From Pseudomonadota bacterium (GTDB taxonomy: Bacteria > Pseudomonadota > Alphaproteobacteria > Micropepsales > Micropepsaceae): a stretch of DNA of 64,000 nucleotides. The notes under the pieces were generated by a model. That model worked only from the letters and a program-made list of their open reading frames with translations, made no database searches and was not told the origin of the DNA. Location of the stretch: the NCBI GenBank assembly GCA_016201105.1, contig JACQDN010000013.1, positions 1 through 64,000 on the forward strand, given 5' to 3'. Both the position numbers and the translations under genes were made by a program. This document shows positions 1 through 64,000 of this stretch, in pieces (within the stretch, counting starts at the first letter, position 1; every line of letters starts with the position of its first letter).

Positions 1-121
1 CATCCTTGACCGCGCCTGCGCGCGGCGCTGCTCCAAACTCTGGTCGGGACGAAAAGGCGATCCTTCGCGGGCAAACAAAGCTGCAAACTTGTTGCTATCC
101 ACTAGCTTGACTACCTAACCC

Positions 122-1012
122 TCATGTGAGGGAGGGTGGGACTCTCAAAATCTCCTCGCGCACCACGTCCGGAAATTCCATCGGCAGGAAGTGGCTCGCT
201 TCGGCGACTTTTACGATGCGGGTGTTGCCGTGGGCGCGTGCGAAGGAAGCCGCATCGGCATCGCGGCAGGTGCCGCCCGATTTGCCGCCATGAACGATCG
301 TCACCGGACATTTGATCTTCGCGCCCAGTCTGGGGATGCCGAGCGGCGTGGAGCGAAAGTCCTCGGCCTCCCAAGTTGGCTTGCACGCGAGACGCATGTC
401 CGTGTCGTTTCCCGTCGGCACCAGCCCACCCTTCAGATAGTCGCGAACGACTTCCTCGGGCCAGGATTTGAAGGCGCCCCGTCCGAGATAGGCACTCAGC
501 GCCGTTTCGAAAGAAGGAAAGACGTCGCGCCGGCGTTCCGCGCGCTCCGCGAGATCGGGCACTGGCGGCTTGAGGGCGACAGCGCGCATGGCGTGGCTGA
601 TCAGCCAAGGCCAGGTCGGCACGAAGACGGGCTCGATCAGCACCAGCGCACGCACGAGATCGGGACGCATGGCGGCCGCCATTACACTCGCCGTTCCACC
701 CATGGAATGGCCTCCAAGAATCTTGGGCTCAGGGCCCAGCGCGTCCAGCAGCTGCACCAGATCGTCACGAAAGATGCGCCAACTCTTGGCGAGGCCCGGC
801 GTGGTGGGCAGTGTCGTAAAGCCGTGGCCGCGCGCATCGCTGGCAAGAATGTGGAAGCGATCGCAGAGCGGCTGCAGCAGGACACGATACGTTTCGGCAT
901 TGAACCCATTGGCATGGGCAAAATGCAGAACCTGCCCCTGCGTCATCCATTCGAGCGTGGAAATATTGCCGGCGCCGAGGGCAATGGAGTTTCGGGCTGG
1001 TTCGGTCATCAC
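122..1012 (-). CDS. alpha/beta hydrolase
   Basis: Single-domain alpha/beta hydrolase of 296 residues, probably cytoplasmic because no signal peptide is visible. The nucleophile elbow GHSMGG lies at residues 101-106 (Ser103), an RGHG oxyanion-type motif at 61-64, and a late ASHFLPME segment supplies the likely catalytic His near 274. The family cleaves esters, lactones or thioesters; the substrate cannot be read from sequence. The start is one of two adjacent Met codons. It is divergent from the acyl-CoA synthetase gene next door, so a role in acyl ester chemistry is plausible but only inferred. Confidence 0.85.
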   Translation of the reverse strand: MMTEPARNSIALGAGNISTLEWMTQGQVLHFAHANGFNAETYRVLLQPLCDRFHILASDARGHGFTTLPTTPGLAKSWRIFRDDLVQLLDALGPEPKILGGHSMGGTASVMAAAMRPDLVRALVLIEPVFVPTWPWLISHAMRAVALKPPVPDLAERAERRRDVFPSFETALSAYLGRGAFKSWPEEVVRDYLKGGLVPTGNDTDMRLACKPTWEAEDFRSTPLGIPRLGAKIKCPVTIVHGGKSGGTCRDADAASFARAHGNTRIVKVAEASHFLPMEFPDVVREEILRVPPSLT

Positions 1013-1134
1013 GTCGCGATTACAAAGGAACTAGCCGTTCTGGGGGCCGAAGCAAGACCTGTCAACGCGGCGGTTTGCGCGTGCGCTCGCATTTCGTAAA
1101 GTCACCTATCGCTATCGAAACTCGAGGTCCGTCC

Positions 1135-2679
1135 ATGCATCCCGCTGTCGTCGTCGGCAAGACGCCCGACAAGCCCGCCATCGTCATGGCGGCGACCGGC
1201 GAAACGCTCACCTACCGCCAGCTCGAGGACCGCTCCAACCAGGGCGCGCACCTTTTTCGCAAGCTTGGCCTCAAGCCTGGCGACGGCATCGCCATCTTCA
1301 TGGAAAACAACATCCGCTATCTGGAGATCTGCTGGGCGGCGCAGCGCGCCGGACTCTATTACACCTGCATTTCGTCGCGCCTCACTGCTGGCGAGGTGGA
1401 GTACATTCTGGGCGACTGCAACGCCAAAGTACTGATCGTTTCGCACGGGCTGGCGAAGGTCGCGAACGAGCTGTTGGACGTCCTCAAATGGGTGAAGGTC
1501 TTCGCCGTCGGCGGTGCGGTCGAGGGCTTCAAGAACTATGAGGACGCCGCCGGAGATTTGCCCAAGACCCGCATCGGCGACGAAATCGCCGGCGCCGACA
1601 TGCTTTATTCCTCGGGCACCACCGGACGCCCCAAGGGCGTACGCGTACCGCTATCGGGCATGCCGATTGATGCACCAAATCCGCTGCTGACGATCGTGCA
1701 AGGGCTTTTCGGGTTGAGCGAACACTCGATCTATCTCTCGCCCGCGCCGCTCTATCATGCCGCACCGCTGCGCTACTGCATGACCGTTCATCGCCTCGGC
1801 GGCACGGTGGTGGTGATGGAACATTTCGAAGCCGAGGAAGCGCTCAGGTTCATCGAAAAGTATCAAGCCAATTGCAGCCAATGGGTGCCCACGATGTTCG
1901 TGCGCATGCTGAAACTGCCCGACGCGGCGCGGTCAAAATACAACGTGTCGTCGATGAAATCGGCCATTCACGCAGCTGCGCCTTGTCCCATCGAGGTCAA
2001 GCGCAAGATGATCGAGTGGTGGGGCCCGGTGCTGCACGAGTATTACGCAGGTACCGAAGGCAACGGCTTCTGTTATGTGGGCAGCGCCGACTGGCTGAAA
2101 CATCCCGGTACTGTGGGAAAATCCTTGCTCGGCCCGATTCATATTTGCGCCGACGAAGGCAAGGAAGTGCCGATCGGCGATGAAGGCACGATCTATTTCG
2201 AAAGCCAGACGCAATTTGAATATCACAACGACAAGAAGAAGACGGCCGAGTCGCGCCATCCCGAACACGGCAACTGGTCCACGTTGGGCGACGTCGGCAA
2301 GCTCGATGCGGAAGGCTATCTCTATCTCACAGACCGCAAGGCCTTCATGATCATTTCCGGCGGCGTGAATATCTATCCGCAGGAAGCCGAGAACCTGCTC
2401 ATCAACCATCCCAAGGTGGCCGACGTCGCCGTCATCGGCGTGCCCAACGAGGACTTCGGCGAAGAGGTGAAAGCGGTGGTGCAGCCGGCCGATTGGTCGG
2501 ACGCCAATCCCGCGCTTGGCGAAGAGCTCATCGCCTATTGCCGCCAGCATCTTTCACCGATCAAATGCCCACGCACGGTGGATTTCGAGCAAGAATTGCC
2601 GCGCCATCCCACTGGAAAGCTCTACAAACGGCTGATCCGAGACCGTTACTGGGGCAAGCGCGACAGCCGCATCGTCTAG
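1135..2679 (+). CDS. acyl-CoA synthetase (AMP-dependent ligase)
   Basis: ANL-superfamily ligase of 514 residues that would adenylate a carboxylic acid and transfer it to CoA. The P-loop-like motif YSSGTTGRPKGV is at residues 158-169, the ATP-binding YYAGTEG segment lies in the middle, and PTGKL near 492-496 carries the C-terminal catalytic lysine. The frame is open further upstream, but ATG 1135 is chosen because the aligned protein begins there. A MaoC-type hydratase follows 21 bp downstream on the same strand, suggesting a short acyl-CoA operon. Chain length and substrate are unknown. Confidence 0.9.
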   Translation: MHPAVVVGKTPDKPAIVMAATGETLTYRQLEDRSNQGAHLFRKLGLKPGDGIAIFMENNIRYLEICWAAQRAGLYYTCISSRLTAGEVEYILGDCNAKVLIVSHGLAKVANELLDVLKWVKVFAVGGAVEGFKNYEDAAGDLPKTRIGDEIAGADMLYSSGTTGRPKGVRVPLSGMPIDAPNPLLTIVQGLFGLSEHSIYLSPAPLYHAAPLRYCMTVHRLGGTVVVMEHFEAEEALRFIEKYQANCSQWVPTMFVRMLKLPDAARSKYNVSSMKSAIHAAAPCPIEVKRKMIEWWGPVLHEYYAGTEGNGFCYVGSADWLKHPGTVGKSLLGPIHICADEGKEVPIGDEGTIYFESQTQFEYHNDKKKTAESRHPEHGNWSTLGDVGKLDAEGYLYLTDRKAFMIISGGVNIYPQEAENLLINHPKVADVAVIGVPNEDFGEEVKAVVQPADWSDANPALGEELIAYCRQHLSPIKCPRTVDFEQELPRHPTGKLYKRLIRDRYWGKRDSRIV

Positions 2680-2700
2680 AACTCAAATTGGAGAACTGCC

Positions 2701-3153
2701 ATGAAAACCGTTTCCTATGATGACGTCGCGAGCCTGGTTGGTCAGGAGGTCGGCGTCTCCGATTGGGTGCTGATCGATCAGGACCGCATCAACAAATTTG
2801 CGGACGCGACTGGTGATCATCAGTGGATCCATGTCGACGTCGAGCGCGCGAAAAAGGAAATGCCCGGCGGCAAGACCATCGCACACGGCTATCTCACGCT
2901 CTCACTGATCCCGATGTTGGGTGCACAAACCCTGCGCATCACTGGCGTGACACGCGGCATCAACTACGGCTCCAACAAGGTGCGCTTCACCGGAATGGTG
3001 CCGGTGGGAAGCCGCGTGCGAGGACGTCAGAAGCTCGTGTCGGTCGAAGCGAAGGGCGCTGGACTTCAGCTGATCAACGAATTCACCATCGAGATCGAAG
3101 GCCAGGAACGCCCCGCCTGCGTCGCCGAAACGATGAGCCTGATTTACAAGTAG
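2701..3153 (+). CDS. MaoC family (R)-specific hydratase
   Basis: Hot-dog fold MaoC-like protein of 150 residues, about the usual length of a single-domain (R)-enoyl-CoA hydratase. The hydratase 2 signature ATGDHQWIHVD at residues 36-46 gives the Asp39/His44 catalytic pair, followed by the IAHGYLTLSL segment around 60-69. It would hydrate 2-enoyl-CoA to 3-hydroxyacyl-CoA. It sits immediately after the acyl-CoA synthetase with a recognisable GGAG upstream of the start, so co-transcription is likely. Confidence 0.9.
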   Translation: MKTVSYDDVASLVGQEVGVSDWVLIDQDRINKFADATGDHQWIHVDVERAKKEMPGGKTIAHGYLTLSLIPMLGAQTLRITGVTRGINYGSNKVRFTGMVPVGSRVRGRQKLVSVEAKGAGLQLINEFTIEIEGQERPACVAETMSLIYK

Positions 3154-3240
3154 AACCTTGGGGCACAGGCACACGCAATTCGACGCGAATCTTGTTCTTC
3201 GATTCCTCGAATTGGTTCGAAGGACCCTCCGATTCCCGAT

Positions 3241-3261
3241 GTGATACTTGATACGTATCAC
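3241..3261. promoter_or_regulatory. putative HigA operator upstream of higBA
   Basis: A 7-bp inverted repeat GTGATAC (3241-3247) / GTATCAC (3255-3261), with the perfect palindrome GATACGTATC inside it at 3250-3259. It ends 25 bp before the higB start, the position expected for the autoregulatory operator of a HigBA module. The symmetry is directly visible; binding by HigA is inferred. Confidence 0.5.
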
Positions 3262-3286
3262 GGACTGTGGTAATGGTCTCTATTAG

Positions 3287-3568
3287 ATGATCCGCTCATT
3301 TTGCTGCAAGGAGACGGAGAAGATTTGGAACGGATTTTTCAGTTCCAGGTTTCCACGCGATATCCAACAGCGAGCTTTGCGGAAGCTACGGCAAATTGAC
3401 GCCTCGGCAAGCGCCGCTGACTTGAGGAACCCACCGGGAAATAACCTTGAAGCTCTCAAAGGAGACCGAAAAGGCCAGTACAGCGTACGCATAAACGGCC
3501 AATGGCGGATTTGCTTTCGCTGGAATGCGGCGGACGCGTTCGATGTCGAGATCGTGGACTATCACTAA
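3287..3568 (+). CDS. higB: HigB-type toxin, RelE/ParE family
   Basis: Toxin of 93 residues, typical HigB length, expected to be a ribosome-dependent mRNA interferase. The family pattern is clear: an LRNPPGNNLEALKGDRKG segment in the middle, an SVRINGQWRICF strand, and the C-terminal VEIVDYH ending with the terminal histidine. It is followed 14 bp downstream by a HigA-type antitoxin, the toxin-first order characteristic of higBA, and preceded by a palindromic operator. Confidence 0.93.
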   Translation: MIRSFCCKETEKIWNGFFSSRFPRDIQQRALRKLRQIDASASAADLRNPPGNNLEALKGDRKGQYSVRINGQWRICFRWNAADAFDVEIVDYH

Positions 3569-3582
3569 GAGATACAGCTGCC

Positions 3583-3882
3583 ATGAAACAGATTCGAAAT
3601 CCACATCCAGGTGAAATTCTTCGGCACGAATTTCTGGACGAACTCGGGCTTAGCCAGAACGCTCTGGCTACTGCGATCTCTGTCCCGCCCAACCGCATTC
3701 ATGCGATCGTAAAAGCGCAGCGGGATATCACGGCGGACACCGATCTTCGTCTCTGCCGTTATTTCAATCTGTCCGAAGGCTATTTTCTGCGCTTGCAGAA
3801 TTCCTACGATACGCTGGAAGCCAAGCGCCGCATCGCCCGTCAAGTCGCGCGCATCAAGCCGTATATTGAGGCTGCAGAGTAA
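3583..3882 (+). CDS. higA: HigA antitoxin, XRE-type HTH
   Basis: Antitoxin of 99 residues. The N-terminal HPGEILRHEFLDELGLSQ motif and the following NALATAISVPPNRIHAIVKA helix-turn-helix (about residues 8-45) identify the HigA/VapI family of XRE regulators. It should neutralise the upstream HigB and repress the operon through the GTGATAC/GTATCAC site. ATG 3583 is chosen because HigA homologues begin just before the HPGEIL motif; an upstream in-frame Met lies inside higB. Confidence 0.93.
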   Translation: MKQIRNPHPGEILRHEFLDELGLSQNALATAISVPPNRIHAIVKAQRDITADTDLRLCRYFNLSEGYFLRLQNSYDTLEAKRRIARQVARIKPYIEAAE

Positions 3883-3884
3883 CC

Positions 3885-4163
3885 TCACAAGACCTTGAAG
3901 TGGCCGGCGATCGTCCAAAGGCCGATCGCCACGAAGCCGATTCCGGCGATCAGCTTCAGCGGCAAAACGGCCAGATGTCGTTCCGCCGCCGTGCCGAGCA
4001 TCACGGCAATTGCCGTGGAGAGCACCAGCGCGCTTGCAGCAGCGACGAAGACGCTCAGAGGCGACATTTTGCTGTCGGACGCGAACAGCAGGGTCGCCAG
4101 CTGCGTCTTGTCGCCCAGCTCGGCGAGGAAGACGGTCGCAAAAATCGTGAGCAATTCGCGCAT
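3885..4163 (-). CDS. half-size GDT1/TMEM165 (UPF0016) family membrane protein
   Basis: Membrane protein of 92 residues with three hydrophobic segments and one copy of the UPF0016 signature ELGDKTQLAT (from residue 15). Family members are Mn2+/Ca2+ exporters; most have two such repeats, so a single-repeat protein would have to dimerise. No second half-gene is adjacent. It converges on higA with a 2-bp gap. A 7-bp hairpin GCGTTCG/CGAACGC (4180-4196) precedes the start, but no manganese riboswitch consensus is evident. Confidence 0.85.
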   Translation of the reverse strand: MRELLTIFATVFLAELGDKTQLATLLFASDSKMSPLSVFVAAASALVLSTAIAVMLGTAAERHLAVLPLKLIAGIGFVAIGLWTIAGHFKVL

Positions 4164-4244
4164 GAGGCCTCGCGGGATGGCGTTCGCTCCGAACGCACCA
4201 TGCGACGATTCAAAAGAAAATGCGTCGAATGCCCGCTCTCGGAC

Positions 4245-5168
4245 TCAAGCCGCGGCCTTTCGTGCCGTGTCCGCAAAACGCTCCTTCACGAAACTGGCGA
4301 TGCGGTGAATGGCGACGCGCGCCTCGGGCAGGATATCCGCCGTCACTTGCCAGACGTGGAACACCCGCGGCCACAGATCGAGCGTCACCGACACACCGGC
4401 GGCGCGCATCTTTTCGGCCATGCGCACGCTGTCGTCGCGCAGCATTTCGGCGGCAGAGGCCTGGAACAAGGTCGGCGGCAGGCCGCGTACGTCGCCGCGC
4501 AGGGGCGAGATCAGCGGATTGGCGCCGTCCTGGTTCGGCCAGTAGACCTTGCGCACCGTCGCGAAGATGCGCGGATCGAACATCGCGTCCGAATTTTTGT
4601 TGGAAATATGCGAGGGCAGGGGCTCGACCAATTCGGTCGCCGGCGAAAGACAGACAAGTCCTGCCGGCTGCGGCCACCCGAGCTGCTTGAGCTTCAGCGC
4701 AAGTGCCAGGGTGAGATTGCCGCCGGCGCTGTCGCCGCCAACCACGATGGAAGAGGCCGCAATGCCCTTGTCCAGCAAAGCGCGATAGACACCGACACAA
4801 TCGTCGAGGCCCGCGGGAAACGGATGCTCGGGCGCAAGCCGATAGTCCGGCGCGTAAACCGGCACGCCGGCCTGGTCGGCCAGCCGCCACAGGAGCGCAA
4901 TATGATTGGTGGGCGTTCCCGCCACCCAGCCGCCGCCGTGGATATAAAGCAGGGCCCGCGTCTCATCGGCGCTGGCCGCGCGAAACACTTCCGTGCGTAC
5001 GCTTCCAAGGGAGGTTTCCGTCTTGGCGATACGTGGCGGAATCTTTGCCGGCCGCCTCGCGATCTCGCTCATGATAGCGCGCAATTCCATCACATGTGGC
5101 TTCTTGCGAAACCGCCGCTTCATGGAAAGGCGGATCAGTGGATTGAGGAAGAAGAGTTGCAGGCTCAT
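4245..5168 (-). CDS. alpha/beta hydrolase, hormone-sensitive lipase (HSL) family
   Basis: Esterase/lipase-like protein of 307 residues. The oxyanion motif HGGGW is at residues 77-81 and the nucleophile motif GDSAGG at 145-150 (Ser147), both diagnostic of the HSL family; a late FHVWQ segment supplies the expected His. The N-terminus is basic and hydrophobic (MSLQLFFLNPLIRL), which might anchor it peripherally. The usual activity is hydrolysis of short or medium acyl esters; the natural substrate is not apparent. It sits alone between the GDT1-like gene and tRNA-Pro. Confidence 0.9.
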   Translation of the reverse strand: MSLQLFFLNPLIRLSMKRRFRKKPHVMELRAIMSEIARRPAKIPPRIAKTETSLGSVRTEVFRAASADETRALLYIHGGGWVAGTPTNHIALLWRLADQAGVPVYAPDYRLAPEHPFPAGLDDCVGVYRALLDKGIAASSIVVGGDSAGGNLTLALALKLKQLGWPQPAGLVCLSPATELVEPLPSHISNKNSDAMFDPRIFATVRKVYWPNQDGANPLISPLRGDVRGLPPTLFQASAAEMLRDDSVRMAEKMRAAGVSVTLDLWPRVFHVWQVTADILPEARVAIHRIASFVKERFADTARKAAA

Positions 5169-5247
5169 GGGAGGGACCGAAAGAAGAATGGCGAACCCTT
5201 AGGGTCGCCTCTCCCCGAGCCAAAATCCAGCGGCGGCTATAGGCAAA

Positions 5248-5324
5248 TGGTCGGAGAGAGAGGATTCGAACCTCCGGCCCCCACGTCCCGAACGTGGTGC
5301 TCTACCAGGCTGAGCTACTCTCCG
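5248..5324 (-). tRNA. tRNA-Pro (anticodon CGG)
   Basis: Read on the minus strand it gives a full cloverleaf of 77 nt: acceptor CGGAGAG/CTCTCCG, a D-arm containing AGCCTGGTAGA, an anticodon loop TTCGGGA on a CCACG/CGTGG stem, a GGTTCGAATC T-loop, and an encoded CCA end. The CGG anticodon assigns proline. Confidence 0.96.
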
Positions 5325-5412
5325 GTGCCCAAAAGAGGCGCCCTTATAAAGGCGGCCCTGCGATGCCGCAACCGGCGTTGCAGGCTTGGGTTACCTGCCG
5401 TAAGGGACGGCC

Positions 5413-6036
5413 ATGATCTTGATCGGACAATACGATTCCCCTTTCGTACGGCGGGTGGCGATCTCGTTGCTGACCCTCGGCTTTGCCTACGAGCACGATA
5501 CGCGCTCAGTGTTCGGCGACTTCGACGCCATGCGCAAAGTGAACCCGCTGAGGCGCATCCCCTCGCTGATGCTGGACAGCGGCGAGGTGCTGATCGATTC
5601 CGCCGCCATCCTCGACTGGCTTGACGAAACGGTGGGGCCGGAGCGCGCCCTCGTTCCGCGTCAGGGCGAAGCACGGCGCCAGGCGCTGCGCACGATCGCG
5701 CTGGCAACCGGGGCCATCGATAAGATCGGCTGGGCCAACTACGAGCGCCTCATTCGTCCCTCGGCCTTTCGCTGGCAGGATTGGATCGAGCGTTCGCTGA
5801 TTCAGTTCCACGGCGCACTCGCGGCCCTGAACGACGTGCATTGGCCGCGCAACGAAACACTCGATCAGGCGCAGATCACCACGGGCGTCATGCTCGGCTA
5901 TGTGAAGGTGACCGATCCCTCGCATCTCGCGCCCGGCCGCTATGCGAATCTCGATGCCCTGTGGGTGCGGCTCGAGCCGCGACAGGAATTCCAGGCGACG
6001 TCCTTCAGAGAATATGCGGTGCCGAGGGCCGAATAG
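5413..6036 (+). CDS. glutathione S-transferase family protein
   Basis: GST-fold protein of 207 residues. The N-terminal thioredoxin-like domain (about 1-80) has the SPFVRRVAISL start and the glutathione-contacting IPSLMLDSGEVLIDSAAIL segment; an all-helical C-terminal half follows. A Ser near residue 9 is in the usual activating position. It would conjugate or reduce small molecules using glutathione. It lies between tRNA-Pro (minus strand) and tRNA-Gln (plus strand), so it is probably monocistronic. Confidence 0.88.
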   Translation: MILIGQYDSPFVRRVAISLLTLGFAYEHDTRSVFGDFDAMRKVNPLRRIPSLMLDSGEVLIDSAAILDWLDETVGPERALVPRQGEARRQALRTIALATGAIDKIGWANYERLIRPSAFRWQDWIERSLIQFHGALAALNDVHWPRNETLDQAQITTGVMLGYVKVTDPSHLAPGRYANLDALWVRLEPRQEFQATSFREYAVPRAE

Positions 6037-6123
6037 GCCCGTTTCGCCGCGCCTGTGCGGTGGCGTTGAATCCTGGGGGGCGGGTAAGTATGGTCCGCCG
6101 CCCGCGCGAGCAGCGGCCAGCAT

Positions 6124-6198
6124 TGGGGCGTCGCCAAGTGGTAAGGCACCGGATTTTGATTCCGGCATTCGGAGGTTCGAATCCTCCCGCCCCAGCCA
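6124..6198 (+). tRNA. tRNA-Gln (anticodon TTG)
   Basis: A 75-nt cloverleaf with acceptor TGGGGCG/CGCCCCA, discriminator G and encoded CCA. The anticodon stem CCGGA/TCCGG presents loop TTTTGAT, anticodon TTG, hence glutamine. The T-arm is GGAGGTTCGAATCCTCC. Confidence 0.96.
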
Positions 6199-6254
6199 AC
6201 CTTCGCTCGCGAAGCGAGTGAAGGTTGCCCTCCGAAGCTTTAGCGTAGGAGGGC
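6198..6254. repeat. paired hairpins directly downstream of tRNA-Gln
   Basis: Two stem-loops abut the tRNA 3' end. The first pairs 12-nt arms at 6198-6209 and 6215-6226 with one G-T type mismatch; the second pairs GCCCTCC (6227-6233) with GGAGGGC (6248-6254). There is no T-tract, so this looks more like a palindromic intergenic repeat than a classical terminator, though it may serve as an RNA 3'-end boundary. Confidence 0.6.
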
Positions 6255-6330
6255 TGCGAAACACCCGCGAGCTTCGGTTGGCTTACGCCATCCCATCTAT
6301 CCGCCCATACTGCTTTCGGAGCCACACGCC

Positions 6331-8019
6331 ATGACGGAATTCGCCACTCTATCGCGTCGGCGCAAGTTTCGCTTCTACGGCTGGGGTTATGCCGACGACG
6401 TATTGTCGCCCGACGAAGAAGCGCGAGTGCGTGGCACCGTGAAGCGTTTCGGCAGTGCTGCTCCTGTGGAAGTGTCCACGCCGAGCGAGAGCGATTTTCA
6501 CTTGCGTGCTCCACGTGTCGCCGTTCCGGCCGCTCTTGCGCCGATCATTTCAGTGACGCCCTACGACCGGCTGGTGCATAGCCTTGGAAAGTCCTTTGGC
6601 GACATCGCGCGCATGTTCATGCGCGACGTGCGCCACCCGCCGGACGTTGTGGCTTTTCCGAAATCCGAAGAGGACGTCGCCGCCGTTCTCGACTGGGCCT
6701 CGCGTGCCAATGTCGCCGCCATTCCCTTTGGGGGAGGTTCGAGCGTCGCCGGCGGTGTGGAACCCGACGTCGGCGACTCTTACGCGGGAACGGTTTCGAT
6801 CGACCTGCAATACCTGCACAAAGTGCTGGAGATCGACCGCACCAGCCGCGCCGCGCGCATCCAGGCCGGCGCACTCGGGCCCGAACTCGAAGAGCAATTG
6901 AAACCCCATGGCCTCACGCTGCGTCACTTCCCTCAGAGTCTGCAGCTTTCGACGCTGGGTGGTTGGATCGCGACACGCAGCGGCGGCCATTACGCCTCGC
7001 TCTACACCCACATCGACGATTTTGTGGAGTCGACGCGGACGGTCACACCTGCCGGCACCATCCAAACACGGCGACTCCCCGGTTCGGGCGCGGGGCCATC
7101 GCCCGACCGGTTGATCATCGGATCGGAAGGAATTTTGGGCGTGATCGTGGAGGCCTGGATGCGGCTGCAGGATCGCCCTGTGCACCAGGCCTCTGCCAGC
7201 ATCGCATTCGGCACGATGGCGAAGGCCACGTCGGCCGTGCGGGCGCTGTCCCAATCGGGCCTCTTTCCGGCCAATTGCCGACTGCTGGATCCCGCGGAAG
7301 CGCGCAACAACGGCGTGGGTGATGGAACGTCGGCGATCCTGGTCCTCGGATTCGAATCCGCCGACCATCCGCTCGACGCGTGGATGAAACGCGCGCTCGA
7401 GCTCGTCGCCGATCACCAGGGCCAATTCGACGCCGACGCCGTGGCGCGATCGCTGGCACCCAAGGGCGGAGCGGCCGAGCATCGCCAGGGCGCAGCCGGG
7501 CAGTGGCGCAATGCCTTCATTCGCATGCCGTATTACCGCGATCTCATGATTGCCCTCGGCATCATCACCGACACGTTCGAAACTGCGATCACCTGGGATC
7601 GCTTCGAACATCTCTACGAAGGGGCGCGGGAAAAAACGGGAGCGGCGATTCGCGAAATCTGCGGCCACGACGCAACCGTCTCCTGCCGGTTTACCCATAT
7701 CTATCCCGACGGTCCTGCGCCCTATTTTTCTTATGCCGCGCTCTGCACCGCGAGCGGAAAGCTCTCCGATTCGCTGGCGAAGTGGCGCGAGATCAAGAAG
7801 GCGACCAATGAGATCGTCGTCGCGCTGGGGGGAACGGTCACCCATCACCACGCCGTCGGACGCGATCACCGCAGCGGTTACGAACGCCAGTCCCCGCCTT
7901 TGTTTCGCGGCGCGCTCGCCAGCGCCAAGAAATCGCTCGATCCCGCGGGCATCCTGAACCCGGGTGTCCTGATCGATCCCGCGGATCGTATGATCGGCAT
8001 TCGTGGGGCGTTAGGTTAA
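6331..8019 (+). CDS. FAD-binding oxidase, alkyldihydroxyacetonephosphate synthase-like
   Basis: Flavoprotein of 562 residues. The PCMH-type FAD domain shows PFGGGSSVAGG at residues 132-142, and the C-terminal oxidase domain carries the HHH cluster at about 505-507 within THHHAVGRDHRSGY, matching the histidine triad of AGPS enzymes. AGPS swaps the acyl chain of acyl-DHAP for a fatty alcohol in ether lipid synthesis; bacterial relatives include uncharacterised FAD oxidases, so the ether-lipid reaction is not proven. The opening FYGWGY segment near residue 14 is typical of the family. It is preceded by the tRNA-Gln hairpins. Confidence 0.85.
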   Translation: MTEFATLSRRRKFRFYGWGYADDVLSPDEEARVRGTVKRFGSAAPVEVSTPSESDFHLRAPRVAVPAALAPIISVTPYDRLVHSLGKSFGDIARMFMRDVRHPPDVVAFPKSEEDVAAVLDWASRANVAAIPFGGGSSVAGGVEPDVGDSYAGTVSIDLQYLHKVLEIDRTSRAARIQAGALGPELEEQLKPHGLTLRHFPQSLQLSTLGGWIATRSGGHYASLYTHIDDFVESTRTVTPAGTIQTRRLPGSGAGPSPDRLIIGSEGILGVIVEAWMRLQDRPVHQASASIAFGTMAKATSAVRALSQSGLFPANCRLLDPAEARNNGVGDGTSAILVLGFESADHPLDAWMKRALELVADHQGQFDADAVARSLAPKGGAAEHRQGAAGQWRNAFIRMPYYRDLMIALGIITDTFETAITWDRFEHLYEGAREKTGAAIREICGHDATVSCRFTHIYPDGPAPYFSYAALCTASGKLSDSLAKWREIKKATNEIVVALGGTVTHHHAVGRDHRSGYERQSPPLFRGALASAKKSLDPAGILNPGVLIDPADRMIGIRGALG

Positions 8020-8072
8020 GCAGCGATCTTCATTGAAGTATCTTTCGCTATCCAAACGCAAGGTTGTGAGCC

Positions 8073-8402
8073 ATGACCAAAGACGAACTGACGGCCTGGG
8101 CGCTGAAGAACGGTTGGCAAGAGATCGCCGGTCACCTCAGCCTCACCAAGCCGTCGCGGCCCGCCGAAGCCATCGTGCGTTTGGTGCTCAAGGGCACGGT
8201 GGCGAATCTGGAAATCAAGAAGCCCGCCGGCAAATGGGAGAAGGTCGCCAGCGCGAGTTATTCCAAGCTCGAAGCCGACCCGGACACCGGATTTCCGCGC
8301 GGCCTCGGCCTCGACACGATCTCAGGTTTTTCGATGCTGATGGAAGACAACAAGAATCGCGCGGTGTTCGCGAAGATGAGCGCGCCGAAGTCAGGCAACT
8401 GA
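8073..8402 (+). CDS. conserved hypothetical protein
   Basis: Soluble protein of 109 residues, not recognised as a named family. The first half begins MTKDELTAWALKNGW and is followed by alternating strand-like segments, suggesting a small mixed alpha/beta domain; there are no cysteines, signal peptide or membrane segments. It lies 53 bp after the AGPS-like gene and 3 bp before a small membrane protein gene, so the three could be one transcript. No function is assigned. Confidence 0.7.
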   Translation: MTKDELTAWALKNGWQEIAGHLSLTKPSRPAEAIVRLVLKGTVANLEIKKPAGKWEKVASASYSKLEADPDTGFPRGLGLDTISGFSMLMEDNKNRAVFAKMSAPKSGN

Positions 8403-8405
8403 GAC

Positions 8406-8756
8406 ATGCGCGACATCGCACTCTACATCGCCGGCGCGCTCGCTGTGTTCATCGCCATCGTTCACGGCGTGCTGGGCGAGACCAAAGTGTTTGCGACCGC
8501 GCGGATCGAACCGGCCGCGACGCGCCGCTTGTTACGTCTGGTGTGGCAGGCTGGAGCGGTAGCCTGGCTTGCCGGCGGCATTCTTCTTCTGGCGGCGCCA
8601 TCGATGGGATCTCCGCCCGCGCGTCACTGGATCATCGGCGCGGCGATCCTGATCTACGGCACCGCTTCTGCCTTCAATGCGTTTTCGTCGCGCGGCCGCC
8701 ACTTTGGCTGGCTGGTGCTCGCGGGTGCGGCGATTTTCGCCGTGCTGGGCTGGTAG
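8406..8756 (+). CDS. small integral membrane protein
   Basis: Membrane protein of 116 residues with four hydrophobic segments, beginning MRDIALYIAGALAVFIAIVHG; the early His in AIVHGVLGE and the arginine cluster at ATRRLLRLVW are notable polar residues. The family is not recognised. The gene starts 3 bp after the previous stop, so translational coupling with the upstream hypothetical is likely. The sequence shows no transporter signature. Confidence 0.72.
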   Translation: MRDIALYIAGALAVFIAIVHGVLGETKVFATARIEPAATRRLLRLVWQAGAVAWLAGGILLLAAPSMGSPPARHWIIGAAILIYGTASAFNAFSSRGRHFGWLVLAGAAIFAVLGW

Positions 8757-8921
8757 CGCGAACCGCAAGGTTCCGCGGCCGGCCCCTTGTCCATTCAGGG
8801 CATTTTTTTCCGGCAGAGCTGGAACCACGGAACTCGTTCGCGCGCGCGTCGTTTGACATCCATCGATGGCGCGTCACCGGCACCTGCGTGCGAGGCCCCA
8901 AAAGGCACTAAGGAGAAACCC

Positions 8922-9350
8922 ATGTCGACATCCTCGAAACCCGTGCGACACTTGATGCTCTGCGCCGCCGGCGCGCTCGGCTTAGCGCTCGTTGCCTCGC
9001 CGGCGTCCGCGCAGCCTCGTGACAGCGGCCGCTATTATCAGAGCGGGGACGACAGTGTCGAAGTCACCGCGCCGCGCTATCACCCCGGGCGGAGCGACAT
9101 CGGCGCGCCGATCCGCAATGTGGCGATGCAAGAAGAAGTGCGCTTCGACGATCTGGATCTTCGCACAAATCATGGTGCGCATGTTTTGCAGAGCCGCGTG
9201 CGGCAGACCGCCCGCAATCTGTGCAGGCGCCTCGATGCGGTCTATCCCGTGACGGCCGACGGCAGCCCCGATTGCTACACCGTTGCCGTGAACAACGCGA
9301 TGAGCCAAGCCAACGCCGCCATCGACGGCGCGCGCAAATACAGTAACTAA
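8922..9350 (+). CDS. UrcA family protein
   Basis: Exported protein of 142 residues. Residues 1-31 form a signal peptide ending ASA, then the mature part shows the UrcA pattern RFDDLDLRTNHGAHVL with two cysteines (NLCRRL and PDCYTVAV) able to form a disulfide. The ATG at 8922 is chosen over an open upstream frame because AAGGAG lies 8 nt before it and the signal peptide starts there. The periplasmic function of the family is unknown; it is common in Caulobacterales and Sphingomonadales. Confidence 0.87.
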   Translation: MSTSSKPVRHLMLCAAGALGLALVASPASAQPRDSGRYYQSGDDSVEVTAPRYHPGRSDIGAPIRNVAMQEEVRFDDLDLRTNHGAHVLQSRVRQTARNLCRRLDAVYPVTADGSPDCYTVAVNNAMSQANAAIDGARKYSN

Positions 9351-9404
9351 TATCTATTGCGAGAATGCGGCCGCTGCCGAATCTTCGACGGCGGCCGCAG
9401 TGCG

Positions 9405-9515
9405 TTAGGCGAAGGCGTTCTTCCGCGCGATCTCGCCCAGCCAAGGGTCGGTGAGGCCGCCGCGGCAAGCGCCGAGTTCAACGAAATTGCGCGCAAAGAT
9501 GTCATGCTGCGGCCC
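9405..9515 (-). pseudogene. possible C-terminal protein remnant
   Basis: On the minus strand, 36 sense codons with protein-like composition run from just after an in-frame TGA (9516-9518) to a TAA (9405-9407); the end reads LTDPWLGEIARKNAFA. No start codon lies inside. Upstream of the TGA the same frame continues with a hydrophobic stretch. This looks like the tail of a decayed gene or a coding-like repeat, not a functional gene. The assignment is tentative. Confidence 0.3.
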
Positions 9516-9570
9516 TCACGGATGTGGGACCAAGGTGCCGGTTGCCAAGCTTGCCGCCAGCCCGAAAAAC

Positions 9571-9598
9571 GAAAGCCCGCGCTCGAAGCGCGGGCTTA
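9571..9598 (-). terminator. rho-independent terminator of the porin gene
   Basis: Perfect 10-bp stem AGCCCGCGCT/AGCGCGGGCT with a CGA loop, followed on the minus strand by TTTCGTTTTTC. It lies 26-53 bp beyond the minus-strand porin stop codon. Confidence 0.85.
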
Positions 9599-9623
9599 GG
9601 CTAAATGCCACTGCAGATCGGGC

Positions 9624-10775
9624 TCAGAACAAGATGCCGGCTTCCAGCATCAACCGGGCCTGAGACGTCTTGTTGAACGTCGAGCCCAATTCGAAGCCGG
9701 GTGTGCCGCCGCCGATCGTGACATAGGAAGCATCGGCGCGAATGTAGAACGTCTTGTACTGATAGGTCGGTGTGACGGTAAACGACCACGCTCTGCTTCC
9801 CGGACCGTAAATCAAACTCGGCGCACCGTTGCTGAGTTTGCCCGTCGAACCGATATATTCGACGCGGCCGGCCAGGCTGAAGTTCGAATCGAAGGCGTAG
9901 CTTGTAAGAATCGCAGCTCCAAAAGTGGTCGCCGAGTGAAAGATGCCCAGCTTCGAACTCGACGGAACGTCGGTGTACTGCAAGTAGGGCGAGAAGACCC
10001 AGGGCCCATCGGTATGCGTCCAGATCAAATTATAGATCTGGCTGTTGTTCTGGAAATACGGCGTTGCCAGGCTCGCTGTCGTGGTATGGCCGAGGTTGCC
10101 CATGCCCACGGCTGCAATCGTGTCGGTGGATGTGACGGCATAAGAGACCAGGGCCGACAGCCAGTTGTATCGCTTGGAATAGAATCCGTCGTTCCACGAG
10201 ACCGAGAGCGACAGCGGGCCAGCCGAATAATTCGCCTGCACGCCGTTGTTCACGGCGTTCTCCTGATTCCAGAGCAGACCGCGCTCAATGTTCATGTTCT
10301 CGAAGCTGAAGGTGTATTCCGCTCCAATCAGCGTGGGAAGCTTGCCTGCCTCGATGGAGAAGCTGCCAGTCGGGGCGATTTTCACAAACGCTTGCGGCAC
10401 GATGCCGTAGAAGTCAGGCGTTGCCTTGGACGCTTTGATGTATGAGGCGCCCAGATCCGGGAGCGAATAGGCACCGGCCTGCACGAAGAATTGGATCAAC
10501 CCGTCCGTCTTCTGAATGAAGACCTGTGCGTTGGACAAATCCAATTCCGATCCGCTGTCTCCGGCAAAGAGATGCGCCGGATGGCTTTGGGTGAACGCCA
10601 GTCCACTGACGACGCCGGTGACAAAGACATTGCCGAAGCCGGCGTCGAAGGAGGTCGGATTCGGATTGGCCGTCAGCGGGCCCGACATTGCGGGCATTGT
10701 CATAGGATCGGCTTGCGCCGCCGAGCACAGCGCCAGTGCCGCGCTCAAGGCTAGTCCGAGTGTCGTGAGTCTCAT
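9624..10775 (-). CDS. outer membrane beta-barrel porin (BBP2/OmpL-like)
   Basis: Protein of 383 residues with a signal peptide (cleavage after about residue 22, SAAQA-D) and a mature part of alternating aromatic/hydrophobic beta strands. It ends in a terminal Phe (AGILF), the outer-membrane insertion signature. Segments such as DAGFGNVFVTGVVSG and PDFYGIVPQAFVKI resemble the BBP2 putative porins. It would form a passive channel in the outer membrane; the solute is unknown. It has its own terminator downstream and a perfect 15-nt palindrome upstream at 10894-10908, suggesting a monocistronic, possibly regulated gene. Confidence 0.82.
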   Translation of the reverse strand: MRLTTLGLALSAALALCSAAQADPMTMPAMSGPLTANPNPTSFDAGFGNVFVTGVVSGLAFTQSHPAHLFAGDSGSELDLSNAQVFIQKTDGLIQFFVQAGAYSLPDLGASYIKASKATPDFYGIVPQAFVKIAPTGSFSIEAGKLPTLIGAEYTFSFENMNIERGLLWNQENAVNNGVQANYSAGPLSLSVSWNDGFYSKRYNWLSALVSYAVTSTDTIAAVGMGNLGHTTTASLATPYFQNNSQIYNLIWTHTDGPWVFSPYLQYTDVPSSSKLGIFHSATTFGAAILTSYAFDSNFSLAGRVEYIGSTGKLSNGAPSLIYGPGSRAWSFTVTPTYQYKTFYIRADASYVTIGGGTPGFELGSTFNKTSQARLMLEAGILF

Positions 10776-10893
10776 TGCGCAACCCCTTTATATGGTTCGT
10801 CACAAGTTCGCGGCGTGGGGCTCGCGAACTCAATACCGCCAAGGAGGGTTTTCTAAGAGAAATCAGCGTTCAAATGCGGATTCCGGCGACCGT

Positions 10894-10908
10894 TGTTGCA
10901 TTGCAACA
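10894..10908. promoter_or_regulatory. perfect palindrome upstream of the porin
   Basis: TGTTGCA-T-TGCAACA is a perfect 7+1+7 palindrome, 119-133 bp upstream of the porin start in an otherwise featureless 180-bp gap between the porin and SDR genes. The size fits a dimeric regulator site; the regulator is unknown. Confidence 0.4.
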
Positions 10909-10955
10909 TGGTATTGCCCGGTGCATAGGCAACCCGCTGCCTTGTTGGGCAGCTG

Positions 10956-11753
10956 TCAGCGCCGCGCGCCCGCCATCACTGCCAGATGTAGACCGCTGTC
11001 GACGACCAGGAACTCGCCGGTGATGTGGCGCGACTCAGGCCCAGCCAAGAACAGAACCGACTCGGCGATCTCGTCGGCGGTGGCCGCGCGCTTCAGCGGA
11101 TTGCTGCCTGCCTGTTCGTCGGTGATGCGCTTGAAGGCTTCATCGCCGAAACGGTTCTTGAACCAGCCGGTCGCGACATAACCGGGGCACACCGCGTTGA
11201 CGCGGATCTCGGGCGCAAAGGCGCGCGCCAGCGACAGCGTCAAGGTGTTGAGCGCGCCTTTCGAGGCTGCGTAAGCGATCGACGATCCCACGCCGGCGAC
11301 GCCAGCGATCGAAGACACGTTCACCACCGCGCCGTCGCCATGCGCTTTGAGCGCACCGACGCAGGCGCGCATCATCTGGAACGGTCCGATGGTGTTGACG
11401 GCGTAGATGTTCTGCCAATCTTCGGCGCTCAACGCCTCAAGGTCGGTGTGCGCGGCGAACTTCGTCGTGCCGGCGTTGTTCACCAGAATGTCGATGCGGC
11501 CCCATGTGTCGAGTGCGGCTTTCGCGAGCTTGCGACAGTCGGCGTCGACGCCGACATTGCCCTGCGCGACCAGCACGGCCGCACCCGTCGCGCGCACGGC
11601 GTCGGCCGCTTCGTGGGCCTCCTTCTCGCTCTTGGAGTAATTGACGATGACGCTCGCGCCACGCCTGCCGAGGCCCTGAGCCACCGCGGCCCCGATGCCG
11701 CTCGCCGACCCGGTCACGATCGCGACCTTTCCCTTCAAATTGCCCTGTTCCAT
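10956..11753 (-). CDS. SDR family oxidoreductase
   Basis: Classical short-chain dehydrogenase of 265 residues. The Rossmann motif TGSASGIG is at 14-21, NNAG at 92-95, and the catalytic Tyr161/Lys165 lie in YAASK; the VCPGYVATGW segment is also conserved. It uses NAD(P)H to reduce or oxidise a carbonyl/alcohol. ATG 11753 is chosen because the coding-quality sequence starts there, although the frame is open to 11870. It resembles FabG and glucose dehydrogenase-like enzymes, but no substrate can be assigned from context. Confidence 0.88.
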   Translation of the reverse strand: MEQGNLKGKVAIVTGSASGIGAAVAQGLGRRGASVIVNYSKSEKEAHEAADAVRATGAAVLVAQGNVGVDADCRKLAKAALDTWGRIDILVNNAGTTKFAAHTDLEALSAEDWQNIYAVNTIGPFQMMRACVGALKAHGDGAVVNVSSIAGVAGVGSSIAYAASKGALNTLTLSLARAFAPEIRVNAVCPGYVATGWFKNRFGDEAFKRITDEQAGSNPLKRAATADEIAESVLFLAGPESRHITGEFLVVDSGLHLAVMAGARR

Positions 11754-11851
11754 CACCCGTCCCGTATCCCTATGTTGTGGCGTTATAAGAGTGTCGCGGA
11801 CCCGGCTTACAGGGCGCCGCCAGAAAGCCGGAGCGATCCTACGATTCCCGC

Positions 11852-12580
11852 ATGACGCCGCAAGGATCACGTACAGCCGTCGCCGACCTTTCCGCGGTGC
11901 CCCAGCCGGAGACCCCGCTGGAGGTCCAGCCGAGCACGGCTGCGCTGCGCGTCATTCTCATCCGCCACGGCAGGCCTGCGATTGCCACTTCTCCGCGCAC
12001 GTCGCACAGCGAATTCCGCGACTACATCGATGCCTATGAAGACGCGGGCCTTGATCCGGAAAGCGCGCCACCGGAGGAGCTGCAGGATCTACTGAAGGAG
12101 CTGACGGCCGTCTTCACCAGCGGCCGCAAGCGCTCCCATGACAGCGCCAAGGCGCTGGCCCCGAAAGCCGAATTGATCGCCGATCCCTTGTTCGCCGAAG
12201 CGCCTCTCGCAAGCCCTCGCATTCCGCTGCTGCGGATGAAGGTGCCCAAGTGGGCGGTGGTCGCGCGCATCCTCTGGTATGCGGGCTATCACCCCGGACT
12301 CGAGAACTTCCGCCGTGCCAAGAAGCGCGCGCTCGAAGCGGCGGATATTTTGGTCGCGCGCGCCAATGCCGAAGGCGTCACCGCGCTGGTGGCGCACGGC
12401 TATTTCAATTTCCTGATCGGCGCCGAACTGGGCCGCCGCGGCTTCGAAAAATCCGGCTCGCACCGTGCAAGGTTTTGGAACGCTGTGATCTACGAAAAGA
12501 AGGATTCAGCTATTTCAGAAGAGCCTCGTTCGCCTCGGCGTAGAAGCCGAAGAAGCCGGGCGCGTCCGACGGTGCCGTAG
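11852..12580 (+). CDS. histidine phosphatase family protein
   Basis: Phosphoglycerate mutase-like protein of 242 residues. The catalytic RHG lies at residues 38-40 in VILIRHGRPA; the second catalytic His is in ALVAHGYFNFLIG near 176, and the SGRKRSHDSAKAL segment matches the arginine-bearing core. The family forms a phosphohistidine intermediate and hydrolyses phosphoesters. The start overlaps the region upstream of the divergent SDR gene. The C-terminus ends in a basic RRRSRRSRAR tail, unusual for the family and possibly an extension caused by drift of the stop codon. Confidence 0.82.
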   Translation: MTPQGSRTAVADLSAVPQPETPLEVQPSTAALRVILIRHGRPAIATSPRTSHSEFRDYIDAYEDAGLDPESAPPEELQDLLKELTAVFTSGRKRSHDSAKALAPKAELIADPLFAEAPLASPRIPLLRMKVPKWAVVARILWYAGYHPGLENFRRAKKRALEAADILVARANAEGVTALVAHGYFNFLIGAELGRRGFEKSGSHRARFWNAVIYEKKDSAISEEPRSPRRRSRRSRARPTVP

Positions 12581-12587
12581 GCGGTCG

Positions 12588-12968
12588 CTACAGCGCCGCC
12601 GCCGCATACGCTCTTGTGAGTTCATCGTCGCCAGTCACAAGTTCGATGCGGAGCCGGAGCGCGAGCCAGAGATAGCTTGCGTCGTAGGCAGACAACTTGG
12701 ACCGTTCGGCCATGCCGACAACGCCCACATAGTCCACGGGCACCAGCTGTATCGGCATCTGCAAGGACGACGCATATTGACTGAGAATCAAATCGCGTTC
12801 GTTTGGCCGTTCGCGGATTTTCTTGATACAGACATGCGCCATCTCGAATCTGAGCAGAACGGGCGCAAACAGGTTCTGACCGCGCAAGCTCGCCGCCATA
12901 GCAGACGCTCGCGTCTCCAGGAATGTCACCGCGGCGAGCGCGGAGGCATCGACAACTCTATCGGCCAT
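12588..12968 (-). CDS. vapC: VapC-type toxin, PIN domain ribonuclease
   Basis: PIN domain protein of 126 residues. It starts VVDASALAAV (Asp near residue 7) and ends with the SAYDASYLWLALRLRIELVTGDDEL block that supplies the other acidic Mg2+ ligands of the active site. VapC toxins cleave tRNA or rRNA. The start overlaps the upstream antitoxin stop by 11 nt, the usual coupled arrangement. Confidence 0.92.
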   Translation of the reverse strand: MADRVVDASALAAVTFLETRASAMAASLRGQNLFAPVLLRFEMAHVCIKKIRERPNERDLILSQYASSLQMPIQLVPVDYVGVVGMAERSKLSAYDASYLWLALRLRIELVTGDDELTRAYAAAAL

Positions 12969-13200
12969 CGCGGAGTTCGCGAATCCAGCGCGTGGCTTCG
13001 TCCGGCGTGCTCAAACCCAATCGCCGTCCGCGCTCGCTCAGTTCGTCGATCGTGATCGTCTCGCCCCTTGGCGGTTCGACGCCAATGGCTTGGTCGATAA
13101 GTGCCTTGATCTCACCCTGCAGCGAGCGATGATTGCGTTTGGCGCGCTCGCGAAGCCGCTCCACTTTTTCAGGCGCGATATCCTTGATCGAGAGATTCAC
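12958..13200 (-). CDS. vapB: VapB-type antitoxin
   Basis: Antitoxin of 80 residues with the N-terminal ribbon-helix-helix NLSIKDIAPEKVERLRERAKRNHRSLQGEI (described in parts) and an acidic C-terminal tail for toxin binding. GTG 13200 is preferred: on the minus strand GGAG lies 8 nt before it, and homologous FitA/VapB proteins begin at this strand. A 15-bp inverted repeat lies just upstream and presumably is its own operator. Confidence 0.88.
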   Translation of the reverse strand: MNLSIKDIAPEKVERLRERAKRNHRSLQGEIKALIDQAIGVEPPRGETITIDELSERGRRLGLSTPDEATRWIRELRDGR

Positions 13201-13208
13201 TGATAATA

Positions 13209-13243
13209 CTCCATTTCTACTCCAAAGTGGAGCAGAAATGGAG
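13209..13243. promoter_or_regulatory. VapB operator, inverted repeat
   Basis: Arms CTCCATTTCTACTCC (13209-13223) and GGAGCAGAAATGGAG (13229-13243) pair with one mismatch around a 5-nt spacer, beginning 9 bp upstream of the vapB GTG. The strong symmetry and position fit autoregulation by the VapBC complex. Confidence 0.75.
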
Positions 13244-13323
13244 CCAAATTGCAACCCGTGCCGGAGTGCGAGAACCGCTAAGAAGCGGTTGAGAGGTTCG
13301 CTCCCAGCATCCGATGAGTTTCC

Positions 13324-13734
13324 ATGAGCAATGATCTAGTGCCCGAATTGGACGTGTCCGATCTCGACGCTTCGCTGCGCTTCTATGTCGGTGTGCTCGG
13401 CTTCACCGTCATGTTCTCGCGGCCTGAGGAACGCTTTGCCTATCTTGCGCGCGAAGGCGCCGAGCTGATGCTGGAAGAGGCTGCAGGCCCCGGCCGCCGC
13501 TTTCGTACCGCGCCGCTGGAGAAACCGTTCGGACGCGGCGTGAATCTCCAAATCAGAGTGAGTGCTGTCGAACCGCTTCACGATGCCGTTCGGGCCGCAG
13601 GCTACCAGCCGCTCATTCCGCTCGAAGAGCGCTGGTACGCGCAGGACAATCGTTCGGCTGGCAATCGCCAATTCGTCGTCGCCGATCCGGACGGATATCT
13701 GCTGCGGTTCTTTCAGGACTTAGGCTGGCGTTAA
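13324..13734 (+). CDS. VOC family protein, bleomycin resistance/glyoxalase-like
   Basis: Vicinal-oxygen-chelate protein of 136 residues with the paired beta-alpha-beta-beta-beta modules: PELDVSDLDASLRFYVGVLGF at the start and FVVADPDGYLLRFFQDLG at the end. It resembles the Ble-like subgroup that sequesters drugs, which lacks metal-ligand histidines; few histidines are visible here. A role in antibiotic binding is possible but not shown. The stop overlaps by 4 nt the stop of the convergent dehydrogenase gene. Confidence 0.82.
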   Translation: MSNDLVPELDVSDLDASLRFYVGVLGFTVMFSRPEERFAYLAREGAELMLEEAAGPGRRFRTAPLEKPFGRGVNLQIRVSAVEPLHDAVRAAGYQPLIPLEERWYAQDNRSAGNRQFVVADPDGYLLRFFQDLGWR

Positions 13735-14717
13735 AGCATTGCCGGAATGACACGATCCGGCGGTTTATGCCCGTCGGCGAAGGTCTTGATGTTCACGATT
13801 ACCTTCTCGCCCATGTCCAGGCGCCCTTCCAGCGTGGCCGAGCCCATATGCGGAAGAACGGTGACGTTCTTCAGCTTGAGCAGTTTGGGATTGACCGAAG
13901 GCTCGTTCTCGAACACGTCGAGCCCGGCGCCGGAAAGCTCGCCGGCAGCCAGCATGCGCACCATCGCGTTCTCGTCGATCACTTCGCCGCGCGACGTGTT
14001 CACGATATAGGCGCCTTGCTTCATCATCTTCAGCCGCCGCGCCGAAAGCAGGTGATAGGTCGCCGGTGTGTGCGGACAGTTGATGGAAACGATATCCATG
14101 CGCACCAGCATCTGATCGAGGCTTTCCCAGTACGTCGCCTCAAGCTCCTGTTCGATGGAAGGATGCACCGGCTTTCTGTTGTGATAATGGATCTGCAGGC
14201 CGAACGCCTTGGCGCGGCGCGCCACCGCTTGGCCGATGCGTCCCATGCCGACGATGCCGAGCCTCTTGCCCCAGATGCGGTTGCCCAGCATCCAGCTCGG
14301 CGACCAGCCTTTGAAGTGGTCGGCTTCCAGTTCCTTCACGCCTTCGACGAGGCGGCGCGGCACCGCCAGGATCAACGCCATCGTCATGTCGGCGGTGTCT
14401 TCGGTGAGAACCCCCGGCGTGTTGGTGACGGAGATGCCGCGCTCCAGCGCCGTCTTCACGTCGATATTGTCGACGCCGGCCCCGAAATTGGCGATCAGCT
14501 TCAGTTTCTCGCCGGCGCGCACCAAAACCTTGGAATCAATGCGGTCGGTGATGGTGGGCACCAGCACGTCGCACCTCTGCACGGCTTCGATCAGCTCGGC
14601 CTGGCTCATCGGCTTGTCGTCGAGGTTCAGCCGCGTGTCGAACAGCTCGCGCATGCGTGTTTCGATCGCATCCGGCAGCTTTCGCGTGACAATGACCAGC
14701 GGCTTGCTCGCAGGCAC
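13731..14717 (-). CDS. D-2-hydroxyacid dehydrogenase (GRHPR-like)
   Basis: NAD(P)-dependent dehydrogenase of 328 residues. The nucleotide-binding GMGRIGQAVA starts at residue 157; the catalytic Arg is in NTSRGEVID, the Glu in ENEPSV and the His in LPHMGSAT, giving the full R-E-H set. Such enzymes interconvert 2-oxoacids and D-2-hydroxyacids, for example glyoxylate/glycolate or hydroxypyruvate/glycerate. The GTG start at 14717 is chosen because GGAG lies about 10 nt upstream and the open extension before it is not protein-like. Confidence 0.9.
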   Translation of the reverse strand: MPASKPLVIVTRKLPDAIETRMRELFDTRLNLDDKPMSQAELIEAVQRCDVLVPTITDRIDSKVLVRAGEKLKLIANFGAGVDNIDVKTALERGISVTNTPGVLTEDTADMTMALILAVPRRLVEGVKELEADHFKGWSPSWMLGNRIWGKRLGIVGMGRIGQAVARRAKAFGLQIHYHNRKPVHPSIEQELEATYWESLDQMLVRMDIVSINCPHTPATYHLLSARRLKMMKQGAYIVNTSRGEVIDENAMVRMLAAGELSGAGLDVFENEPSVNPKLLKLKNVTVLPHMGSATLEGRLDMGEKVIVNIKTFADGHKPPDRVIPAML

Positions 14718-14859
14718 GGTTTTTCTCCAAGAACGCGGCCGGGAGCGGCCCACCGCCTTCGCTCTTAGCAGATGGCGGAAACCGGTCAAAGCTGCGCAAT
14801 GACACACTTTTGGTTCTCGATTGTTGCGCGGCGGCTCAAGTCGCTACAACGATGGCCCC

Positions 14860-15405
14860 ATGCGATTCTGCCCCAAGAAAGTATGGATGTGCGCGGCAAT
14901 GGGTGGGACGAGTTTTGGGCCGAAATTGCGTGCGGCGCTGGCGCTCGGCTTGCTGGGCGCGACGCTGATGGGCGCGATGCCGGTGCTCGCCGGTCCGAAG
15001 GCGCCGCTCGGTTATGCCAGCCTCAACCGGGACAAGGTCTATCTGCGCGAAGGTCCGACCTATCGCCACCGGGTGCTGTGGGTTTATCGCCGCAAGGGCC
15101 TGCCGGTCCGCGTGCTCTCCAAATACGACGTGTGGCGGCGCGTCGAGATGCCGGACGGCGCTGCGGGCTGGCTGCACAATACGATGCTCTCCGACGCCCG
15201 CACCGCGCTCATTACGGCGAAGAAACCCGCACCCCTTCGTGAACAGGCCGCGGCGAATGCGAAGATTCTGGCCTTGGCGGCGCCCGGGGTAATTGCGAAG
15301 CTCGATGCTTGTCAGGTCCGGGCCTGCGAGGTCACCGCCGACGGCGTGACCGGTTGGGTCGATAAGAACAACCTCTGGGGAGTGAGCGCGGGTGACATCT
15401 TCTGA
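14860..15405 (+). CDS. exported bacterial SH3 domain protein
   Basis: Protein of 181 residues with an N-terminal hydrophobic export segment (ALALGLLGATLMGAMPVLAG) and two SH3b-like repeats: NRDKVYLREGPTYRHRVLWVY followed by a second unit ending GVTGWVDKNNLWGV. The GLPVRVLSKYDVWRRVEMPDGAAGWLH segment (in parts) is a classic SH3b strand set. It likely binds peptidoglycan or envelope ligands in the periplasm. The exact start is uncertain (14860 or 14899). The stop overlaps the start of the next gene by 14 nt, so the two are coupled. Confidence 0.82.
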   Translation: MRFCPKKVWMCAAMGGTSFGPKLRAALALGLLGATLMGAMPVLAGPKAPLGYASLNRDKVYLREGPTYRHRVLWVYRRKGLPVRVLSKYDVWRRVEMPDGAAGWLHNTMLSDARTALITAKKPAPLREQAAANAKILALAAPGVIAKLDACQVRACEVTADGVTGWVDKNNLWGVSAGDIF

Positions 15406-16921
15406 CCGCCAGGCGATGGCGGACGAAACCATTGCGACCACCGTGGGCGAGCTGTCGGGTGATCCGGCGGCCAGCATCGCGGCGCAAGCGAGCGGTCTTG
15501 CTGCCTGGTTGAAAGAACCTCACGAACTTTCCGCGACGGGCGATCGCGCGGCCAGCCGCCTGGGCCAAGTGTCGTGGGCGGTTTTCGAATGGGCGCGCAA
15601 TCCGTATGTGCTGCTCGTCACGATTTATTTGTTTTCGCCATACTTCTCGAGAGTCGTTGTGGGCGATCCCGTACGGGGACAAGCGCTTTGGGGTTCCATT
15701 GCCGCGGTCGGTGGCCTCATCGTCGCCGCGCTGGCGCCGTTTCTCGGCGCCATTGCAGACGCGGGTGGCCGGCGCAAACCCTGGATAGGATTTTATGTTG
15801 TCATCCTGGCCACGGGCTCGTTGCTCATGTGGTTCGCCAAGCCGCATTCGACCGGTTGGGATTTGTTTTTTGTGGGCGCGCTGGTGGCCTGTTCCAATGT
15901 CGCCTTTGAATTCTCCGCGGTCTTCCACAACTCGCTTCTGCCCACCATCGCGCAGCCGCGAAACGTCGCGGGCTTGTCTGGCTTGGGCCTCGCTCTCACC
16001 AACGCGGCGGGCGTGCTGCTGCTGACGATTATGCTCGTATGCTTTGCACTGCCGGGCGAAGTGCACTGGAGCTTTATTCCTGCCAAACCGCTCTTCGGAA
16101 TCAGTCATGCGCTGCATGAGCCGGAGCGCTTGTCGGGGCCGGCTTCCGCGCTGTGGCTCCTCGTCTTCGCCATTCCGCTGTTTTTGTTCACGCCCGATCG
16201 TCCGAAAGGAAAAGTAAAGCTGTTCGTGGCCGCGATCGCCGGCGTGAAATCGGTGATCGGCACGGTCAAAAGTCTTCGCAGCTATCGCAACGTCGCCGCT
16301 TATTTGATCGCGCGATTATTTTTCAATGACGGCATGACCGCGGTTCTGACCTTCGGTGGAATCTATGCGGCAAGCACATTCAACTGGGGGCCGGTGCAGA
16401 TGCTGCTCTACGGCATCGAGCTCAGCATTTTTGCGGTGCTGGGTGGCTTTCTGGGTGGCTGGCTGGACAATCGCCTGGGTTCGAAACGCGCGATTTTCGT
16501 TAGCATCGGGGGGACGACGATCATCGGTCTGGTGACGCTGACGATGGGACCGGATCGCATTTTCTGGGTCATTCCTTACGACGTGCACGCGGCGCCCATC
16601 TGGTCGCTGCCCTATTTCAACACTTGGCCGGAGGTGATCTTCCTCGGCATCGTCAATTTCACCGCGGTGCTGATCACGGCCGGTTACGCCAACAGCCGCA
16701 CCATGCTCGCCCGCATTGCACCAGCCGAGAAGATGACGGAATTCTTCGGGCTCTATTCGCTTTCCGGCACCTCCACCACTTTTCTGGCGACGGGCTTCGT
16801 AGGGTGGCTGACCGCCGTCTCTCACAGCCAACGCATCGGCCTGCTCGGCGAGACCGCATTTCTGCTGATCGGGCTCGTGCTGATGTTCTTCGTCAAGGAA
16901 AACCGCGCCAGCGCCCGCTGA
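15392..16921 (+). CDS. MFS transporter, UMF1/Atg22-like family
   Basis: Membrane protein of 509 residues with about 12 transmembrane segments. The family pattern FEWARNPYVLLVTIYLFSPYF near the start, GGRRKPWIG after TM3 and a SKRAIFVSIGG loop identify UMF1 transporters. A long acidic cytoplasmic N-terminus of about 55 residues precedes TM1. The start is GTG 15392 or ATG 15416. A close paralogue follows 1 bp after the stop, and the pair may act as a heteromer or diverged duplicates. The substrate is unknown. Confidence 0.85.
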   Translation: MTSSDRQAMADETIATTVGELSGDPAASIAAQASGLAAWLKEPHELSATGDRAASRLGQVSWAVFEWARNPYVLLVTIYLFSPYFSRVVVGDPVRGQALWGSIAAVGGLIVAALAPFLGAIADAGGRRKPWIGFYVVILATGSLLMWFAKPHSTGWDLFFVGALVACSNVAFEFSAVFHNSLLPTIAQPRNVAGLSGLGLALTNAAGVLLLTIMLVCFALPGEVHWSFIPAKPLFGISHALHEPERLSGPASALWLLVFAIPLFLFTPDRPKGKVKLFVAAIAGVKSVIGTVKSLRSYRNVAAYLIARLFFNDGMTAVLTFGGIYAASTFNWGPVQMLLYGIELSIFAVLGGFLGGWLDNRLGSKRAIFVSIGGTTIIGLVTLTMGPDRIFWVIPYDVHAAPIWSLPYFNTWPEVIFLGIVNFTAVLITAGYANSRTMLARIAPAEKMTEFFGLYSLSGTSTTFLATGFVGWLTAVSHSQRIGLLGETAFLLIGLVLMFFVKENRASAR

Positions 16922-16922
16922 C

Positions 16923-18425
16923 ATGAATCAGGAACAGCCGATCATCCCGGCGAGCCCGGCGGAGAATCTTGTCGCGGATGCCGAAGGCCTCGCGGAGCTG
17001 TTTCACGCGCCGAAGGGGCAGGTGGGGGACGAAATCTCCGCCGAAGGCGGACGCGCCGCATCGAAAGCGGGGCAGTGGGGCTGGGCGCTTTATGAAGCGG
17101 CGCGCGACCCCAATGTGTTATTCCAGATCTATATCATCTCGCCTTTCTTCGCGACCGTCATGATGAGCGATCCGGTGCGCGGCCAGATCGTCTGGGGCCA
17201 GATTACGACTTATAGCGGCTGGATCGCCGCCGCGCTTGCGCCATTTTTCGGAGCCATCGCCGACAAAGGCGGTCCGCGCAAACCGTGGCTCGCCGTTTTC
17301 AGTGCTTTCATGGTTCTAAGTTTCGCGGGGACCTACATCGGCGTCCCCAATTCCTCAGAGACTATGATCTTGCTCGTCGGAGCGATCGTTGTTGTCAACA
17401 ATGTAGTGTTCGAGCTGTCCAATGCCTTTCATGCATCAATGCTCTCGGGTATTGCATCGCATTCCCGGATCGGTGGGCTATCGGGACTTGCCTTCGCGCT
17501 CGGCAATGCGTCAGGCTTTTTATTGCTGATACTTTTCTTCGTCACTCTCATGGCACCGGGAGCGCAGTATGGAAACTGGCTGCCGTCGGCGCCGATGTTC
17601 GGTGTAGACGCTACCACTCACGTGCCCGAGCGACTTGCCGGTCCCATTTCCGCAGTCTGGATGTTGCTGCTCGCTATTCCGCTATTTCTTTTCACGCCAG
17701 ATCGGCTGCGGGGTACCACGACGTGGTGGCAGGCGATGAAGGGCGGGGTGGGATCGCTGCACCGTACCATCCGAAGCCTCCGGCACTATCGCAACGTCGC
17801 GCACTACATTGGCGCGCGCGCGATATTCAATGACGGCATGACCGGCGTTCTCACCTTCAGCGGCATCTATGCCGCGGGCACGTTCGGCTGGAATGCGCTC
17901 GATATGACGGCCTACGGTATCGAACTCAGCATATTTGCGGCGCTCGGCGGTTTCTTTGGCAGCTGGCTCGACGACAATGTCGGCTCGAAACGCGCGCTGT
18001 TCATTTCCATTGGTGGTACGGCAGTCTCGTTCGCGCTGGCCCTTACCATGGGGCCGGATCGCGTCTTCTGGTTCTTTCCCGTCGATCCACAGGCGGCACC
18101 TCTGACGCCGCTACATGTCTTCAGCACTTGGCCCGAAATATTCTATCTTATAATGTTGGATGTCACCGCGTTTTGCATTGTCGCGGGTTACGCCAATACG
18201 CGCACCATGATGGCGCGCATCGCACCAGCTGAGAAAATGACCGAGTTTTTCGGACTGATGTCGTTCTCGGGAACTGCAGCGACATTCCTGGCACCGATGG
18301 CGGTGGCGTGGCTGACCTGGTGGACCCAAAGCCAACGCGGCGGGATGATCGCGGTGGTGGCACTCCTCCTCGCCGGCCTCGTCTGGCTCAACTGGGTCAA
18401 AGAAGAACGCGCGGTTGCGGTGTGA
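16923..18425 (+). CDS. MFS transporter, UMF1/Atg22-like family, second copy
   Basis: Paralogue of the preceding gene, 500 residues with about 12 membrane spans. Equivalent motifs are aligned along its length: YEAARDPNVLFQIYIISPFF, DKGGPRKPW, NDGMTGVLTFSGIYAAG, GSKRALFISIGG and TRTMMARIAPAEKMTEFFG. The two proteins clearly arose by tandem duplication but have diverged in their loops. ATG 16923 lies 1 bp after the upstream stop. A large inverted repeat sits immediately downstream and may end the transcript. Confidence 0.87.
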   Translation: MNQEQPIIPASPAENLVADAEGLAELFHAPKGQVGDEISAEGGRAASKAGQWGWALYEAARDPNVLFQIYIISPFFATVMMSDPVRGQIVWGQITTYSGWIAAALAPFFGAIADKGGPRKPWLAVFSAFMVLSFAGTYIGVPNSSETMILLVGAIVVVNNVVFELSNAFHASMLSGIASHSRIGGLSGLAFALGNASGFLLLILFFVTLMAPGAQYGNWLPSAPMFGVDATTHVPERLAGPISAVWMLLLAIPLFLFTPDRLRGTTTWWQAMKGGVGSLHRTIRSLRHYRNVAHYIGARAIFNDGMTGVLTFSGIYAAGTFGWNALDMTAYGIELSIFAALGGFFGSWLDDNVGSKRALFISIGGTAVSFALALTMGPDRVFWFFPVDPQAAPLTPLHVFSTWPEIFYLIMLDVTAFCIVAGYANTRTMMARIAPAEKMTEFFGLMSFSGTAATFLAPMAVAWLTWWTQSQRGGMIAVVALLLAGLVWLNWVKEERAVAV

Positions 18426-18430
18426 TTTCC

Positions 18431-18609
18431 TACCCTCCCCTTGAGGGAGGGTCGAAATTTGCGAAGCAAATTTCGGGGAGGGGTCACGCCGCGGCTTCTA
18501 AAGAGATTGGTGGTCCAACAGCGCGAATTATTTTCGCTGGCACGGCATGACCCCTCCCCGAACGATATCGCTTCGCTCAATCGTTCGACCCTCCCTCAAG
18601 GGGAGGGTA
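18431..18609. repeat. large inverted repeat (MITE/BIME-like) after the MFS pair
   Basis: Left arm 18431-18490 and right arm 18544-18609. The outer 25 bp (TACCCTCCCCTTGAGGGAGG and 5 more) are identical in inverse orientation, as are the inner CGGGGAGGGGTCA blocks. Each arm has its own central hairpin, AAATTTGCGAAGCAAATTT on the left and an AACGAT/ATCGTT type on the right. The 53-bp centre is unique. It has no coding capacity; it could be a palindromic mobile repeat doubling as a transcript end. Confidence 0.85.
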
Positions 18610-18651
18610 GACCAGTGTCGACGCCCAACCTGATGTATCATCATTGGTGTC

Positions 18652-19146
18652 ATGCGCTTGCTCGTAACTTATCTTGAACAGCTTCGAGAGCCGGTCGTTG
18701 CCGAGCCGTCTTCAATCGGCAGAGCAGAAGTAGGGCGCGAATTCCCGGCGCGTGACGACTACCTGTCCCTTTACCGCGCGGTTGGTGCTCCGGTGCATTG
18801 GGACCTACGTTTGCGCCTCGACCCGACCGAGCTGCAACAGCTGCTGCACAGCAACTCGTTTGTTCTGTTTGTCCTTCGGGTCGAGCGTCGTGCTGTCGGA
18901 CTTTGCGAGTTCGAAGCGAGACCGAACAACGAGTACGAGCTGGTGCATTTTGGAGTCGTGCCACACGTGCAGGGGCAGGGGCTCGGGAAGTTTCTGTTGC
19001 ACCGCTCCTTAACGGTCATTTGGAAGATGAATCCAGCACGCGTATGGCTTCACACCGATACCAATGATAGTTCGCGCGCAGTGCCGCTCTATCTTCAATT
19101 TGGCTTTCGTCAGTTCGCCCAGAAGTTTGAAGAGCTCCGTGACTGA
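18652..19146 (+). CDS. GNAT family N-acetyltransferase
   Basis: Acetyltransferase of 164 residues. The acetyl-CoA binding motif A reads VVPHVQGQGLGKFLL near residues 102-116, followed by the WLHTDTND beta strand and the VPLYLQFGF motif B. It transfers acetyl from CoA to an amine; the substrate is unknown. It stands alone between the inverted repeat and the 3' end of purH, with a non-coding insert of about 100 bp after it. Confidence 0.87.
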   Translation: MRLLVTYLEQLREPVVAEPSSIGRAEVGREFPARDDYLSLYRAVGAPVHWDLRLRLDPTELQQLLHSNSFVLFVLRVERRAVGLCEFEARPNNEYELVHFGVVPHVQGQGLGKFLLHRSLTVIWKMNPARVWLHTDTNDSSRAVPLYLQFGFRQFAQKFEELRD

Positions 19147-19160
19147 CGCTAGTGGCCAAA

Positions 19161-19280
19161 AAATGCCTGATCCCGTGAACGCCAGCGCATGCCTCGTCAT
19201 CCTGAGGTGCGAGCCGAAGGCGAGCCCCGAAGGACAGCGTTGAACTCAGTGCCTGAAATGCCTGATCCCGGTGAACGCCA
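19161..19280. repeat. direct repeat flanking a palindromic insert at the purH 3' end
   Basis: A 24-25 bp direct repeat (AAATGCCTGATCCCGTGAAC then GCCA; 19161-19184 and 19256-19280, the second with one extra G) brackets about 70 bp containing TCGTCATCCTGAGGTGCGAG and a GAAGGCGAGCCCCGAAGGA segment, a sequence type common as an alphaproteobacterial intergenic repeat. The right copy is the last codons of purH. It looks like a small insertion with duplicated flank. Confidence 0.6.
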
Positions 19281-20844
19281 TCGCCAATCCGGCATCATCC
19301 GCCGCCTTGATCACTGCGTCGTCGCGGATCGAGCCGCCGGGCTGGATCACCGCCGTCGCGCCGGCTTCGGCCACCGCCAGCAATCCGTCGGGGAACGGAA
19401 AGAATGCATCGGACGCCGCGGCCGAACCTTTGGTCAGCGGTTCGGGCCAGCCCGCGGTCTCAGCCGCTTCGCGCGCTTTCAGCGCCGCGATGCGCGCGGA
19501 ATCCACCCGGCTCATCTGACCCGCGCCGATGCCGGCGGTCTGTCCGCCTTTGGCATAGACGATGGTGTTGGATTTCACGTGCTTGGCGACGGTGAAGGCG
19601 AACAGCATGTCCTCGATTTCCGCCTCGCTCGGATTGCGCTTGGTCACGATTTTCAATCCGTCGCGCGCGATGCGGGCGTTGTCGCGCGTCTGCACCAGGA
19701 AGCCGCCCGCCACCGTGCGGTAGGTGAGGCCGGTGCTCGCTGGATCGGGCAATCCACCAGCGATCAGCAAGCGCAGATTTTTTCTCGCCGAAAGGATGCG
19801 CCGCGCGTCGGCGTCGGCGTCCGGGGCGATGATCACTTCGGTGAAGAGCTTGGAGATCTCTTCCGCCGTCGCGCCGTCGAGTTTCCTGTTGAAGGCGAGA
19901 ATTCCGCCATAGGCGCTGACGGGATCGCAGGCGAGCGCCTTGGCATAGGCGTCGTTCAAGGTTGCGCCCAAGGCCACGCCGCAGGGATTGGCGTGCTTGA
20001 TGATGGCGCAAGCCGCCGACGTTTTCGGATCGAACTCCGCCACCAGCTCGTAGGCGGCATCGGTATCGTTGATGTTGTTGTAGGAAAGTTCCTTGCCCTG
20101 CAGCTGCTCGGCCGTGGCCACGCCAAAGCGCTTTTCGCCCGTCACATAGAAGGCCGCTTCCTGGTGCGGGTTTTCGCCGTAGCGCAGAGGCTGGCGCAGA
20201 TGGCCGGCTAGCGCGCGGCGGCGGGGCGGGGCCTTCTCGCCGTCTTTCGCAAGCTCGCCTTGGAACCAGTTCGAAACGGCGGCGTCGTAGGCCGCTGTGC
20301 GCGCGAACGCGGTTTGCGCGAGCGCGCGGCGGAGCTTGGAAGTCGTGGCGCCACTGTTTTTCCCCATGTCGTTCAGGACTTTTTCGTAGTCTTCGGGTTC
20401 GACCACGACCGTCACCCAATCGTGGTTCTTGGACGCCGCGCGGATCATCGCCGGCCCGCCGATGTCGATGTTCTCAATGGTCTCTTCGAAGCCAGCACCT
20501 TTGGCGACGGTGGCCTCGAACGGGTAAAGATTGGAAACCAAGAGGTCGATCCCCTCGATCCCGAGATCCTTCATCGCCTTGGCGTGATCCGGCTTGTCGC
20601 GCAGCGCGAGAAAGCCGCCATGGATTTTCGGGTGCAGCGTCTTGACCCGCCCGTCCATGATTTCGGGAAACCCGGTCACTGCGGAAACGTCGGTCACGCT
20701 GAGCCCGGCATCGCGCAACGCTTTCGCGGTGCCCCCGGTCGAGATCAGCGCCACCTTGTGTTTGGCGAGCGCCGTGGCGAATTCGACCAGCCCCGTCTTG
20801 TCGGAAACCGATAGCAGCGCGCGGCGGATAGGGCGGAGCGTCAT
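19246..20844 (-). CDS. purH: bifunctional AICAR transformylase/IMP cyclohydrolase
   Basis: Protein of 532 residues, full length for PurH. The N-terminal IMP cyclohydrolase domain begins [17 protein letters not shown] with [15 protein letters not shown] and [12 protein letters not shown]; the C-terminal transformylase domain carries [19 protein letters not shown] and the final [10 protein letters not shown]. It catalyses the last two steps of purine synthesis, AICAR to FAICAR to IMP, in the cytoplasm. The gene ends in the right copy of a 25-bp direct repeat. Confidence 0.98.
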
Positions 20845-20878
20845 GAACCAACTCGGGAAAAAGGGGTGCTGGCCGCTC

Positions 20879-21109
20879 TTACTTCCGCAACAGCCAAAAG
20901 AGAAGGGTCAGAACGACGCTGACGACGAGCGACGTCATCAAAGGCACGTAGATATGGACGTTTTGCCTGTGGATGGCGATGTCGCCGGGCAAGCGCCAAG
21001 GACCACTCAAGGGGTCAAGCCGCGAAAACCAAGGCCATAAAAGCCCTACACCTATGAGGATGATTCCCGCGACGATGAAGAAACGGCGCCAGAAACCGAA
21101 CATGTCCAT
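20879..21109 (-). CDS. DUF2905 family membrane protein
   Basis: Small membrane protein of 76 residues: two transmembrane segments (about 10-28 and 54-74) joined by a loop with the conserved [20 protein letters not shown] segment, ending LLFWLLRK. This matches the DUF2905 family, whose function is unknown. It lies upstream of purH on the same strand with a 34-bp gap, so it may share its transcript. Confidence 0.85.
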
Positions 21110-21125
21110 CTGCGTTACCGCAGGA

Positions 21126-21191
21126 GGGACAGGTTATCGTGTCCCTGCGAGCTGCAACACGCGTATGCATCGGGACACGATAACCTGTCCC
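21126..21191. repeat. 20-bp perfect inverted repeat
   Basis: GGGACAGGTTATCGTGTCCC (21126-21145) recurs exactly in inverse orientation at 21172-21191 across a 26-bp spacer. Each arm is itself partly palindromic (GGGACA/TGTCCC), so it can form one long hairpin or two short ones. It sits between the divergent DUF2905 and YkgJ-like genes, in their shared promoter region. Confidence 0.8.
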
Positions 21192-21283
21192 CCCGGCGCC
21201 CCGCGATTGATCTCGCAGCGATAAATCTATATCGCCTTCGCTCCTTGTCGGTGAAGCACATACAAAACGCGTTGGGTAGGTTC

Positions 21284-21649
21284 ATGGCGTCGTACGATTG
21301 CAGCAAATGTCCCGGTTATTGTTGTTCTTATCCCGTCATCCCGATCACCAAACGCGACGTGCAGCGTCTCGCCGATCATTTCGGCCTCGGCTTCGCCAAA
21401 GCCCGGAAGAAGTTCACGGTTAAAGACGACGAGGACGACTACGTATTGCGCCGCAAGGCCGACGAACATTTCGGCAAGGTCTGCCGATTCTTCGATACCG
21501 ACAAGCGCCGCTGCGGCGTCTACGAAGCGCGGCCGTCCACCTGCCGGCAGTATCCGGCAGCGTCTCGCTGCGGCTACTACGACTTCCTGAAGTTCGAACG
21601 CGAGCTGCAGGAGGATAATGAGATGGTGGCGACGACGGACAATCGGTGA
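21284..21649 (+). CDS. YkgJ family cysteine cluster protein
   Basis: Protein of 121 residues with a zinc or iron-sulfur type cysteine cluster: DCSKCPGYCCSYP near the start, then VCRFFD, RRCGVYEARPSTCRQYP and RCGYYDF. This is the CxxCxxxCC pattern of the YkgJ (UPF0153) family. ATG 21284 has GGGTAGG just upstream; the longer frame would begin with TTG. Function is unknown. Confidence 0.85.
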   Translation: MASYDCSKCPGYCCSYPVIPITKRDVQRLADHFGLGFAKARKKFTVKDDEDDYVLRRKADEHFGKVCRFFDTDKRRCGVYEARPSTCRQYPAASRCGYYDFLKFERELQEDNEMVATTDNR

Positions 21650-21692
21650 GCACTCATCTCACACTCAAACCGATCGTCACCATCAACACTCC

Positions 21693-21800
21693 CGTCATGG
21701 CCGGGCTTGTCCCGGCCACCCAAGATCTCGAGGACGAAAATCGCATGCAACCCGTCGGCAGAGTGATCATGGGTGGCCGGCACGAGGGCCGGCCGTGACG
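21693..21800. repeat. REP-like palindromic repeat
   Basis: The left part CGTCATGGCCGGGCTTGTCC then CGGCCACCCA pairs with the right part TGGGTGGCCGGCACGAGGGC then CGGCCGTGACG across a centre of about 45 bp. Repeats of this design are widespread in alphaproteobacterial intergenic regions. There is no coding potential on either strand. Confidence 0.75.
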
Positions 21801-21929
21801 AATGATTTTGAGATTTAGCCAAGCCCCGAGCGTCACGCATTTCTGCTTTCTAATTACCCACCCACCCATTTATTGACGCCCCCAGGTCCCTGGCTATAGT
21901 CCCGCCCCTCCATTCGCATTTTCGAACGT

Positions 21930-22015
21930 GCCCCTGTGGCGGAATGGTAGACGCGGCAGACTCAAAATCTGTTGCCTTCACGGGCGTGCTGGTTCAAGTC
22001 CGGCCAGGGGCACCA
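21930..22015 (+). tRNA. tRNA-Leu (anticodon CAA)
   Basis: An 86-nt class II tRNA: acceptor GCCCCTG/CAGGGGC, D-arm GTGGCGGAATGGTAGACGC, anticodon loop CTCAAAA (CAA, leucine) on a GCAGA/TCTGT stem, a variable arm TTGCCTTCACGGGCGT, a GGTTCAAGTCC T-arm and encoded CCA. A hairpin CACTTT/AAAGTG follows. Confidence 0.96.
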
Positions 22016-22115
22016 CTTTCATTCGCGTGGCGATGTAAAGTGCCGCGGCGTGTTCGCAAAGCGAACGAAGAGGGGCCCGGCCGTTACGCCAGCGTTGATC
22101 GCGAACCGATCTCGT

Positions 22116-23690
22116 CTATTGATTGAAGACGCTGTAAGCCGCCTGGGAACTCACGAGCATGCGGCCAAGCCTGGCCTTGATCGTTGAGGCACGGCCCAGC
22201 GATGCGCTTATTTTTCTGAGACTGGTGGCGGCGTTTCCGCGCCGCTCAAGCTCATCCAGCTGCGCGACTTCCGACTGAGCTTCCGTGGCATTGTCGGCCA
22301 GCGTCTGATAGGCATCCTTGCGGGCGCGCGATGCGAGCAGCCAAGGCTTTTTGACTCTTCCATATGAGATCACTTGGACCGAAATGTTGCGTGCAGCAGC
22401 GGCCAGCACTGTGAAATCGCTGCGCCGCGCCGAAATAAAGAATGGAGCCGCAGCGTCGCCGGCTTTGTCGAACGCGTCGTAAGCGGCCAGAGCCTTCCTG
22501 GTTGCCTTCAGCGAAAGGCTACCGTCCTGCGCTTGCTGAGCAGCAGCAATCGCGTTGTCGAGATCGGTCTTGGCCTTTTGTGCATTGGCAAGCGCGGCGG
22601 CTGCGTCTGCGGCGATCGACTTGCCCGGCAATTTTTGGAGGTCCTGCCACGATTGCGCACCGGCGCGATCCAGCGCCGTCGCTTCGGTGTGCGACATGTC
22701 GACGGCCAGGTTTTTCATGTCGGCCAAGAGCGACTGTACCTTTGTCTTGTCGCCGGTTTTTGCACCCAATCCATGCAGCTGCGAGGCCATGGCCGCGATC
22801 TTGGTATTCGAATCCGTCAGACCGTCAATTTCTTTCTGGGGACGGTTGAGAAGTTGCGCGTCCGCGAGCAGCGCACTGGACAGTGCGTCCAGAGCGGTGA
22901 CGTTGGCTTTTGTCGGCGCGACGGTCGGTTTTGGGCTTGTATTGGTTTGGCGGGCCGGGCTCCGCGGGTACGCGGAGTATGCCCAATAGCCTCCTGCGAG
23001 CGCGAGCAACGCCAAGACTGCGACGGCGGATTTGACCAAGTGTCCACGAGGTATGGACAGACGGGAGAGGGCCGCGACGGCGGATTTGACCCATAATCCG
23101 GGAACCAGGGACGACTTCTTGCGAACGGGCAACGCGCCATCGTCTTCGGTCCCCGCGATGGTAAAAGTGCGGACCGGTTGTGGGATGTTTTTGAATCGAC
23201 GCTCGCCAAGCGATTCGATACTCAGAGAAAGCTTGTTGCGGATCTGGTCATAGACGCTGCCTGAGATGCATATTCCGCCGGGCTCGGCCGCGCCCTGCAA
23301 TCGCGCGGCGACGTTGACGCCATCGCCAAGCAAGTCGGAACCCTGCATCATCACATCGCCGAGGTTGACACCGATGCGGAACCTGACTTGACGCGCGCGC
23401 GGGAGCAGATCGTTGCGGGTGCGCAGTGCCGCTTGAATGTCGGTGGCGCAGCGAACGGCTTCGATTGGGCTGGTGAACTCTGCAAGGAGCGCGTCGCCCG
23501 CGGTGTTGAAAATCCGCCCATGGTGCATATCGACCAGAGCCCTGAATGTCTGGCTATGCTCGCGGAATGTCCGCAGTGTCTGCTCCTCGTCTTCGGCCAT
23601 CAGGCGGCTGTATTCGGCAACGTCGGCCGACAATATCGTCACCAGCTTGCGTTCCACCACCGACGAATGTCGATCCGCTTCGTTGGCCAT
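22116..23690 (-). CDS. membrane-anchored class III adenylate/guanylate cyclase
   Basis: Protein of 524 residues. The N-terminal cyclase homology domain (about 12-185) shows LSADVAEYSRLM and AGDALLAEF with the two metal aspartates (D23, D66) and the LLGDGVNVAARLQ segment. A linker, one transmembrane helix (about 221-240) and a C-terminal region of about 280 residues, Ala/Lys/Asp-rich and mainly helical, follow; the latter is probably periplasmic. It should make a cyclic nucleotide in the cytoplasm under control of the extracytoplasmic part. It is flanked by tRNA-Leu and a tRNA-Leu remnant. Confidence 0.88.
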   Translation of the reverse strand: MANEADRHSSVVERKLVTILSADVAEYSRLMAEDEEQTLRTFREHSQTFRALVDMHHGRIFNTAGDALLAEFTSPIEAVRCATDIQAALRTRNDLLPRARQVRFRIGVNLGDVMMQGSDLLGDGVNVAARLQGAAEPGGICISGSVYDQIRNKLSLSIESLGERRFKNIPQPVRTFTIAGTEDDGALPVRKKSSLVPGLWVKSAVAALSRLSIPRGHLVKSAVAVLALLALAGGYWAYSAYPRSPARQTNTSPKPTVAPTKANVTALDALSSALLADAQLLNRPQKEIDGLTDSNTKIAAMASQLHGLGAKTGDKTKVQSLLADMKNLAVDMSHTEATALDRAGAQSWQDLQKLPGKSIAADAAAALANAQKAKTDLDNAIAAAQQAQDGSLSLKATRKALAAYDAFDKAGDAAAPFFISARRSDFTVLAAAARNISVQVISYGRVKKPWLLASRARKDAYQTLADNATEAQSEVAQLDELERRGNAATSLRKISASLGRASTIKARLGRMLVSSQAAYSVFNQ

Positions 23691-23921
23691 AGGCGTCCCC
23701 TTGGTCTTTCATGACGTAACTTACGATATTAGCGTGCAACCAGTGACGGGCAACATTGGTCGCTTTTCGGACAACTTCCGCAGGTCGCGCGACCGCTACC
23801 CCGGTCAGATTCCCGCGAACTGAAAGGGCGTGTCCGAACAATTATCTCACGCGCTGACTTACACACCCTCATCTATGCAGTCAAAAAATGCAGTATTGCC
23901 AGATAGATACAGCTAGTCTAC
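23691..23921. other. intergenic gap upstream of the cyclase
   Basis: Together with the tRNA remnant this makes a 335-bp stretch without a gene. It must hold the minus-strand cyclase promoter, but no clear promoter consensus, operator or small open frame was recognised in it. Confidence 0.5.
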
Positions 23922-23980
23922 CCAGACTCAAAATCTGCTGCCTTCACGGGCATGCTGGTTCGAGTCCGGCCGGGGGCACA
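23922..23980 (+). pseudogene. tRNA-Leu 3'-half remnant
   Basis: Matches the tRNA-Leu (CAA) at 21930 from the anticodon stem onward (CAGACTCAAAATCTG, variable arm, T-arm GGTTCGAGTCC, GGGGGCAC) with a few substitutions; the 5' half is absent and the CCA is disrupted to CA. It cannot fold into a full tRNA. Confidence 0.85.
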
Positions 23981-24007
23981 TTTCATTCGCGCGGCGAATG
24001 AAATGTG
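23977..24007 (+). repeat. perfect 13-bp hairpin after the tRNA-Leu remnant
   Basis: CACATTTCATTCG pairs exactly with CGAATGAAATGTG around a CGCGG loop. The equivalent, less perfect hairpin follows the intact tRNA-Leu (about 22012-22041), so the hairpin belongs to the duplicated unit. No T-tract follows. It ends 18 bp before the DinB-like gene. Confidence 0.75.
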
Positions 24008-24025
24008 GTGCTACGAGTTCGCACC

Positions 24026-24544
24026 ATGTCTGACAGTTTCCTGCTCACGCTGTTCGAACACAAAGCCTGGTGCAATCGCCAACTCGTCGAGGCCCTGCGC
24101 GCCGTTCCTTCCGATGCCGATCGCGGACGCATGACTGTGATTCTCTTTACGCTCGACCACACGTCGAAAGTGGACCAGATCTTCAAAGGGCACCTGAGCG
24201 GTACCGAACACGGTTTGAACTCGGTTCTGGCGAGCCAGCTTCCGGATCTCGACGCGCTGGCCGCGAAACTCGGCGAAGTCGACGCGTGGTACATCGATTA
24301 CGCCAAACGCGTCTCATCCGCGGAACTGGAGGCCGTAGTGGAGTTTTCCTACGTAAGCGATGCAGACACAGGCCGGATGACAAGAGCCGAAATGCTGGCC
24401 CACGTCGTCACGCACGGCGCCTCGCATCGCGGGGCCATCGGCAAGATGCTGGAAGGCATGGCGCTGCCGGGAGCGGCGGATATGGTCACGACCTTTCAGC
24501 GCCAACGCCTGGCGGCGCGTGACGATGGAGATCCTCTGCCCTAA
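24026..24544 (+). CDS. DinB family protein
   Basis: Four-helix-bundle protein of 172 residues. The start SFLLTLFEHKAWCNRQLVEAL, the middle TLDHTSKVDQIFKGHL and the late HVVTHGASHRGAIGKML segments supply the three metal-coordinating histidines of the DinB/YfiT fold. Members are damage-associated proteins or thiol-dependent transferases; the precise reaction here is unknown. ATG 24026 is preferred over an upstream Met that lies in the duplicated hairpin. Confidence 0.85.
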   Translation: MSDSFLLTLFEHKAWCNRQLVEALRAVPSDADRGRMTVILFTLDHTSKVDQIFKGHLSGTEHGLNSVLASQLPDLDALAAKLGEVDAWYIDYAKRVSSAELEAVVEFSYVSDADTGRMTRAEMLAHVVTHGASHRGAIGKMLEGMALPGAADMVTTFQRQRLAARDDGDPLP

Positions 24545-24738
24545 ATCAACTGCTGGGCCCACGGCACCAAGTCTGCGAAGTCCAAAAAAAATAGCTTAGC
24601 GGTTGCAATACCCTAAGAAGCGCCGTTCCGGACAAATCTGTTGGTTTGGCGGGTGCGCTGGCCAAAGTGCGACCAACGACATCGCGTCCGATTTAGTTTT
24701 TTGTTAGTCGAATTGAAGGAAGCTAATTCCGCAAAAGA

Positions 24739-25578
24739 ATGGCACAATCTCGCCAACGCGACATGAAAAGAGAATCGAGCAACAAGATACGCTGGTTCAT
24801 GGAGGATATCCTTCCTCCGGTCGTGCGCGACAGCAAACCATTCGCGTGGCTCATGGGCTGCGCCCATCCGCTGGTGCATAAATTTGCCAGCTTCCGACAC
24901 CGTGCCCACGAATTGAACGTGGAAGAATACGCTTCGTTGTATCGCCGGATCGGCGGAATGAAAAGAATCCATGAGAATACCGACAACTCCGCCGCCGTTT
25001 TGGAAGAAATTCTGAGGAGCGTCATTCCCGGCAGAATCATCGATGTCGGCTGCGGCACGGGCTTTACGCTGAGCTTTCTCATGCGACGCCTGCAGGACAA
25101 TGGCTCGCGGTTTACCGGCGTGGATTTTCAAATCGATCCGCGCGCGCGTGAGCAATTGCGAAACGTGGATCTTTTGGAACACGACATTTTGCGCCTGCCG
25201 ATCGGCGACGCCTCGTTCGACACCGTGCTGTGCAGTCATACGCTCGAACATATCTTGGATGTTCGTGCCGCCGTCGCAGAGCTGCGGCGCATTTGCGCCA
25301 AACGTTTGATCCTCGTGGTGCCGCGAGAGCGCGAAGGGCTATATACGTTCAATCCGCATTTCCAGTTCTTTCCCTACGTTCACAGCTTTCTCAGAGTGAT
25401 GATTCCGTTGCCGAAGAAATACTCGTGCTGGAATATCGGAAGAGATATTATTTATATCGAAGACAAAGATGTGGCCGAAGCTTCGAACGCTTCCGACTTT
25501 GTAGAGCCTTTGCGCAAGACGAACGCCGCTCCGTTCGAAAGGCGCGAGACATACGAGCGCGGTGAAATCCGGCTATGA
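24739..25578 (+). CDS. class I SAM-dependent methyltransferase
   Basis: Protein of 279 residues. The SAM-binding motif IIDVGCGTGF is at 100-109, the acidic strand FTGVDFQIDP at about 125-134, and the FDTVLCSHTLEHILD block at 160-174 (methyltransferase type 11). A basic N-terminal extension of about 90 residues precedes the fold. The substrate is unknown. A strong terminator follows, and the AT-richer gap upstream suggests an independent promoter. Confidence 0.85.
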   Translation: MAQSRQRDMKRESSNKIRWFMEDILPPVVRDSKPFAWLMGCAHPLVHKFASFRHRAHELNVEEYASLYRRIGGMKRIHENTDNSAAVLEEILRSVIPGRIIDVGCGTGFTLSFLMRRLQDNGSRFTGVDFQIDPRAREQLRNVDLLEHDILRLPIGDASFDTVLCSHTLEHILDVRAAVAELRRICAKRLILVVPREREGLYTFNPHFQFFPYVHSFLRVMIPLPKKYSCWNIGRDIIYIEDKDVAEASNASDFVEPLRKTNAAPFERRETYERGEIRL

Positions 25579-25586
25579 TGGATGCG

Positions 25587-25611
25587 GGGGGCCCTTCGCG
25601 GCCCCTTTTTC
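25587..25611 (+). terminator. rho-independent terminator
   Basis: The GGGGCC (25588-25593) / GGCCCC (25600-25605) stem with a CTTCGC loop is followed by TTTTTC, 9 bp after the methyltransferase stop. Confidence 0.85.
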
Positions 25612-25656
25612 ATCCCCCGCGTTTTGCTGTAAGTCCGTGCGAGCAATCGTTGCCGG

Positions 25657-25851
25657 ATGGATGTCATGCCGCTGGAAATGCGAGAGAAGTGCGAGCGATG
25701 CGAAACGCCGCTCGGCAAGGATTCCGACGCAGCCCATATCTGCAGCTATGAATGCACCTTCTGCGCGAAATGCACCGGGGAGATGGGCGGCCGCTGCCCC
25801 AACTGCGGCGGCGAATTGCTCCGCCGGCCGCGCCGCATACCGCGCACGTAG
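25657..25851 (+). CDS. DUF1272 domain protein
   Basis: Zinc-binding-type protein of 64 residues with eight cysteines: KCERCETPL, HICSYECTFCAKC and RCPNCGGEL, matching the DUF1272 family. It ends in a basic RRPRRIPRT tail. It is likely a small treble-clef or zinc-ribbon protein of unknown function. The stop lies 3 bp before rlmJ, so the two are probably co-transcribed. Confidence 0.88.
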   Translation: MDVMPLEMREKCERCETPLGKDSDAAHICSYECTFCAKCTGEMGGRCPNCGGELLRRPRRIPRT

Positions 25852-25854
25852 CTC

Positions 25855-26688
25855 ATGAACTATCGCCACTCTTATCACGCCGGAAATTTTGCCGATGTGC
25901 TGAAGCATGTGGCACTCGTGTCGACCCTTCTGCATCTGAGAAAGAAGGACAAGCCCTTCGCCGTGATCGACACGCATGCGGGCAGGGGGCTGTACGATCT
26001 TGGCGGCGCCGAAGCGGAAAAGACCGGCGAGGCGGAGTTTGGCATCGAAAGACTGCGCGGCCTTGCGACCGGCAATGCCGCGCTGTCCACTTATCTCGAC
26101 ATCGCGAAAAGTTTTGGCGCCGATCGCTATCCCGGCTCGCCGTTGATTGCCGAGAGGCTGCTTCGCACCGGTGACCGCCTCGTCGCCGTCGAAAAACACC
26201 CCGAAGAATTCGCCGCGCTCTCCGCCGTGCTCAAAGGTGCCAAACCGGTGCGAGCTGACGGCTATGAGCGCTTGCCTGCGCTGCTCCCGCCGCCCGAACG
26301 CCGCGGCCTCATCCTCATCGATCCGCCATACGAAGCGCCGGACGAATTTGAGCAACTCGCGCGCGCCTTCGCGTCGGCCTATCGCCGATTCGCAACCGGC
26401 ATTTACCTTCTGTGGTATCCGCTCAAAGCGCGGCAGGACATCGATTCGCTCGGCGGTGAACTTCGTCATGCCGGCGCCACCAGACTTCTCGCGTTGACAC
26501 TGGATGTCGGCAAGCAAACAAACGCGCCGGATGAGCGCCTGTCTTCCGCGGGCCTGTTTGTCGTCAATCCGCCTTTCGGCTTCGATGTGGAAATGCGCGG
26601 CGCGATGGAGGAGATTCTGCCCCTGCTGCGCCAAGGCCCGAAGGCGAGCGCCCGGGTGGATTGGATTGAAGGCGAAGCTCAGAAGTAG
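25855..26688 (+). CDS. rlmJ: 23S rRNA (adenine(2030)-N6)-methyltransferase
   Basis: Protein of 277 residues. The start MNYRHSYHAGNFADVLKHV is the RlmJ hallmark, and the catalytic DPPY lies at 156-159 in LILIDPPYEAPDEF. The enzyme methylates adenine 2030 (E. coli numbering) of 23S rRNA during ribosome assembly. Length and motifs are complete. It follows the DUF1272 gene by 3 bp. Confidence 0.95.
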   Translation: MNYRHSYHAGNFADVLKHVALVSTLLHLRKKDKPFAVIDTHAGRGLYDLGGAEAEKTGEAEFGIERLRGLATGNAALSTYLDIAKSFGADRYPGSPLIAERLLRTGDRLVAVEKHPEEFAALSAVLKGAKPVRADGYERLPALLPPPERRGLILIDPPYEAPDEFEQLARAFASAYRRFATGIYLLWYPLKARQDIDSLGGELRHAGATRLLALTLDVGKQTNAPDERLSSAGLFVVNPPFGFDVEMRGAMEEILPLLRQGPKASARVDWIEGEAQK

Positions 26689-26695
26689 TGTGGAG

Positions 26696-26785
26696 TGGCG
26701 GACAGGGAGGGATTCGAACCCTCGATACGGTTACCCGTATGCCGCATTTCGAGTGCGGTGCTTTCAACCGCTCAGCCACCTGTCC
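26696..26785 (-). tRNA. tRNA-Ser (anticodon CGA)
   Basis: A class II tRNA of 90 nt on the minus strand: acceptor GGACAGG/CCTGTCC, discriminator G, encoded CCA; anticodon loop CTCGAAA on a CCGCA/TGCGG stem (CGA, serine); long variable arm ATACGGGTAACCGTAT; GGTTCGAATCC T-arm. Confidence 0.96.
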
Positions 26786-26912
26786 GTTGGGGGCGGGACC
26801 ATATAGACGCACCTTTTTTCCTGCAAGGCGCGTCCAAACGCAATTGCCAAGCCATCTGCTTTAGGTCGTAGAATTCTCGACTTCGCCGTTCCTACCTGTC
26901 TGAGGACCCCAC

Positions 26913-28079
26913 ATGGATTTCGAACTCTCCGAAGAACATCGGATGCTCAAGGATCTGGTGCGCCACTTTGTCGACGACGAATTGATGCCGCTGGAAGCCG
27001 GCGTTCTGGCGCGTGAGGCGGCAGGGCAGGGCTTGGGCATTGGGCTGGCGGAGCACAAACGAATCGATGAGGTTTCCAAATCGCTCGGGCTTTGGGGGCT
27101 CGATGCGCCGGTGGACGTCGGCGGGACGGATTTGCCGGCGGTAGCGCTGATCGGCGTCAACGAAGAACTCGGCCGCACGGTCACGCCTTACACGCTGCCA
27201 CCGGACTCGCCGAATTTACGCATGTTGATGGCGACGGTGACCGAACGCCAGCGCGAGGCCTATCTGGCGCCTTACGTGCGCGGTGAAACGGTGTCAGCGA
27301 TCGGCATTTCCGAACCCGGCGCCGGCTCTGATCCCGCCGGCATGACGACGCGCGCTGTGCGCGATGGCGAGGACTGGGTGCTCAACGGGCGCAAGATCTG
27401 GATCAGCCGCGCCGATCATGCCGACTTCACCATCGTCATGGCGCTCACCGACAAGGAGAAACGCGCCCGTGGCGGCATCTCGGCGTTTCTCGTCGACAAA
27501 GGCACGCCGGGATTCAACGTGCTGCGCCGCATTCCCATGATCGGGGGCGCGGCCACCTATGAAATCGCGCTCGAAGATTGCCGCGTGGAGGGGTGGAAGC
27601 TTCTGGGCACCGAGGGCCAAGGCTTCGCGCCCATGCAGATCCGGCTTGGCACGCGCCGGCTCGAAATGGCGGCCTGGTCGATCGGCATGGCGCAGCGCGC
27701 GCTCGACATGATGTGCACGTTCGCGCCGCTGCGCGTCACCTTCGGCCAGCCGCTGTCCGAGCGTCAGGCGATTCAATGGTGGGTAGCGGATGCGGCGACC
27801 AAGATTCACGCCACGCGGCTGATGACCTACGATTGCGCGTGGAAACTGGATACCGGCCGCGACGTCCGTCTGGAGATCTCCATGATCAAAGCCTTCGCCA
27901 CCGAGATGGCTTATGAGATCGTCGATCATGCCATGCAGGCGCATGGTGCCATGGGCATGACCAAGGAGCTGCCGTTGCAGCTCATGGCGACCAAGCTTCG
28001 CACCATGCGCATCTATGACGGCCCCACCGAAGTGCACAAATGGGTGGTGGCGCGAAACCTGCTGGGGGCCAAACGATGA
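26913..28079 (+). CDS. acyl-CoA dehydrogenase
   Basis: FAD-dependent dehydrogenase of 388 residues, typical length. The N-terminal helical domain begins MDFELSEEHRMLKDLVRHF; the middle has GISEPGAGSDPAGMTTRA and WVLNGRKIWIS; the C-terminus has the MQAHGAMGMTKELPL and RTMRIYDGPTEVHK segments. It would oxidise acyl-CoA to 2-enoyl-CoA and pass electrons to ETF. The stop overlaps the enoyl-CoA hydratase start by 4 nt (ATGA), indicating coupling for successive beta-oxidation steps. The substrate is not determinable. Confidence 0.93.
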   Translation: MDFELSEEHRMLKDLVRHFVDDELMPLEAGVLAREAAGQGLGIGLAEHKRIDEVSKSLGLWGLDAPVDVGGTDLPAVALIGVNEELGRTVTPYTLPPDSPNLRMLMATVTERQREAYLAPYVRGETVSAIGISEPGAGSDPAGMTTRAVRDGEDWVLNGRKIWISRADHADFTIVMALTDKEKRARGGISAFLVDKGTPGFNVLRRIPMIGGAATYEIALEDCRVEGWKLLGTEGQGFAPMQIRLGTRRLEMAAWSIGMAQRALDMMCTFAPLRVTFGQPLSERQAIQWWVADAATKIHATRLMTYDCAWKLDTGRDVRLEISMIKAFATEMAYEIVDHAMQAHGAMGMTKELPLQLMATKLRTMRIYDGPTEVHKWVVARNLLGAKR

Positions 28080-28861
28080 TCAAGGGAACTTATGGCGAGG
28101 TCTCGCTCGCGCGCGACGGCCATGTGGCCATCCTTGAGATCGACCGGCCACCGCACAATCACGTCACCGTGGAATTGATGCGCGGTCTGGCCGATGCGCT
28201 CGCCGACATCGATGCGGAGCGGGAATTGCGCGCGAGCGTGCTCACCTCCGCGGGCAAGTCCTTCTGCGCCGGCGCCGATCTTGTCGCTCCAACGGGGCTC
28301 GCCAACGCGGGCGGCGGAAGCGGCATCAACGCGCTTTACGTCGAAGCCGTGCGGCTCTTTTCCGCCAAGAAACCGATCGTTGCCGCCATACAGGGCGCCG
28401 CGGTCGGTGCCGGCCTTGGTCTCGCGCTGGTCGCGGATTTTCGCATCGCCGCGCCGGAGGCGCGCTTTACCGCGAACTTCGTCAAGCTTGGTTTTCACCC
28501 GGGGTTCGGAATCACCCATACGCTGCCGCGCGCGATCGGCGAGCAGAAGGCAGCGCTGATGTGCCTCACCGGCCGCAGAGTTAAAGCGGAGGAAGCGCTT
28601 GCCTGGGGCTTGGTCGATGAAATCGCGCCGCTGGAGTCGCTCAAAGAGGCGGCGCTGAAGCTCGCGCACGAGATCGCGGAAAATGCGCCGCTCGCGATTC
28701 AGTCGACGCGGGCCACGATGCGTGCCGAACTCGCGTCAAAAGTGAAAGCGCAGACCGATCTCGAATTCGCGGAACAGAGCGTGCTGCGCAAGACAGCGGA
28801 TTTCGCCGAAGGCATTCGCGCGGTGGCGGAGCGCCGGCCCGGCAACTTTACCGGCGCCTAA
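28076..28861 (+). CDS. enoyl-CoA hydratase/isomerase family protein
   Basis: Crotonase-fold protein of 261 residues. The segments SAGKSFCAGADL (about 57-68) and AAIQGAAVGAGLGLALVADFRIA (about 104-126, described as two parts of the oxyanion hole) are diagnostic. It likely hydrates the enoyl-CoA made by the upstream acyl-CoA dehydrogenase, with which it overlaps by ATGA. ATG 28076 is fixed by that overlap. It may prefer branched or aromatic substrates; there is no direct evidence. Confidence 0.92.
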   Translation: MIKGTYGEVSLARDGHVAILEIDRPPHNHVTVELMRGLADALADIDAERELRASVLTSAGKSFCAGADLVAPTGLANAGGGSGINALYVEAVRLFSAKKPIVAAIQGAAVGAGLGLALVADFRIAAPEARFTANFVKLGFHPGFGITHTLPRAIGEQKAALMCLTGRRVKAEEALAWGLVDEIAPLESLKEAALKLAHEIAENAPLAIQSTRATMRAELASKVKAQTDLEFAEQSVLRKTADFAEGIRAVAERRPGNFTGA

Positions 28862-28863
28862 AC

Positions 28864-29730
28864 ATGCCATTGGGTTCGACCCCAAAGTTGATTGGAATCG
28901 GCGCAATTGTAGTTGCACTTGGAACGGCTGTGTTTCTGCTTTTCAACTCTACCGCGCAAACGGTGGTCGATCGCCCAGGTAAGTCGCTGAAACCGCACCA
29001 TGCAGCAATCGCCAAATCCACGGTTGTAACGCGAACGGCCGTGCGCAAGCCTCAGCCCTCCGCTTTCCAGTCCGAACAAGCCATGACATTCCGCCAACGC
29101 ATGGCGCGCTGGGATCCTTACGTCGAAGAAGCTTCACAGCGTTTCAAAGTCCCGCAAACCTGGATCCGCGCGGTGATGCAGGCGGAAAGCGGCGGGCGCA
29201 CGATGCTGCAAGAAGGCAAACCAATCACCTCCAGCCAAGGCGCCATGGGGCTCATGCAACTCATGCCGGAGACTTATAAAGAGATGCGCGCGGCTTATGG
29301 CCTCGGCAGCGATCCTTACGATCCGCACGACAACATCCTGGCCGCCGGCGCCTATTTGAAAATCCTGAGCGCGAAATACGGCTATCCCACGATGTTCGCC
29401 GCCTACAATGACGGGCCGGGAAATCTGGAGGACCGGTTGTTCGGAGCCGGATTGCTGCCACAGGAGACCCGTGACTATTTGAGCAGCGTCACGCTCGCGG
29501 TGGAAAAAGGAATCGGCAAATCGGGGCGCAATCTTGCCCGCCTCACGCGCCCTAACGGAGAACCCGCCATGATCGATGCCGCCTCGGTGGTGTCCGTGCG
29601 CGCGGCCTTCGCGGGCGAATACGCGCCTGGCGTCCAAACAGTCATCACCATCGGCAGGAAAAGGCAGGGTGTCGTCGAACCGCTCGCCCGTGCCAAAGCA
29701 ATTTTGCGCGCGCATGGCGCGGCGGTGTAG
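28864..29730 (+). CDS. lytic transglycosylase, SLT domain
   Basis: Protein of 288 residues: an N-terminal membrane segment (about 8-30), a proline/basic linker, then an SLT domain (about 85-210) with the catalytic Glu108 in MQAESGGR, SSQGAMGLMQLMPET and MFAAYNDGPGNLE. It cleaves peptidoglycan glycan strands with formation of an anhydro end, tethered to the inner membrane or released into the periplasm. The start lies 2 bp after the hydratase stop, but the function is unrelated. Confidence 0.9.
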   Translation: MPLGSTPKLIGIGAIVVALGTAVFLLFNSTAQTVVDRPGKSLKPHHAAIAKSTVVTRTAVRKPQPSAFQSEQAMTFRQRMARWDPYVEEASQRFKVPQTWIRAVMQAESGGRTMLQEGKPITSSQGAMGLMQLMPETYKEMRAAYGLGSDPYDPHDNILAAGAYLKILSAKYGYPTMFAAYNDGPGNLEDRLFGAGLLPQETRDYLSSVTLAVEKGIGKSGRNLARLTRPNGEPAMIDAASVVSVRAAFAGEYAPGVQTVITIGRKRQGVVEPLARAKAILRAHGAAV

Positions 29731-29946
29731 CGGTCGTGGCGGCGCGTTTTGGCCGATGGCGAACTCATCGGCCGCGAGATATCGAAAATATCTCATCCCA
29801 AGATCGCATCTGCGATGGAGCGTTCTTTGATTATCCACCGCTATAATCGTACCATGTGGTGAGCGCAGAGGCTGTGCTCCAACCCTGGTTGACGTCTTCA
29901 CGATTGAGACATTTGATCTACTCGAACGCTGCAGTACGGAAAGAGC
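29731..29946. other. intergenic region with two hairpins
   Basis: It holds a perfect 8-bp stem GGCCGATG (29751-29758)/CATCGGCC (29766-29773) and a second GAGATAT/ATATCTC stem nearby, then unremarkable sequence up to the next gene. Neither has a T-tract. The first may mark the end of the acyl-CoA dehydrogenase-to-transglycosylase transcript. Confidence 0.5.
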
Positions 29947-31128
29947 ATGCAACCCACCCCAGAGAACGCGCAGGCGCTCGCCCGAGCAGGGCAAGATGCT
30001 CTGCGAAGAGGCGATGCGTCCGGCGCGCGCGAACTTTTCTCACGGGCCGTGGCTGGAGGGCGTGCCGATTCGAACGCCTGGTTTGGTCTGGCGATGGCGT
30101 GCCGTGCTCTAAACGACGATTCCGGCAAAGTCGCCGCGCTCGACCGAGCTCTCGAAATAGACCCACGAAATATGCGCGCGTTGATGCTTAAAGCGGACCA
30201 TTTCGCAAATAGCGGCGATAACCGCGCCGCAGCGTCTTTCTATCGCATGGTCCTTCGGGTTGCACCACCGCCGGCGCAACTGCCGCCCGATCTCGCTCAA
30301 GACGTGCGCCGCGCGCAGGCGATGAGCGATCAATATGCAGGAGAATACGCGTCCTTTCTTCGAGAGCATCTATCGAAGAAAGGATTCGACGAGAAGCACT
30401 CCAGCAGTCGCTTTACGCAATCGTTGGATTTGATGCTCGGCAAGAAGCGGCTCTATCTGCAAGAACCGCGAGTCTACTATTTTCCTGAGCTTCCCCAAAT
30501 TCAATTTTATGATCGCAAGACATTCCCGTGGCTGGATGCAGTCGAAGCGGCAACCGCGGATATCCGCGTCGAGCTTCTCGAGGTCCTGAAAATTGGGAAT
30601 GCTTTTTCACCCTATGTTGAAAGCAATTCCGCTCGCCCAATGTTGGACGATCATGGAATGGCAGGTAACCCCAATTGGGGCGCTTTCTATCTTCACAAAG
30701 ACGGCATGATCGTGACCGAGAACGCCGCGCGCTGTCCCAATACTCTTGCCGCTCTTAAAGATGCGCCCCTTGCGAACATTAAGCACCGCACGCCCTCGAT
30801 TATGTTTTCCATGCTGCGTCCAGGCGCCAGAATTCCGTCACACAATGGGTTCATCAACGCCCGTTTGATATGTCATTTGCCGCTGATTGTCCCTGGAAAG
30901 TGCGGCTTTCGAGTGGGAAACGATGTACGTGAATGGGAGGAGGGCAAGGCTTGGGTCTTCGACGATACAGTTCAGCACGAAGCCTGGAACGACAGCGACA
31001 AAATTCGCGTTATTCTGCTTTTCGATATCTGGCGGCCGGAGCTTTCGGAAGAAGAGCGCTCGCTTGTTTCCGCAATGTTCGAAGTAATAGATTCATACGG
31101 TCAAAAACAACCGGCGTGGGAGATGTGA
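29947..31128 (+). CDS. TPR protein with aspartyl/asparaginyl beta-hydroxylase domain
   Basis: Protein of 393 residues. Residues 1-110 form tetratricopeptide-like repeats (NAQALARAGQDALRRGD, NAWFGLAMACRALND); residues about 190-365 form the 2-oxoglutarate/Fe(II) hydroxylase domain with His299 in RIPSHNGFINARL and His344 in VFDDTVQHEAWN as the two iron ligands expected for the AspH family. It would hydroxylate Asp/Asn of a protein or small molecule in the cytoplasm. Bacterial substrates are mostly unknown. Confidence 0.88.
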   Translation: MQPTPENAQALARAGQDALRRGDASGARELFSRAVAGGRADSNAWFGLAMACRALNDDSGKVAALDRALEIDPRNMRALMLKADHFANSGDNRAAASFYRMVLRVAPPPAQLPPDLAQDVRRAQAMSDQYAGEYASFLREHLSKKGFDEKHSSSRFTQSLDLMLGKKRLYLQEPRVYYFPELPQIQFYDRKTFPWLDAVEAATADIRVELLEVLKIGNAFSPYVESNSARPMLDDHGMAGNPNWGAFYLHKDGMIVTENAARCPNTLAALKDAPLANIKHRTPSIMFSMLRPGARIPSHNGFINARLICHLPLIVPGKCGFRVGNDVREWEEGKAWVFDDTVQHEAWNDSDKIRVILLFDIWRPELSEEERSLVSAMFEVIDSYGQKQPAWEM

Positions 31129-31267
31129 TCTGAAATGGTGGTGAAATTGCGATGAAGACACCCATGCAAGCAATCATCGCTATCCGAACATCGTGTGGAT
31201 GCCTCAAGTAAGTTGACAAGCGCGGCAGTCCGCGCAAGTGAATAGGCGTTCTCGGGAGCAAAGATCG

Positions 31268-31786
31268 ATGCGGGTTATAGCAATAGCCACGGCCATGATC
31301 GCGGCGTTCGGCGTATTCGCGCTGGCAGGCTGCGACAACAACAAAGACAGCAAAAAGGAGATCGCGGACGTGCCGCAAGCGAATTACGACCTCAGTGCTG
31401 CGTCCAACGCGAAATTCCTGAAGGACAATGCCGCCAAGGCGGGCGTGACGACGCTGCCCAGCGGCCTGCAATATCGCGTCATCAAATCGGGCAGCGGCAA
31501 GTCTCCACGCGGCGGCGATCTCGTCACCGTCACCTACAAAGGCTGGCTCATTACCGGCAAGGTGTTTGATCAAACACAACCCGGCCAGACGGCGCAGTTT
31601 CCCGCCAACCGCTTGATTGCCGGCTGGGTCGAAGCGCTGCAGCGCATGAAAGAGGGCGACGAGTGGGAACTCGTCATCCCGTCCGAGCTTGGTTACGGCG
31701 AGCAAGGCGCGGGCGCCGACATTCCGCCCAACCAGGTTCTCGTCTTCGACATGCAGCTGCTGCAAGTGACGCCGGCGCCGCAATAA
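31268..31786 (+). CDS. FKBP-type peptidyl-prolyl isomerase, lipoprotein
   Basis: Protein of 172 residues with a lipobox ALAGC (Cys22) after a hydrophobic signal, then an FKBP domain: LPSGLQYRVIKSG, GDLVTVTYKGWLITGKVFDQT, GWVEALQRMKEGDEWELVIP and LGYGEQG. It should catalyse proline cis-trans isomerisation in the periplasm, anchored to a membrane. ATG 31268 is chosen because the lipoprotein signal starts there. It lies 3 bp upstream of dusB, probably by chance. Confidence 0.92.
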   Translation: MRVIAIATAMIAAFGVFALAGCDNNKDSKKEIADVPQANYDLSAASNAKFLKDNAAKAGVTTLPSGLQYRVIKSGSGKSPRGGDLVTVTYKGWLITGKVFDQTQPGQTAQFPANRLIAGWVEALQRMKEGDEWELVIPSELGYGEQGAGADIPPNQVLVFDMQLLQVTPAPQ

Positions 31787-31789
31787 CCA

Positions 31790-32797
31790 ATGCCCGGTTT
31801 TTCCATAGACAATATATGGATTGACAGCCGCGTGCTCATCGCGCCGATGACGGGCGTGTCCGATCTGCCGTTCCGCCGCGCGGCATCGAAACTGGGCGCC
31901 GCTTACGTCGCCACGGAGATGGTCGCCTGCGAAAGTTTTGCGCGCGGACGCCCCGATGTCGTGCGTCGTGCCGCGGTCGGCGACGGACTTCCGTTGATGG
32001 TGATTCAACTCGTCGGACGCGAGCCGCATTGGTTGGCGCGAGGCGCCAAACTTGCCGAACAGGCCGGCGCGCACATCATCGACATCAATATGGGATGTCC
32101 CGCAAAGGAAGTGACAGGCGCGCTTTCGGGATCGGCACTGATGCGCGATCTCGATCTTGCCGAACGCCTGATCGAGGCAACCGTCAATGCCACGATGTGC
32201 CCCGTGACATTGAAGATGCGGCTTGGCTGGGACGATGATTCCAGAAACGCGCCGAAACTTGCCTCGCACGCCCAACGCCTCGGCGTCAAAGCGATCACCG
32301 TGCACGGCCGTACGCGTCAGCAATTCTATAAAGGCGCGGTCGATTGGCGCGCGGTGGCCGAGGTGAAGGCCGCCGTCGGAATTCCAGTCATCGTCAACGG
32401 CGACGTTGTCGATGACGTCTCCGCGCGCGAAGCTCTTCGACACTCAAACGCCGATGCGGTGATGATCGGCCGTGGAGCCTATGGCCGTCCCTGGATCGCC
32501 TCCGCGATCGATCGCGCACTGCAAACCGGTACCGCGATGCTCGAACCCGATCTCACCACGCGCCTCGCCATCGCGCTCGATCATTTGCAGGACAGCTTGC
32601 GCTTCTACGGCGACGACTTCGGCCTTCGCATTTTCCGCAAGCATCTGGGCTGGTACATCGAGAACGCCCCAACGGCTCGTGCTCCCGAGACCCGCCGCGC
32701 CATGAAGGCCCAGCTGTGCCGGCTGACGTCCGCAAAAGAGTTGGGAATAGCTCTTAATGCCTTGTGGCGAGACGAAAATTTGCCATTGGCTGCCTGA
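31790..32797 (+). CDS. dusB: tRNA-dihydrouridine synthase, DusB-like
   Basis: Flavoenzyme of 335 residues. The N-terminal IAPMTGVSDLPFRR, catalytic Cys103 in NMGCPAKEVTG, ITVHGRTRQQFYKG and VMIGRGAYGRPW mark a Dus enzyme. The TIM barrel reduces uridines in tRNA. In alphaproteobacteria the DusB type is often linked to ntrB; here the neighbours are a PPIase and a PEP mutase-like enzyme, so the DusB subfamily call is from sequence only. Confidence 0.9.
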   Translation: MPGFSIDNIWIDSRVLIAPMTGVSDLPFRRAASKLGAAYVATEMVACESFARGRPDVVRRAAVGDGLPLMVIQLVGREPHWLARGAKLAEQAGAHIIDINMGCPAKEVTGALSGSALMRDLDLAERLIEATVNATMCPVTLKMRLGWDDDSRNAPKLASHAQRLGVKAITVHGRTRQQFYKGAVDWRAVAEVKAAVGIPVIVNGDVVDDVSAREALRHSNADAVMIGRGAYGRPWIASAIDRALQTGTAMLEPDLTTRLAIALDHLQDSLRFYGDDFGLRIFRKHLGWYIENAPTARAPETRRAMKAQLCRLTSAKELGIALNALWRDENLPLAA

Positions 32798-32837
32798 CCC
32801 ACAACGATCCGATGGAGCTCATCAAAAAAGAGTGCGA

Positions 32838-33710
32838 ATGACGATGGCCGAAACGTTCGACGATCTTCTAAAAAGTTCGGAACTGCTCATTCTGCCCGGC
32901 GCTTTTGACTCGCTTTCCGCGCGCCTTGCCGTACGCGCGGGCGCGCGCGCCGTATATATGACCGGCTTCGGCGTTGTCGGCGCGAGTTTCGGCGTGCCGG
33001 ATATTGGCCTCATCGGTCCGGAGCAGATGACCGAGCGGGTTTTCTCCATTGCGGCTTCCATCGCCCCAGTCCCCCTGATCGCCGACGGAGACAACGGTCA
33101 CGGCAACGTGCTCAATGCTGCACCGTTTGCGCAGGCTTACGAGAAGGCAGGCGCGCAAGCCATCCAGCTGGAGGACCAGGTCTCGCCCAAACGCTGCGGC
33201 CACATGGAAGGCAAGGAAGTTGTTCCTGTTGCCGATGCAGCGGCCAAGATTCGCGCCGCGGTTTCCGCCCGCGCGAATACGGCATTCAAGATCATCGCGC
33301 GCACCGACGCGCGCGCCACGCACGATCTTGCAGAAGCTCTGCGCCGCGGCGAGGCCTTTCTCAAAGCCGGCGCAGACGTTCTCTTCATCGAGGCGCCGCA
33401 ATCTGAAGGCGAATTGCGCAAGATCGGCGAGACGTTCAGGGGAACGCCGCTGCTCGCCAATCTGGTGGAAGACGGCAAGACGCCTTGGGCGACGCCGGCA
33501 GCGCTAAAAGCCTATGGCTACAAGATCGCGCTTTATCCGATTTCCGCTTTGCTCGTGGCGGCGAAACGCCTGGAAGTATTTTATGCCGCGCTGCTCTCGT
33601 CGCCAGCGCCTGAGCCGCAAAAGGATCGCGTCAGCTTTGCCCACTACAACGATATCGTAGACCTTCCGGAGCTCAGAAAACGCGCCATCGCGAGCGAATT
33701 CGAACTCTAG
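32838..33710 (+). CDS. isocitrate lyase/PEP mutase superfamily enzyme
   Basis: TIM-barrel enzyme of 290 residues. DGDNGHGN at 83-90 gives the Mg2+ aspartates, LEDQVSPKRCGHMEGKEVVP (about 111-130) the catalytic cysteine loop (KRCGH), and LIARTDAR-like KIIARTDARA follows. Family members are methylisocitrate lyase, oxaloacetate decarboxylase, carboxyvinyl-carboxyphosphonate mutase and relatives. Oxaloacetate decarboxylase or a 2-methylisocitrate lyase-like cleavage fits, but prp genes are absent nearby. ATG 32838 is chosen from homologous N-termini. Confidence 0.87.
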   Translation: MTMAETFDDLLKSSELLILPGAFDSLSARLAVRAGARAVYMTGFGVVGASFGVPDIGLIGPEQMTERVFSIAASIAPVPLIADGDNGHGNVLNAAPFAQAYEKAGAQAIQLEDQVSPKRCGHMEGKEVVPVADAAAKIRAAVSARANTAFKIIARTDARATHDLAEALRRGEAFLKAGADVLFIEAPQSEGELRKIGETFRGTPLLANLVEDGKTPWATPAALKAYGYKIALYPISALLVAAKRLEVFYAALLSSPAPEPQKDRVSFAHYNDIVDLPELRKRAIASEFEL

Positions 33711-33751
33711 CTGTCTTGCGACTCGAACAAGTGACGGGCACACTTCAACGC

Positions 33752-34444
33752 ATGGAGGCGCGGCTTTCCAAAGTTGTGCGAAGCGTCTTGAGAGCCAGCG
33801 CACTATCGCTGGCCGCGATGCTTTTGTTCTTGCTCCCGGTCCGAGGCCAGACCGTCTATTGGGAATTGGAGCCGACCAAGGACGCGGCTGCCAGCATCGG
33901 AACATTCACCGCGGTGGGCGGCAAGACCACGCCGGACGGCGTGAACTTCACGCTCAAGAACAACAATATCGGCATGCCGCTTGTGATGACGCTCATTTCG
34001 AAAACCGCGTCGTCCCGTTTGCATCTTTCGGCTTTCAAGGAAGCAGAGCCCTTCCTGGAAAAGGACACCGATAGCTCAGGCCGCCTCGTCGTCAAATTCC
34101 GCACCGGCGACGACATGCGGTTCAGGATCACAGGGCCTGCCGGCGCGGACTATCAGCTATCCGTCTGGCGCGGGCCCGAAATCAAACTTCCGGAGGCAAC
34201 GCCGGTTGTGTCGATGGATTCGGTCATCGGCAAGAACGCAGCCGAGGCGGCACCGAACACGATGGTGAACCGTACCGACGTGCAGTCCCCGCAGCGCTCC
34301 ACAGCAAACGAAGAGAAGGCTTCGGGCGGCTCTGGCACGCTGATCTACGTATTGCTTTCGGCCATTCTTGTTGCTCTGGGCGCGATCGCTTTCCTGATCT
34401 ATCGCGGCCAAGCGCTCAACCGGAACAAGGGGAAGCAGGAATGA
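33752..34444 (+). CDS. uncharacterised envelope protein with C-terminal membrane anchor
   Basis: Not recognised. About 230 residues: an N-terminal signal-like segment (ASALSLAAMLLFLLPVRGQ), a beta-rich extracytoplasmic domain of about 110 residues, a low-complexity Ser/Asn/Glu linker, and one C-terminal transmembrane helix (LIYVLLSAILVALGAIAFLIY) with a short basic tail. It is therefore predicted to be anchored with most of its mass in the periplasm. The stop overlaps the next start by 4 nt, so it works with that secreted protein. The start is uncertain (upstream alternatives are TTG/GTG). Confidence 0.72.
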   Translation: MEARLSKVVRSVLRASALSLAAMLLFLLPVRGQTVYWELEPTKDAAASIGTFTAVGGKTTPDGVNFTLKNNNIGMPLVMTLISKTASSRLHLSAFKEAEPFLEKDTDSSGRLVVKFRTGDDMRFRITGPAGADYQLSVWRGPEIKLPEATPVVSMDSVIGKNAAEAAPNTMVNRTDVQSPQRSTANEEKASGGSGTLIYVLLSAILVALGAIAFLIYRGQALNRNKGKQE

Positions 34445-35274
34445 TCTCCGTCCTTCGAGCGACAGCCATCGCGGTATTGCTCGCGCTTGCCGGGTCGCCG
34501 GCATTTGCGCAAGCCAACAATATCGACACCCGCCCCCACAACGTGGCCGCCGCAGACCGCGATCCGCGCCTAGCCGAGGACATGCAGGGAGAGATCGACA
34601 AGCTGAAAGACCTGTCCGGAAAGCTCGACAAGCTTGCGGACATCGTCAAGACCTTGACCAACGGAAAGGTCAATATCGACACCAAGACGCCCTTCGATTT
34701 GAGCGGCTTGAAATCCCTGGGGCTCAAGAATTCCCAAGTCGATCCCATCGCGCTTCTTCAGACCGCGCTCAATCTGATGGAAGCCTTCAACGTCATCGAT
34801 CCGCGCGAGAATTTTCTGCAACCCGACTACAATCCCAAAGGATTGCCGCCGCTGCCCTCGCGCGCGGTGAAGGACGCCACGCTCTCGCCTGAGGAATACG
34901 GCGAGTTTCTCGGCCTTCAACGCGATATCAACCACGCCAAGGAATTTCTGGAGAAGAACTTTATCGTCCTCAAGCAGACCGAATTGAAGACGAAACGGCT
35001 GGAGGACCTCGCCGACAGCGCAGGCTCGATGAGCGGTATCGCCGGCATGTACTGGGCCAATGTGAAGGCCAACCCCAACGATCCGATGAACAAATCGAAG
35101 GCTGCATTCTACGCCAAATACGACCAGGGCCAGAAATCGGGTCTCGATTTTCTCGATGCGGCATTGAAGAAGATGAGCGATTTCGAATACAAGAAATATG
35201 GCGATCGCAACTGGTATCTCTACTTCGGACTGCCGTACTACAACTTCATGGTCGCCCGCTACACCAGAGCATAG
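34441..35274 (+). CDS. uncharacterised exported protein
   Basis: Not recognised. 277 residues with a signal peptide ending SPAFA-Q (about 24), then a highly charged, largely helical region (GEIDKLKDLSGKLDKLADIV resembles a coiled coil near 55-75) and a C-terminal aromatic-rich segment DRNWYLYFGLPYYNFM. It has no cysteines in the mature part and no lipobox. It is coupled to the membrane-anchored partner by an ATGA overlap, suggesting a two-protein periplasmic complex. No function is assigned. Confidence 0.72.
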   Translation: MISVLRATAIAVLLALAGSPAFAQANNIDTRPHNVAAADRDPRLAEDMQGEIDKLKDLSGKLDKLADIVKTLTNGKVNIDTKTPFDLSGLKSLGLKNSQVDPIALLQTALNLMEAFNVIDPRENFLQPDYNPKGLPPLPSRAVKDATLSPEEYGEFLGLQRDINHAKEFLEKNFIVLKQTELKTKRLEDLADSAGSMSGIAGMYWANVKANPNDPMNKSKAAFYAKYDQGQKSGLDFLDAALKKMSDFEYKKYGDRNWYLYFGLPYYNFMVARYTRA

Positions 35275-35281
35275 TTCTCGC

Positions 35282-36196
35282 ATGCCAGGCAGTCAGGATT
35301 TTGCCTCCGATCCGCGCAACGCGCGTGTGCTCATCTATCTGAACGGCGCGCTGGTGCCGCGCGATGAAGCCAGGGTCTCGATCTTCGATGCCGGCTTCGT
35401 GCTGGGTGACGGGGTGTGGGAAGGCTTGCGTCTGCACAAGGGTAAATTGATGTTCCTCGACGCACATCTCGGCCGCCTGTTTGAGGGTGCAATGGCCATC
35501 GCGCTCGACATCGGAATGAGCCGCGAAGAGATTATTGCCGCGCTTTATAAGACGACTCAAACCAACCAGATGGAATCGGGCGTGCATATCCGGTTGATGG
35601 TCACGCGAGGGGTGAAGGCGGCGCCCAATCAGGACCCCCGCAATGCCCTGGGTCAGCCCACCGTCGCGATCGTGGCAGAGCACAAGGAGCCAAGCCCTGC
35701 CATCGTCAGCAATGGCCTCAACCTCGCGACGTCCTCTATTCTGTGCACGCCGGCCGAGATGTTCGACATGCGGCTCAATTCTCACAGCCGCCTCAACCTC
35801 ATCCGCGCACTGCTGTATGTCATCAAGGTCGGCGCCGACGAAGCGTTGATGCTGGATCCGCACGGCTACGTCTCCAGCTGCAACGCCACCAACTTCTTCA
35901 TCGTGCGGAACGGCGAGGTGTGGACATCCGTCGGCGACTACTGCTTCAACGGCGTGACGCGCGCCAACGTCATTTCGCTGTGCCGCAGCAATGAGATTCC
36001 CATCCATCTGAAAAACTTCAAGCTGGACGATGTGTACGCAGCACAAGAAGCCTTCGTCACGGGCACGTTTGGCGGCTTGACGCCAGTGCGGGAAATCGAC
36101 GGCCATGCTTTGCCCGAAACGCTTCCCGGTCCCCTGACCAAACGGCTGCGCGAGCTTTATGCCGCCTTGAAGGACGCAGAGGCTTCGCGCCGATGA
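35282..36196 (+). CDS. class IV aminotransferase-like protein lacking the PLP lysine
   Basis: Fold-type IV protein of 304 residues with VWEGLRLHKGKLMFLDAHL, a conserved VSSCNATNFFIV block, GVTRANVISLC and FVTGTFGGLTPVREIDG, matching BCAT/D-amino acid transaminases. The Schiff-base lysine expected in the segment around 160-176 (MFDMRLNSHSRLNLI) is absent; Arg164, Ser169 and Arg170 fill the candidate positions. It overlaps the following sulfotransferase-like gene (ATGA), the same domain pair fused in some plant BCAT-like proteins. It may be inactive as a transaminase or use another mechanism. Confidence 0.85.
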   Translation: MPGSQDFASDPRNARVLIYLNGALVPRDEARVSIFDAGFVLGDGVWEGLRLHKGKLMFLDAHLGRLFEGAMAIALDIGMSREEIIAALYKTTQTNQMESGVHIRLMVTRGVKAAPNQDPRNALGQPTVAIVAEHKEPSPAIVSNGLNLATSSILCTPAEMFDMRLNSHSRLNLIRALLYVIKVGADEALMLDPHGYVSSCNATNFFIVRNGEVWTSVGDYCFNGVTRANVISLCRSNEIPIHLKNFKLDDVYAAQEAFVTGTFGGLTPVREIDGHALPETLPGPLTKRLRELYAALKDAEASRR

Positions 36197-36945
36197 GCGA
36201 GCCTGTTGATGGCGCAATTCGCATTGCGATGTGGTCGGGCCCGCGCAACATCTCCACCGCGATGATGCGCTCCTTCGAGAACAGGTCCGACACGGCCGTC
36301 ATCGACGAACCGTTCTACGCCGCTTATCTCGCCAAAACCGGTCTTGACCATCCCTTGCGCGACGAGGTTCTGGCCGACCAGCCGAAGGATTGGTGCGATG
36401 TGGTGCCCGGATTGCTCGGACCCGTCCCGAAGGGGCGAGAGATCTTCTATCAAAAGCATATGACGCATCACATGCTTGCCGATTTCGGCCGCGATTGGAT
36501 TTCCAGAATGCGCAACGCTTTCCTCATTCGCGCGCCGGAAGCCGTTCTCGCTTCTTACACGGAGAAACGCGCCGAGGTCACGCTGGCCGATATCGGGTTT
36601 GTCCAACAGCGTGAACTGTTCGAAACCGAATGCGATCGTCTGGGTCATGCACCGCCGGTAATCGAATCCACCGATGTGCTCGAAAATCCCCGTGGTACGC
36701 TTTCTGCCCTTTGCAAGATGCTCGGCATTGCATTTTCGGAAAAGATGCTCGCCTGGCCGGCGGGTCGCCGCGATAGCGACGGGGTGTGGGCACCCGTGTG
36801 GTACGGTTCCGTGGAGCGTTCCACCGGGTTTTCGCCGCCGCGCGACAATGAACCAAACTCGCTGCGCGACGATCTCAAATTCATCGCGGCGGCCGCACGA
36901 CCGCACTATGAACGCCTGGCGTCGTTCAAGCTCCAAGCGATCTAA
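36193..36945 (+). CDS. sulfotransferase-like P-loop protein
   Basis: Protein of 250 residues. The N-terminal IRIAMWSGPRNISTAMMRSF (about 9-28) is the P-loop-like 5'-PSB motif of sulfotransferase-fold proteins; DEPFYAAYL and the later DGVWAPVWYGSVERSTGF are the other conserved blocks. In plants the same domain precedes the class IV aminotransferase domain in a single polypeptide. The gene starts 4 nt inside the aminotransferase gene. Whether it binds PAPS or another nucleotide is not known. Confidence 0.85.
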   Translation: MSEPVDGAIRIAMWSGPRNISTAMMRSFENRSDTAVIDEPFYAAYLAKTGLDHPLRDEVLADQPKDWCDVVPGLLGPVPKGREIFYQKHMTHHMLADFGRDWISRMRNAFLIRAPEAVLASYTEKRAEVTLADIGFVQQRELFETECDRLGHAPPVIESTDVLENPRGTLSALCKMLGIAFSEKMLAWPAGRRDSDGVWAPVWYGSVERSTGFSPPRDNEPNSLRDDLKFIAAAARPHYERLASFKLQAI

Positions 36946-37144
36946 TGCGAATCATCGCGAAATTACGCCGTCGTAACCTAGTTTCGCCGTGCAACGCTGC
37001 TTTGCCCAAAAAAAGGTGCTGCGAAATAGCCGCGGGCCACGCGAAGTTGAACTGGCCGCCAATCGAGTATTTCCACTCTCACTTGCCCGATTGAACCGGG
37101 CAGCCTAACCCTTAGATCAAGATCGCAAATCTCGGGGGGAGTTC

Positions 37145-39007
37145 ATGTTCGATCGTCGCAAAATCTTGTTGTCGGGTGCCGCCACGGCCGCAGTGGCCAC
37201 GATGAGCGCGCCTTTCGCGCTGGCCGCAAAAAGAACGGCTGCGCCCGTCGCCGCCAAAACGGCAACGACAAATTCCGCCGCCGCAAAGCTGAACGCGCTT
37301 TTTGATTCCTTCGTCAGCGAAGGTCTCGATCGTTCACCGGAATTTGCGACAAGCCTCGGCATCGATACCGGTGACCGCGCCTATCAGAAAGCCATGCTGA
37401 GCGACCGTTCGCTGGCTGAAGTCGCGGCGCAAAAGGCCCTCAACACCGATCAGCTGCGCCGCTTGAGAGCGTTCGATCGCAACTCTGTCGGCGGCATGGA
37501 CGCCATCAACTACGACGTGGTGATGTACGGCCTCGTCACGCAGGAAGACGCCAACAAGCGCTTCTCTTATGGCGGCGTCGGCGTGGGTGCGCCGTATATC
37601 CTGAGCCAGCTCACCGGCGCCTATCAGGGCACACCGGATTTTCTCGACAATCAGCACACTATCGCCACTAAGGTCGATGCCGACGACTATCTAGCGCGTC
37701 TCTATGCCTTGGGAACGGTGTTCGATCAGGAATTGGAAGTCACCAAGCACGACGTGGCCATGGGTGTCATTCCGCCGGACTTCGTTCTTTCCCGCACGCT
37801 GGAGCAAATGATGAAGCTGCGCAGCACCGCCGCGGACAAATCTCCCATGGTCGACTCCGTTGCCCGGCGTGCCAAGGAAAAGAAGATTCCTGGAGACTAT
37901 TCGGGCCTCGCCACGCGGACCATGGAAGAAAAGGTCTATCCCGCGCTCGATCGCCAGATCGCTTTCCTCAAGAGCCTGCAGCCCAAGGCCGTGCACGATG
38001 CCGGTGTATGGCGGCTGAAGGACGGCGATGCGTACTACCAGGCTTCGCTCACTGCCAACACGACCACGACGATGAAGCCCGCCGATATCCACAAGATGGG
38101 CCTCGATATCGTGAAGGATCATACCGCGAAGATCGACGCCATCATGAAGTCGCAGGGCATGACGAAGGGCACGGTCGGGCAGCGGCTGCGCGCGATGTTC
38201 ACCGATAAACGCTTCCACTACGAGAATACCGACGCCGGCAAGGAAAAGCTGCTGGCCGATTTGAACAAGCAGGTGAAAGCGGTCAAAGCGAAGTTGCCGC
38301 AATATTTTGGCACGCTGCCGAAAGCCGATGTCATCATCAAGCGCGTCCCCAAGGCCATTGAGGCCGGCGCGCCGGGTGGCTACTACAACAATGCCTCGCT
38401 CGACGGGAAACGCCCCGGTATCTATTGGATCAATCTGCGCGACACGGCGGAAAATCCAACCTGGACGTTGCCGACGCTCACCTATCATGAGGCGATCCCC
38501 GGCCATCACCTGCAGCTCAGCATCCAGCAGGAAGCTCCGTTGCCGCTGATCCGCAAGGTCTCGGGCTTTACGTCCTATATCGAAGGCTGGGCGCTTTATA
38601 CCGAACAGCTCGCCGAAGAGATGGGTATGTACGAAAAGGATCCACTCGGCAAAATCGGCTTCTTGCACGATGCGATGTTCAGAGCCGTCCGTCTCGTCGT
38701 GGACACCGGCATGCATTCGATGCACTGGAGCCGCGAGCAGGCGATCAAATACTTCGTCGACATGCTGGGCGATCAGGACGCTTCGGCCACGACCGAAGTG
38801 GAGCGCTACGTGGTGTGGCCGGGTCAGGCTTGCTCCTACATGATCGGAAAACTCACCTGGCTTCGCCTGCGCGACAAAGCAAGGAAGGCGCTCGGCCCGA
38901 AGTTCGATATCCGCAAATTCCACGATGCGGGTCTGCTGGCCGGCGCGTTGCCGCTCGATGTCCTGGAGACGGTGATCGACCGCTACATCGAATCGGCGAA
39001 AGCCTGA
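37145..39007 (+). CDS. DUF885 family protein, Tat-exported metallopeptidase-like
   Basis: Protein of 620 residues. The opening FDRRKILLSGAATAAVATM is a twin-arginine signal; the catalytic-type zinc motif HEAIPGHH is at about 448-455 in TYHEAIPGHHLQLS, with ASATTEVERYVVWPGQA downstream. DUF885 proteins are predicted zinc carboxypeptidase-like enzymes of the periplasm. The gene has a clear GGGGGG ribosome-binding site before ATG 37145 and a hairpin terminator after the stop. Usual family length is about 600, so it is complete. Confidence 0.9.
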   Translation: MFDRRKILLSGAATAAVATMSAPFALAAKRTAAPVAAKTATTNSAAAKLNALFDSFVSEGLDRSPEFATSLGIDTGDRAYQKAMLSDRSLAEVAAQKALNTDQLRRLRAFDRNSVGGMDAINYDVVMYGLVTQEDANKRFSYGGVGVGAPYILSQLTGAYQGTPDFLDNQHTIATKVDADDYLARLYALGTVFDQELEVTKHDVAMGVIPPDFVLSRTLEQMMKLRSTAADKSPMVDSVARRAKEKKIPGDYSGLATRTMEEKVYPALDRQIAFLKSLQPKAVHDAGVWRLKDGDAYYQASLTANTTTTMKPADIHKMGLDIVKDHTAKIDAIMKSQGMTKGTVGQRLRAMFTDKRFHYENTDAGKEKLLADLNKQVKAVKAKLPQYFGTLPKADVIIKRVPKAIEAGAPGGYYNNASLDGKRPGIYWINLRDTAENPTWTLPTLTYHEAIPGHHLQLSIQQEAPLPLIRKVSGFTSYIEGWALYTEQLAEEMGMYEKDPLGKIGFLHDAMFRAVRLVVDTGMHSMHWSREQAIKYFVDMLGDQDASATTEVERYVVWPGQACSYMIGKLTWLRLRDKARKALGPKFDIRKFHDAGLLAGALPLDVLETVIDRYIESAKA

Positions 39008-39022
39008 TTTCCAATGCATCGC

Positions 39023-39053
39023 AAGAAACGGTGGCCCTGGGCCGCCGTTTCTT
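39023..39053 (+). terminator. hairpin terminator after the DUF885 gene
   Basis: Arms AAGAAACGGTGGC (39023-39035) and GCCGCCGTTTCTT (39041-39053) pair with one wobble; followed by TGTG rather than a full T-tract, so termination is probable but not classical. Confidence 0.6.
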
Positions 39054-39097
39054 TGTGAACGCAGCTGGTTCGTTGCCGGTAACCTTGACCAAGCTTG

Positions 39098-39661
39098 TTA
39101 GTGAGGATTGGTCGGCACGCGCTCGGCGGATCGATCCAGTGCGCCCGGCGCGTCCCAACGGCCTTCGGGCCGCACGATCAGGTAGGGATCGCTCATCAGG
39201 GTGATCGCCTCCGCATGGGGCGTAACCTCGGCGGACATCTCGACATATTCGTGATCGGAATAAACGAGGGGAAAGTTCTTCGCGAGCGGCGTAAAGCCAA
39301 AGCGCGACCAGAATTTCGTCAACCGCTTCTGCGCGTGGCCATAGAGCCTGCGGTAACCCTTGCGGCGCGCCACCTCAATGCCGGCTTCCACCACTTTGAT
39401 GGCGATCAGCGTGCGGCGAAAGCGCGGCAGCACGGCGAGCCGCTCGATTTTCGCGAACTCCGCGAAATAGCGCACGCGCAACACAGCGGCCGGTTCGCCG
39501 TTGATGGTGCCCAGAATGTGCGTGGCGCAGAAATCGTTGCCGTCGAATTCTTCCTCGTAGGGGCAATCCTGTTCGACCATGAACACGGCCGCCCGCAGCG
39601 CGAACACCTTCGCGATGTCGTCAGGTGTCGAAACAACGCGCGTTTCCAAAACGCTACTCAT
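39098..39661 (-). CDS. GNAT family N-acetyltransferase
   Basis: Protein of 187 residues. The core ALRAAVFMVEQDCPYEEEFD, then ERLAVLPRFRRTLIAIKVVE (acetyl-CoA loop) and GYRRLYGHAQKRLTKFWSRFGF, is the GNAT fold of the ElaA/YjdJ-like group. The start ATG 39661 overlaps the stop of the upstream GNAT-like gene (ATGA), so the two are translated together. The amine substrate is unknown. Confidence 0.87.
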   Translation of the reverse strand: MSSVLETRVVSTPDDIAKVFALRAAVFMVEQDCPYEEEFDGNDFCATHILGTINGEPAAVLRVRYFAEFAKIERLAVLPRFRRTLIAIKVVEAGIEVARRKGYRRLYGHAQKRLTKFWSRFGFTPLAKNFPLVYSDHEYVEMSAEVTPHAEAITLMSDPYLIVRPEGRWDAPGALDRSAERVPTNPH

Positions 39662-40293
39662 GAGGCCTCTTTCGCTTGCGAAGAAGGTTTGCGCGGACTG
39701 GGATCGAGGCGGAACAGATGTCCCAGCCCCACATCCGCCGGCCGCGCGCCGCTGAAACCGTTTTGTTTGATGGAGGACAGACCGCCGAGCGTGCCCGCCG
39801 TCGCGTAGATCGGCACGCCGCCATAGAGCTTGGCGCCAAGTGCCCATGCGACCAGTGGTGTCGACAATCGCGCCACTTTGCGCGCCACCAGCGCCCAAAC
39901 GTAAATGGCCGCCGGTCTTTCGCCGTGGGGCACGAGCAACCTCAGATCGACATCTTTCGTGTCGAACTGATTGCGCTCCAGCGCCTCGCGCCCAGCCTGC
40001 GTCAGATGAAGGAAGCCGTAATATCCGATAAAGCGCGTGTCCGAGCGGCTACTGTCGGACGCTTGGTAGATTCCCCAAAAACTATCCTTGTTGTGTTTAT
40101 GCACTGTCTGCACAACGTCTAGGGGGGCGACGGAGGGGGAAATCTCCGTCACGGCCATGCCCGAGATCTCGACGATTTCGGCATCGTTGGGGTGCTTCAC
40201 AAAAATGATCCCCCCGTCAGGAAGCGACGTCCACGGCTCCACGTGCGCTGTTTCGGGAGCTACATCTATGATTTTCTTAAGCTTTTCACTCAT
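39658..40293 (-). CDS. uncharacterised protein, possibly GNAT-like
   Basis: Protein of 211 residues, not firmly recognised. The segments RFIGYYGFLHLTQAGREAL, PAAIYVWALVARKVARLSTPL and the final GGLSSIKQNGFSGA resemble a degenerate GNAT fold without a clear acetyl-CoA loop. It may be a partner or acceptor-binding subunit for the coupled GNAT gene downstream. A LysR-type regulator is divergent 110 bp away, so the pair could be its target. No signal peptide. Confidence 0.65.
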   Translation of the reverse strand: MSEKLKKIIDVAPETAHVEPWTSLPDGGIIFVKHPNDAEIVEISGMAVTEISPSVAPLDVVQTVHKHNKDSFWGIYQASDSSRSDTRFIGYYGFLHLTQAGREALERNQFDTKDVDLRLLVPHGERPAAIYVWALVARKVARLSTPLVAWALGAKLYGGVPIYATAGTLGGLSSIKQNGFSGARPADVGLGHLFRLDPSPRKPSSQAKEAS

Positions 40294-40403
40294 TAACGTT
40301 ACTCACTCCAGTTGCTTTCTACACGTATTCGGGGAAAATTCGAAGCTAATAAGATTGCAAGCTTATTCAAAATTGCATCACCGGGCGGGGATCGGTAGTC
40401 CAC

Positions 40404-41471
40404 ATGAATGAATTGCCTTATGCAGAAATCTCAGAACAGATCATTCCGGACAGCATCGACTGGGACGACTTCCGCGTCTTTCTCGAAGTCGTGCGTTCCG
40501 GAAGCTTCAACCGTGCGGCCGCCCGCCTGAAGATGACGCAGCCGACGGTCAGCCGTCGGCTGGTGCGGCTGGAACGGTCGATCGGCGTGCGGCTGTTCGA
40601 TCGCGACCGCCGCGGCCCGCGTCTCACCTATGAAGGCCAACGTATCTACAACGAAGCCAATGCCGCGCAGGTCGCGCTCACGCGCGCCGCGAACCAGGCA
40701 TCTTCTTCAGCGAACCGCGTCGAAGGCGATTGCAAAGTGTTCATGGGCGACGGTGTCGCATCCTACTGGATGACGCGATTCCTTGCACCGTTCTACAACC
40801 GCTATCCCAACATCGAACTGAAACTGTTCGGCGTGCACGATTCCTCATCGGACAAGCGTGAGATGTTCGATCTTTCGGTCCACTACTACGAACCGGTAGA
40901 CGCCGATCCCATTGCCATTCGCATGGGCACGATGCACTTCGTGCCGATGGCCTCGCGCGATTATTTGCGGGTCCACGGCATTCCGCGCAGCGTGGACGAT
41001 CTCGGCCGTCACCGGCTTCTCGATCTGGCGGTTTATCTCGCGGACATGGGCTCGTGGGCAAGCTGGTCGCGCGAAGACGACACGAACGCCCACACGGTGC
41101 TGTTTACAAACCTCAGCGCCGTTCTTGCCGAAGCTGTGCGCCACGGCGCCGGTATCGCGCTGCTGCCGACCTATGCGGTGCTGGTCGAAGATTGCTTCGT
41201 CCCGCTGGAGATCGGCGTGCGATTCCAGGCGCCGATCTATGTCAGCTATCAGCGCGACGCCGCCAAGAAATGGCCGGTGCGCGCGACGATCGATTTTCTG
41301 CGCACCTGCGTGTTCGATCGCAAGAACATGCCGTGGTTCCGCGACACTTACGTTCACCCTGCCGAGGATTGGTACAAGCGTCTCAACTCGCTGATGGAGC
41401 AGGCCATGTCGCGCGATGCCGAGCGCGAAGGCTCAAAAGGGCGCGCGCGCGAAGAACTCTGGGAGCTTTGA
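40404..41471 (+). CDS. LysR family transcriptional regulator
   Basis: Regulator of 355 residues, somewhat longer than usual. The winged HTH is SIDWDDFRVFLEVVRSGSFN-RAAARLKMTQPTVSRRL (about 18-55), followed by a periplasmic-binding-like effector domain (about 100-300) and a charged C-terminal extension of about 40 residues. It is divergent from the two GNAT-type genes, the classic LysR arrangement, so these are the likely targets. The effector is unknown. Confidence 0.9.
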   Translation: MNELPYAEISEQIIPDSIDWDDFRVFLEVVRSGSFNRAAARLKMTQPTVSRRLVRLERSIGVRLFDRDRRGPRLTYEGQRIYNEANAAQVALTRAANQASSSANRVEGDCKVFMGDGVASYWMTRFLAPFYNRYPNIELKLFGVHDSSSDKREMFDLSVHYYEPVDADPIAIRMGTMHFVPMASRDYLRVHGIPRSVDDLGRHRLLDLAVYLADMGSWASWSREDDTNAHTVLFTNLSAVLAEAVRHGAGIALLPTYAVLVEDCFVPLEIGVRFQAPIYVSYQRDAAKKWPVRATIDFLRTCVFDRKNMPWFRDTYVHPAEDWYKRLNSLMEQAMSRDAEREGSKGRAREELWEL

Positions 41472-41518
41472 TCCAATCTCGGACAGTAGACCCGACGATC
41501 ACAAGCTGTGCGCCGTTT

Positions 41519-42523
41519 TCACGCCCGGTTTGCTGATTTGGCGAACCATCGCCGGCATGCCCGGCTGAAGCTGGTGGGATCTCGATAGCCGAGCCGCTCG
41601 GCGATTTCATCGCGCGAAAGCTTTTTGCTGCTCAGGAGATTTTCAGCGCGCGCCTTGATCTCGCCGTCCAGCAGATCGCGGAATTGCGTGCCGGCTTCGC
41701 TAAGCCGCCGCGTCAGCGTCCGCCGCGAGACGCCTAGCGCACGCGCGACATCGTCCGCGCCCAGCCGGCCGTCCGGCATGGTTTGCAAAAGCCGCTCCAC
41801 TTGCGCGTGCAGGCCGACGGGGTCGTCAAGCCTTGCCAGCGTGGCCTGCAATTCGGAAAGCGCATTGCGATAGAGGGCACTGTCTGCGCCCGTTGCGGCG
41901 ACGCCCATCCACTCCTTCGGCAAGACCACTTTATTGATGGTGCTGTCAAAGCTCACATGCGGGCCGAGCGCCGAGCGCACCTTCTCGGCGTAAGAAGGCT
42001 TTGGCGCGGCAAAAAAGAACTCCGCTTCGACCGGTGCGCGGCCCAGAACCGCTTGAATGAGCGAACGCACGGCCACGAAAGCGATTTCCATCATCGGTCG
42101 CCACTGCGCCTCGCTCAGCGCCACGCTCAGCTCGTAGTCGAGAACAACACGATCGCGCTTCGATGCGATGTGCATGCGGAAGAAGGGCGCGCGGACATGG
42201 CCATACCGGCGCAGCACGTCGATGGCATCGCCTAGCGTCGGTGCAGACAACATCGCCGCCGCGATGGCGCCGTGCGCGGACGGACTCCACAGCTCGGGCT
42301 GCGAGAATGCCCAGCCGGGGCCGTACAAGGCATTCACGTTTTCCACTTGCCGCACTTGCTGGAAGAGACTGATCTCGGCGGCAGGGTTGCGCAGGTCGCT
42401 TTCGCTGACACCGGTGTCCTTCAGCACGGCGGCGCTCCGCTCCGCGCCGCCGCCGAAACAGCGATGGATGAGCCGGAAATAGCCCATCGTCATGGGCAGG
42501 CGCTCGAGCGTGGGATTCGCCAT
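41519..42523 (-). CDS. AraC family transcriptional regulator
   Basis: Protein of 334 residues. The N-terminal two thirds match the ligand-binding arabinose-like regulator domain (AraC_binding_2-like), and the C-terminal HTH_18 has ADDVARALGVSRRTLTRRLSEAG and ERLGYRDPTSFSRACRRWF. ATG 42523 is preferred because the protein-like sequence begins MANPTLERLPMTM; the frame is open further upstream. It is divergent from the ferritin-like di-iron gene, which it may control. Confidence 0.87.
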   Translation of the reverse strand: MANPTLERLPMTMGYFRLIHRCFGGGAERSAAVLKDTGVSESDLRNPAAEISLFQQVRQVENVNALYGPGWAFSQPELWSPSAHGAIAAAMLSAPTLGDAIDVLRRYGHVRAPFFRMHIASKRDRVVLDYELSVALSEAQWRPMMEIAFVAVRSLIQAVLGRAPVEAEFFFAAPKPSYAEKVRSALGPHVSFDSTINKVVLPKEWMGVAATGADSALYRNALSELQATLARLDDPVGLHAQVERLLQTMPDGRLGADDVARALGVSRRTLTRRLSEAGTQFRDLLDGEIKARAENLLSSKKLSRDEIAERLGYRDPTSFSRACRRWFAKSANRA

Positions 42524-42636
42524 CTGGCTCAAAATGCCACAACTTTGGCCGCGGCGGTAGTCGCTTTCGACTGGGGCTCGCGTAGTGTCCTTCCAAACGG
42601 GCGGCAAAGCCGCCGACGGCATCTGGGAGGATCGCT

Positions 42637-43719
42637 ATGACATCCGTGAAACAGCTTTACGCGCTGGGCACCGAAGGCTCGACCTGGTCGGTGAAGCAGG
42701 ATTTCGACGCGGTCTTCAACTGGGACTACGACGATGGCCGCGTCGGGATGATGGGTCTCTATGCCAAGGGCAAAGAGATGCAGTGGGACGCCGCCACCCG
42801 GATCGATTGGGACCAGGAGCTGGGCGAAAACAATCCCGAAGGCATGCCCGAAGAGTCGCTCCCGATTCACATGGCGCCCTGCTATCTCAAAATGAGCGAG
42901 AAGGAGAAGGGGCGCGTTCGCAGCCACTTCCAAGCTTGGCAGCTATCGCAGTTCATGCAGGGCGAGCAGGGCGCGCTGATCTGCGCCGCCAAGATCGTGA
43001 CGCAAGTACCGGATGCGGATTCGAAATTCTACGCCGCCACGCAAACCATCGACGAAGCCCGTCACGTCGAAGCCTACAAGCGTCTGCTCACCAAATTCGG
43101 CGTCGCTTACCCGATGACCAAGCCGCTCAAGGAGCTGATCGATCAGACCTTGCGGGATTCGCGCTGGGACATGACCTATCTGGGCATGCAGGTGGTGATC
43201 GAAGGTCTGGCGCTCGCGGCCTTCGGCCAGATCCGCGATTATGCCCAGAATCAGCTTTGCGCGCAGGTCAATGCCTATGTAATGCAGGATGAATCGCGTC
43301 ATGTCGCGTTCGGCCGTCTGGCGCTGCGCGACTACTATCCGCATCTCACGCAGAAGGAGCGCGACGAGCGCGAGGAATTTCTGCTCGAAGCCTGTTACCT
43401 GATGCGCGATCGCTTCGATGCCGTGGAGCTGTGGCAGAATCTCGGTCTTCCGATCGAGGAGTGCGCGCAGGCGATGTATGAGAGCGGTTTCATGGAGAAG
43501 TTCCGCAATTCTCTCTTCACGCGCATTGTGCCCATCGTGAAGGACATCGGTCTGTGGGGCGACACCATCCGCAACGGTTACCAGGAGATGGGCGTCATCG
43601 ACTACGCGAAAACCGATGTGCAGGCGCTGCAAGACGATGACGAAAACATCGCCAAGCAGTTCGACGCCCGCCGCCGCGACATCCAGCGCGTGATCGACCG
43701 GGCCCAAGCGGCGGAATAG
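42637..43719 (+). CDS. ferritin-like di-iron protein (R2-like fold)
   Basis: Protein of 360 residues with a complete six-ligand di-iron set: Glu110 (QGEQG), Glu140/His143 (DEARH), Glu189 (VIEG), Glu219/His222 (DESRH). This is the ExxH..ExxH layout of R2-like oxygenases and oxidases such as acyl-ACP desaturase or AurF relatives. It lies 59 bp upstream of kynureninase and is divergent from an AraC regulator, which suggests oxidation of an amine or aromatic substrate; that is inference. It is cytoplasmic, with no signal peptide. Confidence 0.87.
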   Translation: MTSVKQLYALGTEGSTWSVKQDFDAVFNWDYDDGRVGMMGLYAKGKEMQWDAATRIDWDQELGENNPEGMPEESLPIHMAPCYLKMSEKEKGRVRSHFQAWQLSQFMQGEQGALICAAKIVTQVPDADSKFYAATQTIDEARHVEAYKRLLTKFGVAYPMTKPLKELIDQTLRDSRWDMTYLGMQVVIEGLALAAFGQIRDYAQNQLCAQVNAYVMQDESRHVAFGRLALRDYYPHLTQKERDEREEFLLEACYLMRDRFDAVELWQNLGLPIEECAQAMYESGFMEKFRNSLFTRIVPIVKDIGLWGDTIRNGYQEMGVIDYAKTDVQALQDDDENIAKQFDARRRDIQRVIDRAQAAE

Positions 43720-43778
43720 TCCCCGGGACCCTGCCGGGACGTTCGTGAATCGATGCCTCTTTGCGCTATCGTGGCGCA

Positions 43779-45017
43779 ATGACACTATCCCGCGCCGACT
43801 TGGAAGAACTTGATCGCAAAGATGCGTTGCGCCAATTCCACGCGCGCTTCGTCTTGCCCGATGGCGTCATCTATCTCGATGGCAATTCTCTGGGCGCGTT
43901 GCCCACGGCCACGCCCACGCGGATCGCGTCTTTGATCGAGAAAGAATGGGGCCGCGATCTCATCCGCAGCTGGAACACGCATGGCTGGATCGACATGCAG
44001 GCGCGCGTCGGCGGCAAGATCGGCCGGCTCATCGGGGCGGGCGAGGGCGAGACCATCGTCTCGGATTCGACCTCGATCAACGTCTTCAAAGCGCTCTCGG
44101 CCGCGCTCGCGCTCAATGCCAATCGGCGCTCGATTCTCTCCGAGCGGAACAACTTTCCGACCGATCTCTACATGGCGGAAGGGTTGCTCGGCCTGCTGGA
44201 GCGCGGTCATTGTTTGCGATTGGTGGAACCGGATGAGATCGCCGGCGCCATCGACGGTGATACCGCTGTCGTCCTGCTCACCCAGGTAAGTTATCGGACC
44301 GGCCGCGCTTACGACATGGGCGCAATCACTACGGCAGCGCACGCGAAGGGCGCTTTGACGGTCTGGGATCTCTGTCATTCGGCAGGAGCGATTCCGGTCG
44401 ATTTCTCGGGGGCGAATGCCGACTTCGCGGTCGGCTGCGGCTACAAATTTCTCAACGGCGGCCCGGGCGCCCCGGCATTCATCACGGTCGCGCACCGTCA
44501 CCAAGCACGTGCACGCCCGGCTCTTTCGGGCTGGTTCGGCCACGCCAACCCTTTCGGGTTCGAGGAATCTTACGCCGCGGCCGATGGTATCGCGCGATTT
44601 GCGGTGGGGACGCCGCCGGTGTTGAGCCTCGCCGCGCTTGAAGTGGGCGTCGATCTGATGCTTGAGGCGTCCATCAATGCGTTACACGCGAAATCGCTGA
44701 AGCAGTTTGAGATCTTCCGCGCGCTGATGGCGCAGGAACTAGGCGTGCACGGATTTTCGCTGAGTTCGGTCGATGGCCCGGGCGGGCGCGGCAGCCAGAT
44801 CAGCTACGCCCATCCCAATGGCTGGCCAATCGTGCAGGCGTTGATCGCGAAGGGCGTCATCGGAGATTTCCGCGCGCCGGACATCATGCGCTTCGGCTTC
44901 ACGCCGCTCTATCTGGGATTCGCGGAGCTGTGGGACGCGGTGACGATCTTGCGCGAAATTATGGACACACGTCTTTGGGACGGGCCGGAATATCACCGCC
45001 GCAACAAAGTCACGTAG
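43779..45017 (+). CDS. kynU: kynureninase
   Basis: PLP enzyme of 412 residues. It begins RADLEELDRKDALRQF, has YLDGNSLGALP, STSINVFKAL, WDLCHSAGA (Asp197 binding the pyridine nitrogen) and the PLP lysine in VGCGYKFLNGGPGAPAF (Lys223). It cleaves kynurenine to anthranilate and alanine in tryptophan degradation. ATG 43779 is chosen by homology. No kynA or kynB lies in the window. Together with the di-iron protein it forms a two-gene unit under a probable AraC-type regulator. Confidence 0.95.
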   Translation: MTLSRADLEELDRKDALRQFHARFVLPDGVIYLDGNSLGALPTATPTRIASLIEKEWGRDLIRSWNTHGWIDMQARVGGKIGRLIGAGEGETIVSDSTSINVFKALSAALALNANRRSILSERNNFPTDLYMAEGLLGLLERGHCLRLVEPDEIAGAIDGDTAVVLLTQVSYRTGRAYDMGAITTAAHAKGALTVWDLCHSAGAIPVDFSGANADFAVGCGYKFLNGGPGAPAFITVAHRHQARARPALSGWFGHANPFGFEESYAAADGIARFAVGTPPVLSLAALEVGVDLMLEASINALHAKSLKQFEIFRALMAQELGVHGFSLSSVDGPGGRGSQISYAHPNGWPIVQALIAKGVIGDFRAPDIMRFGFTPLYLGFAELWDAVTILREIMDTRLWDGPEYHRRNKVT

Positions 45018-45071
45018 CGCCGCAACTGGCGAAGAAATTCCGCCGCCTGTCGGCCTTGAGCAATCTGCCAA

Positions 45072-45302
45072 TTATTCGGGCTTGGTGCCTTCCGGCATGA
45101 TGCCGCAACAACTCCTGTTGCACTGTGGTTGGCTCGTCACCTTGGGCCCGCACGGAAAGCAGAAGTAGTGGCGGGGATCGCAGGCGGTGGCGTTGGCAGA
45201 TGTTGTCAGCCCAACATTCGCGACGGTGCTTAAGCTCAGCATCAGGGCGACGGTCGCGGCGAAATTTCCCGCCACGGCCAACAAAGTCACAACTATGCGC
45301 AC
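45072..45302 (-). CDS. secreted six-cysteine peptide, copy B
   Basis: Small exported protein of 76 residues. Residues 1-40 are a signal peptide; the mature part of about 36 residues has Cys41, 48, 51, 61, 65 and 66 in a C-x6-C-x2-C-x9-C-x3-CC pattern with the conserved HYFCFPCGPKV core and a GTKPE tail. The GTG start at 45302 is indicated by GGAGGAG just upstream; the frame extends to a TTG that is part of that ribosome-binding site. It is a tandem duplicate of the gene upstream, probably one operon. Function is unknown. Confidence 0.8.
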   Translation of the reverse strand: MRIVVTLLAVAGNFAATVALMLSLSTVANVGLTTSANATACDPRHYFCFPCGPKVTSQPQCNRSCCGIMPEGTKPE

Positions 45303-45321
45303 GTGAATCTCCTCCAAAAAC

Positions 45322-45549
45322 TTATTCAGGCTTGGTGCCTCCGGGGGTCATTGTGCAACAGCCTTTGCCGCACCTGGTGTCGATTACCTTCGGCCCGCAC
45401 GGAAAGCAGAAATAATGGCGTGGATCGCATTCGGTGGCGCTTGCCGGTGCGGTCAATCCAACATTTGCGGCTGCACTGAGGCTCAGCAGCAAAACCACCG
45501 TTGCAGCGAAGTTTCCGGCTACGGCCAGCAAAGTCATGACAATCCGCAT
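45322..45549 (-). CDS. secreted six-cysteine peptide, copy A
   Basis: Small exported protein of 75 residues, about 70 percent identical to copy B by eye. Signal peptide ends around ASA-TE (38-39); the mature part has Cys41, 48, 51, 60, 64 and 65, the HYFCFPCGPKV core and the GTKPE tail. It starts ATG 45549 with GAGGGG upstream, and its stop is 19 bp before the copy B start. The six cysteines could form three disulfides as in knottin- or defensin-like peptides; this is inferred only from spacing. Confidence 0.8.
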   Translation of the reverse strand: MRIVMTLLAVAGNFAATVVLLLSLSAAANVGLTAPASATECDPRHYFCFPCGPKVIDTRCGKGCCTMTPGGTKPE

Positions 45550-45721
45550 GTTGCATTCCCCTCAGAAGTTGGTCCCGCGCGAAGTCCCGATCAGTCTTCA
45601 ACCGGGTCGCCGCGAGCAAATGCTTTGGCCGACTTCCGATTAAAGAGTCATCCTTTAATTATGCTAGCACGATTGTCGGGCTGGACGCCATTTTCGGTCG
45701 CGCCACAGGCCGCGGAGGGCT

Positions 45722-45901
45722 TCAATTGTTGGGAAAGGGCTTGCGTGACGCCATGTCATCGCCGGGCGAGTTCGCCAGCTTGGCCGCTACATTGAGATAG
45801 GTCTGCCGCAACCGGAGCAGTTCGGCGCGGATCAGTTCATCCTGCGCCAAAGACGCAAGGCGGACGCATTCCTCAGCCCGCTGCGCGTATCTGCCCGGCA
45901 T
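45722..45901 (-). CDS. small conserved-type protein (RAEECxRLA motif)
   Basis: A 59-codon gene on the minus strand. The start MPGRYAQRAEECVRLASLAQ is followed by DELIRAELLRLRQTYLNVAA, a helix-rich pattern like the small RAEECRRLA proteins frequent in rhizobial genomes. The function of that group is unknown. It ends PFPNN. Upstream lies a CTAGGTAGTTTTCCGTACTT segment that may be its promoter region. Confidence 0.7.
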   Translation of the reverse strand: MPGRYAQRAEECVRLASLAQDELIRAELLRLRQTYLNVAAKLANSPGDDMASRKPFPNN

Positions 45902-46091
45902 GCCTAGAACCCCAGCGTTGTCCTGGCGCAGTGTTACGGACCCTGCCGGGGCCGAATAAGTACGGAAAACTACCTAGGCCGTAGCGGCCGGCTCGGCCGG
46001 GGTCATGGGACCGGGAAACCGCCTGGGAAGGGATGGCGGCCCTCGCGGCGCCTTCTCTCAAAGACGCGGCGAGGCGGGAGACAGGGGAGGT

Positions 46092-46856
46092 CTATTTCTT
46101 CGGCTTGCGGAATTTGTAGATGAACTGATCGGTCTTTCCGCGAATCGAAGGATCGAACACCAGTTTGTCGTGCGGGTCCCGGGGATTTCGCAGCACGTTG
46201 CTCTCGCCGGCGAACTTGAAGCCTGCGGCCGTCACTTCGCTTTTCACCGAAGCAGGATCGATGCGGTGCAGCGTGTCGGTATCGCGCAGGCCCGAACCTT
46301 TTTGCGCGACATGATCGAGCACGACGAACGCGCCACCGGGCTTCAGCGCTGCGAACACCGCTTTATTTGCGACGGCGAGATCGACGGGTCCGGTGAAGGA
46401 ATCGTGCAGATCGTGATAGTTCTGCGATGTCCACACGACATCGGCGTATTGCGGGATCGGAAAGTTGGCGATCGAAGCGTGAATATAGGTCACATTGGGA
46501 TAGTTGGGATCAGTGCCGGTCGGGATCGGAACGTTGTTCTTCTTGAACACGGCGTCGAACTCGGTCGGAATGAAGGCGTAAACATGTCCCTTCGGACCAA
46601 CGGCACCGGCAAAGATGCGCGTGAAATATCCTCTGCCGGGAATGAGATCGACAACCACCATGCCGGGCCTGATGCCTGCGAATTTCAACATCTCGGCAGG
46701 TTTGCGATCGGCGTCGCGGGCCGTGTCCTTTTCGGGCCGGTTTTTGTCCGCAATCGCCGCGGCGATATAGGCCGGTGTCTTTGATGTGGCCGCCATGCCG
46801 GCGCCAACGCCCGTCAAGGCAACAACGCCGACGGCCAAAGCCAAAATACGTCTCAT
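46092..46856 (-). CDS. exported class I methyltransferase-like protein
   Basis: Protein of 254 residues with a signal peptide (about 1-22, ending GMA) and a SAM methyltransferase-like fold: VVVDLIPGRGYFTRIF (67-82), HVYAFIPTEF and ADVVWTSQNYHDLHD, with the final FKFAGES and FIYKFRKPKK. It is unusual for a methyltransferase to carry an export signal, and SAM is not expected in the periplasm; a repurposed binding fold is possible. The DLIPGRGY motif departs from the usual DxGxGxG. It is divergent from a TonB receptor. Confidence 0.8.
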   Translation of the reverse strand: MRRILALAVGVVALTGVGAGMAATSKTPAYIAAAIADKNRPEKDTARDADRKPAEMLKFAGIRPGMVVVDLIPGRGYFTRIFAGAVGPKGHVYAFIPTEFDAVFKKNNVPIPTGTDPNYPNVTYIHASIANFPIPQYADVVWTSQNYHDLHDSFTGPVDLAVANKAVFAALKPGGAFVVLDHVAQKGSGLRDTDTLHRIDPASVKSEVTAAGFKFAGESNVLRNPRDPHDKLVFDPSIRGKTDQFIYKFRKPKK

Positions 46857-47082
46857 GAAATTGTCCTCCCCTGGGCGGATACACTCAGCCGCCGGCCGGA
46901 GCCTAGCATTCGAGGCGCGGGGAGATAAACGCGAGGTGCTGACGATACCGTGATGGCGGTCATGCCGCGCAAGCACGGCTTCGATGGACAAATGTTTACC
47001 TTGCAGCGGGCTTTCGCCAGCCGTCATGCTTGCTGGCTTAATTCCTTGTCTGACGGCATATTTTGCGTCCGGGGGGAATTCG

Positions 47083-49146
47083 ATGTCTGGTTCAGTTGCT
47101 CGCTGTGGACGATTGGTGGCTGCCGTCGCCGTCGCCGTTGGCGTTACATGTTTGGCGTTTGCGTCATCAAGCCGAGCTGCCGAAAAGATCGAACAGGTCG
47201 TCGTCACGGGCATGCGACCGTTTCCGGCGGTGGGCGCGAAAGCCTTCTCAATGGTTGCGCTCGATGCCGACGCGCTTTCGCGGACCGACCGCCTTGACGA
47301 TGCGCTCAAGCAGGTTCCCGGACTTTCGCTGTTCCGCCGTTCCACCAGCGTCAATGCCAATCCCACAACCCAAGGCGTATCGCTGCGCTCCATCGCGCCA
47401 TCCGGCGCGGGGCGCGCGTTGGTGTTGCTCGATGGCGTGCCGGTCAACGACCCGTTCGGCGGCTGGGTCATCTGGTCGGCGCTGCCTTGGGAAGATTTGG
47501 GCGGCGCGCAAATTCTGCGCGGCGCCGGCACCGGGCCTTACGGCGCGGGCGCGCTCACCGGCACGATCATGCTCGACGAGCGCGAAAACACGCGCGGGAT
47601 TTCCGTCGCCGACGCCGAAGCGGGAAGCCTCGGCACCTATCGCGCCGGTATCTCGGGCGGTGCGTCGCTCGACGATGTCGATTTCTTCGGTCATCTCTCG
47701 GGCGAACGAAGCAACGGCTGGATTCCCGTTGACGCCAACCATCGCGGCGCGGCCGACAATCATCTGTGGCTTGATTCCGCGTCCGGTTCTTTGCGCGCCC
47801 AAACCATGTTCGGCGATGTGGCGGCGACGGCACGCATTGGCTTCTACGATGAGGCGCGGGGGGCGGGCCTTGTGGGGGCCGAAGCGAAAGCGCACGGAAC
47901 CAACGCCAGTCTCACGTTCAAGCGCGACCCGGACGCGAGCGCTCTGGGCTGGCGTATCCAGCTCTGGATGATCCAAAGCGGATTCTCCAACACTTCGGTT
48001 TCCGTTCCCGCAAGCCGCGCCTTCACAACCCCGGCAAACGACCAGTACGCGACCCCCGCCATGGGATACGGACTCAACGCGTCGCTGCTCGACCACACGG
48101 ATGGTCCCGTCGCCTGGGAAATCGGCAGCGATATCCGGGTCAGCGACGGAGAGACGCGCGAATTGTTTCGCTTCATGAGCGGCGCTTTCCGCAACAACCG
48201 GCGCGCCGGCGGAAAACTTGTAATCGCCGGGCTCTACGGCGAAATCTCATACGACGCCGGCCCTTGGCTCTTCACCGCCGGCGTACGAGGCGACTACTGG
48301 GCGACCTCTCAAGGCCATCTGGTCGAGAAATTGCGTTCGACCGGTGCGATCACTAAGGATCAGGACTTTGCCGATCGTGACGGCATTGTGCCCACCGGGC
48401 GCCTCGGACTGCGACGCGCGGTCGGTGACGGCGACTATCTGCGTGTTGCCGCCTACAACGGATTCCGTCCGGCGACATTGAACGAACTCTATCGTCCGTT
48501 CCGGGTCGGCAATGACGTGACCAACGCCAATGCCGGGCTGATACCGGAAAGGCTCTACGGTGCCGAGGCTGGCTGGGGCGGTCAATGGAACGGTTTCACG
48601 TGGAACACCACGCTATTCTGGAACCGGCTTCACGACGCGATCGCGAACGTCACCATAGGTGTCGTGCACTGCGGACCGGTTGTTTGCGGCGTGCTGCGCC
48701 AACGCCAGAACGCAGGCGACGTCGATGCGCTTGGCGTCGAGGGAGATGTCGGGGCCCGGCTGAACGATGCAATCTCATTGCACGGGGCGTTTTCGGTAAC
48801 AGACGCACGATTTGTTTCCGGCCAACTCAATGGCAAACGCCCGGCGCAGGCTCCGCGCATCACTGTCACGGGTAGTGCTTCATGGCAGGTGAGGGACGAT
48901 TTGGCATTGGACGCCGATGTGCGTTGGGAAAGCTCGCGATTTGAGGACGACTTGAATTCGCTGCGGCTGGGGTCCGCTCTGGAAATCGACGCCCGCGCCA
49001 TGTGGAAATTCGGCGATAGCTGGGCCGCCTATCTCGCGATAGACAACGCCCTGGATGCGGACATCGCGACGGGTGAAACTACGGGCCATGTAGTCAGTTT
49101 TGCCTCGCCGCGGGTCTTGCGCATCGGGCTGACTTATTCGCCTTGA
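47083..49146 (+). CDS. TonB-dependent outer membrane receptor
   Basis: Protein of 687 residues with a signal peptide (about 1-32), a TonB box-like IEQVVVTG at 36-43, an N-terminal plug (PTTQGVSLRSIAPSGAGRALVLLDGVPVNDPF, in parts) and a long beta-barrel ending in the terminal aromatic YSP. The plug and barrel lengths are typical. It imports a siderophore, cobamide or similar under TonB energy; the ligand is unknown. ATG 47083 has GGGGGG upstream. It stands alone, divergent from the methyltransferase-like gene. Confidence 0.87.
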   Translation: MSGSVARCGRLVAAVAVAVGVTCLAFASSSRAAEKIEQVVVTGMRPFPAVGAKAFSMVALDADALSRTDRLDDALKQVPGLSLFRRSTSVNANPTTQGVSLRSIAPSGAGRALVLLDGVPVNDPFGGWVIWSALPWEDLGGAQILRGAGTGPYGAGALTGTIMLDERENTRGISVADAEAGSLGTYRAGISGGASLDDVDFFGHLSGERSNGWIPVDANHRGAADNHLWLDSASGSLRAQTMFGDVAATARIGFYDEARGAGLVGAEAKAHGTNASLTFKRDPDASALGWRIQLWMIQSGFSNTSVSVPASRAFTTPANDQYATPAMGYGLNASLLDHTDGPVAWEIGSDIRVSDGETRELFRFMSGAFRNNRRAGGKLVIAGLYGEISYDAGPWLFTAGVRGDYWATSQGHLVEKLRSTGAITKDQDFADRDGIVPTGRLGLRRAVGDGDYLRVAAYNGFRPATLNELYRPFRVGNDVTNANAGLIPERLYGAEAGWGGQWNGFTWNTTLFWNRLHDAIANVTIGVVHCGPVVCGVLRQRQNAGDVDALGVEGDVGARLNDAISLHGAFSVTDARFVSGQLNGKRPAQAPRITVTGSASWQVRDDLALDADVRWESSRFEDDLNSLRLGSALEIDARAMWKFGDSWAAYLAIDNALDADIATGETTGHVVSFASPRVLRIGLTYSP

Positions 49147-49187
49147 TTGGCGCGTCCTAACGGGGATCGCCGATCGCATCCAATCAT

Positions 49188-50411
49188 TTAAGCGCGGGTC
49201 AGGCGGAACTGTCCAACGTCGATGGAGCCCGCGCGGAATCCACCCTCGCAAGAGGCGAGGTAGTAGATCCACATCCGCCGGAAACGTTCGTCGAAACCGA
49301 GCGGCGCGATCTTGGCCCACTTCTCTTCGAAGGTTTCGCGCCAACGCTTCAAGGTTTCCGCATAGGAAGAGCCGAACGTGCGAACGGTCTCGAAACTCAG
49401 GCCTTGTGCGGTCGCAGCCTTCTTGAGTGCGCCTGGCGAAGGCAACATGCCCCCGGGGAAGATGTATGTCTGGATGAAATCGGCGCGGCTGCGATAGCCG
49501 TCGAAGCGGTGCTCGTCGATGGTGATGACCTGCACATTGGCCATGCCGCCAGGCTTCAGCCGGTCATGCACCACCCTGAAGTAGTGCGGCCAGTTTTCCT
49601 CGCCCACGGCTTCGAACATTTCGATGGAAACGACGCGATCGAAAGTGCCTCGCACATCGCGATAATCGATCAATTGGATATCGACCAGATGCGACAGCTG
49701 TGAACGCTCGATTTCCGCCCGCGCATAGTCGAACTGTTCCTGCGACAGCGTGATGCCGGTAACGTGGCATCCAAATTCGCGCGCCGCGTACGTGGCAAAG
49801 CCACCCCAGCCGCAACCGATTTCCAGGATATGGTGGCCGGGCTTGAGGTCGAGGGTCTCGGCGATGCGCTTCCATTTGTTGCGCTGCGCCTCTTCCAGGC
49901 TCATACCGTTGTGTTCGAACACGGCGGATGAGTAGGTCATTGTCGGGTCGAGCCACTGCGAATAGAACGCGTTGCCCAGATCGTAATGCGCCGCGATGTT
50001 CTTTTTGGCGCGAGTGCGGGTGTTCGCCTTCAGTTTGTGCCTCAGGAAGTTGAAGGCGCGCACTGGCGCGATGCCGTTCAATCCGCCCATCAGGCGGTCA
50101 AGATTGCGCATGCCGAATTCGAAAACTTTCGCCAGATCCGGGCTCGTCCAATCGCCGTCCATATAGGCTTCGGCAAAACCGATATCGCCGCGCGTGATCA
50201 TGCGCCGGAACGTGCGCCCGCGCGCAATGTTGAGAACGGCGTGCGCGCCGTCCTTGGCGGCCTTTAGTCCGCGCTCTGCCCCATTGGCAAAGCGGATCAC
50301 GATCTAGCCTTCGCCGATGTTGGAAAAGCTGCGCAACATGGCGCGGCCCCAGGCCGGCGGGCTCTTGGAATTCAACGCCACTGGTACGGCACGCGTCTCA
50401 CGATCGACCAT
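49188..50411 (-). pseudogene. cfa: cyclopropane-fatty-acyl-phospholipid synthase with in-frame TAG
   Basis: From ATG 50411 (8 bp after the DUF1365 stop, GAGGG upstream) the frame encodes the usual N-terminus, then meets TAG at 50304-50306 (codon 36); the frame then continues intact, and translation can restart at GTG 50300. The remaining 370 codons contain ILEIGCGWGGFATYAA, a complete SAM-binding core, and the C-terminal FPGGMLPSPGALK. Cfa adds methylene from SAM to unsaturated phospholipids in the membrane. It may be disrupted, read through or restarted; a sequencing error cannot be excluded. Confidence 0.8.
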
Positions 50412-50419
50412 GTCATCCC

Positions 50420-51169
50420 TCAAATCTTGGCCGGTGCGCTCGCCTCATCATGCCCGTGATGGGGCACCCCCTTCAACCACAGACGTAACGCCTCAAAATG
50501 GATCGCGGCTACGACTTTCAGCGTCATGAGAGGGTAGCGCAGCAGGGCGGAGGCCAGGGCAAACCGGGTCAATGCCTTCTTTTTCCCCGAAAAAATCGCG
50601 GTCAGAACGGGGGCGCCGGATTCGGTCTCGCGGATCGCGATCCGCACGTCATCGCCCGGCGGACGGATGCGAAAGTCATAGGTGCAGTCCATCGAGAGAA
50701 AGGGCGACACGTAGAAGTCTTTGGCGCAACCGTGCTGCACAAGCGCTCGGTTTCCTTTGGCTGGCATCGCATAGGCATGCCTTTCGCCGAAGGTGTTGTG
50801 GACCTCATAAATGATGGCGGCGAGTTCGCCGTTGCTTGCGTGACAGAACCACACGCTCAAGGGATTGAACACATAACCGAAGAGCCGGGGATAGCAGAGC
50901 AGGCGTATGGGACCGCCGGCAGCAAGGCCCGCGCGCGCAAGCCTGTCGTCGACCCAGTCGCGCAATGGCCGGCCGTCGCCGTGATCCTTGTCGTGAAAAC
51001 TCATCACCGCACCCCGGTTGTGGGCGAACAAAAACTGCGAGCGATCGAGAAGACCGAGTTCGTCGATATCGAGAAGCAGGGAAAAGACGCGATAGCGGAA
51101 ACGGTGATGCGCAGGCCGCGCGCGGCTGTGCGTTACCCAGCCTTCGTAGAGCGAAGACGCGAGGGTCAT
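50420..51169 (-). CDS. DUF1365 domain protein
   Basis: Protein of 249 residues matching DUF1365: LYEGWVTHSRARPAHHRFRY at the start, LLCYPRLFGYVFNPLSVWFC in the middle and the C-terminal FALASALLRYPLMTLKVVAA. The DUF1365 family lies in the same operon as FAD-dependent oxidoreductase and cyclopropane synthase in many proteobacteria, and the genes are thought to act in fatty acid modification (furan or cyclopropane type). The start overlaps the previous stop by ATGA. The exact role is unproven. Confidence 0.88.
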   Translation of the reverse strand: MTLASSLYEGWVTHSRARPAHHRFRYRVFSLLLDIDELGLLDRSQFLFAHNRGAVMSFHDKDHGDGRPLRDWVDDRLARAGLAAGGPIRLLCYPRLFGYVFNPLSVWFCHASNGELAAIIYEVHNTFGERHAYAMPAKGNRALVQHGCAKDFYVSPFLSMDCTYDFRIRPPGDDVRIAIRETESGAPVLTAIFSGKKKALTRFALASALLRYPLMTLKVVAAIHFEALRLWLKGVPHHGHDEASAPAKI

Positions 51170-52518
51170 GCCGCCACCGCTATGTTGCTTCGCGCGATCA
51201 CGACGCGCCCCGACTCGTTTTCGATATTCCACGGTCGGCGGACCTGGCCCGCATCTTCCGCGGCGGCCAGGCCGGCCTGCAAGCCATCTTCATGAAAGCC
51301 TGATCCGAAATAGGCGCCGCAGAACCATGTCCGGCGCAAGCCCTGCAGGTCCCACAGGCTGCGCTGTGCGGCCATGGCATCGGTGTCGAAGATGGGATGC
51401 GCATAATGGAATGTGCTGTAGACCAGCTCCTCACGCGGCATTTTCGGCGGATTGAGCGTTATGAAGAGCGGCGCGCGCCGGTCGATCGATTGCAGCTTGT
51501 TCATCCAATAGGTCACGCAGAGATCGTCATTTCCTCGCGTGTTGCTCTTGCCGATATAGTTCCACGCAGCCCAGGTGCCGCGCGCCTTCGGCATCAATGA
51601 GGAATCGCTGTGCAACACCGCTAAGTTATCGCGATAGCGAAAGCGGCTCAGAATTGCGCATTCCTCGTTGGTCGGTTGGTCCAGCATGGCCAAGGCCTGA
51701 TCGGCGTGAGCCGCGATCACCACCGCATCGTGACGGTGACGCTCGCCGGTTTCGTCGACGATTGTAACGCCATGGCTGTCACGAAGAATCGTCTTTGCGC
51801 CATGCCCGGTAAGGATGTTCTTCTCATAGGACGCCGTCAGCTTGCGCACATATTCGCGTGAACCGCCACACACCGTGCGCCATTGCGGGCGGCCCTTGAG
51901 CTTCAGCAAACCATGATTGTCGCAGAAGCGGGCGAAGGAGAGAGCGGGATAGTTGCGCATGTCGTTGAGCGATGACGACCAGATCGCGGCGCCCATCGGC
52001 AGGAGGTGATAGCGGATGAAGGCGTCCGAATAGTTGCCCCGCTTTACGTATTCCTCGAGGCTGATGCGTTCTGCGTTCGGTTCGTTCAAGAGCTTCGGCG
52101 TCTCGCGGTAGAACCGCAGAAGATCGCGCACCATCTGCCAATAATCGGCGCGAATGAGGCAGGCGGGCTGCACAAAGCCTGGAAAATTGCAGGAATATTC
52201 GAAACCGCCCTCATCGAGCGAAACCGAAAAGAACATGTTGCTCGGCTTGGTTTGCACGCCCAGATGGGCGAACAAGGCGGTCAGATTGGGGTAGTTTAAT
52301 TCGTTGTAGACGATGAAGCCGGTATCGACGGGAATGCGGCCGCGCGGTGTATCGACCTCGACCGTATTCGTATGGCCTCCGATTCTGCCGTCTCGCTCGT
52401 AAAGCGTCACACGATGCTTCTGGGAAAGCAGCCAGGCGGCAGACATGCCGGAGATGCCGCTGCCGACCACGGCGAAGTCGCGCGGCGTGGTCCGCGATCC
52501 CAAAACTGGTTGATGCAC
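51166..52518 (-). CDS. FAD/NAD(P)-dependent oxidoreductase of the RpoE regulon
   Basis: Amine oxidase-type flavoprotein of 450 residues. The Rossmann motif VVGSGISG is at about 17-24 with LYERDGRIGGHT; the C-terminus has WFCGAYFGSGFHEDGLQAG. Orthologues sit next to rpoE-chrR with DUF1365 and cfa genes. GTG 52518 is preferred: CAGGAG lies just upstream. A TGATCC-N18-TATTTT promoter precedes it. The product is thought to modify unsaturated fatty acyl chains; the reaction is not settled. Confidence 0.85.
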   Translation of the reverse strand: MHQPVLGSRTTPRDFAVVGSGISGMSAAWLLSQKHRVTLYERDGRIGGHTNTVEVDTPRGRIPVDTGFIVYNELNYPNLTALFAHLGVQTKPSNMFFSVSLDEGGFEYSCNFPGFVQPACLIRADYWQMVRDLLRFYRETPKLLNEPNAERISLEEYVKRGNYSDAFIRYHLLPMGAAIWSSSLNDMRNYPALSFARFCDNHGLLKLKGRPQWRTVCGGSREYVRKLTASYEKNILTGHGAKTILRDSHGVTIVDETGERHRHDAVVIAAHADQALAMLDQPTNEECAILSRFRYRDNLAVLHSDSSLMPKARGTWAAWNYIGKSNTRGNDDLCVTYWMNKLQSIDRRAPLFITLNPPKMPREELVYSTFHYAHPIFDTDAMAAQRSLWDLQGLRRTWFCGAYFGSGFHEDGLQAGLAAAEDAGQVRRPWNIENESGRVVIARSNIAVAA

Positions 52519-52544
52519 GCTGTTCTCCTGCCCCGGTGATGCGC

Positions 52545-52574
52545 AAAATACGCGGCTCCAGGGTGGGCGGATCA
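52545..52574 (-). promoter_or_regulatory. RpoE-type promoter of the FAD oxidoreductase operon
   Basis: On the minus strand, TGATCC (52574-52569), an 18-nt spacer and TATTTT (from 52550). TGATCC with TA at this spacing is the ECF11 promoter type known from Rhodobacter. About 30 bp then separate it from the GTG start. Confidence 0.75.
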
Positions 52575-52588
52575 TTTCCCTTTAGCTG

Positions 52589-52618
52589 TGATCCGGTGGA
52601 TCGCGGTTAGCGTAAATG
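52589..52618 (+). promoter_or_regulatory. RpoE-type promoter of rpoE-chrR
   Basis: TGATCC (52589-52594), an 18-nt spacer and TAAATG (52613-52618) on the plus strand, the mirror partner of the leftward promoter. It implies autoregulation of rpoE. The transcript would have a leader of about 110 nt before ATG 52738. Confidence 0.75.
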
Positions 52619-52737
52619 AGGCTATGATGGCGAATGCGTCGCTTGCTGCCGAACCGTGGCCGAGTAGCAGCCCCGCCTGGACACGGGGTCCCGGCAGGCT
52701 GGCGCATCGCCATCTGTCACTTCTGCGGGCGCGAGTG

Positions 52738-53301
52738 ATGGACCAGGAAACGGCTAGCGCCGTCCGTTTGGACGAGTTGCTGGTAGCAGTGGGTCGCTTG
52801 CGCGACCGCGATGCCTTTCAAACCCTCTTTCAGCATTTCGCTCCCCGTATCAAAGGCTATTTGTTGCGGCTGGGCGCAGGCGCTTCCTTGGCCGACGACT
52901 TGGCGCAGGAAGCCATGCTGACCATGTGGCGCAAGGCGGCGCTGTTCGATCCGGCGAAAGCTTCGGCGGCAACTTGGATATTCACCGTCGCGCGCAATCT
53001 GCGCATCGATGCGATCCGGCGCGAACGCCGTCCGGAGATCGATCCCGAGGATCCCGCTTTGGTTCCCGATGCGGAGCCCGCCGCCGACGCCCAGATGGCG
53101 CAGGCCGGCGACGAATCGCGGCTGCGCGAAGCCTTGAAAGTCCTTTCGCTGGAGCAGGTCCAGGTCATCGAGATGTCTTTTTTTGCCGACAAGCCGCACA
53201 GCGCCATCGCGAAAGAACTCGGCTTGCCGCTCGGCACCGTGAAGTCGCGTATGCGTCTTGCCATGGCACGCATCCGCACCAAACTGGGAGATCTGCGATG
53301 A
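52738..53301 (+). CDS. rpoE: ECF sigma factor RpoE (ECF11 type)
   Basis: Protein of 187 residues. Region 2 spans about 25-98 (FQHFAPRIKGYLLRLG, LAQEAMLTMWRKAALFDP, ATWIFTVARNLRIDAIRRER) and region 4 about 130-183 (LPLGTVKSRMRLAMARIRTKL), close to the Rhodobacter RpoE sequence. It directs RNA polymerase to the singlet-oxygen or peroxide response. The start is uncertain; an open frame exists upstream of ATG 52738. The stop overlaps chrR by ATGA. Confidence 0.93.
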   Translation: MDQETASAVRLDELLVAVGRLRDRDAFQTLFQHFAPRIKGYLLRLGAGASLADDLAQEAMLTMWRKAALFDPAKASAATWIFTVARNLRIDAIRRERRPEIDPEDPALVPDAEPAADAQMAQAGDESRLREALKVLSLEQVQVIEMSFFADKPHSAIAKELGLPLGTVKSRMRLAMARIRTKLGDLR

Positions 53302-53945
53302 GCATCACGCACCATCCCGGCGAAGAACTATTGATCGCCTATGCCTCCGGTACCGCCGATGAAGCGGTATCGTTGATCGTGGCCACGCATATTGCACTTT
53401 GCCCGCAATGCCGCCGAGCCGTTAGAGCCGCCGAGGCAGCCGGCGGTGTCTTGCTCGAAGATTTGAAGCCCGCACGGATTTCGGACGGCGCTCTGAAGGC
53501 TGTGCTGTCGCGCCTCGATTCTCCGGTTGCGACGAAGCCGCCAGTTGCAAAAGCGGTCACCGATTCGAATGTGCCGGAACCCTTGCGTTCCTATATCGGC
53601 GGCTCGCTGCAGGCCGTTTCCTGGATTCCGGTGGCGCGCGGCCTTGCCTACAGGCCGCTGTTTCGCCGAGGTGCGTCGAGGGCCCAGCTTGTCCGCAGTG
53701 CGCCGGGCGCGGGGATCGCCATGCACACTCATCGCGGCGAGGAATTCACGCTGGTGCTGGAGGGCGGTTACGGCGATACGACCGGCCACTACCTGCGCGG
53801 CGATTTGCAATCGGCATCGGCCGAGATCGAACATCGTCCGATCGCGGACGAAGGGGGCTATTGTTTCAGCCTCGCCGTGGTCGATGCACCGCTCTCGTTT
53901 CGCAGCAGTGCGATCGCGCTTCTCGCAAAAGTGATGGGTCTGTGA
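53298..53945 (+). CDS. chrR: ChrR-type anti-sigma factor
   Basis: Protein of 215 residues. The N-terminal zinc-binding anti-sigma domain carries His6, His31, Cys35 and Cys38 in THIALCPQC; the C-terminal cupin domain has His143, His145 and Glu149 in MHTHRGEEFTLVLEGG. ChrR holds RpoE until singlet oxygen or organic peroxide signals release. It starts 4 nt inside rpoE, guaranteeing coupled synthesis. Confidence 0.95.
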   Translation: MSITHHPGEELLIAYASGTADEAVSLIVATHIALCPQCRRAVRAAEAAGGVLLEDLKPARISDGALKAVLSRLDSPVATKPPVAKAVTDSNVPEPLRSYIGGSLQAVSWIPVARGLAYRPLFRRGASRAQLVRSAPGAGIAMHTHRGEEFTLVLEGGYGDTTGHYLRGDLQSASAEIEHRPIADEGGYCFSLAVVDAPLSFRSSAIALLAKVMGL

Positions 53946-53948
53946 TCT

Positions 53949-54449
53949 TCACTTCAGATAGATCAGCGCCGTTTCGCCGTCGTTGACCCCGCCTTTCTCT
54001 TCGGAAAAGCGCGACAGGATAAAGCCCGACGCGCCGACGAACACGCCGGTTCCTCCGACGACTTTCCACACGACGTAGCCGCTGTTTACGCCCTTGATCT
54101 TGGATGGCCCGATACGGCCAGGACCGGCGGATTGAACCATCACGGTGCCGCCGCCGAAGGTGATTGTACCCTTTTCGCTAAATGTACCCTTGGCGCCGAC
54201 CGTCACGAGCGTGTTGACGATGACGCTGTTCTGCCCGCCGGAGACAGTGCTGTCGACGTCGCTCGGGAGCGTCGCGCTTTCCTTCACGGTGAGATGCTTG
54301 CCGCTCTTGTCCGGCACTGCGTCGCCCGTGAAAGCCAGAAGGTAGCGCACCATTTTCGGGCTTGAAGGTGCGGCGGTGTCCGCCATGGCGCCGTGAGCGG
54401 CATAGAACGCGAAAGCCAGTCCCGAAAATGCGACAGCGAGTTTGCGCAT
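53949..54449 (-). CDS. exported hypothetical protein, possibly beta-barrel fold
   Basis: Protein of 166 residues with a signal peptide ending about AHGAMA-D, followed by a beta-rich domain with Gly/Val/Thr repeats (GTFSEKGTITFGGGTVMV, GGTGVFVGASGFILSRF). The strand pattern could suit a small calycin- or AOC-like barrel, but the family is not recognised. It converges on chrR, so it is not part of that operon. No metal or catalytic motif is evident. Confidence 0.65.
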   Translation of the reverse strand: MRKLAVAFSGLAFAFYAAHGAMADTAAPSSPKMVRYLLAFTGDAVPDKSGKHLTVKESATLPSDVDSTVSGGQNSVIVNTLVTVGAKGTFSEKGTITFGGGTVMVQSAGPGRIGPSKIKGVNSGYVVWKVVGGTGVFVGASGFILSRFSEEKGGVNDGETALIYLK

Positions 54450-54560
54450 GTTTTCCCCTATGTAAGCGGGGAGCCTAACATCAAGGCGGGCTACGGCCAA
54501 TGCGATAGCCACTGCCGGTTAAGCCGTCCTATGCTGATCGGCAGAGAAGTGGAGGACGCC

Positions 54561-55544
54561 ATGGAATACGTAAAGCTCGGGAACACCGGCCTCAAGGTCT
54601 CGCGCATCTGTCTGGGCACGATGACCTATGGTTCGCCGAAATGGCGCGATTGGATCCTGGACGAGGAAGCAAGCCGTCCTTTCATCAAGAGCGCGCTGGA
54701 GGCGGGGATCAATTTCTTCGACACCGCGGACGTCTATTCCATGGGCGCGAGCGAAGAAGTGCTGGGCCGAGCGCTCAAGGATTTCGGCCCACCACGCGAG
54801 CAAGTCGTCGTCGCCACCAAAGTGTTCAGTCCCATGGGCGCTACACCCAACGAGGCAGGCCTTTCACGCAAGCATATCATGCATGGCATCGATAATTCCT
54901 TGAAGCGCCTGGGCATGGATTATGTCGACCTCTATCAAATCCACCGCTTCGATCCAACGACGCCGGTCGACGAAACCATCGAGGCGCTGCATGACGTGGT
55001 CAAAGCGGGCAAGGCGCTCTACGTCGGCGCGTCCTCGATGTATGCCTATCAATTTGCGAAATATCTCCATCGCGCCGACGCGCTCGGCAAGACGCGCTTC
55101 GTGTCCATGCAGAACCATTATAATTTGGTCTATCGCGAAGAGGAGCGTGAGATGATACCGCTCTGTCGCGAGGAAGGCATCGCCGTCATTCCGTGGAGTC
55201 CGCTGGCGCGCGGCTTCCTCGCCGGCAATCGCCGCCGCCAAGACAAGGGCGAGACCACACGCGCCAAGAGCGATGAGTTCGCGCACATGATGTACTACAA
55301 CGACGGCGATTTCGCGGTGGTCGACAAGCTGAGTGAAATCGCGCAAAAGCGCGGCGTATCAAACGCGCAAGTCGCGCTCGCCTGGCTCTTGAGCCGGCCG
55401 GGGGTTACGGCCCCCATCGTCGGGGCATCGAAGATGCCTCATTTGCAAGACGCCATTGCCGCAGCCTCGCTCAAACTGGAAGAGACCGAGATCAAGGCGC
55501 TCAACGAGCCGTACACGCCCCATCGCGTGCTGGGCCACCGCTAG
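54561..55544 (+). CDS. aldo/keto reductase
   Basis: TIM-barrel oxidoreductase of 327 residues. KLGNTGLKVSRICLGTMTYG starts the fold, FFDTADVYSMGASEEVLGRAL supplies Asp and Tyr, VVATKVF the Lys and YQIHRFDPTTP the His of the catalytic tetrad; the NADP-binding IVGAS segment is near the end. It reduces aldehydes or ketones with NADPH. GGAGG lies 5 nt before ATG 54561. The substrate is unknown. Confidence 0.9.
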   Translation: MEYVKLGNTGLKVSRICLGTMTYGSPKWRDWILDEEASRPFIKSALEAGINFFDTADVYSMGASEEVLGRALKDFGPPREQVVVATKVFSPMGATPNEAGLSRKHIMHGIDNSLKRLGMDYVDLYQIHRFDPTTPVDETIEALHDVVKAGKALYVGASSMYAYQFAKYLHRADALGKTRFVSMQNHYNLVYREEEREMIPLCREEGIAVIPWSPLARGFLAGNRRRQDKGETTRAKSDEFAHMMYYNDGDFAVVDKLSEIAQKRGVSNAQVALAWLLSRPGVTAPIVGASKMPHLQDAIAAASLKLEETEIKALNEPYTPHRVLGHR

Positions 55545-55549
55545 GGTGA

Positions 55550-57076
55550 TCAGTGCTGCGGTTTCTGGTTTTCCGGCGGCGTCTGTTCCGGCCCGGGAGT
55601 GGCAGGAACGGGCGCTACGGGTGAGGGCGTAGGCGCCGGCACCGCCGAGGTCGGCGCAGTGGTCGTTGCAGCCGATTGCGGAATCTTCTGTGTCGCATCG
55701 TCCGGATTTTCGGACCAGCCGCCGCCCAGCGCGTTGTGCAGTCCCACGATTGCCTGGATGCGCGCGAGCTTGATCTGCACTAGGCGGTCTTGCGCGGTGA
55801 ACAGCGTCTGCTGCGACTGCAGCACTGTGAGCAGGTCCGCCACGCCTTCGCGATACTGGATTTCCGAAATGCGGAAGGCTTCCGCCGCCGCGTTCACTTG
55901 TTCGGTCGTCAGACGGTCCTGTTCAGCCAAGCTGGAGACCTGGCCAAGCGCGATTTCCACATCGGAGAACGCGTTCAGCACCGCCTTGCGGTAGTTCGCG
56001 ATCAACTCTTCCTGGCGCGCGCGCGCCTGGCGGCTTTCCCCGATCAAGCGGCCGCCATCGAAGATCGTCTGCAGCAATGAGGCGCCGAGCGTGTAGCCGA
56101 AACTCGAACTCTTGAAGAGCGTCGACAGCGCCGCGCTGGTCACGCCGCCGGATGTTGTGAGGTTGATGATGGGGAAGAATGCCGCGCGCGCCGCGTCGAC
56201 ATTCGCATGCGCTGCGGCGAGATCGGCTTCGGCCTGTGCCACGTCGGGGCGGCGGCGAAGCAGTTCGGACGGAATTCCGGGGGCAACGACCGGCGCGGCA
56301 ATGCCGTCGAGATTCTGCGCGTTGACGTCAAAACCCTCCGGCAAACGGGCCAAGAGCAGGGCGAGAGCGTAGCGCGCCTCGCGCTCTTGCTGTTCGAGGG
56401 CCGGAATCTGGGCTTTCTGTCCGGAAAGCAGGGCCTGTTGCTGCGCAAGATCGAGCCGCGACGAAACACCATTGGTCACTTTGGCTTCGGTGATGGCAAG
56501 AACGCGCTCGGCGGCAGCGATGTTCGCTTTTGAAATCGAGACCCGCTCGCGAAGCGCCAGAACGTCGAAATAAGTGTTGGCGGTATTGGCCGTGACCGTC
56601 AGGGCGACGATCTGCTGGGCGAAGTGCGAGGCTTTCAACGTTTCATTTGCGGCACGCAAATTGGACTGTGCGAGACCCCACAGATCGAGTTGATAACTGG
56701 CGTTGAGCGACGCCCCAAACGTGGTGTGTCCGGGGCCGGTTTTCTTGCCGGTGCGTTGAGCGTTTCCACCCAAATCGATCGAGGGGAAAAGCGCGGATCC
56801 GGCTATGTCGGTCTGCGCGTCCGCTTCCAACACGCGTGCGGCAGCCGCGGCAAGATCGAGATTGTTCGTCTGGGCGCTGGCGATGAGCCCGTTCATCTCG
56901 TCGCTGTTGAAGCCTTTCCACCAGTCGGTTGACGGCCACACCTGTGCACCCGGCGTGACGGGGCCCACGAAACCCGAGGGGATGTCGTTGTCCTTGAGGA
57001 CAATCGGGACGGGCGTGCACCCGGCGGCAACCAGCGCAAGTACGGCTATGGACGAGGTGCGGAGCAACGCATTCAT
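55550..57076 (-). CDS. efflux outer membrane factor, NodT family
   Basis: TolC-like protein of 508 residues with a lipobox AAGC (Cys20) and two helical hairpin repeats, each with ALR-type and R-x-D-x2-A motifs (RRRPDVAQAEADLAAAHANV, YREGVADLLTVLQSQQTLF). A Pro/Thr/Ala-rich tail of about 50 residues follows. It forms an outer membrane exit duct for efflux pumps. A decayed macB lies 6 bp upstream, so the original partner pump is lost, and the protein must work with a pump elsewhere or be silent. Confidence 0.88.
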   Translation of the reverse strand: MNALLRTSSIAVLALVAAGCTPVPIVLKDNDIPSGFVGPVTPGAQVWPSTDWWKGFNSDEMNGLIASAQTNNLDLAAAAARVLEADAQTDIAGSALFPSIDLGGNAQRTGKKTGPGHTTFGASLNASYQLDLWGLAQSNLRAANETLKASHFAQQIVALTVTANTANTYFDVLALRERVSISKANIAAAERVLAITEAKVTNGVSSRLDLAQQQALLSGQKAQIPALEQQEREARYALALLLARLPEGFDVNAQNLDGIAAPVVAPGIPSELLRRRPDVAQAEADLAAAHANVDAARAAFFPIINLTTSGGVTSAALSTLFKSSSFGYTLGASLLQTIFDGGRLIGESRQARARQEELIANYRKAVLNAFSDVEIALGQVSSLAEQDRLTTEQVNAAAEAFRISEIQYREGVADLLTVLQSQQTLFTAQDRLVQIKLARIQAIVGLHNALGGGWSENPDDATQKIPQSAATTTAPTSAVPAPTPSPVAPVPATPGPEQTPPENQKPQH

Positions 57077-57081
57077 GGGGA

Positions 57082-57752
57082 CTACTCGCTCGCGAGCGCG
57101 ACCACAGGATCGAGCTTTGCCGCTTTCATAGCGGGTGCAAAGCCGAAAACAAGGCCCGTGGCCACGGCTCAGGTGAAGGCAAGAATCATAGGAACTGCCG
57201 CAAACGATATCGGCGTGCCGAAGGCTGCAATCAATAGGCCGGCGCCCACGCCGGTCAAAATGCCCAGGACGCCGCCCAAGGCGCAACCACGGTCGCTTCC
57301 GTAAGGAAATGCTGGAGGATATCGCGGGTACGGGCTCCCGTAGGCATGCGAATCCCTATTTCGTGAGTCCGTTCAGTAACGCTGACAAGCATTGTGTTCA
57401 TGACGCCTATGCCGCCCACGAGGAGTGAAATAGCAGTGACCGATGCGAGCAAAATTGTGAGCGTATTCTGCGCCATAGTGGCAGTTTGCAGAATCTCGGC
57501 CATGTAGCGGATGAAGAAATCTTCATTCCCGCTATGCCGGGCCTTTAATGTTGCGGTCCCGTTGTCTTGGACCGAACTCGTTGTATTTCGATTGCTGACG
57601 GCGATGGTGATGAACCGCGTGTCGTGCTGCCAGAACACGTGCAACGTGCCTGTGGATAAGGGGATGAGGATGACGTCGTCGGCGTCAGCGCCGCGCGGTC
57701 GTGCCGTTGCTGGACATCTCCCCGATGACCGAAAGGGCACATTGTTCACCAA
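57082..57752 (-). pseudogene. macB permease remnant
   Basis: The C-terminal part of an ABC-type macrolide exporter permease: [20 protein letters not shown] and [20 protein letters not shown] are clear. After LTEATVV the frame shifts; the next frame continues [20 protein letters not shown], is stopped by TGA at about 57169, then resumes TGLVFGFAPAMKAAKLDPVV. An earlier frameshift is visible around 57700. The ATPase and N-terminal domains are missing. Together these make it a pseudogene upstream of the outer membrane factor. Confidence 0.9.
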
Positions 57753-57784
57753 CTGTCTTGGTCAAACTTCTTTTTGCGGGCACC

Positions 57785-57822
57785 GTGAAAAAAGAACGCG
57801 GCGCAAGGGCTGCGCCGCGTTC
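57785..57822 (-). terminator. rho-independent terminator of the TPR gene
   Basis: Stem GAACGCGGCGC/GCGCCGCGTTC with an AAGGGCT loop, followed on the minus strand by TTCTTTTTTC. It lies 30 bp after the TPR gene stop and directly before the macB remnant. Confidence 0.88.
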
Positions 57823-57851
57823 CGAAAGACGGCATCGAGGGTAACGGGGGA

Positions 57852-58433
57852 CTACATGCCGTCGTTCTTCTGGCGAACAACCTTGAAGCGGGAGAGCTGT
57901 TCGCTTGCCAGCGTAAAGTCCGGTTGCAGCGCGACAGCTTTTTTGTAGTCTTCATAGGCGCCGCGGACATTGCCCAAGGCTTCATAGGCGATTGCACGGT
58001 CGTAATAGGCGACGTGCGGACGCTTGGCGTTCAGCGCGATGCCCTTGTCGATATCGGTGACCGCGTCGTCGTAGCGCTTCATGACGATGTAGGTCGCGCC
58101 GCGGTCGATATAGCCTTCCGCCAATGCAGGCACCTGGGTGAGACCTTCATTGTAGTCCGCCAGCGCTCCGTCGTGATCGCCAGCGCGGGAGCGAAGAATG
58201 CCGCGATTGATGTGCGTGGCCGCCCGGTCTGACTTTGTCAGCGCTATGTCATCGAGCGCCGTCGTACACGTGACGATGCCGTCCCTGGGATTGCCGCCGT
58301 ATTCGGCGGCTTCATAGCAGCTTTGTGCTAGGCCGGCACCCAAGACCGTTACCGCCGCGTGTGCCTGCGATGCCGCCAGCAAGCCGAGGCTCAACGCGCC
58401 ACCGGAGCAGATGATGAATTTGCGAATTTGCAT
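57852..58433 (-). CDS. exported TPR protein
   Basis: Protein of 193 residues with a signal peptide (about 1-25, ending AHA) and three tetratricopeptide repeats: GILRSRAGDHDGALADYNEG, GATYIVMKRYDDAVTDIDKG and YYDRAIAYEALGNVRGAYED. Two cysteines near the start of the mature part (SCYEAA, VTCTTA) may pair. It is a periplasmic scaffold of unknown partner. It has its own terminator downstream. Confidence 0.87.
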   Translation of the reverse strand: MQIRKFIICSGGALSLGLLAASQAHAAVTVLGAGLAQSCYEAAEYGGNPRDGIVTCTTALDDIALTKSDRAATHINRGILRSRAGDHDGALADYNEGLTQVPALAEGYIDRGATYIVMKRYDDAVTDIDKGIALNAKRPHVAYYDRAIAYEALGNVRGAYEDYKKAVALQPDFTLASEQLSRFKVVRQKNDGM

Positions 58434-58631
58434 ATTGCCCTCTCCATTCGGAGCGTTCCAAGTTTCGCACCGGGGCCCCCAATCGTCCATGGCCAAACGT
58501 GCACGAATCCGTTACGGACAATATTCTTCACCACAGGGGAAAACGCTGGAAAGCTTTATGAATGAAGGGTTTTACGCGATAACCGGCCTCGTATCCCGAT
58601 CCCTGCAACTTCACTTCGCTGTGAGGCTTCG

Positions 58632-58979
58632 ATGACCTGGACCTTTGTTACGCCTGTCTTGCTGCTGTGTGTTTCCAACGTCTTCATGACGTTTGCCTGG
58701 TACGGGCAATTCCGCTTTCCCACGACACCGACCTGGATCCTCATCCTCGCGGGCTGGAGCATCGCGCTTCTGGAATATTGCTTCGCCGTGCCGGCCAACA
58801 AGATCGGCCACCAGGTCTATTCGGCCGCGCAGCTGAAGACGATGCAGGAGGTCATCACGCTCACGGTCTTCGGGATCTTTTCCATCACATATTTGGGCGA
58901 ATCGTTGAAATGGAATCATCTGGTCGCGTTCGGATTTCTTATCCTGGCGGCCTATTTCGGAGTGTCGAAATTTCCTTGA
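58632..58979 (+). CDS. DMT family membrane protein (DUF486)
   Basis: Protein of 115 residues with four transmembrane helices; FVTPVLLLCVSNVFMTFAWY, FAVPANKIGHQVYSAAQLKTMQE (in parts) and the FLILAAYFGVSKF end match DUF486, a half-size drug/metabolite transporter-like family. Its function is unknown. It stands between the TPR gene and a lipoprotein gene, with no evident operon partner. Confidence 0.9.
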   Translation: MTWTFVTPVLLLCVSNVFMTFAWYGQFRFPTTPTWILILAGWSIALLEYCFAVPANKIGHQVYSAAQLKTMQEVITLTVFGIFSITYLGESLKWNHLVAFGFLILAAYFGVSKFP

Positions 58980-59007
58980 ATCGTTCCAGAGCCCGCCAGC
59001 GAAGCCG

Positions 59008-59454
59008 TCAGTTCTTCCACGGGTCGTCGCTGAAGTCCGACACCGAGTGCATGGGAATCTTGATCACCTGCGTGCCCATGTAGACATAGAGCGTCGCTGC
59101 GTTGTTCTTCGGGTTCCATTCGAGTTGCGGCGCGACACCGCCGGGTTTGCGGAATATCTTGCCGTCGAAATCCATCTTGCGCGGTGCCACCGCATCCCAG
59201 CCCGATGCCAGTCCCCTGGCCAACCGTGTGCGGATGGCTTGGCGCTCGTCGTTCTGGACATTGGCAATGCCGACGGCATCGGGTGCGCTCAGGCGGACCG
59301 AAGCATCCGCCTGGGTTTCCACCCGGGCCACGATCAGCATGTCTTGGGATTCATAGATGCCTTCCCACCGCCCGGCCGGCGCCTTTTGGGCAGAACAGCC
59401 GGCAGCAGCGATCAAGCAGATCGCGGCGATCGTGAAAACCGCTGCAGCGCGCAT
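59008..59454 (-). CDS. hypothetical lipoprotein
   Basis: Protein of 148 residues. The N-terminus MRAAAVFTIAAICLIAAAGC has a lipobox ending at Cys20; the mature part is beta-rich with WEGIYESQDMLIVARVE, a KIFRKPGGVAPQLEWNPK stretch and the final DFSDDPWKN. The family is not recognised. It is likely anchored in the inner or outer membrane facing the periplasm. The open frame extends upstream, but ATG 59454 begins the lipoprotein signal. Confidence 0.75.
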   Translation of the reverse strand: MRAAAVFTIAAICLIAAAGCSAQKAPAGRWEGIYESQDMLIVARVETQADASVRLSAPDAVGIANVQNDERQAIRTRLARGLASGWDAVAPRKMDFDGKIFRKPGGVAPQLEWNPKNNAATLYVYMGTQVIKIPMHSVSDFSDDPWKN

Positions 59455-59609
59455 GGTTGCAGTCCGCCCAAGGTGCTCCGCGCAATCTAGGCCCGCAGAA
59501 TTGAAAAAGCGTAACAGCAAACTTAAGCCCTGCATCCAAGGCATTTCGGATCGGCGGCTGGTCGGCGGACTTGTTGGCTCCCCCGCCTCTTGATACTGAA
59601 TATTTTTAA

Positions 59610-62656
<3,047 letters not shown>

Positions 62657-62881
62657 GCCGAACCGTAAGCTTGCATCATAAAAAGGCTGTAAACGCTGCC
62701 GGCCACAGCCTGTTGATGGCTGTTTGCAAGCGGAAAATCACAGCAGTTCCGTCTTGCCACCGGCCCTGAAATGGCGCGAGCATCGCTTCCTGCGGGGCGC
62801 GTGACGCGGCCCAGGACACTGGGAAAACAAGCGCCCGCCGCGCCTCGACCCCATGATTGAGCGGGGTGATGGAGGCGATTT

Positions 62882-64000
62882 ATGTCCAAAAAGAACGGAG
62901 GAAGTGGGCCACGTACAGTGGCCTTGGTGGGACCCTATGGCAGCGGTAAAACCACTCTTCTTGAAAGCATCCTGATGACCACCGGCGCGGTCCAACGAAA
63001 AGGCGCCATCCCCCAGAAGAACACCGTCGGCGATTTCAGCCCCGAAGCGCGCGCCCGCCAGATGAGCGTGGAAGTGAATTGCGCGACGGCGAAATATCTC
63101 GACGAGACTTTCACCTTTCTCGATTGCCCCGGCTCCATCGAATTCCTCCAGGATTCGCTCAACGTGATGCAGGGCGTCGATGCCGTTGTCGTGGTGTGCG
63201 AACCCGAAGCGGCGAAGGTGCAGATGCTGAAGCCGTTTCTGAAACGCCTCGACGATCTCGCAATTCCACATTTTCTTTTTGTGAACAAGATCGACAAGGC
63301 CGGCGGCGCTTTGCGCGACCTGCTCGGCATTCTGCAGGACGCGAGCGACAAGCCGCTGTTGTTGCGCCAGATTCCGATCTGGGAAAACGGCATCGTCACG
63401 GGATTTGTGGATCTCGCGCTCGAGCGCGCCTTCGTCTACCGCGAACACGCGCCCTCCGAATTGATCGAAATGAAAGGCGATGTGAAGGATCGCGAAAAAG
63501 AAGCTCGATTCCAGATGCTCGAACGCCTGGCGGACTACGACGAACATCTCATGGAAGAGCTGCTCTCCGACGTCGAACCGCCCCGCGATGAAATATTCTC
63601 CGACCTCGCCAAGGAGCTTGTCGAAGGGCTGGTCGTTCCGGTCCTGATCGGTTCGGCGGAACGCGACAACGGCGTGCGGCGCCTGCTGAAGGCGTTGCGC
63701 CATGAGGTTCCGGACGTGGCGGCGGCCGCCTCGCGGCTGGGCGTGAAGAGCGGTTCGGAGACCGTCGTACAGATTCTGAAAACCTACCACTCTTCGCATG
63801 GCGGCAAGCTGAGTTTGGCGCGCGTGTTGACGGGCAGTTTGAAGGACGGCGCCGTGCTTCATCGCCGCGACGGGGGAGACGCGCGCGTCGGCGGCATGTT
63901 CGCACTCAAAGGTGACGCACAGACAAAGCTCACCGACGCCAAAGCGGGCGACACCGTCGCCCTCGGCCGATTGGAAGGCGTGCTGACGGGCGAATTGCTA
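62882..64000 (+). CDS. elongation factor G-like GTPase (truncated by window edge)
   Basis: N-terminal 373 codons of an EF-G-type translational GTPase, cut by the right edge. The G1 loop GPYGSGKTT (about 17-25), switch region RQMSVEV, G3 DCPGS and G4 NKID are present, then domain II. G3 is normally DTPGH in EF-G; the catalytic His is Ser here, pointing to the divergent EF-G-like (FusA2-type) group rather than the housekeeping EF-G. Its exact role is unknown. GGAGG lies 8 nt before ATG 62882. Confidence 0.87.
   Translation, partial: MSKKNGGSGPRTVALVGPYGSGKTTLLESILMTTGAVQRKGAIPQKNTVGDFSPEARARQMSVEVNCATAKYLDETFTFLDCPGSIEFLQDSLNVMQGVDAVVVVCEPEAAKVQMLKPFLKRLDDLAIPHFLFVNKIDKAGGALRDLLGILQDASDKPLLLRQIPIWENGIVTGFVDLALERAFVYREHAPSELIEMKGDVKDREKEARFQMLERLADYDEHLMEELLSDVEPPRDEIFSDLAKELVEGLVVPVLIGSAERDNGVRRLLKALRHEVPDVAAAASRLGVKSGSETVVQILKTYHSSHGGKLSLARVLTGSLKDGAVLHRRDGGDARVGGMFALKGDAQTKLTDAKAGDTVALGRLEGVLTGELL

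What the first reader, a model, noticed from the sequence alone, without database searches (positions are those of the whole stretch)
50298..50411. In-frame TAG at codon 36 of the cyclopropane fatty acid synthase gene
From ATG 50411, which follows the DUF1365 stop by 8 bp with a GAGGG ribosome-binding site, the reading frame encodes a family-like N-terminus up to ...NIGEG, meets TAG (50304-50306), and continues in the same frame as IVIRFANG with no frameshift. The rest of the protein is intact. This may be a real nonsense mutation, a readthrough site, or a case where GTG 50300 takes over as start. If real, it would silence or lower Cfa specifically in the RpoE regulon of this strain.
Basis: partly seen in the sequence, partly recalled or inferred. 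Interest (0 to 1): 0.75.

Follow-up and report, generated by a model that had tools for sequence, protein, structure and literature searches.

The report
Premature stop in furan-lipid methylase gene

Summary
From ATG 50411 (minus strand) the frame reads 35 sense codons, then TAG at 50306-50304, and stays open in the same frame to TAA at 49190-49188. The 91 homologues aligned have a sense codon there (Glu in the three closest) and a start codon upstream, so the stop lies inside normal coding sequence.

The gene name needs correcting. The operon order (FAD amine-oxidase-like, DUF1365, methylase) behind a divergent ECF sigma/ChrR pair matches ufaD-ufaO-ufaM, the furan fatty acid genes of Rhodopseudomonas palustris. 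A separate intact gene of this genome groups with E. coli Cfa. The stop would therefore hit furan fatty acids at their first step, not cyclopropanes.

RF1 is present and none of 37 tRNA genes found (an incomplete set) has a CUA anticodon, so efficient readthrough is unlikely. After the stop, 84 of 84 highly conserved residues are kept: either the mutation is young, or a shorter protein from GTG 50300, three bases past the stop, still works. Most likely it is a recent nonsense allele with perhaps a little restart product. The three closest relatives lack other pieces of the same operon, which suggests piecemeal loss of the pathway.

The parts
   Evidence: Frame and translation; CMAS domain; alignment with 91 homologues
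50304..50306 (-). premature TAG, codon 36
   Evidence: sense codon in 91 of 91 homologues
50307..50411 (-). 35-codon leader frame, homologous to the normal N-terminus
   Evidence: 57% identical to L036, 34% to L035; open and with an upstream start in 91 of 91 homologues
49188..50300 (-). frame from GTG 50300, 370 residues, possible restart product
   Evidence: model pLDDT 90.4
50420..51169 (-). ufaO-like gene (DUF1365); its ATG overlaps the stop of the gene before it (ATGA)
   Evidence: PF07103, E 2.7e-83; sequence
51166..52575 (-). ufaD-like gene (FAD amine-oxidase family); its real start is probably downstream of the listed ATG 52575, since the promoter-like motif begins at 52574
   Evidence: PF01593, PF13450
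52547..52574 (-). promoter-like motif TGATCC...GTATT facing the operon
52589..52616 (+). promoter-like motif TGATCC...GTAAA facing the sigma gene
52738..53301 (+). ECF sigma factor gene
   Evidence: Sigma70 regions 2 and 4; TIGR02937 above cut-off
53298..53945 (+). ChrR-type anti-sigma factor gene
   Evidence: TIGR02451 above cut-off; Cupin_7

Best explanation
A recent nonsense mutation in the ufaM-like gene of a sigma-E/ChrR-type furan fatty acid operon. Ribosomes start at ATG 50411 and stop after 35 residues, so full-length methylase is not made, or only in traces. Some ribosomes may restart at GTG 50300 and make a 370-residue protein that lacks the first helix and half of the first strand of the N-terminal domain; this is expected to be weak or inactive. 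Predicted effect: loss or strong reduction of 11-methyl-12-octadecenoate and of the furan fatty acid made from it, while cyclopropanes stay possible through the separate Cfa-like gene. Shown: the stop, homology on both sides of it, the operon, the separate Cfa-like gene. Inferred: the name ufaM (gene order and tree), loss of activity, the restart, and the products.
For: Stop absent from 91 of 91 homologues, which all have a start codon upstream of it. Better start site at ATG 50411 than at GTG 50300. RF1 present; no CUA anticodon among 37 tRNA genes. Operon order and tree place the gene with ufaM-type neighbours, apart from E. coli Cfa. No departure at 84 of 84 columns conserved in at least 95% of the others, so the break is young if the gene is dead. 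Another broken gene, a macB-like remnant, lies 7 kb away, and the three closest relatives lack other genes of this operon at the same place.
Against: The intact rest is equally expected if a short protein is still used. The GTG stands in a convenient place. One assembly, no reads: an assembly error or a minority allele is not excluded. Other operon genes show no sign of relaxed selection, so the pathway may still run. The tree was a quick one, and E. coli Cfa and the own paralogue are long branches. No sequence of an experimentally tested UfaM was in hand.
Confidence: 0.65

Rival explanations
1. Termination-reinitiation: the stop ends a short leader and ribosomes restart at GTG 50300, making a shortened methylase that still works and is under selection.
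For: GTG lies 3 bases past the stop in the right frame. 0 of 84 departures after the stop. The short form is still modelled with confidence (pLDDT 90.4). Reinitiation near a stop codon is documented in bacteria (PMC6728339, passages).
Against: Average Shine-Dalgarno match. All 91 homologues keep an open N-terminal part with an upstream start. The cut falls inside a strand modelled at 34-41 of the intact relative. The N-terminal domain of E. coli Cfa is described as lipid-binding (PMC11387697, passages).
Confidence: 0.17
2. Assembly or consensus error, or a minority allele: the population carries a sense codon.
For: One draft assembly of 84 contigs, no reads available; the rest of the gene is intact.
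Against: A single clean substitution-type difference without indel; the neighbouring codon also differs from relatives. The assembly is 98.63% complete with 0.05% contamination, which does not measure base accuracy.
Confidence: 0.12
3. Programmed or efficient readthrough of TAG, giving full-length protein.
For: The frame continues unbroken and conserved.
Against: RF1 present, 484.5 bits against a cut-off of 423.25; no CUA anticodon among 37 tRNA genes (the set is incomplete, since no tRNA-Ile is in it); stop not present in any of 91 homologues; 3 of 11 gene frames checked in the window end in TAG.
Confidence: 0.03

Closest known systems
ufaD-ufaO-ufaM of Rhodopseudomonas palustris (RPA2571-2569) and ufaM (RSP2144), ufaD, ufaO (RSP1091, RSP1090) of Rhodobacter sphaeroides (PMC7380195, passages seen)
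   Same: Gene order oxidase/desaturase - DUF1365 - methylase; ChrR-linked regulation as in R. sphaeroides; SAM-dependent fatty acyl methylase family.
   Different: Here the methylase gene is interrupted by TAG at codon 36; products not tested.
Cyclopropane fatty acid synthase (E. coli Cfa)
   Same: CMAS domain and overall protein family.
   Different: Below the cut-offs of both cyclopropane synthase models; separate branch; this genome has another gene that groups with E. coli Cfa.
Nonsense alleles with downstream restart (termination-reinitiation)
   Same: Stop followed after 3 bases by an in-frame start codon.
   Different: No expression evidence; average Shine-Dalgarno match.

Membership tests
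UfaM (furan fatty acid methylase) | Third gene after a ufaD-like oxidase and a DUF1365 ufaO-like gene | tested here: met
   This order is shared by 36 of 74 named loci with enough upstream sequence.
UfaM (furan fatty acid methylase) | Makes 11Me-12t-18:1 from vaccenoyl chains | not testable with these tools
   Needs lipid analysis.
UfaM (furan fatty acid methylase) | Sequence groups with an experimentally tested UfaM | tested here: inconclusive
   RSP2144 and RPA2569 were not in hand; the tree holds a Rhodopseudomonas homologue with the same gene order (L125) and is apart from E. coli Cfa.
Cyclopropane fatty acid synthase | Passes the curated model cut-offs | tested here: not met
   302.7 of 400 and 273.8 of 600 bits for the 370-residue part; the intact relative L036 290.4 and 283.5. 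E. coli Cfa as control 701.9 of 400.
Recoded or readthrough stop | A decoder of TAG, or a conserved stop | tested here: not met
   RF1 present; no CUA tRNA among 37; stop in 0 of 91 homologues. tRNA set incomplete.
Long-dead pseudogene | Several lesions or relaxed constraint after the stop | tested here: not met
   One lesion; 0 of 84 departures. Hints of faster change: end branch 0.34 against 0.18, 0.22 and 0.24; 2 of 12 relative-rate tests above 3.84, both against L036. A young pseudogene is not excluded.

The most novel reading that the evidence does not exclude
The ufaM-like gene has become a two-part unit: a 35-residue leader whose termination feeds a restart at GTG 50300, giving a shortened, still active methylase with a reduced lipid-binding domain, and so a translational throttle on furan fatty acid output within the sigma-E response.
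Probability: 0.12. Interest if true: 0.45.

Novelty: new member of a known kind. Interest (0 to 1): 0.2.

Why it matters
It corrects the likely identity of the gene and with it the test to run: look for methylated and furan fatty acids rather than cyclopropanes. It also points to a small natural series, four related genomes with four different states of one furan fatty acid operon, in which one could ask which steps are dispensable and in what order the pathway is lost. The stop itself is an ordinary event.

Tried and rejected
Readthrough or reassigned TAG: rejected on RF1, the tRNA genes found and the absence of the stop in homologues. Compensating frameshift: none, the frame is the same on both sides. 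True gene starting at GTG 50300 from the outset: disfavoured, since 91 of 91 homologues are open upstream with a start codon and the leader is homologous.

Apparent in-frame stops in other genus members (column stops_inside for DUF1365 of G071 and the oxidase of G069) looked like parallel decay. On inspection the aligned part of G071 (query residues 4-234) holds no stop and the two stops of G069 lie ahead of the conserved start of the oxidase; I dropped them. Stops in window alignments at 37106, 62858 and 62867 also lie ahead of probable starts. Many further alignments flagged overlap on the opposite strand or in other frames; I took them for shadow frames and did not follow them one by one. 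One search examined 6 query proteins. Silent-site ratios were not used, because third positions of the body already differ at 46-55% between the four sequences. Plasmid records gave no match.

For the departure tests, rows covering 75% or less of a gene or scoring 100 bits or less were left out (rows kept with the window: 45, 48, 15, 22, 92). In one search, 6 of 80 named loci were set aside for short upstream sequence.

Full report
WHAT IS THERE. On the minus strand the frame from ATG 50411 reads 35 sense codons, TAG at 50306-50304, and 371 further sense codons to TAA at 49190-49188. The ATG follows the TGA of the DUF1365 gene by 8 bases, with GAGGG just upstream; its duplex energy with the 16S tail is -6.1 kcal/mol, reached at 8% of 990 positions of the gene. 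GTG 50300 lies 3 bases after the stop; its site scores -3.8, reached at 31%. Proteins of three relatives align through the stop in one frame at 65.1-68.6% identity.

IS THE STOP INSIDE NORMAL CODING SEQUENCE? Yes. I aligned the window with 91 homologues: 80 named loci (the best 80 of 594 confirmed) and 11 from unnamed relatives. At codon 36 these have R 40, T 13, Q 7, A 7, S 7, E 6, H 3, K 3, D 2, N 1, I 1, C 1, and no stop; the three closest have E, encoded GAA. The Gly of position 35 is kept in 90 of the 91. All 91 have an open frame with a start codon upstream of it.

WHICH GENE IS IT? The protein has the CMAS domain but falls below both cyclopropane-synthase cut-offs, as does the intact relative L036; E. 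coli Cfa, run as a control, passes with 701.9 of 400. Its operon is FAD amine-oxidase-like (51166-52575), DUF1365 (50420-51169), methylase, divergent from an ECF sigma factor and a ChrR anti-sigma factor. Between them stand TGATCC...GTATT and TGATCC...GTAAA, the only two hits of my pattern in 46001-56000, with the same divergent pair in L036, L037 and L040 (the pattern also hits elsewhere in the relatives' loci and chance was not estimated). In Rhodopseudomonas palustris RPA2571, 2570 and 2569 are ufaD, ufaO and ufaM, and UfaO carries DUF1365 (PMC7380195, passages). The order matches; Rhodopseudomonas pseudopalustris (L125) shows it around its homologue. Of 74 named loci with enough upstream sequence, 36 have both genes directly upstream, 2 DUF1365 only, 1 the oxidase only, 35 neither. 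In R. sphaeroides too ufaM lies apart from the other two (PMC12089945, passage). In a tree of 112 proteins the window gene sits with three same-genus relatives (support 99), apart from E. coli Cfa, which groups with the second homologue of the window's own genome (a quick tree, both are long branches). That second gene is intact and scores 595.6 of 600 on one cyclopropane-synthase model, just under its cut-off. I therefore read the broken gene as ufaM-like. No tested UfaM sequence was in hand, so the name rests on gene order and tree.

WHAT THE STOP DOES. Efficient readthrough is unlikely: RF1 is present and none of 37 tRNA genes has a CUA anticodon, though that set is incomplete (no tRNA-Ile in it). 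Restart at GTG 50300 is possible; termination-reinitiation is documented for closely spaced stop and start codons (PMC6728339, passages). The product would begin in the middle of the first strand: the model of intact L036 has a helix at 20-28 and a strand at 34-41. The 370-residue form is still modelled with confidence, but such models say little about activity. The N-terminal domain is described as lipid-binding in E. coli and Pseudomonas Cfa, and mycobacterial enzymes that lack it act on substrates that are not in the plasma membrane (PMC11387697, passages). I expect the short form to be weak or inactive.

HOW OLD IS IT? The sequence after the stop departs at 0 of 84 columns conserved in at least 95% of the others, and at 2 of 110 at the 90% level (median over the 92 rows 3). 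The window's end branch is longer than those of its relatives (0.34 against 0.18, 0.22, 0.24), and 2 of 12 relative-rate tests exceed 3.84, both against L036, so slight acceleration is possible. The other operon genes show no clear excess of departures (ufaO-like 0 of 41, median 1; ufaD-like 5 of 109, median 4). The mutation is young, or a short protein is still selected; these data cannot separate the two.

THE CLADE. In the three closest relatives the same locus is in other states: G002 lacks the ufaD-like gene there, G004 the ufaO-like gene, and in G034 neither these nor the sigma and ChrR genes are found on the 14-kb contig, the methylase standing next to the aldo-keto reductase that flanks the locus. 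Genome-wide, G002 has only a 43% oxidase and G004 a 37% DUF1365 elsewhere; G034, 86% complete, has neither. The complete order in more distant bacteria suggests losses. Against a simple story, other genus members often hold DUF1365 and oxidase genes in other places, so rearrangement and replacement also play a part. Piecemeal loss is an inference from four genomes.

OTHER BREAKS NEARBY. A macB-like efflux gene at 57085-57752 is a remnant: only the last third of a relative's protein is matched, in two frames, with a stop. So this genome does carry dead genes, and the ufaM stop is not an isolated oddity.

NOVELTY. A nonsense allele of a known kind of gene. One literature search (furan fatty acid + pseudogene + bacteri) listed one paper, on a fungal desaturase, which I did not open; my remark that I know of no report of ufaM loss rests on that search alone. 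Interest is modest: the corrected gene identity matters more than the stop.

Noticed in passing
57085-57752 (minus strand): Remnant of a macB-like ABC efflux gene: only residues 441-664 of a 664-residue relative protein are matched, in two different frames, with a stop at 57171. It lies upstream of an outer-membrane efflux-type gene (55550-57286; that label is from sequence look and recall, not from a call).
   Followed up: partly
51166-51169: ATGA overlap of the ufaD-like stop and the ufaO-like start, suggesting translational coupling.
   Followed up: no
L036, L037, L035 (G004, G002, G034): The same operon is reduced differently in each of the three closest relatives.
   Followed up: partly
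L002 (G000:C59): Separate intact Cfa-like gene of 414 residues that groups with E. coli Cfa.
   Followed up: yes
50301-50306: Besides codon 36, codon 37 also differs from the three closest relatives (Ile ATC, where they have Leu).
   Followed up: no
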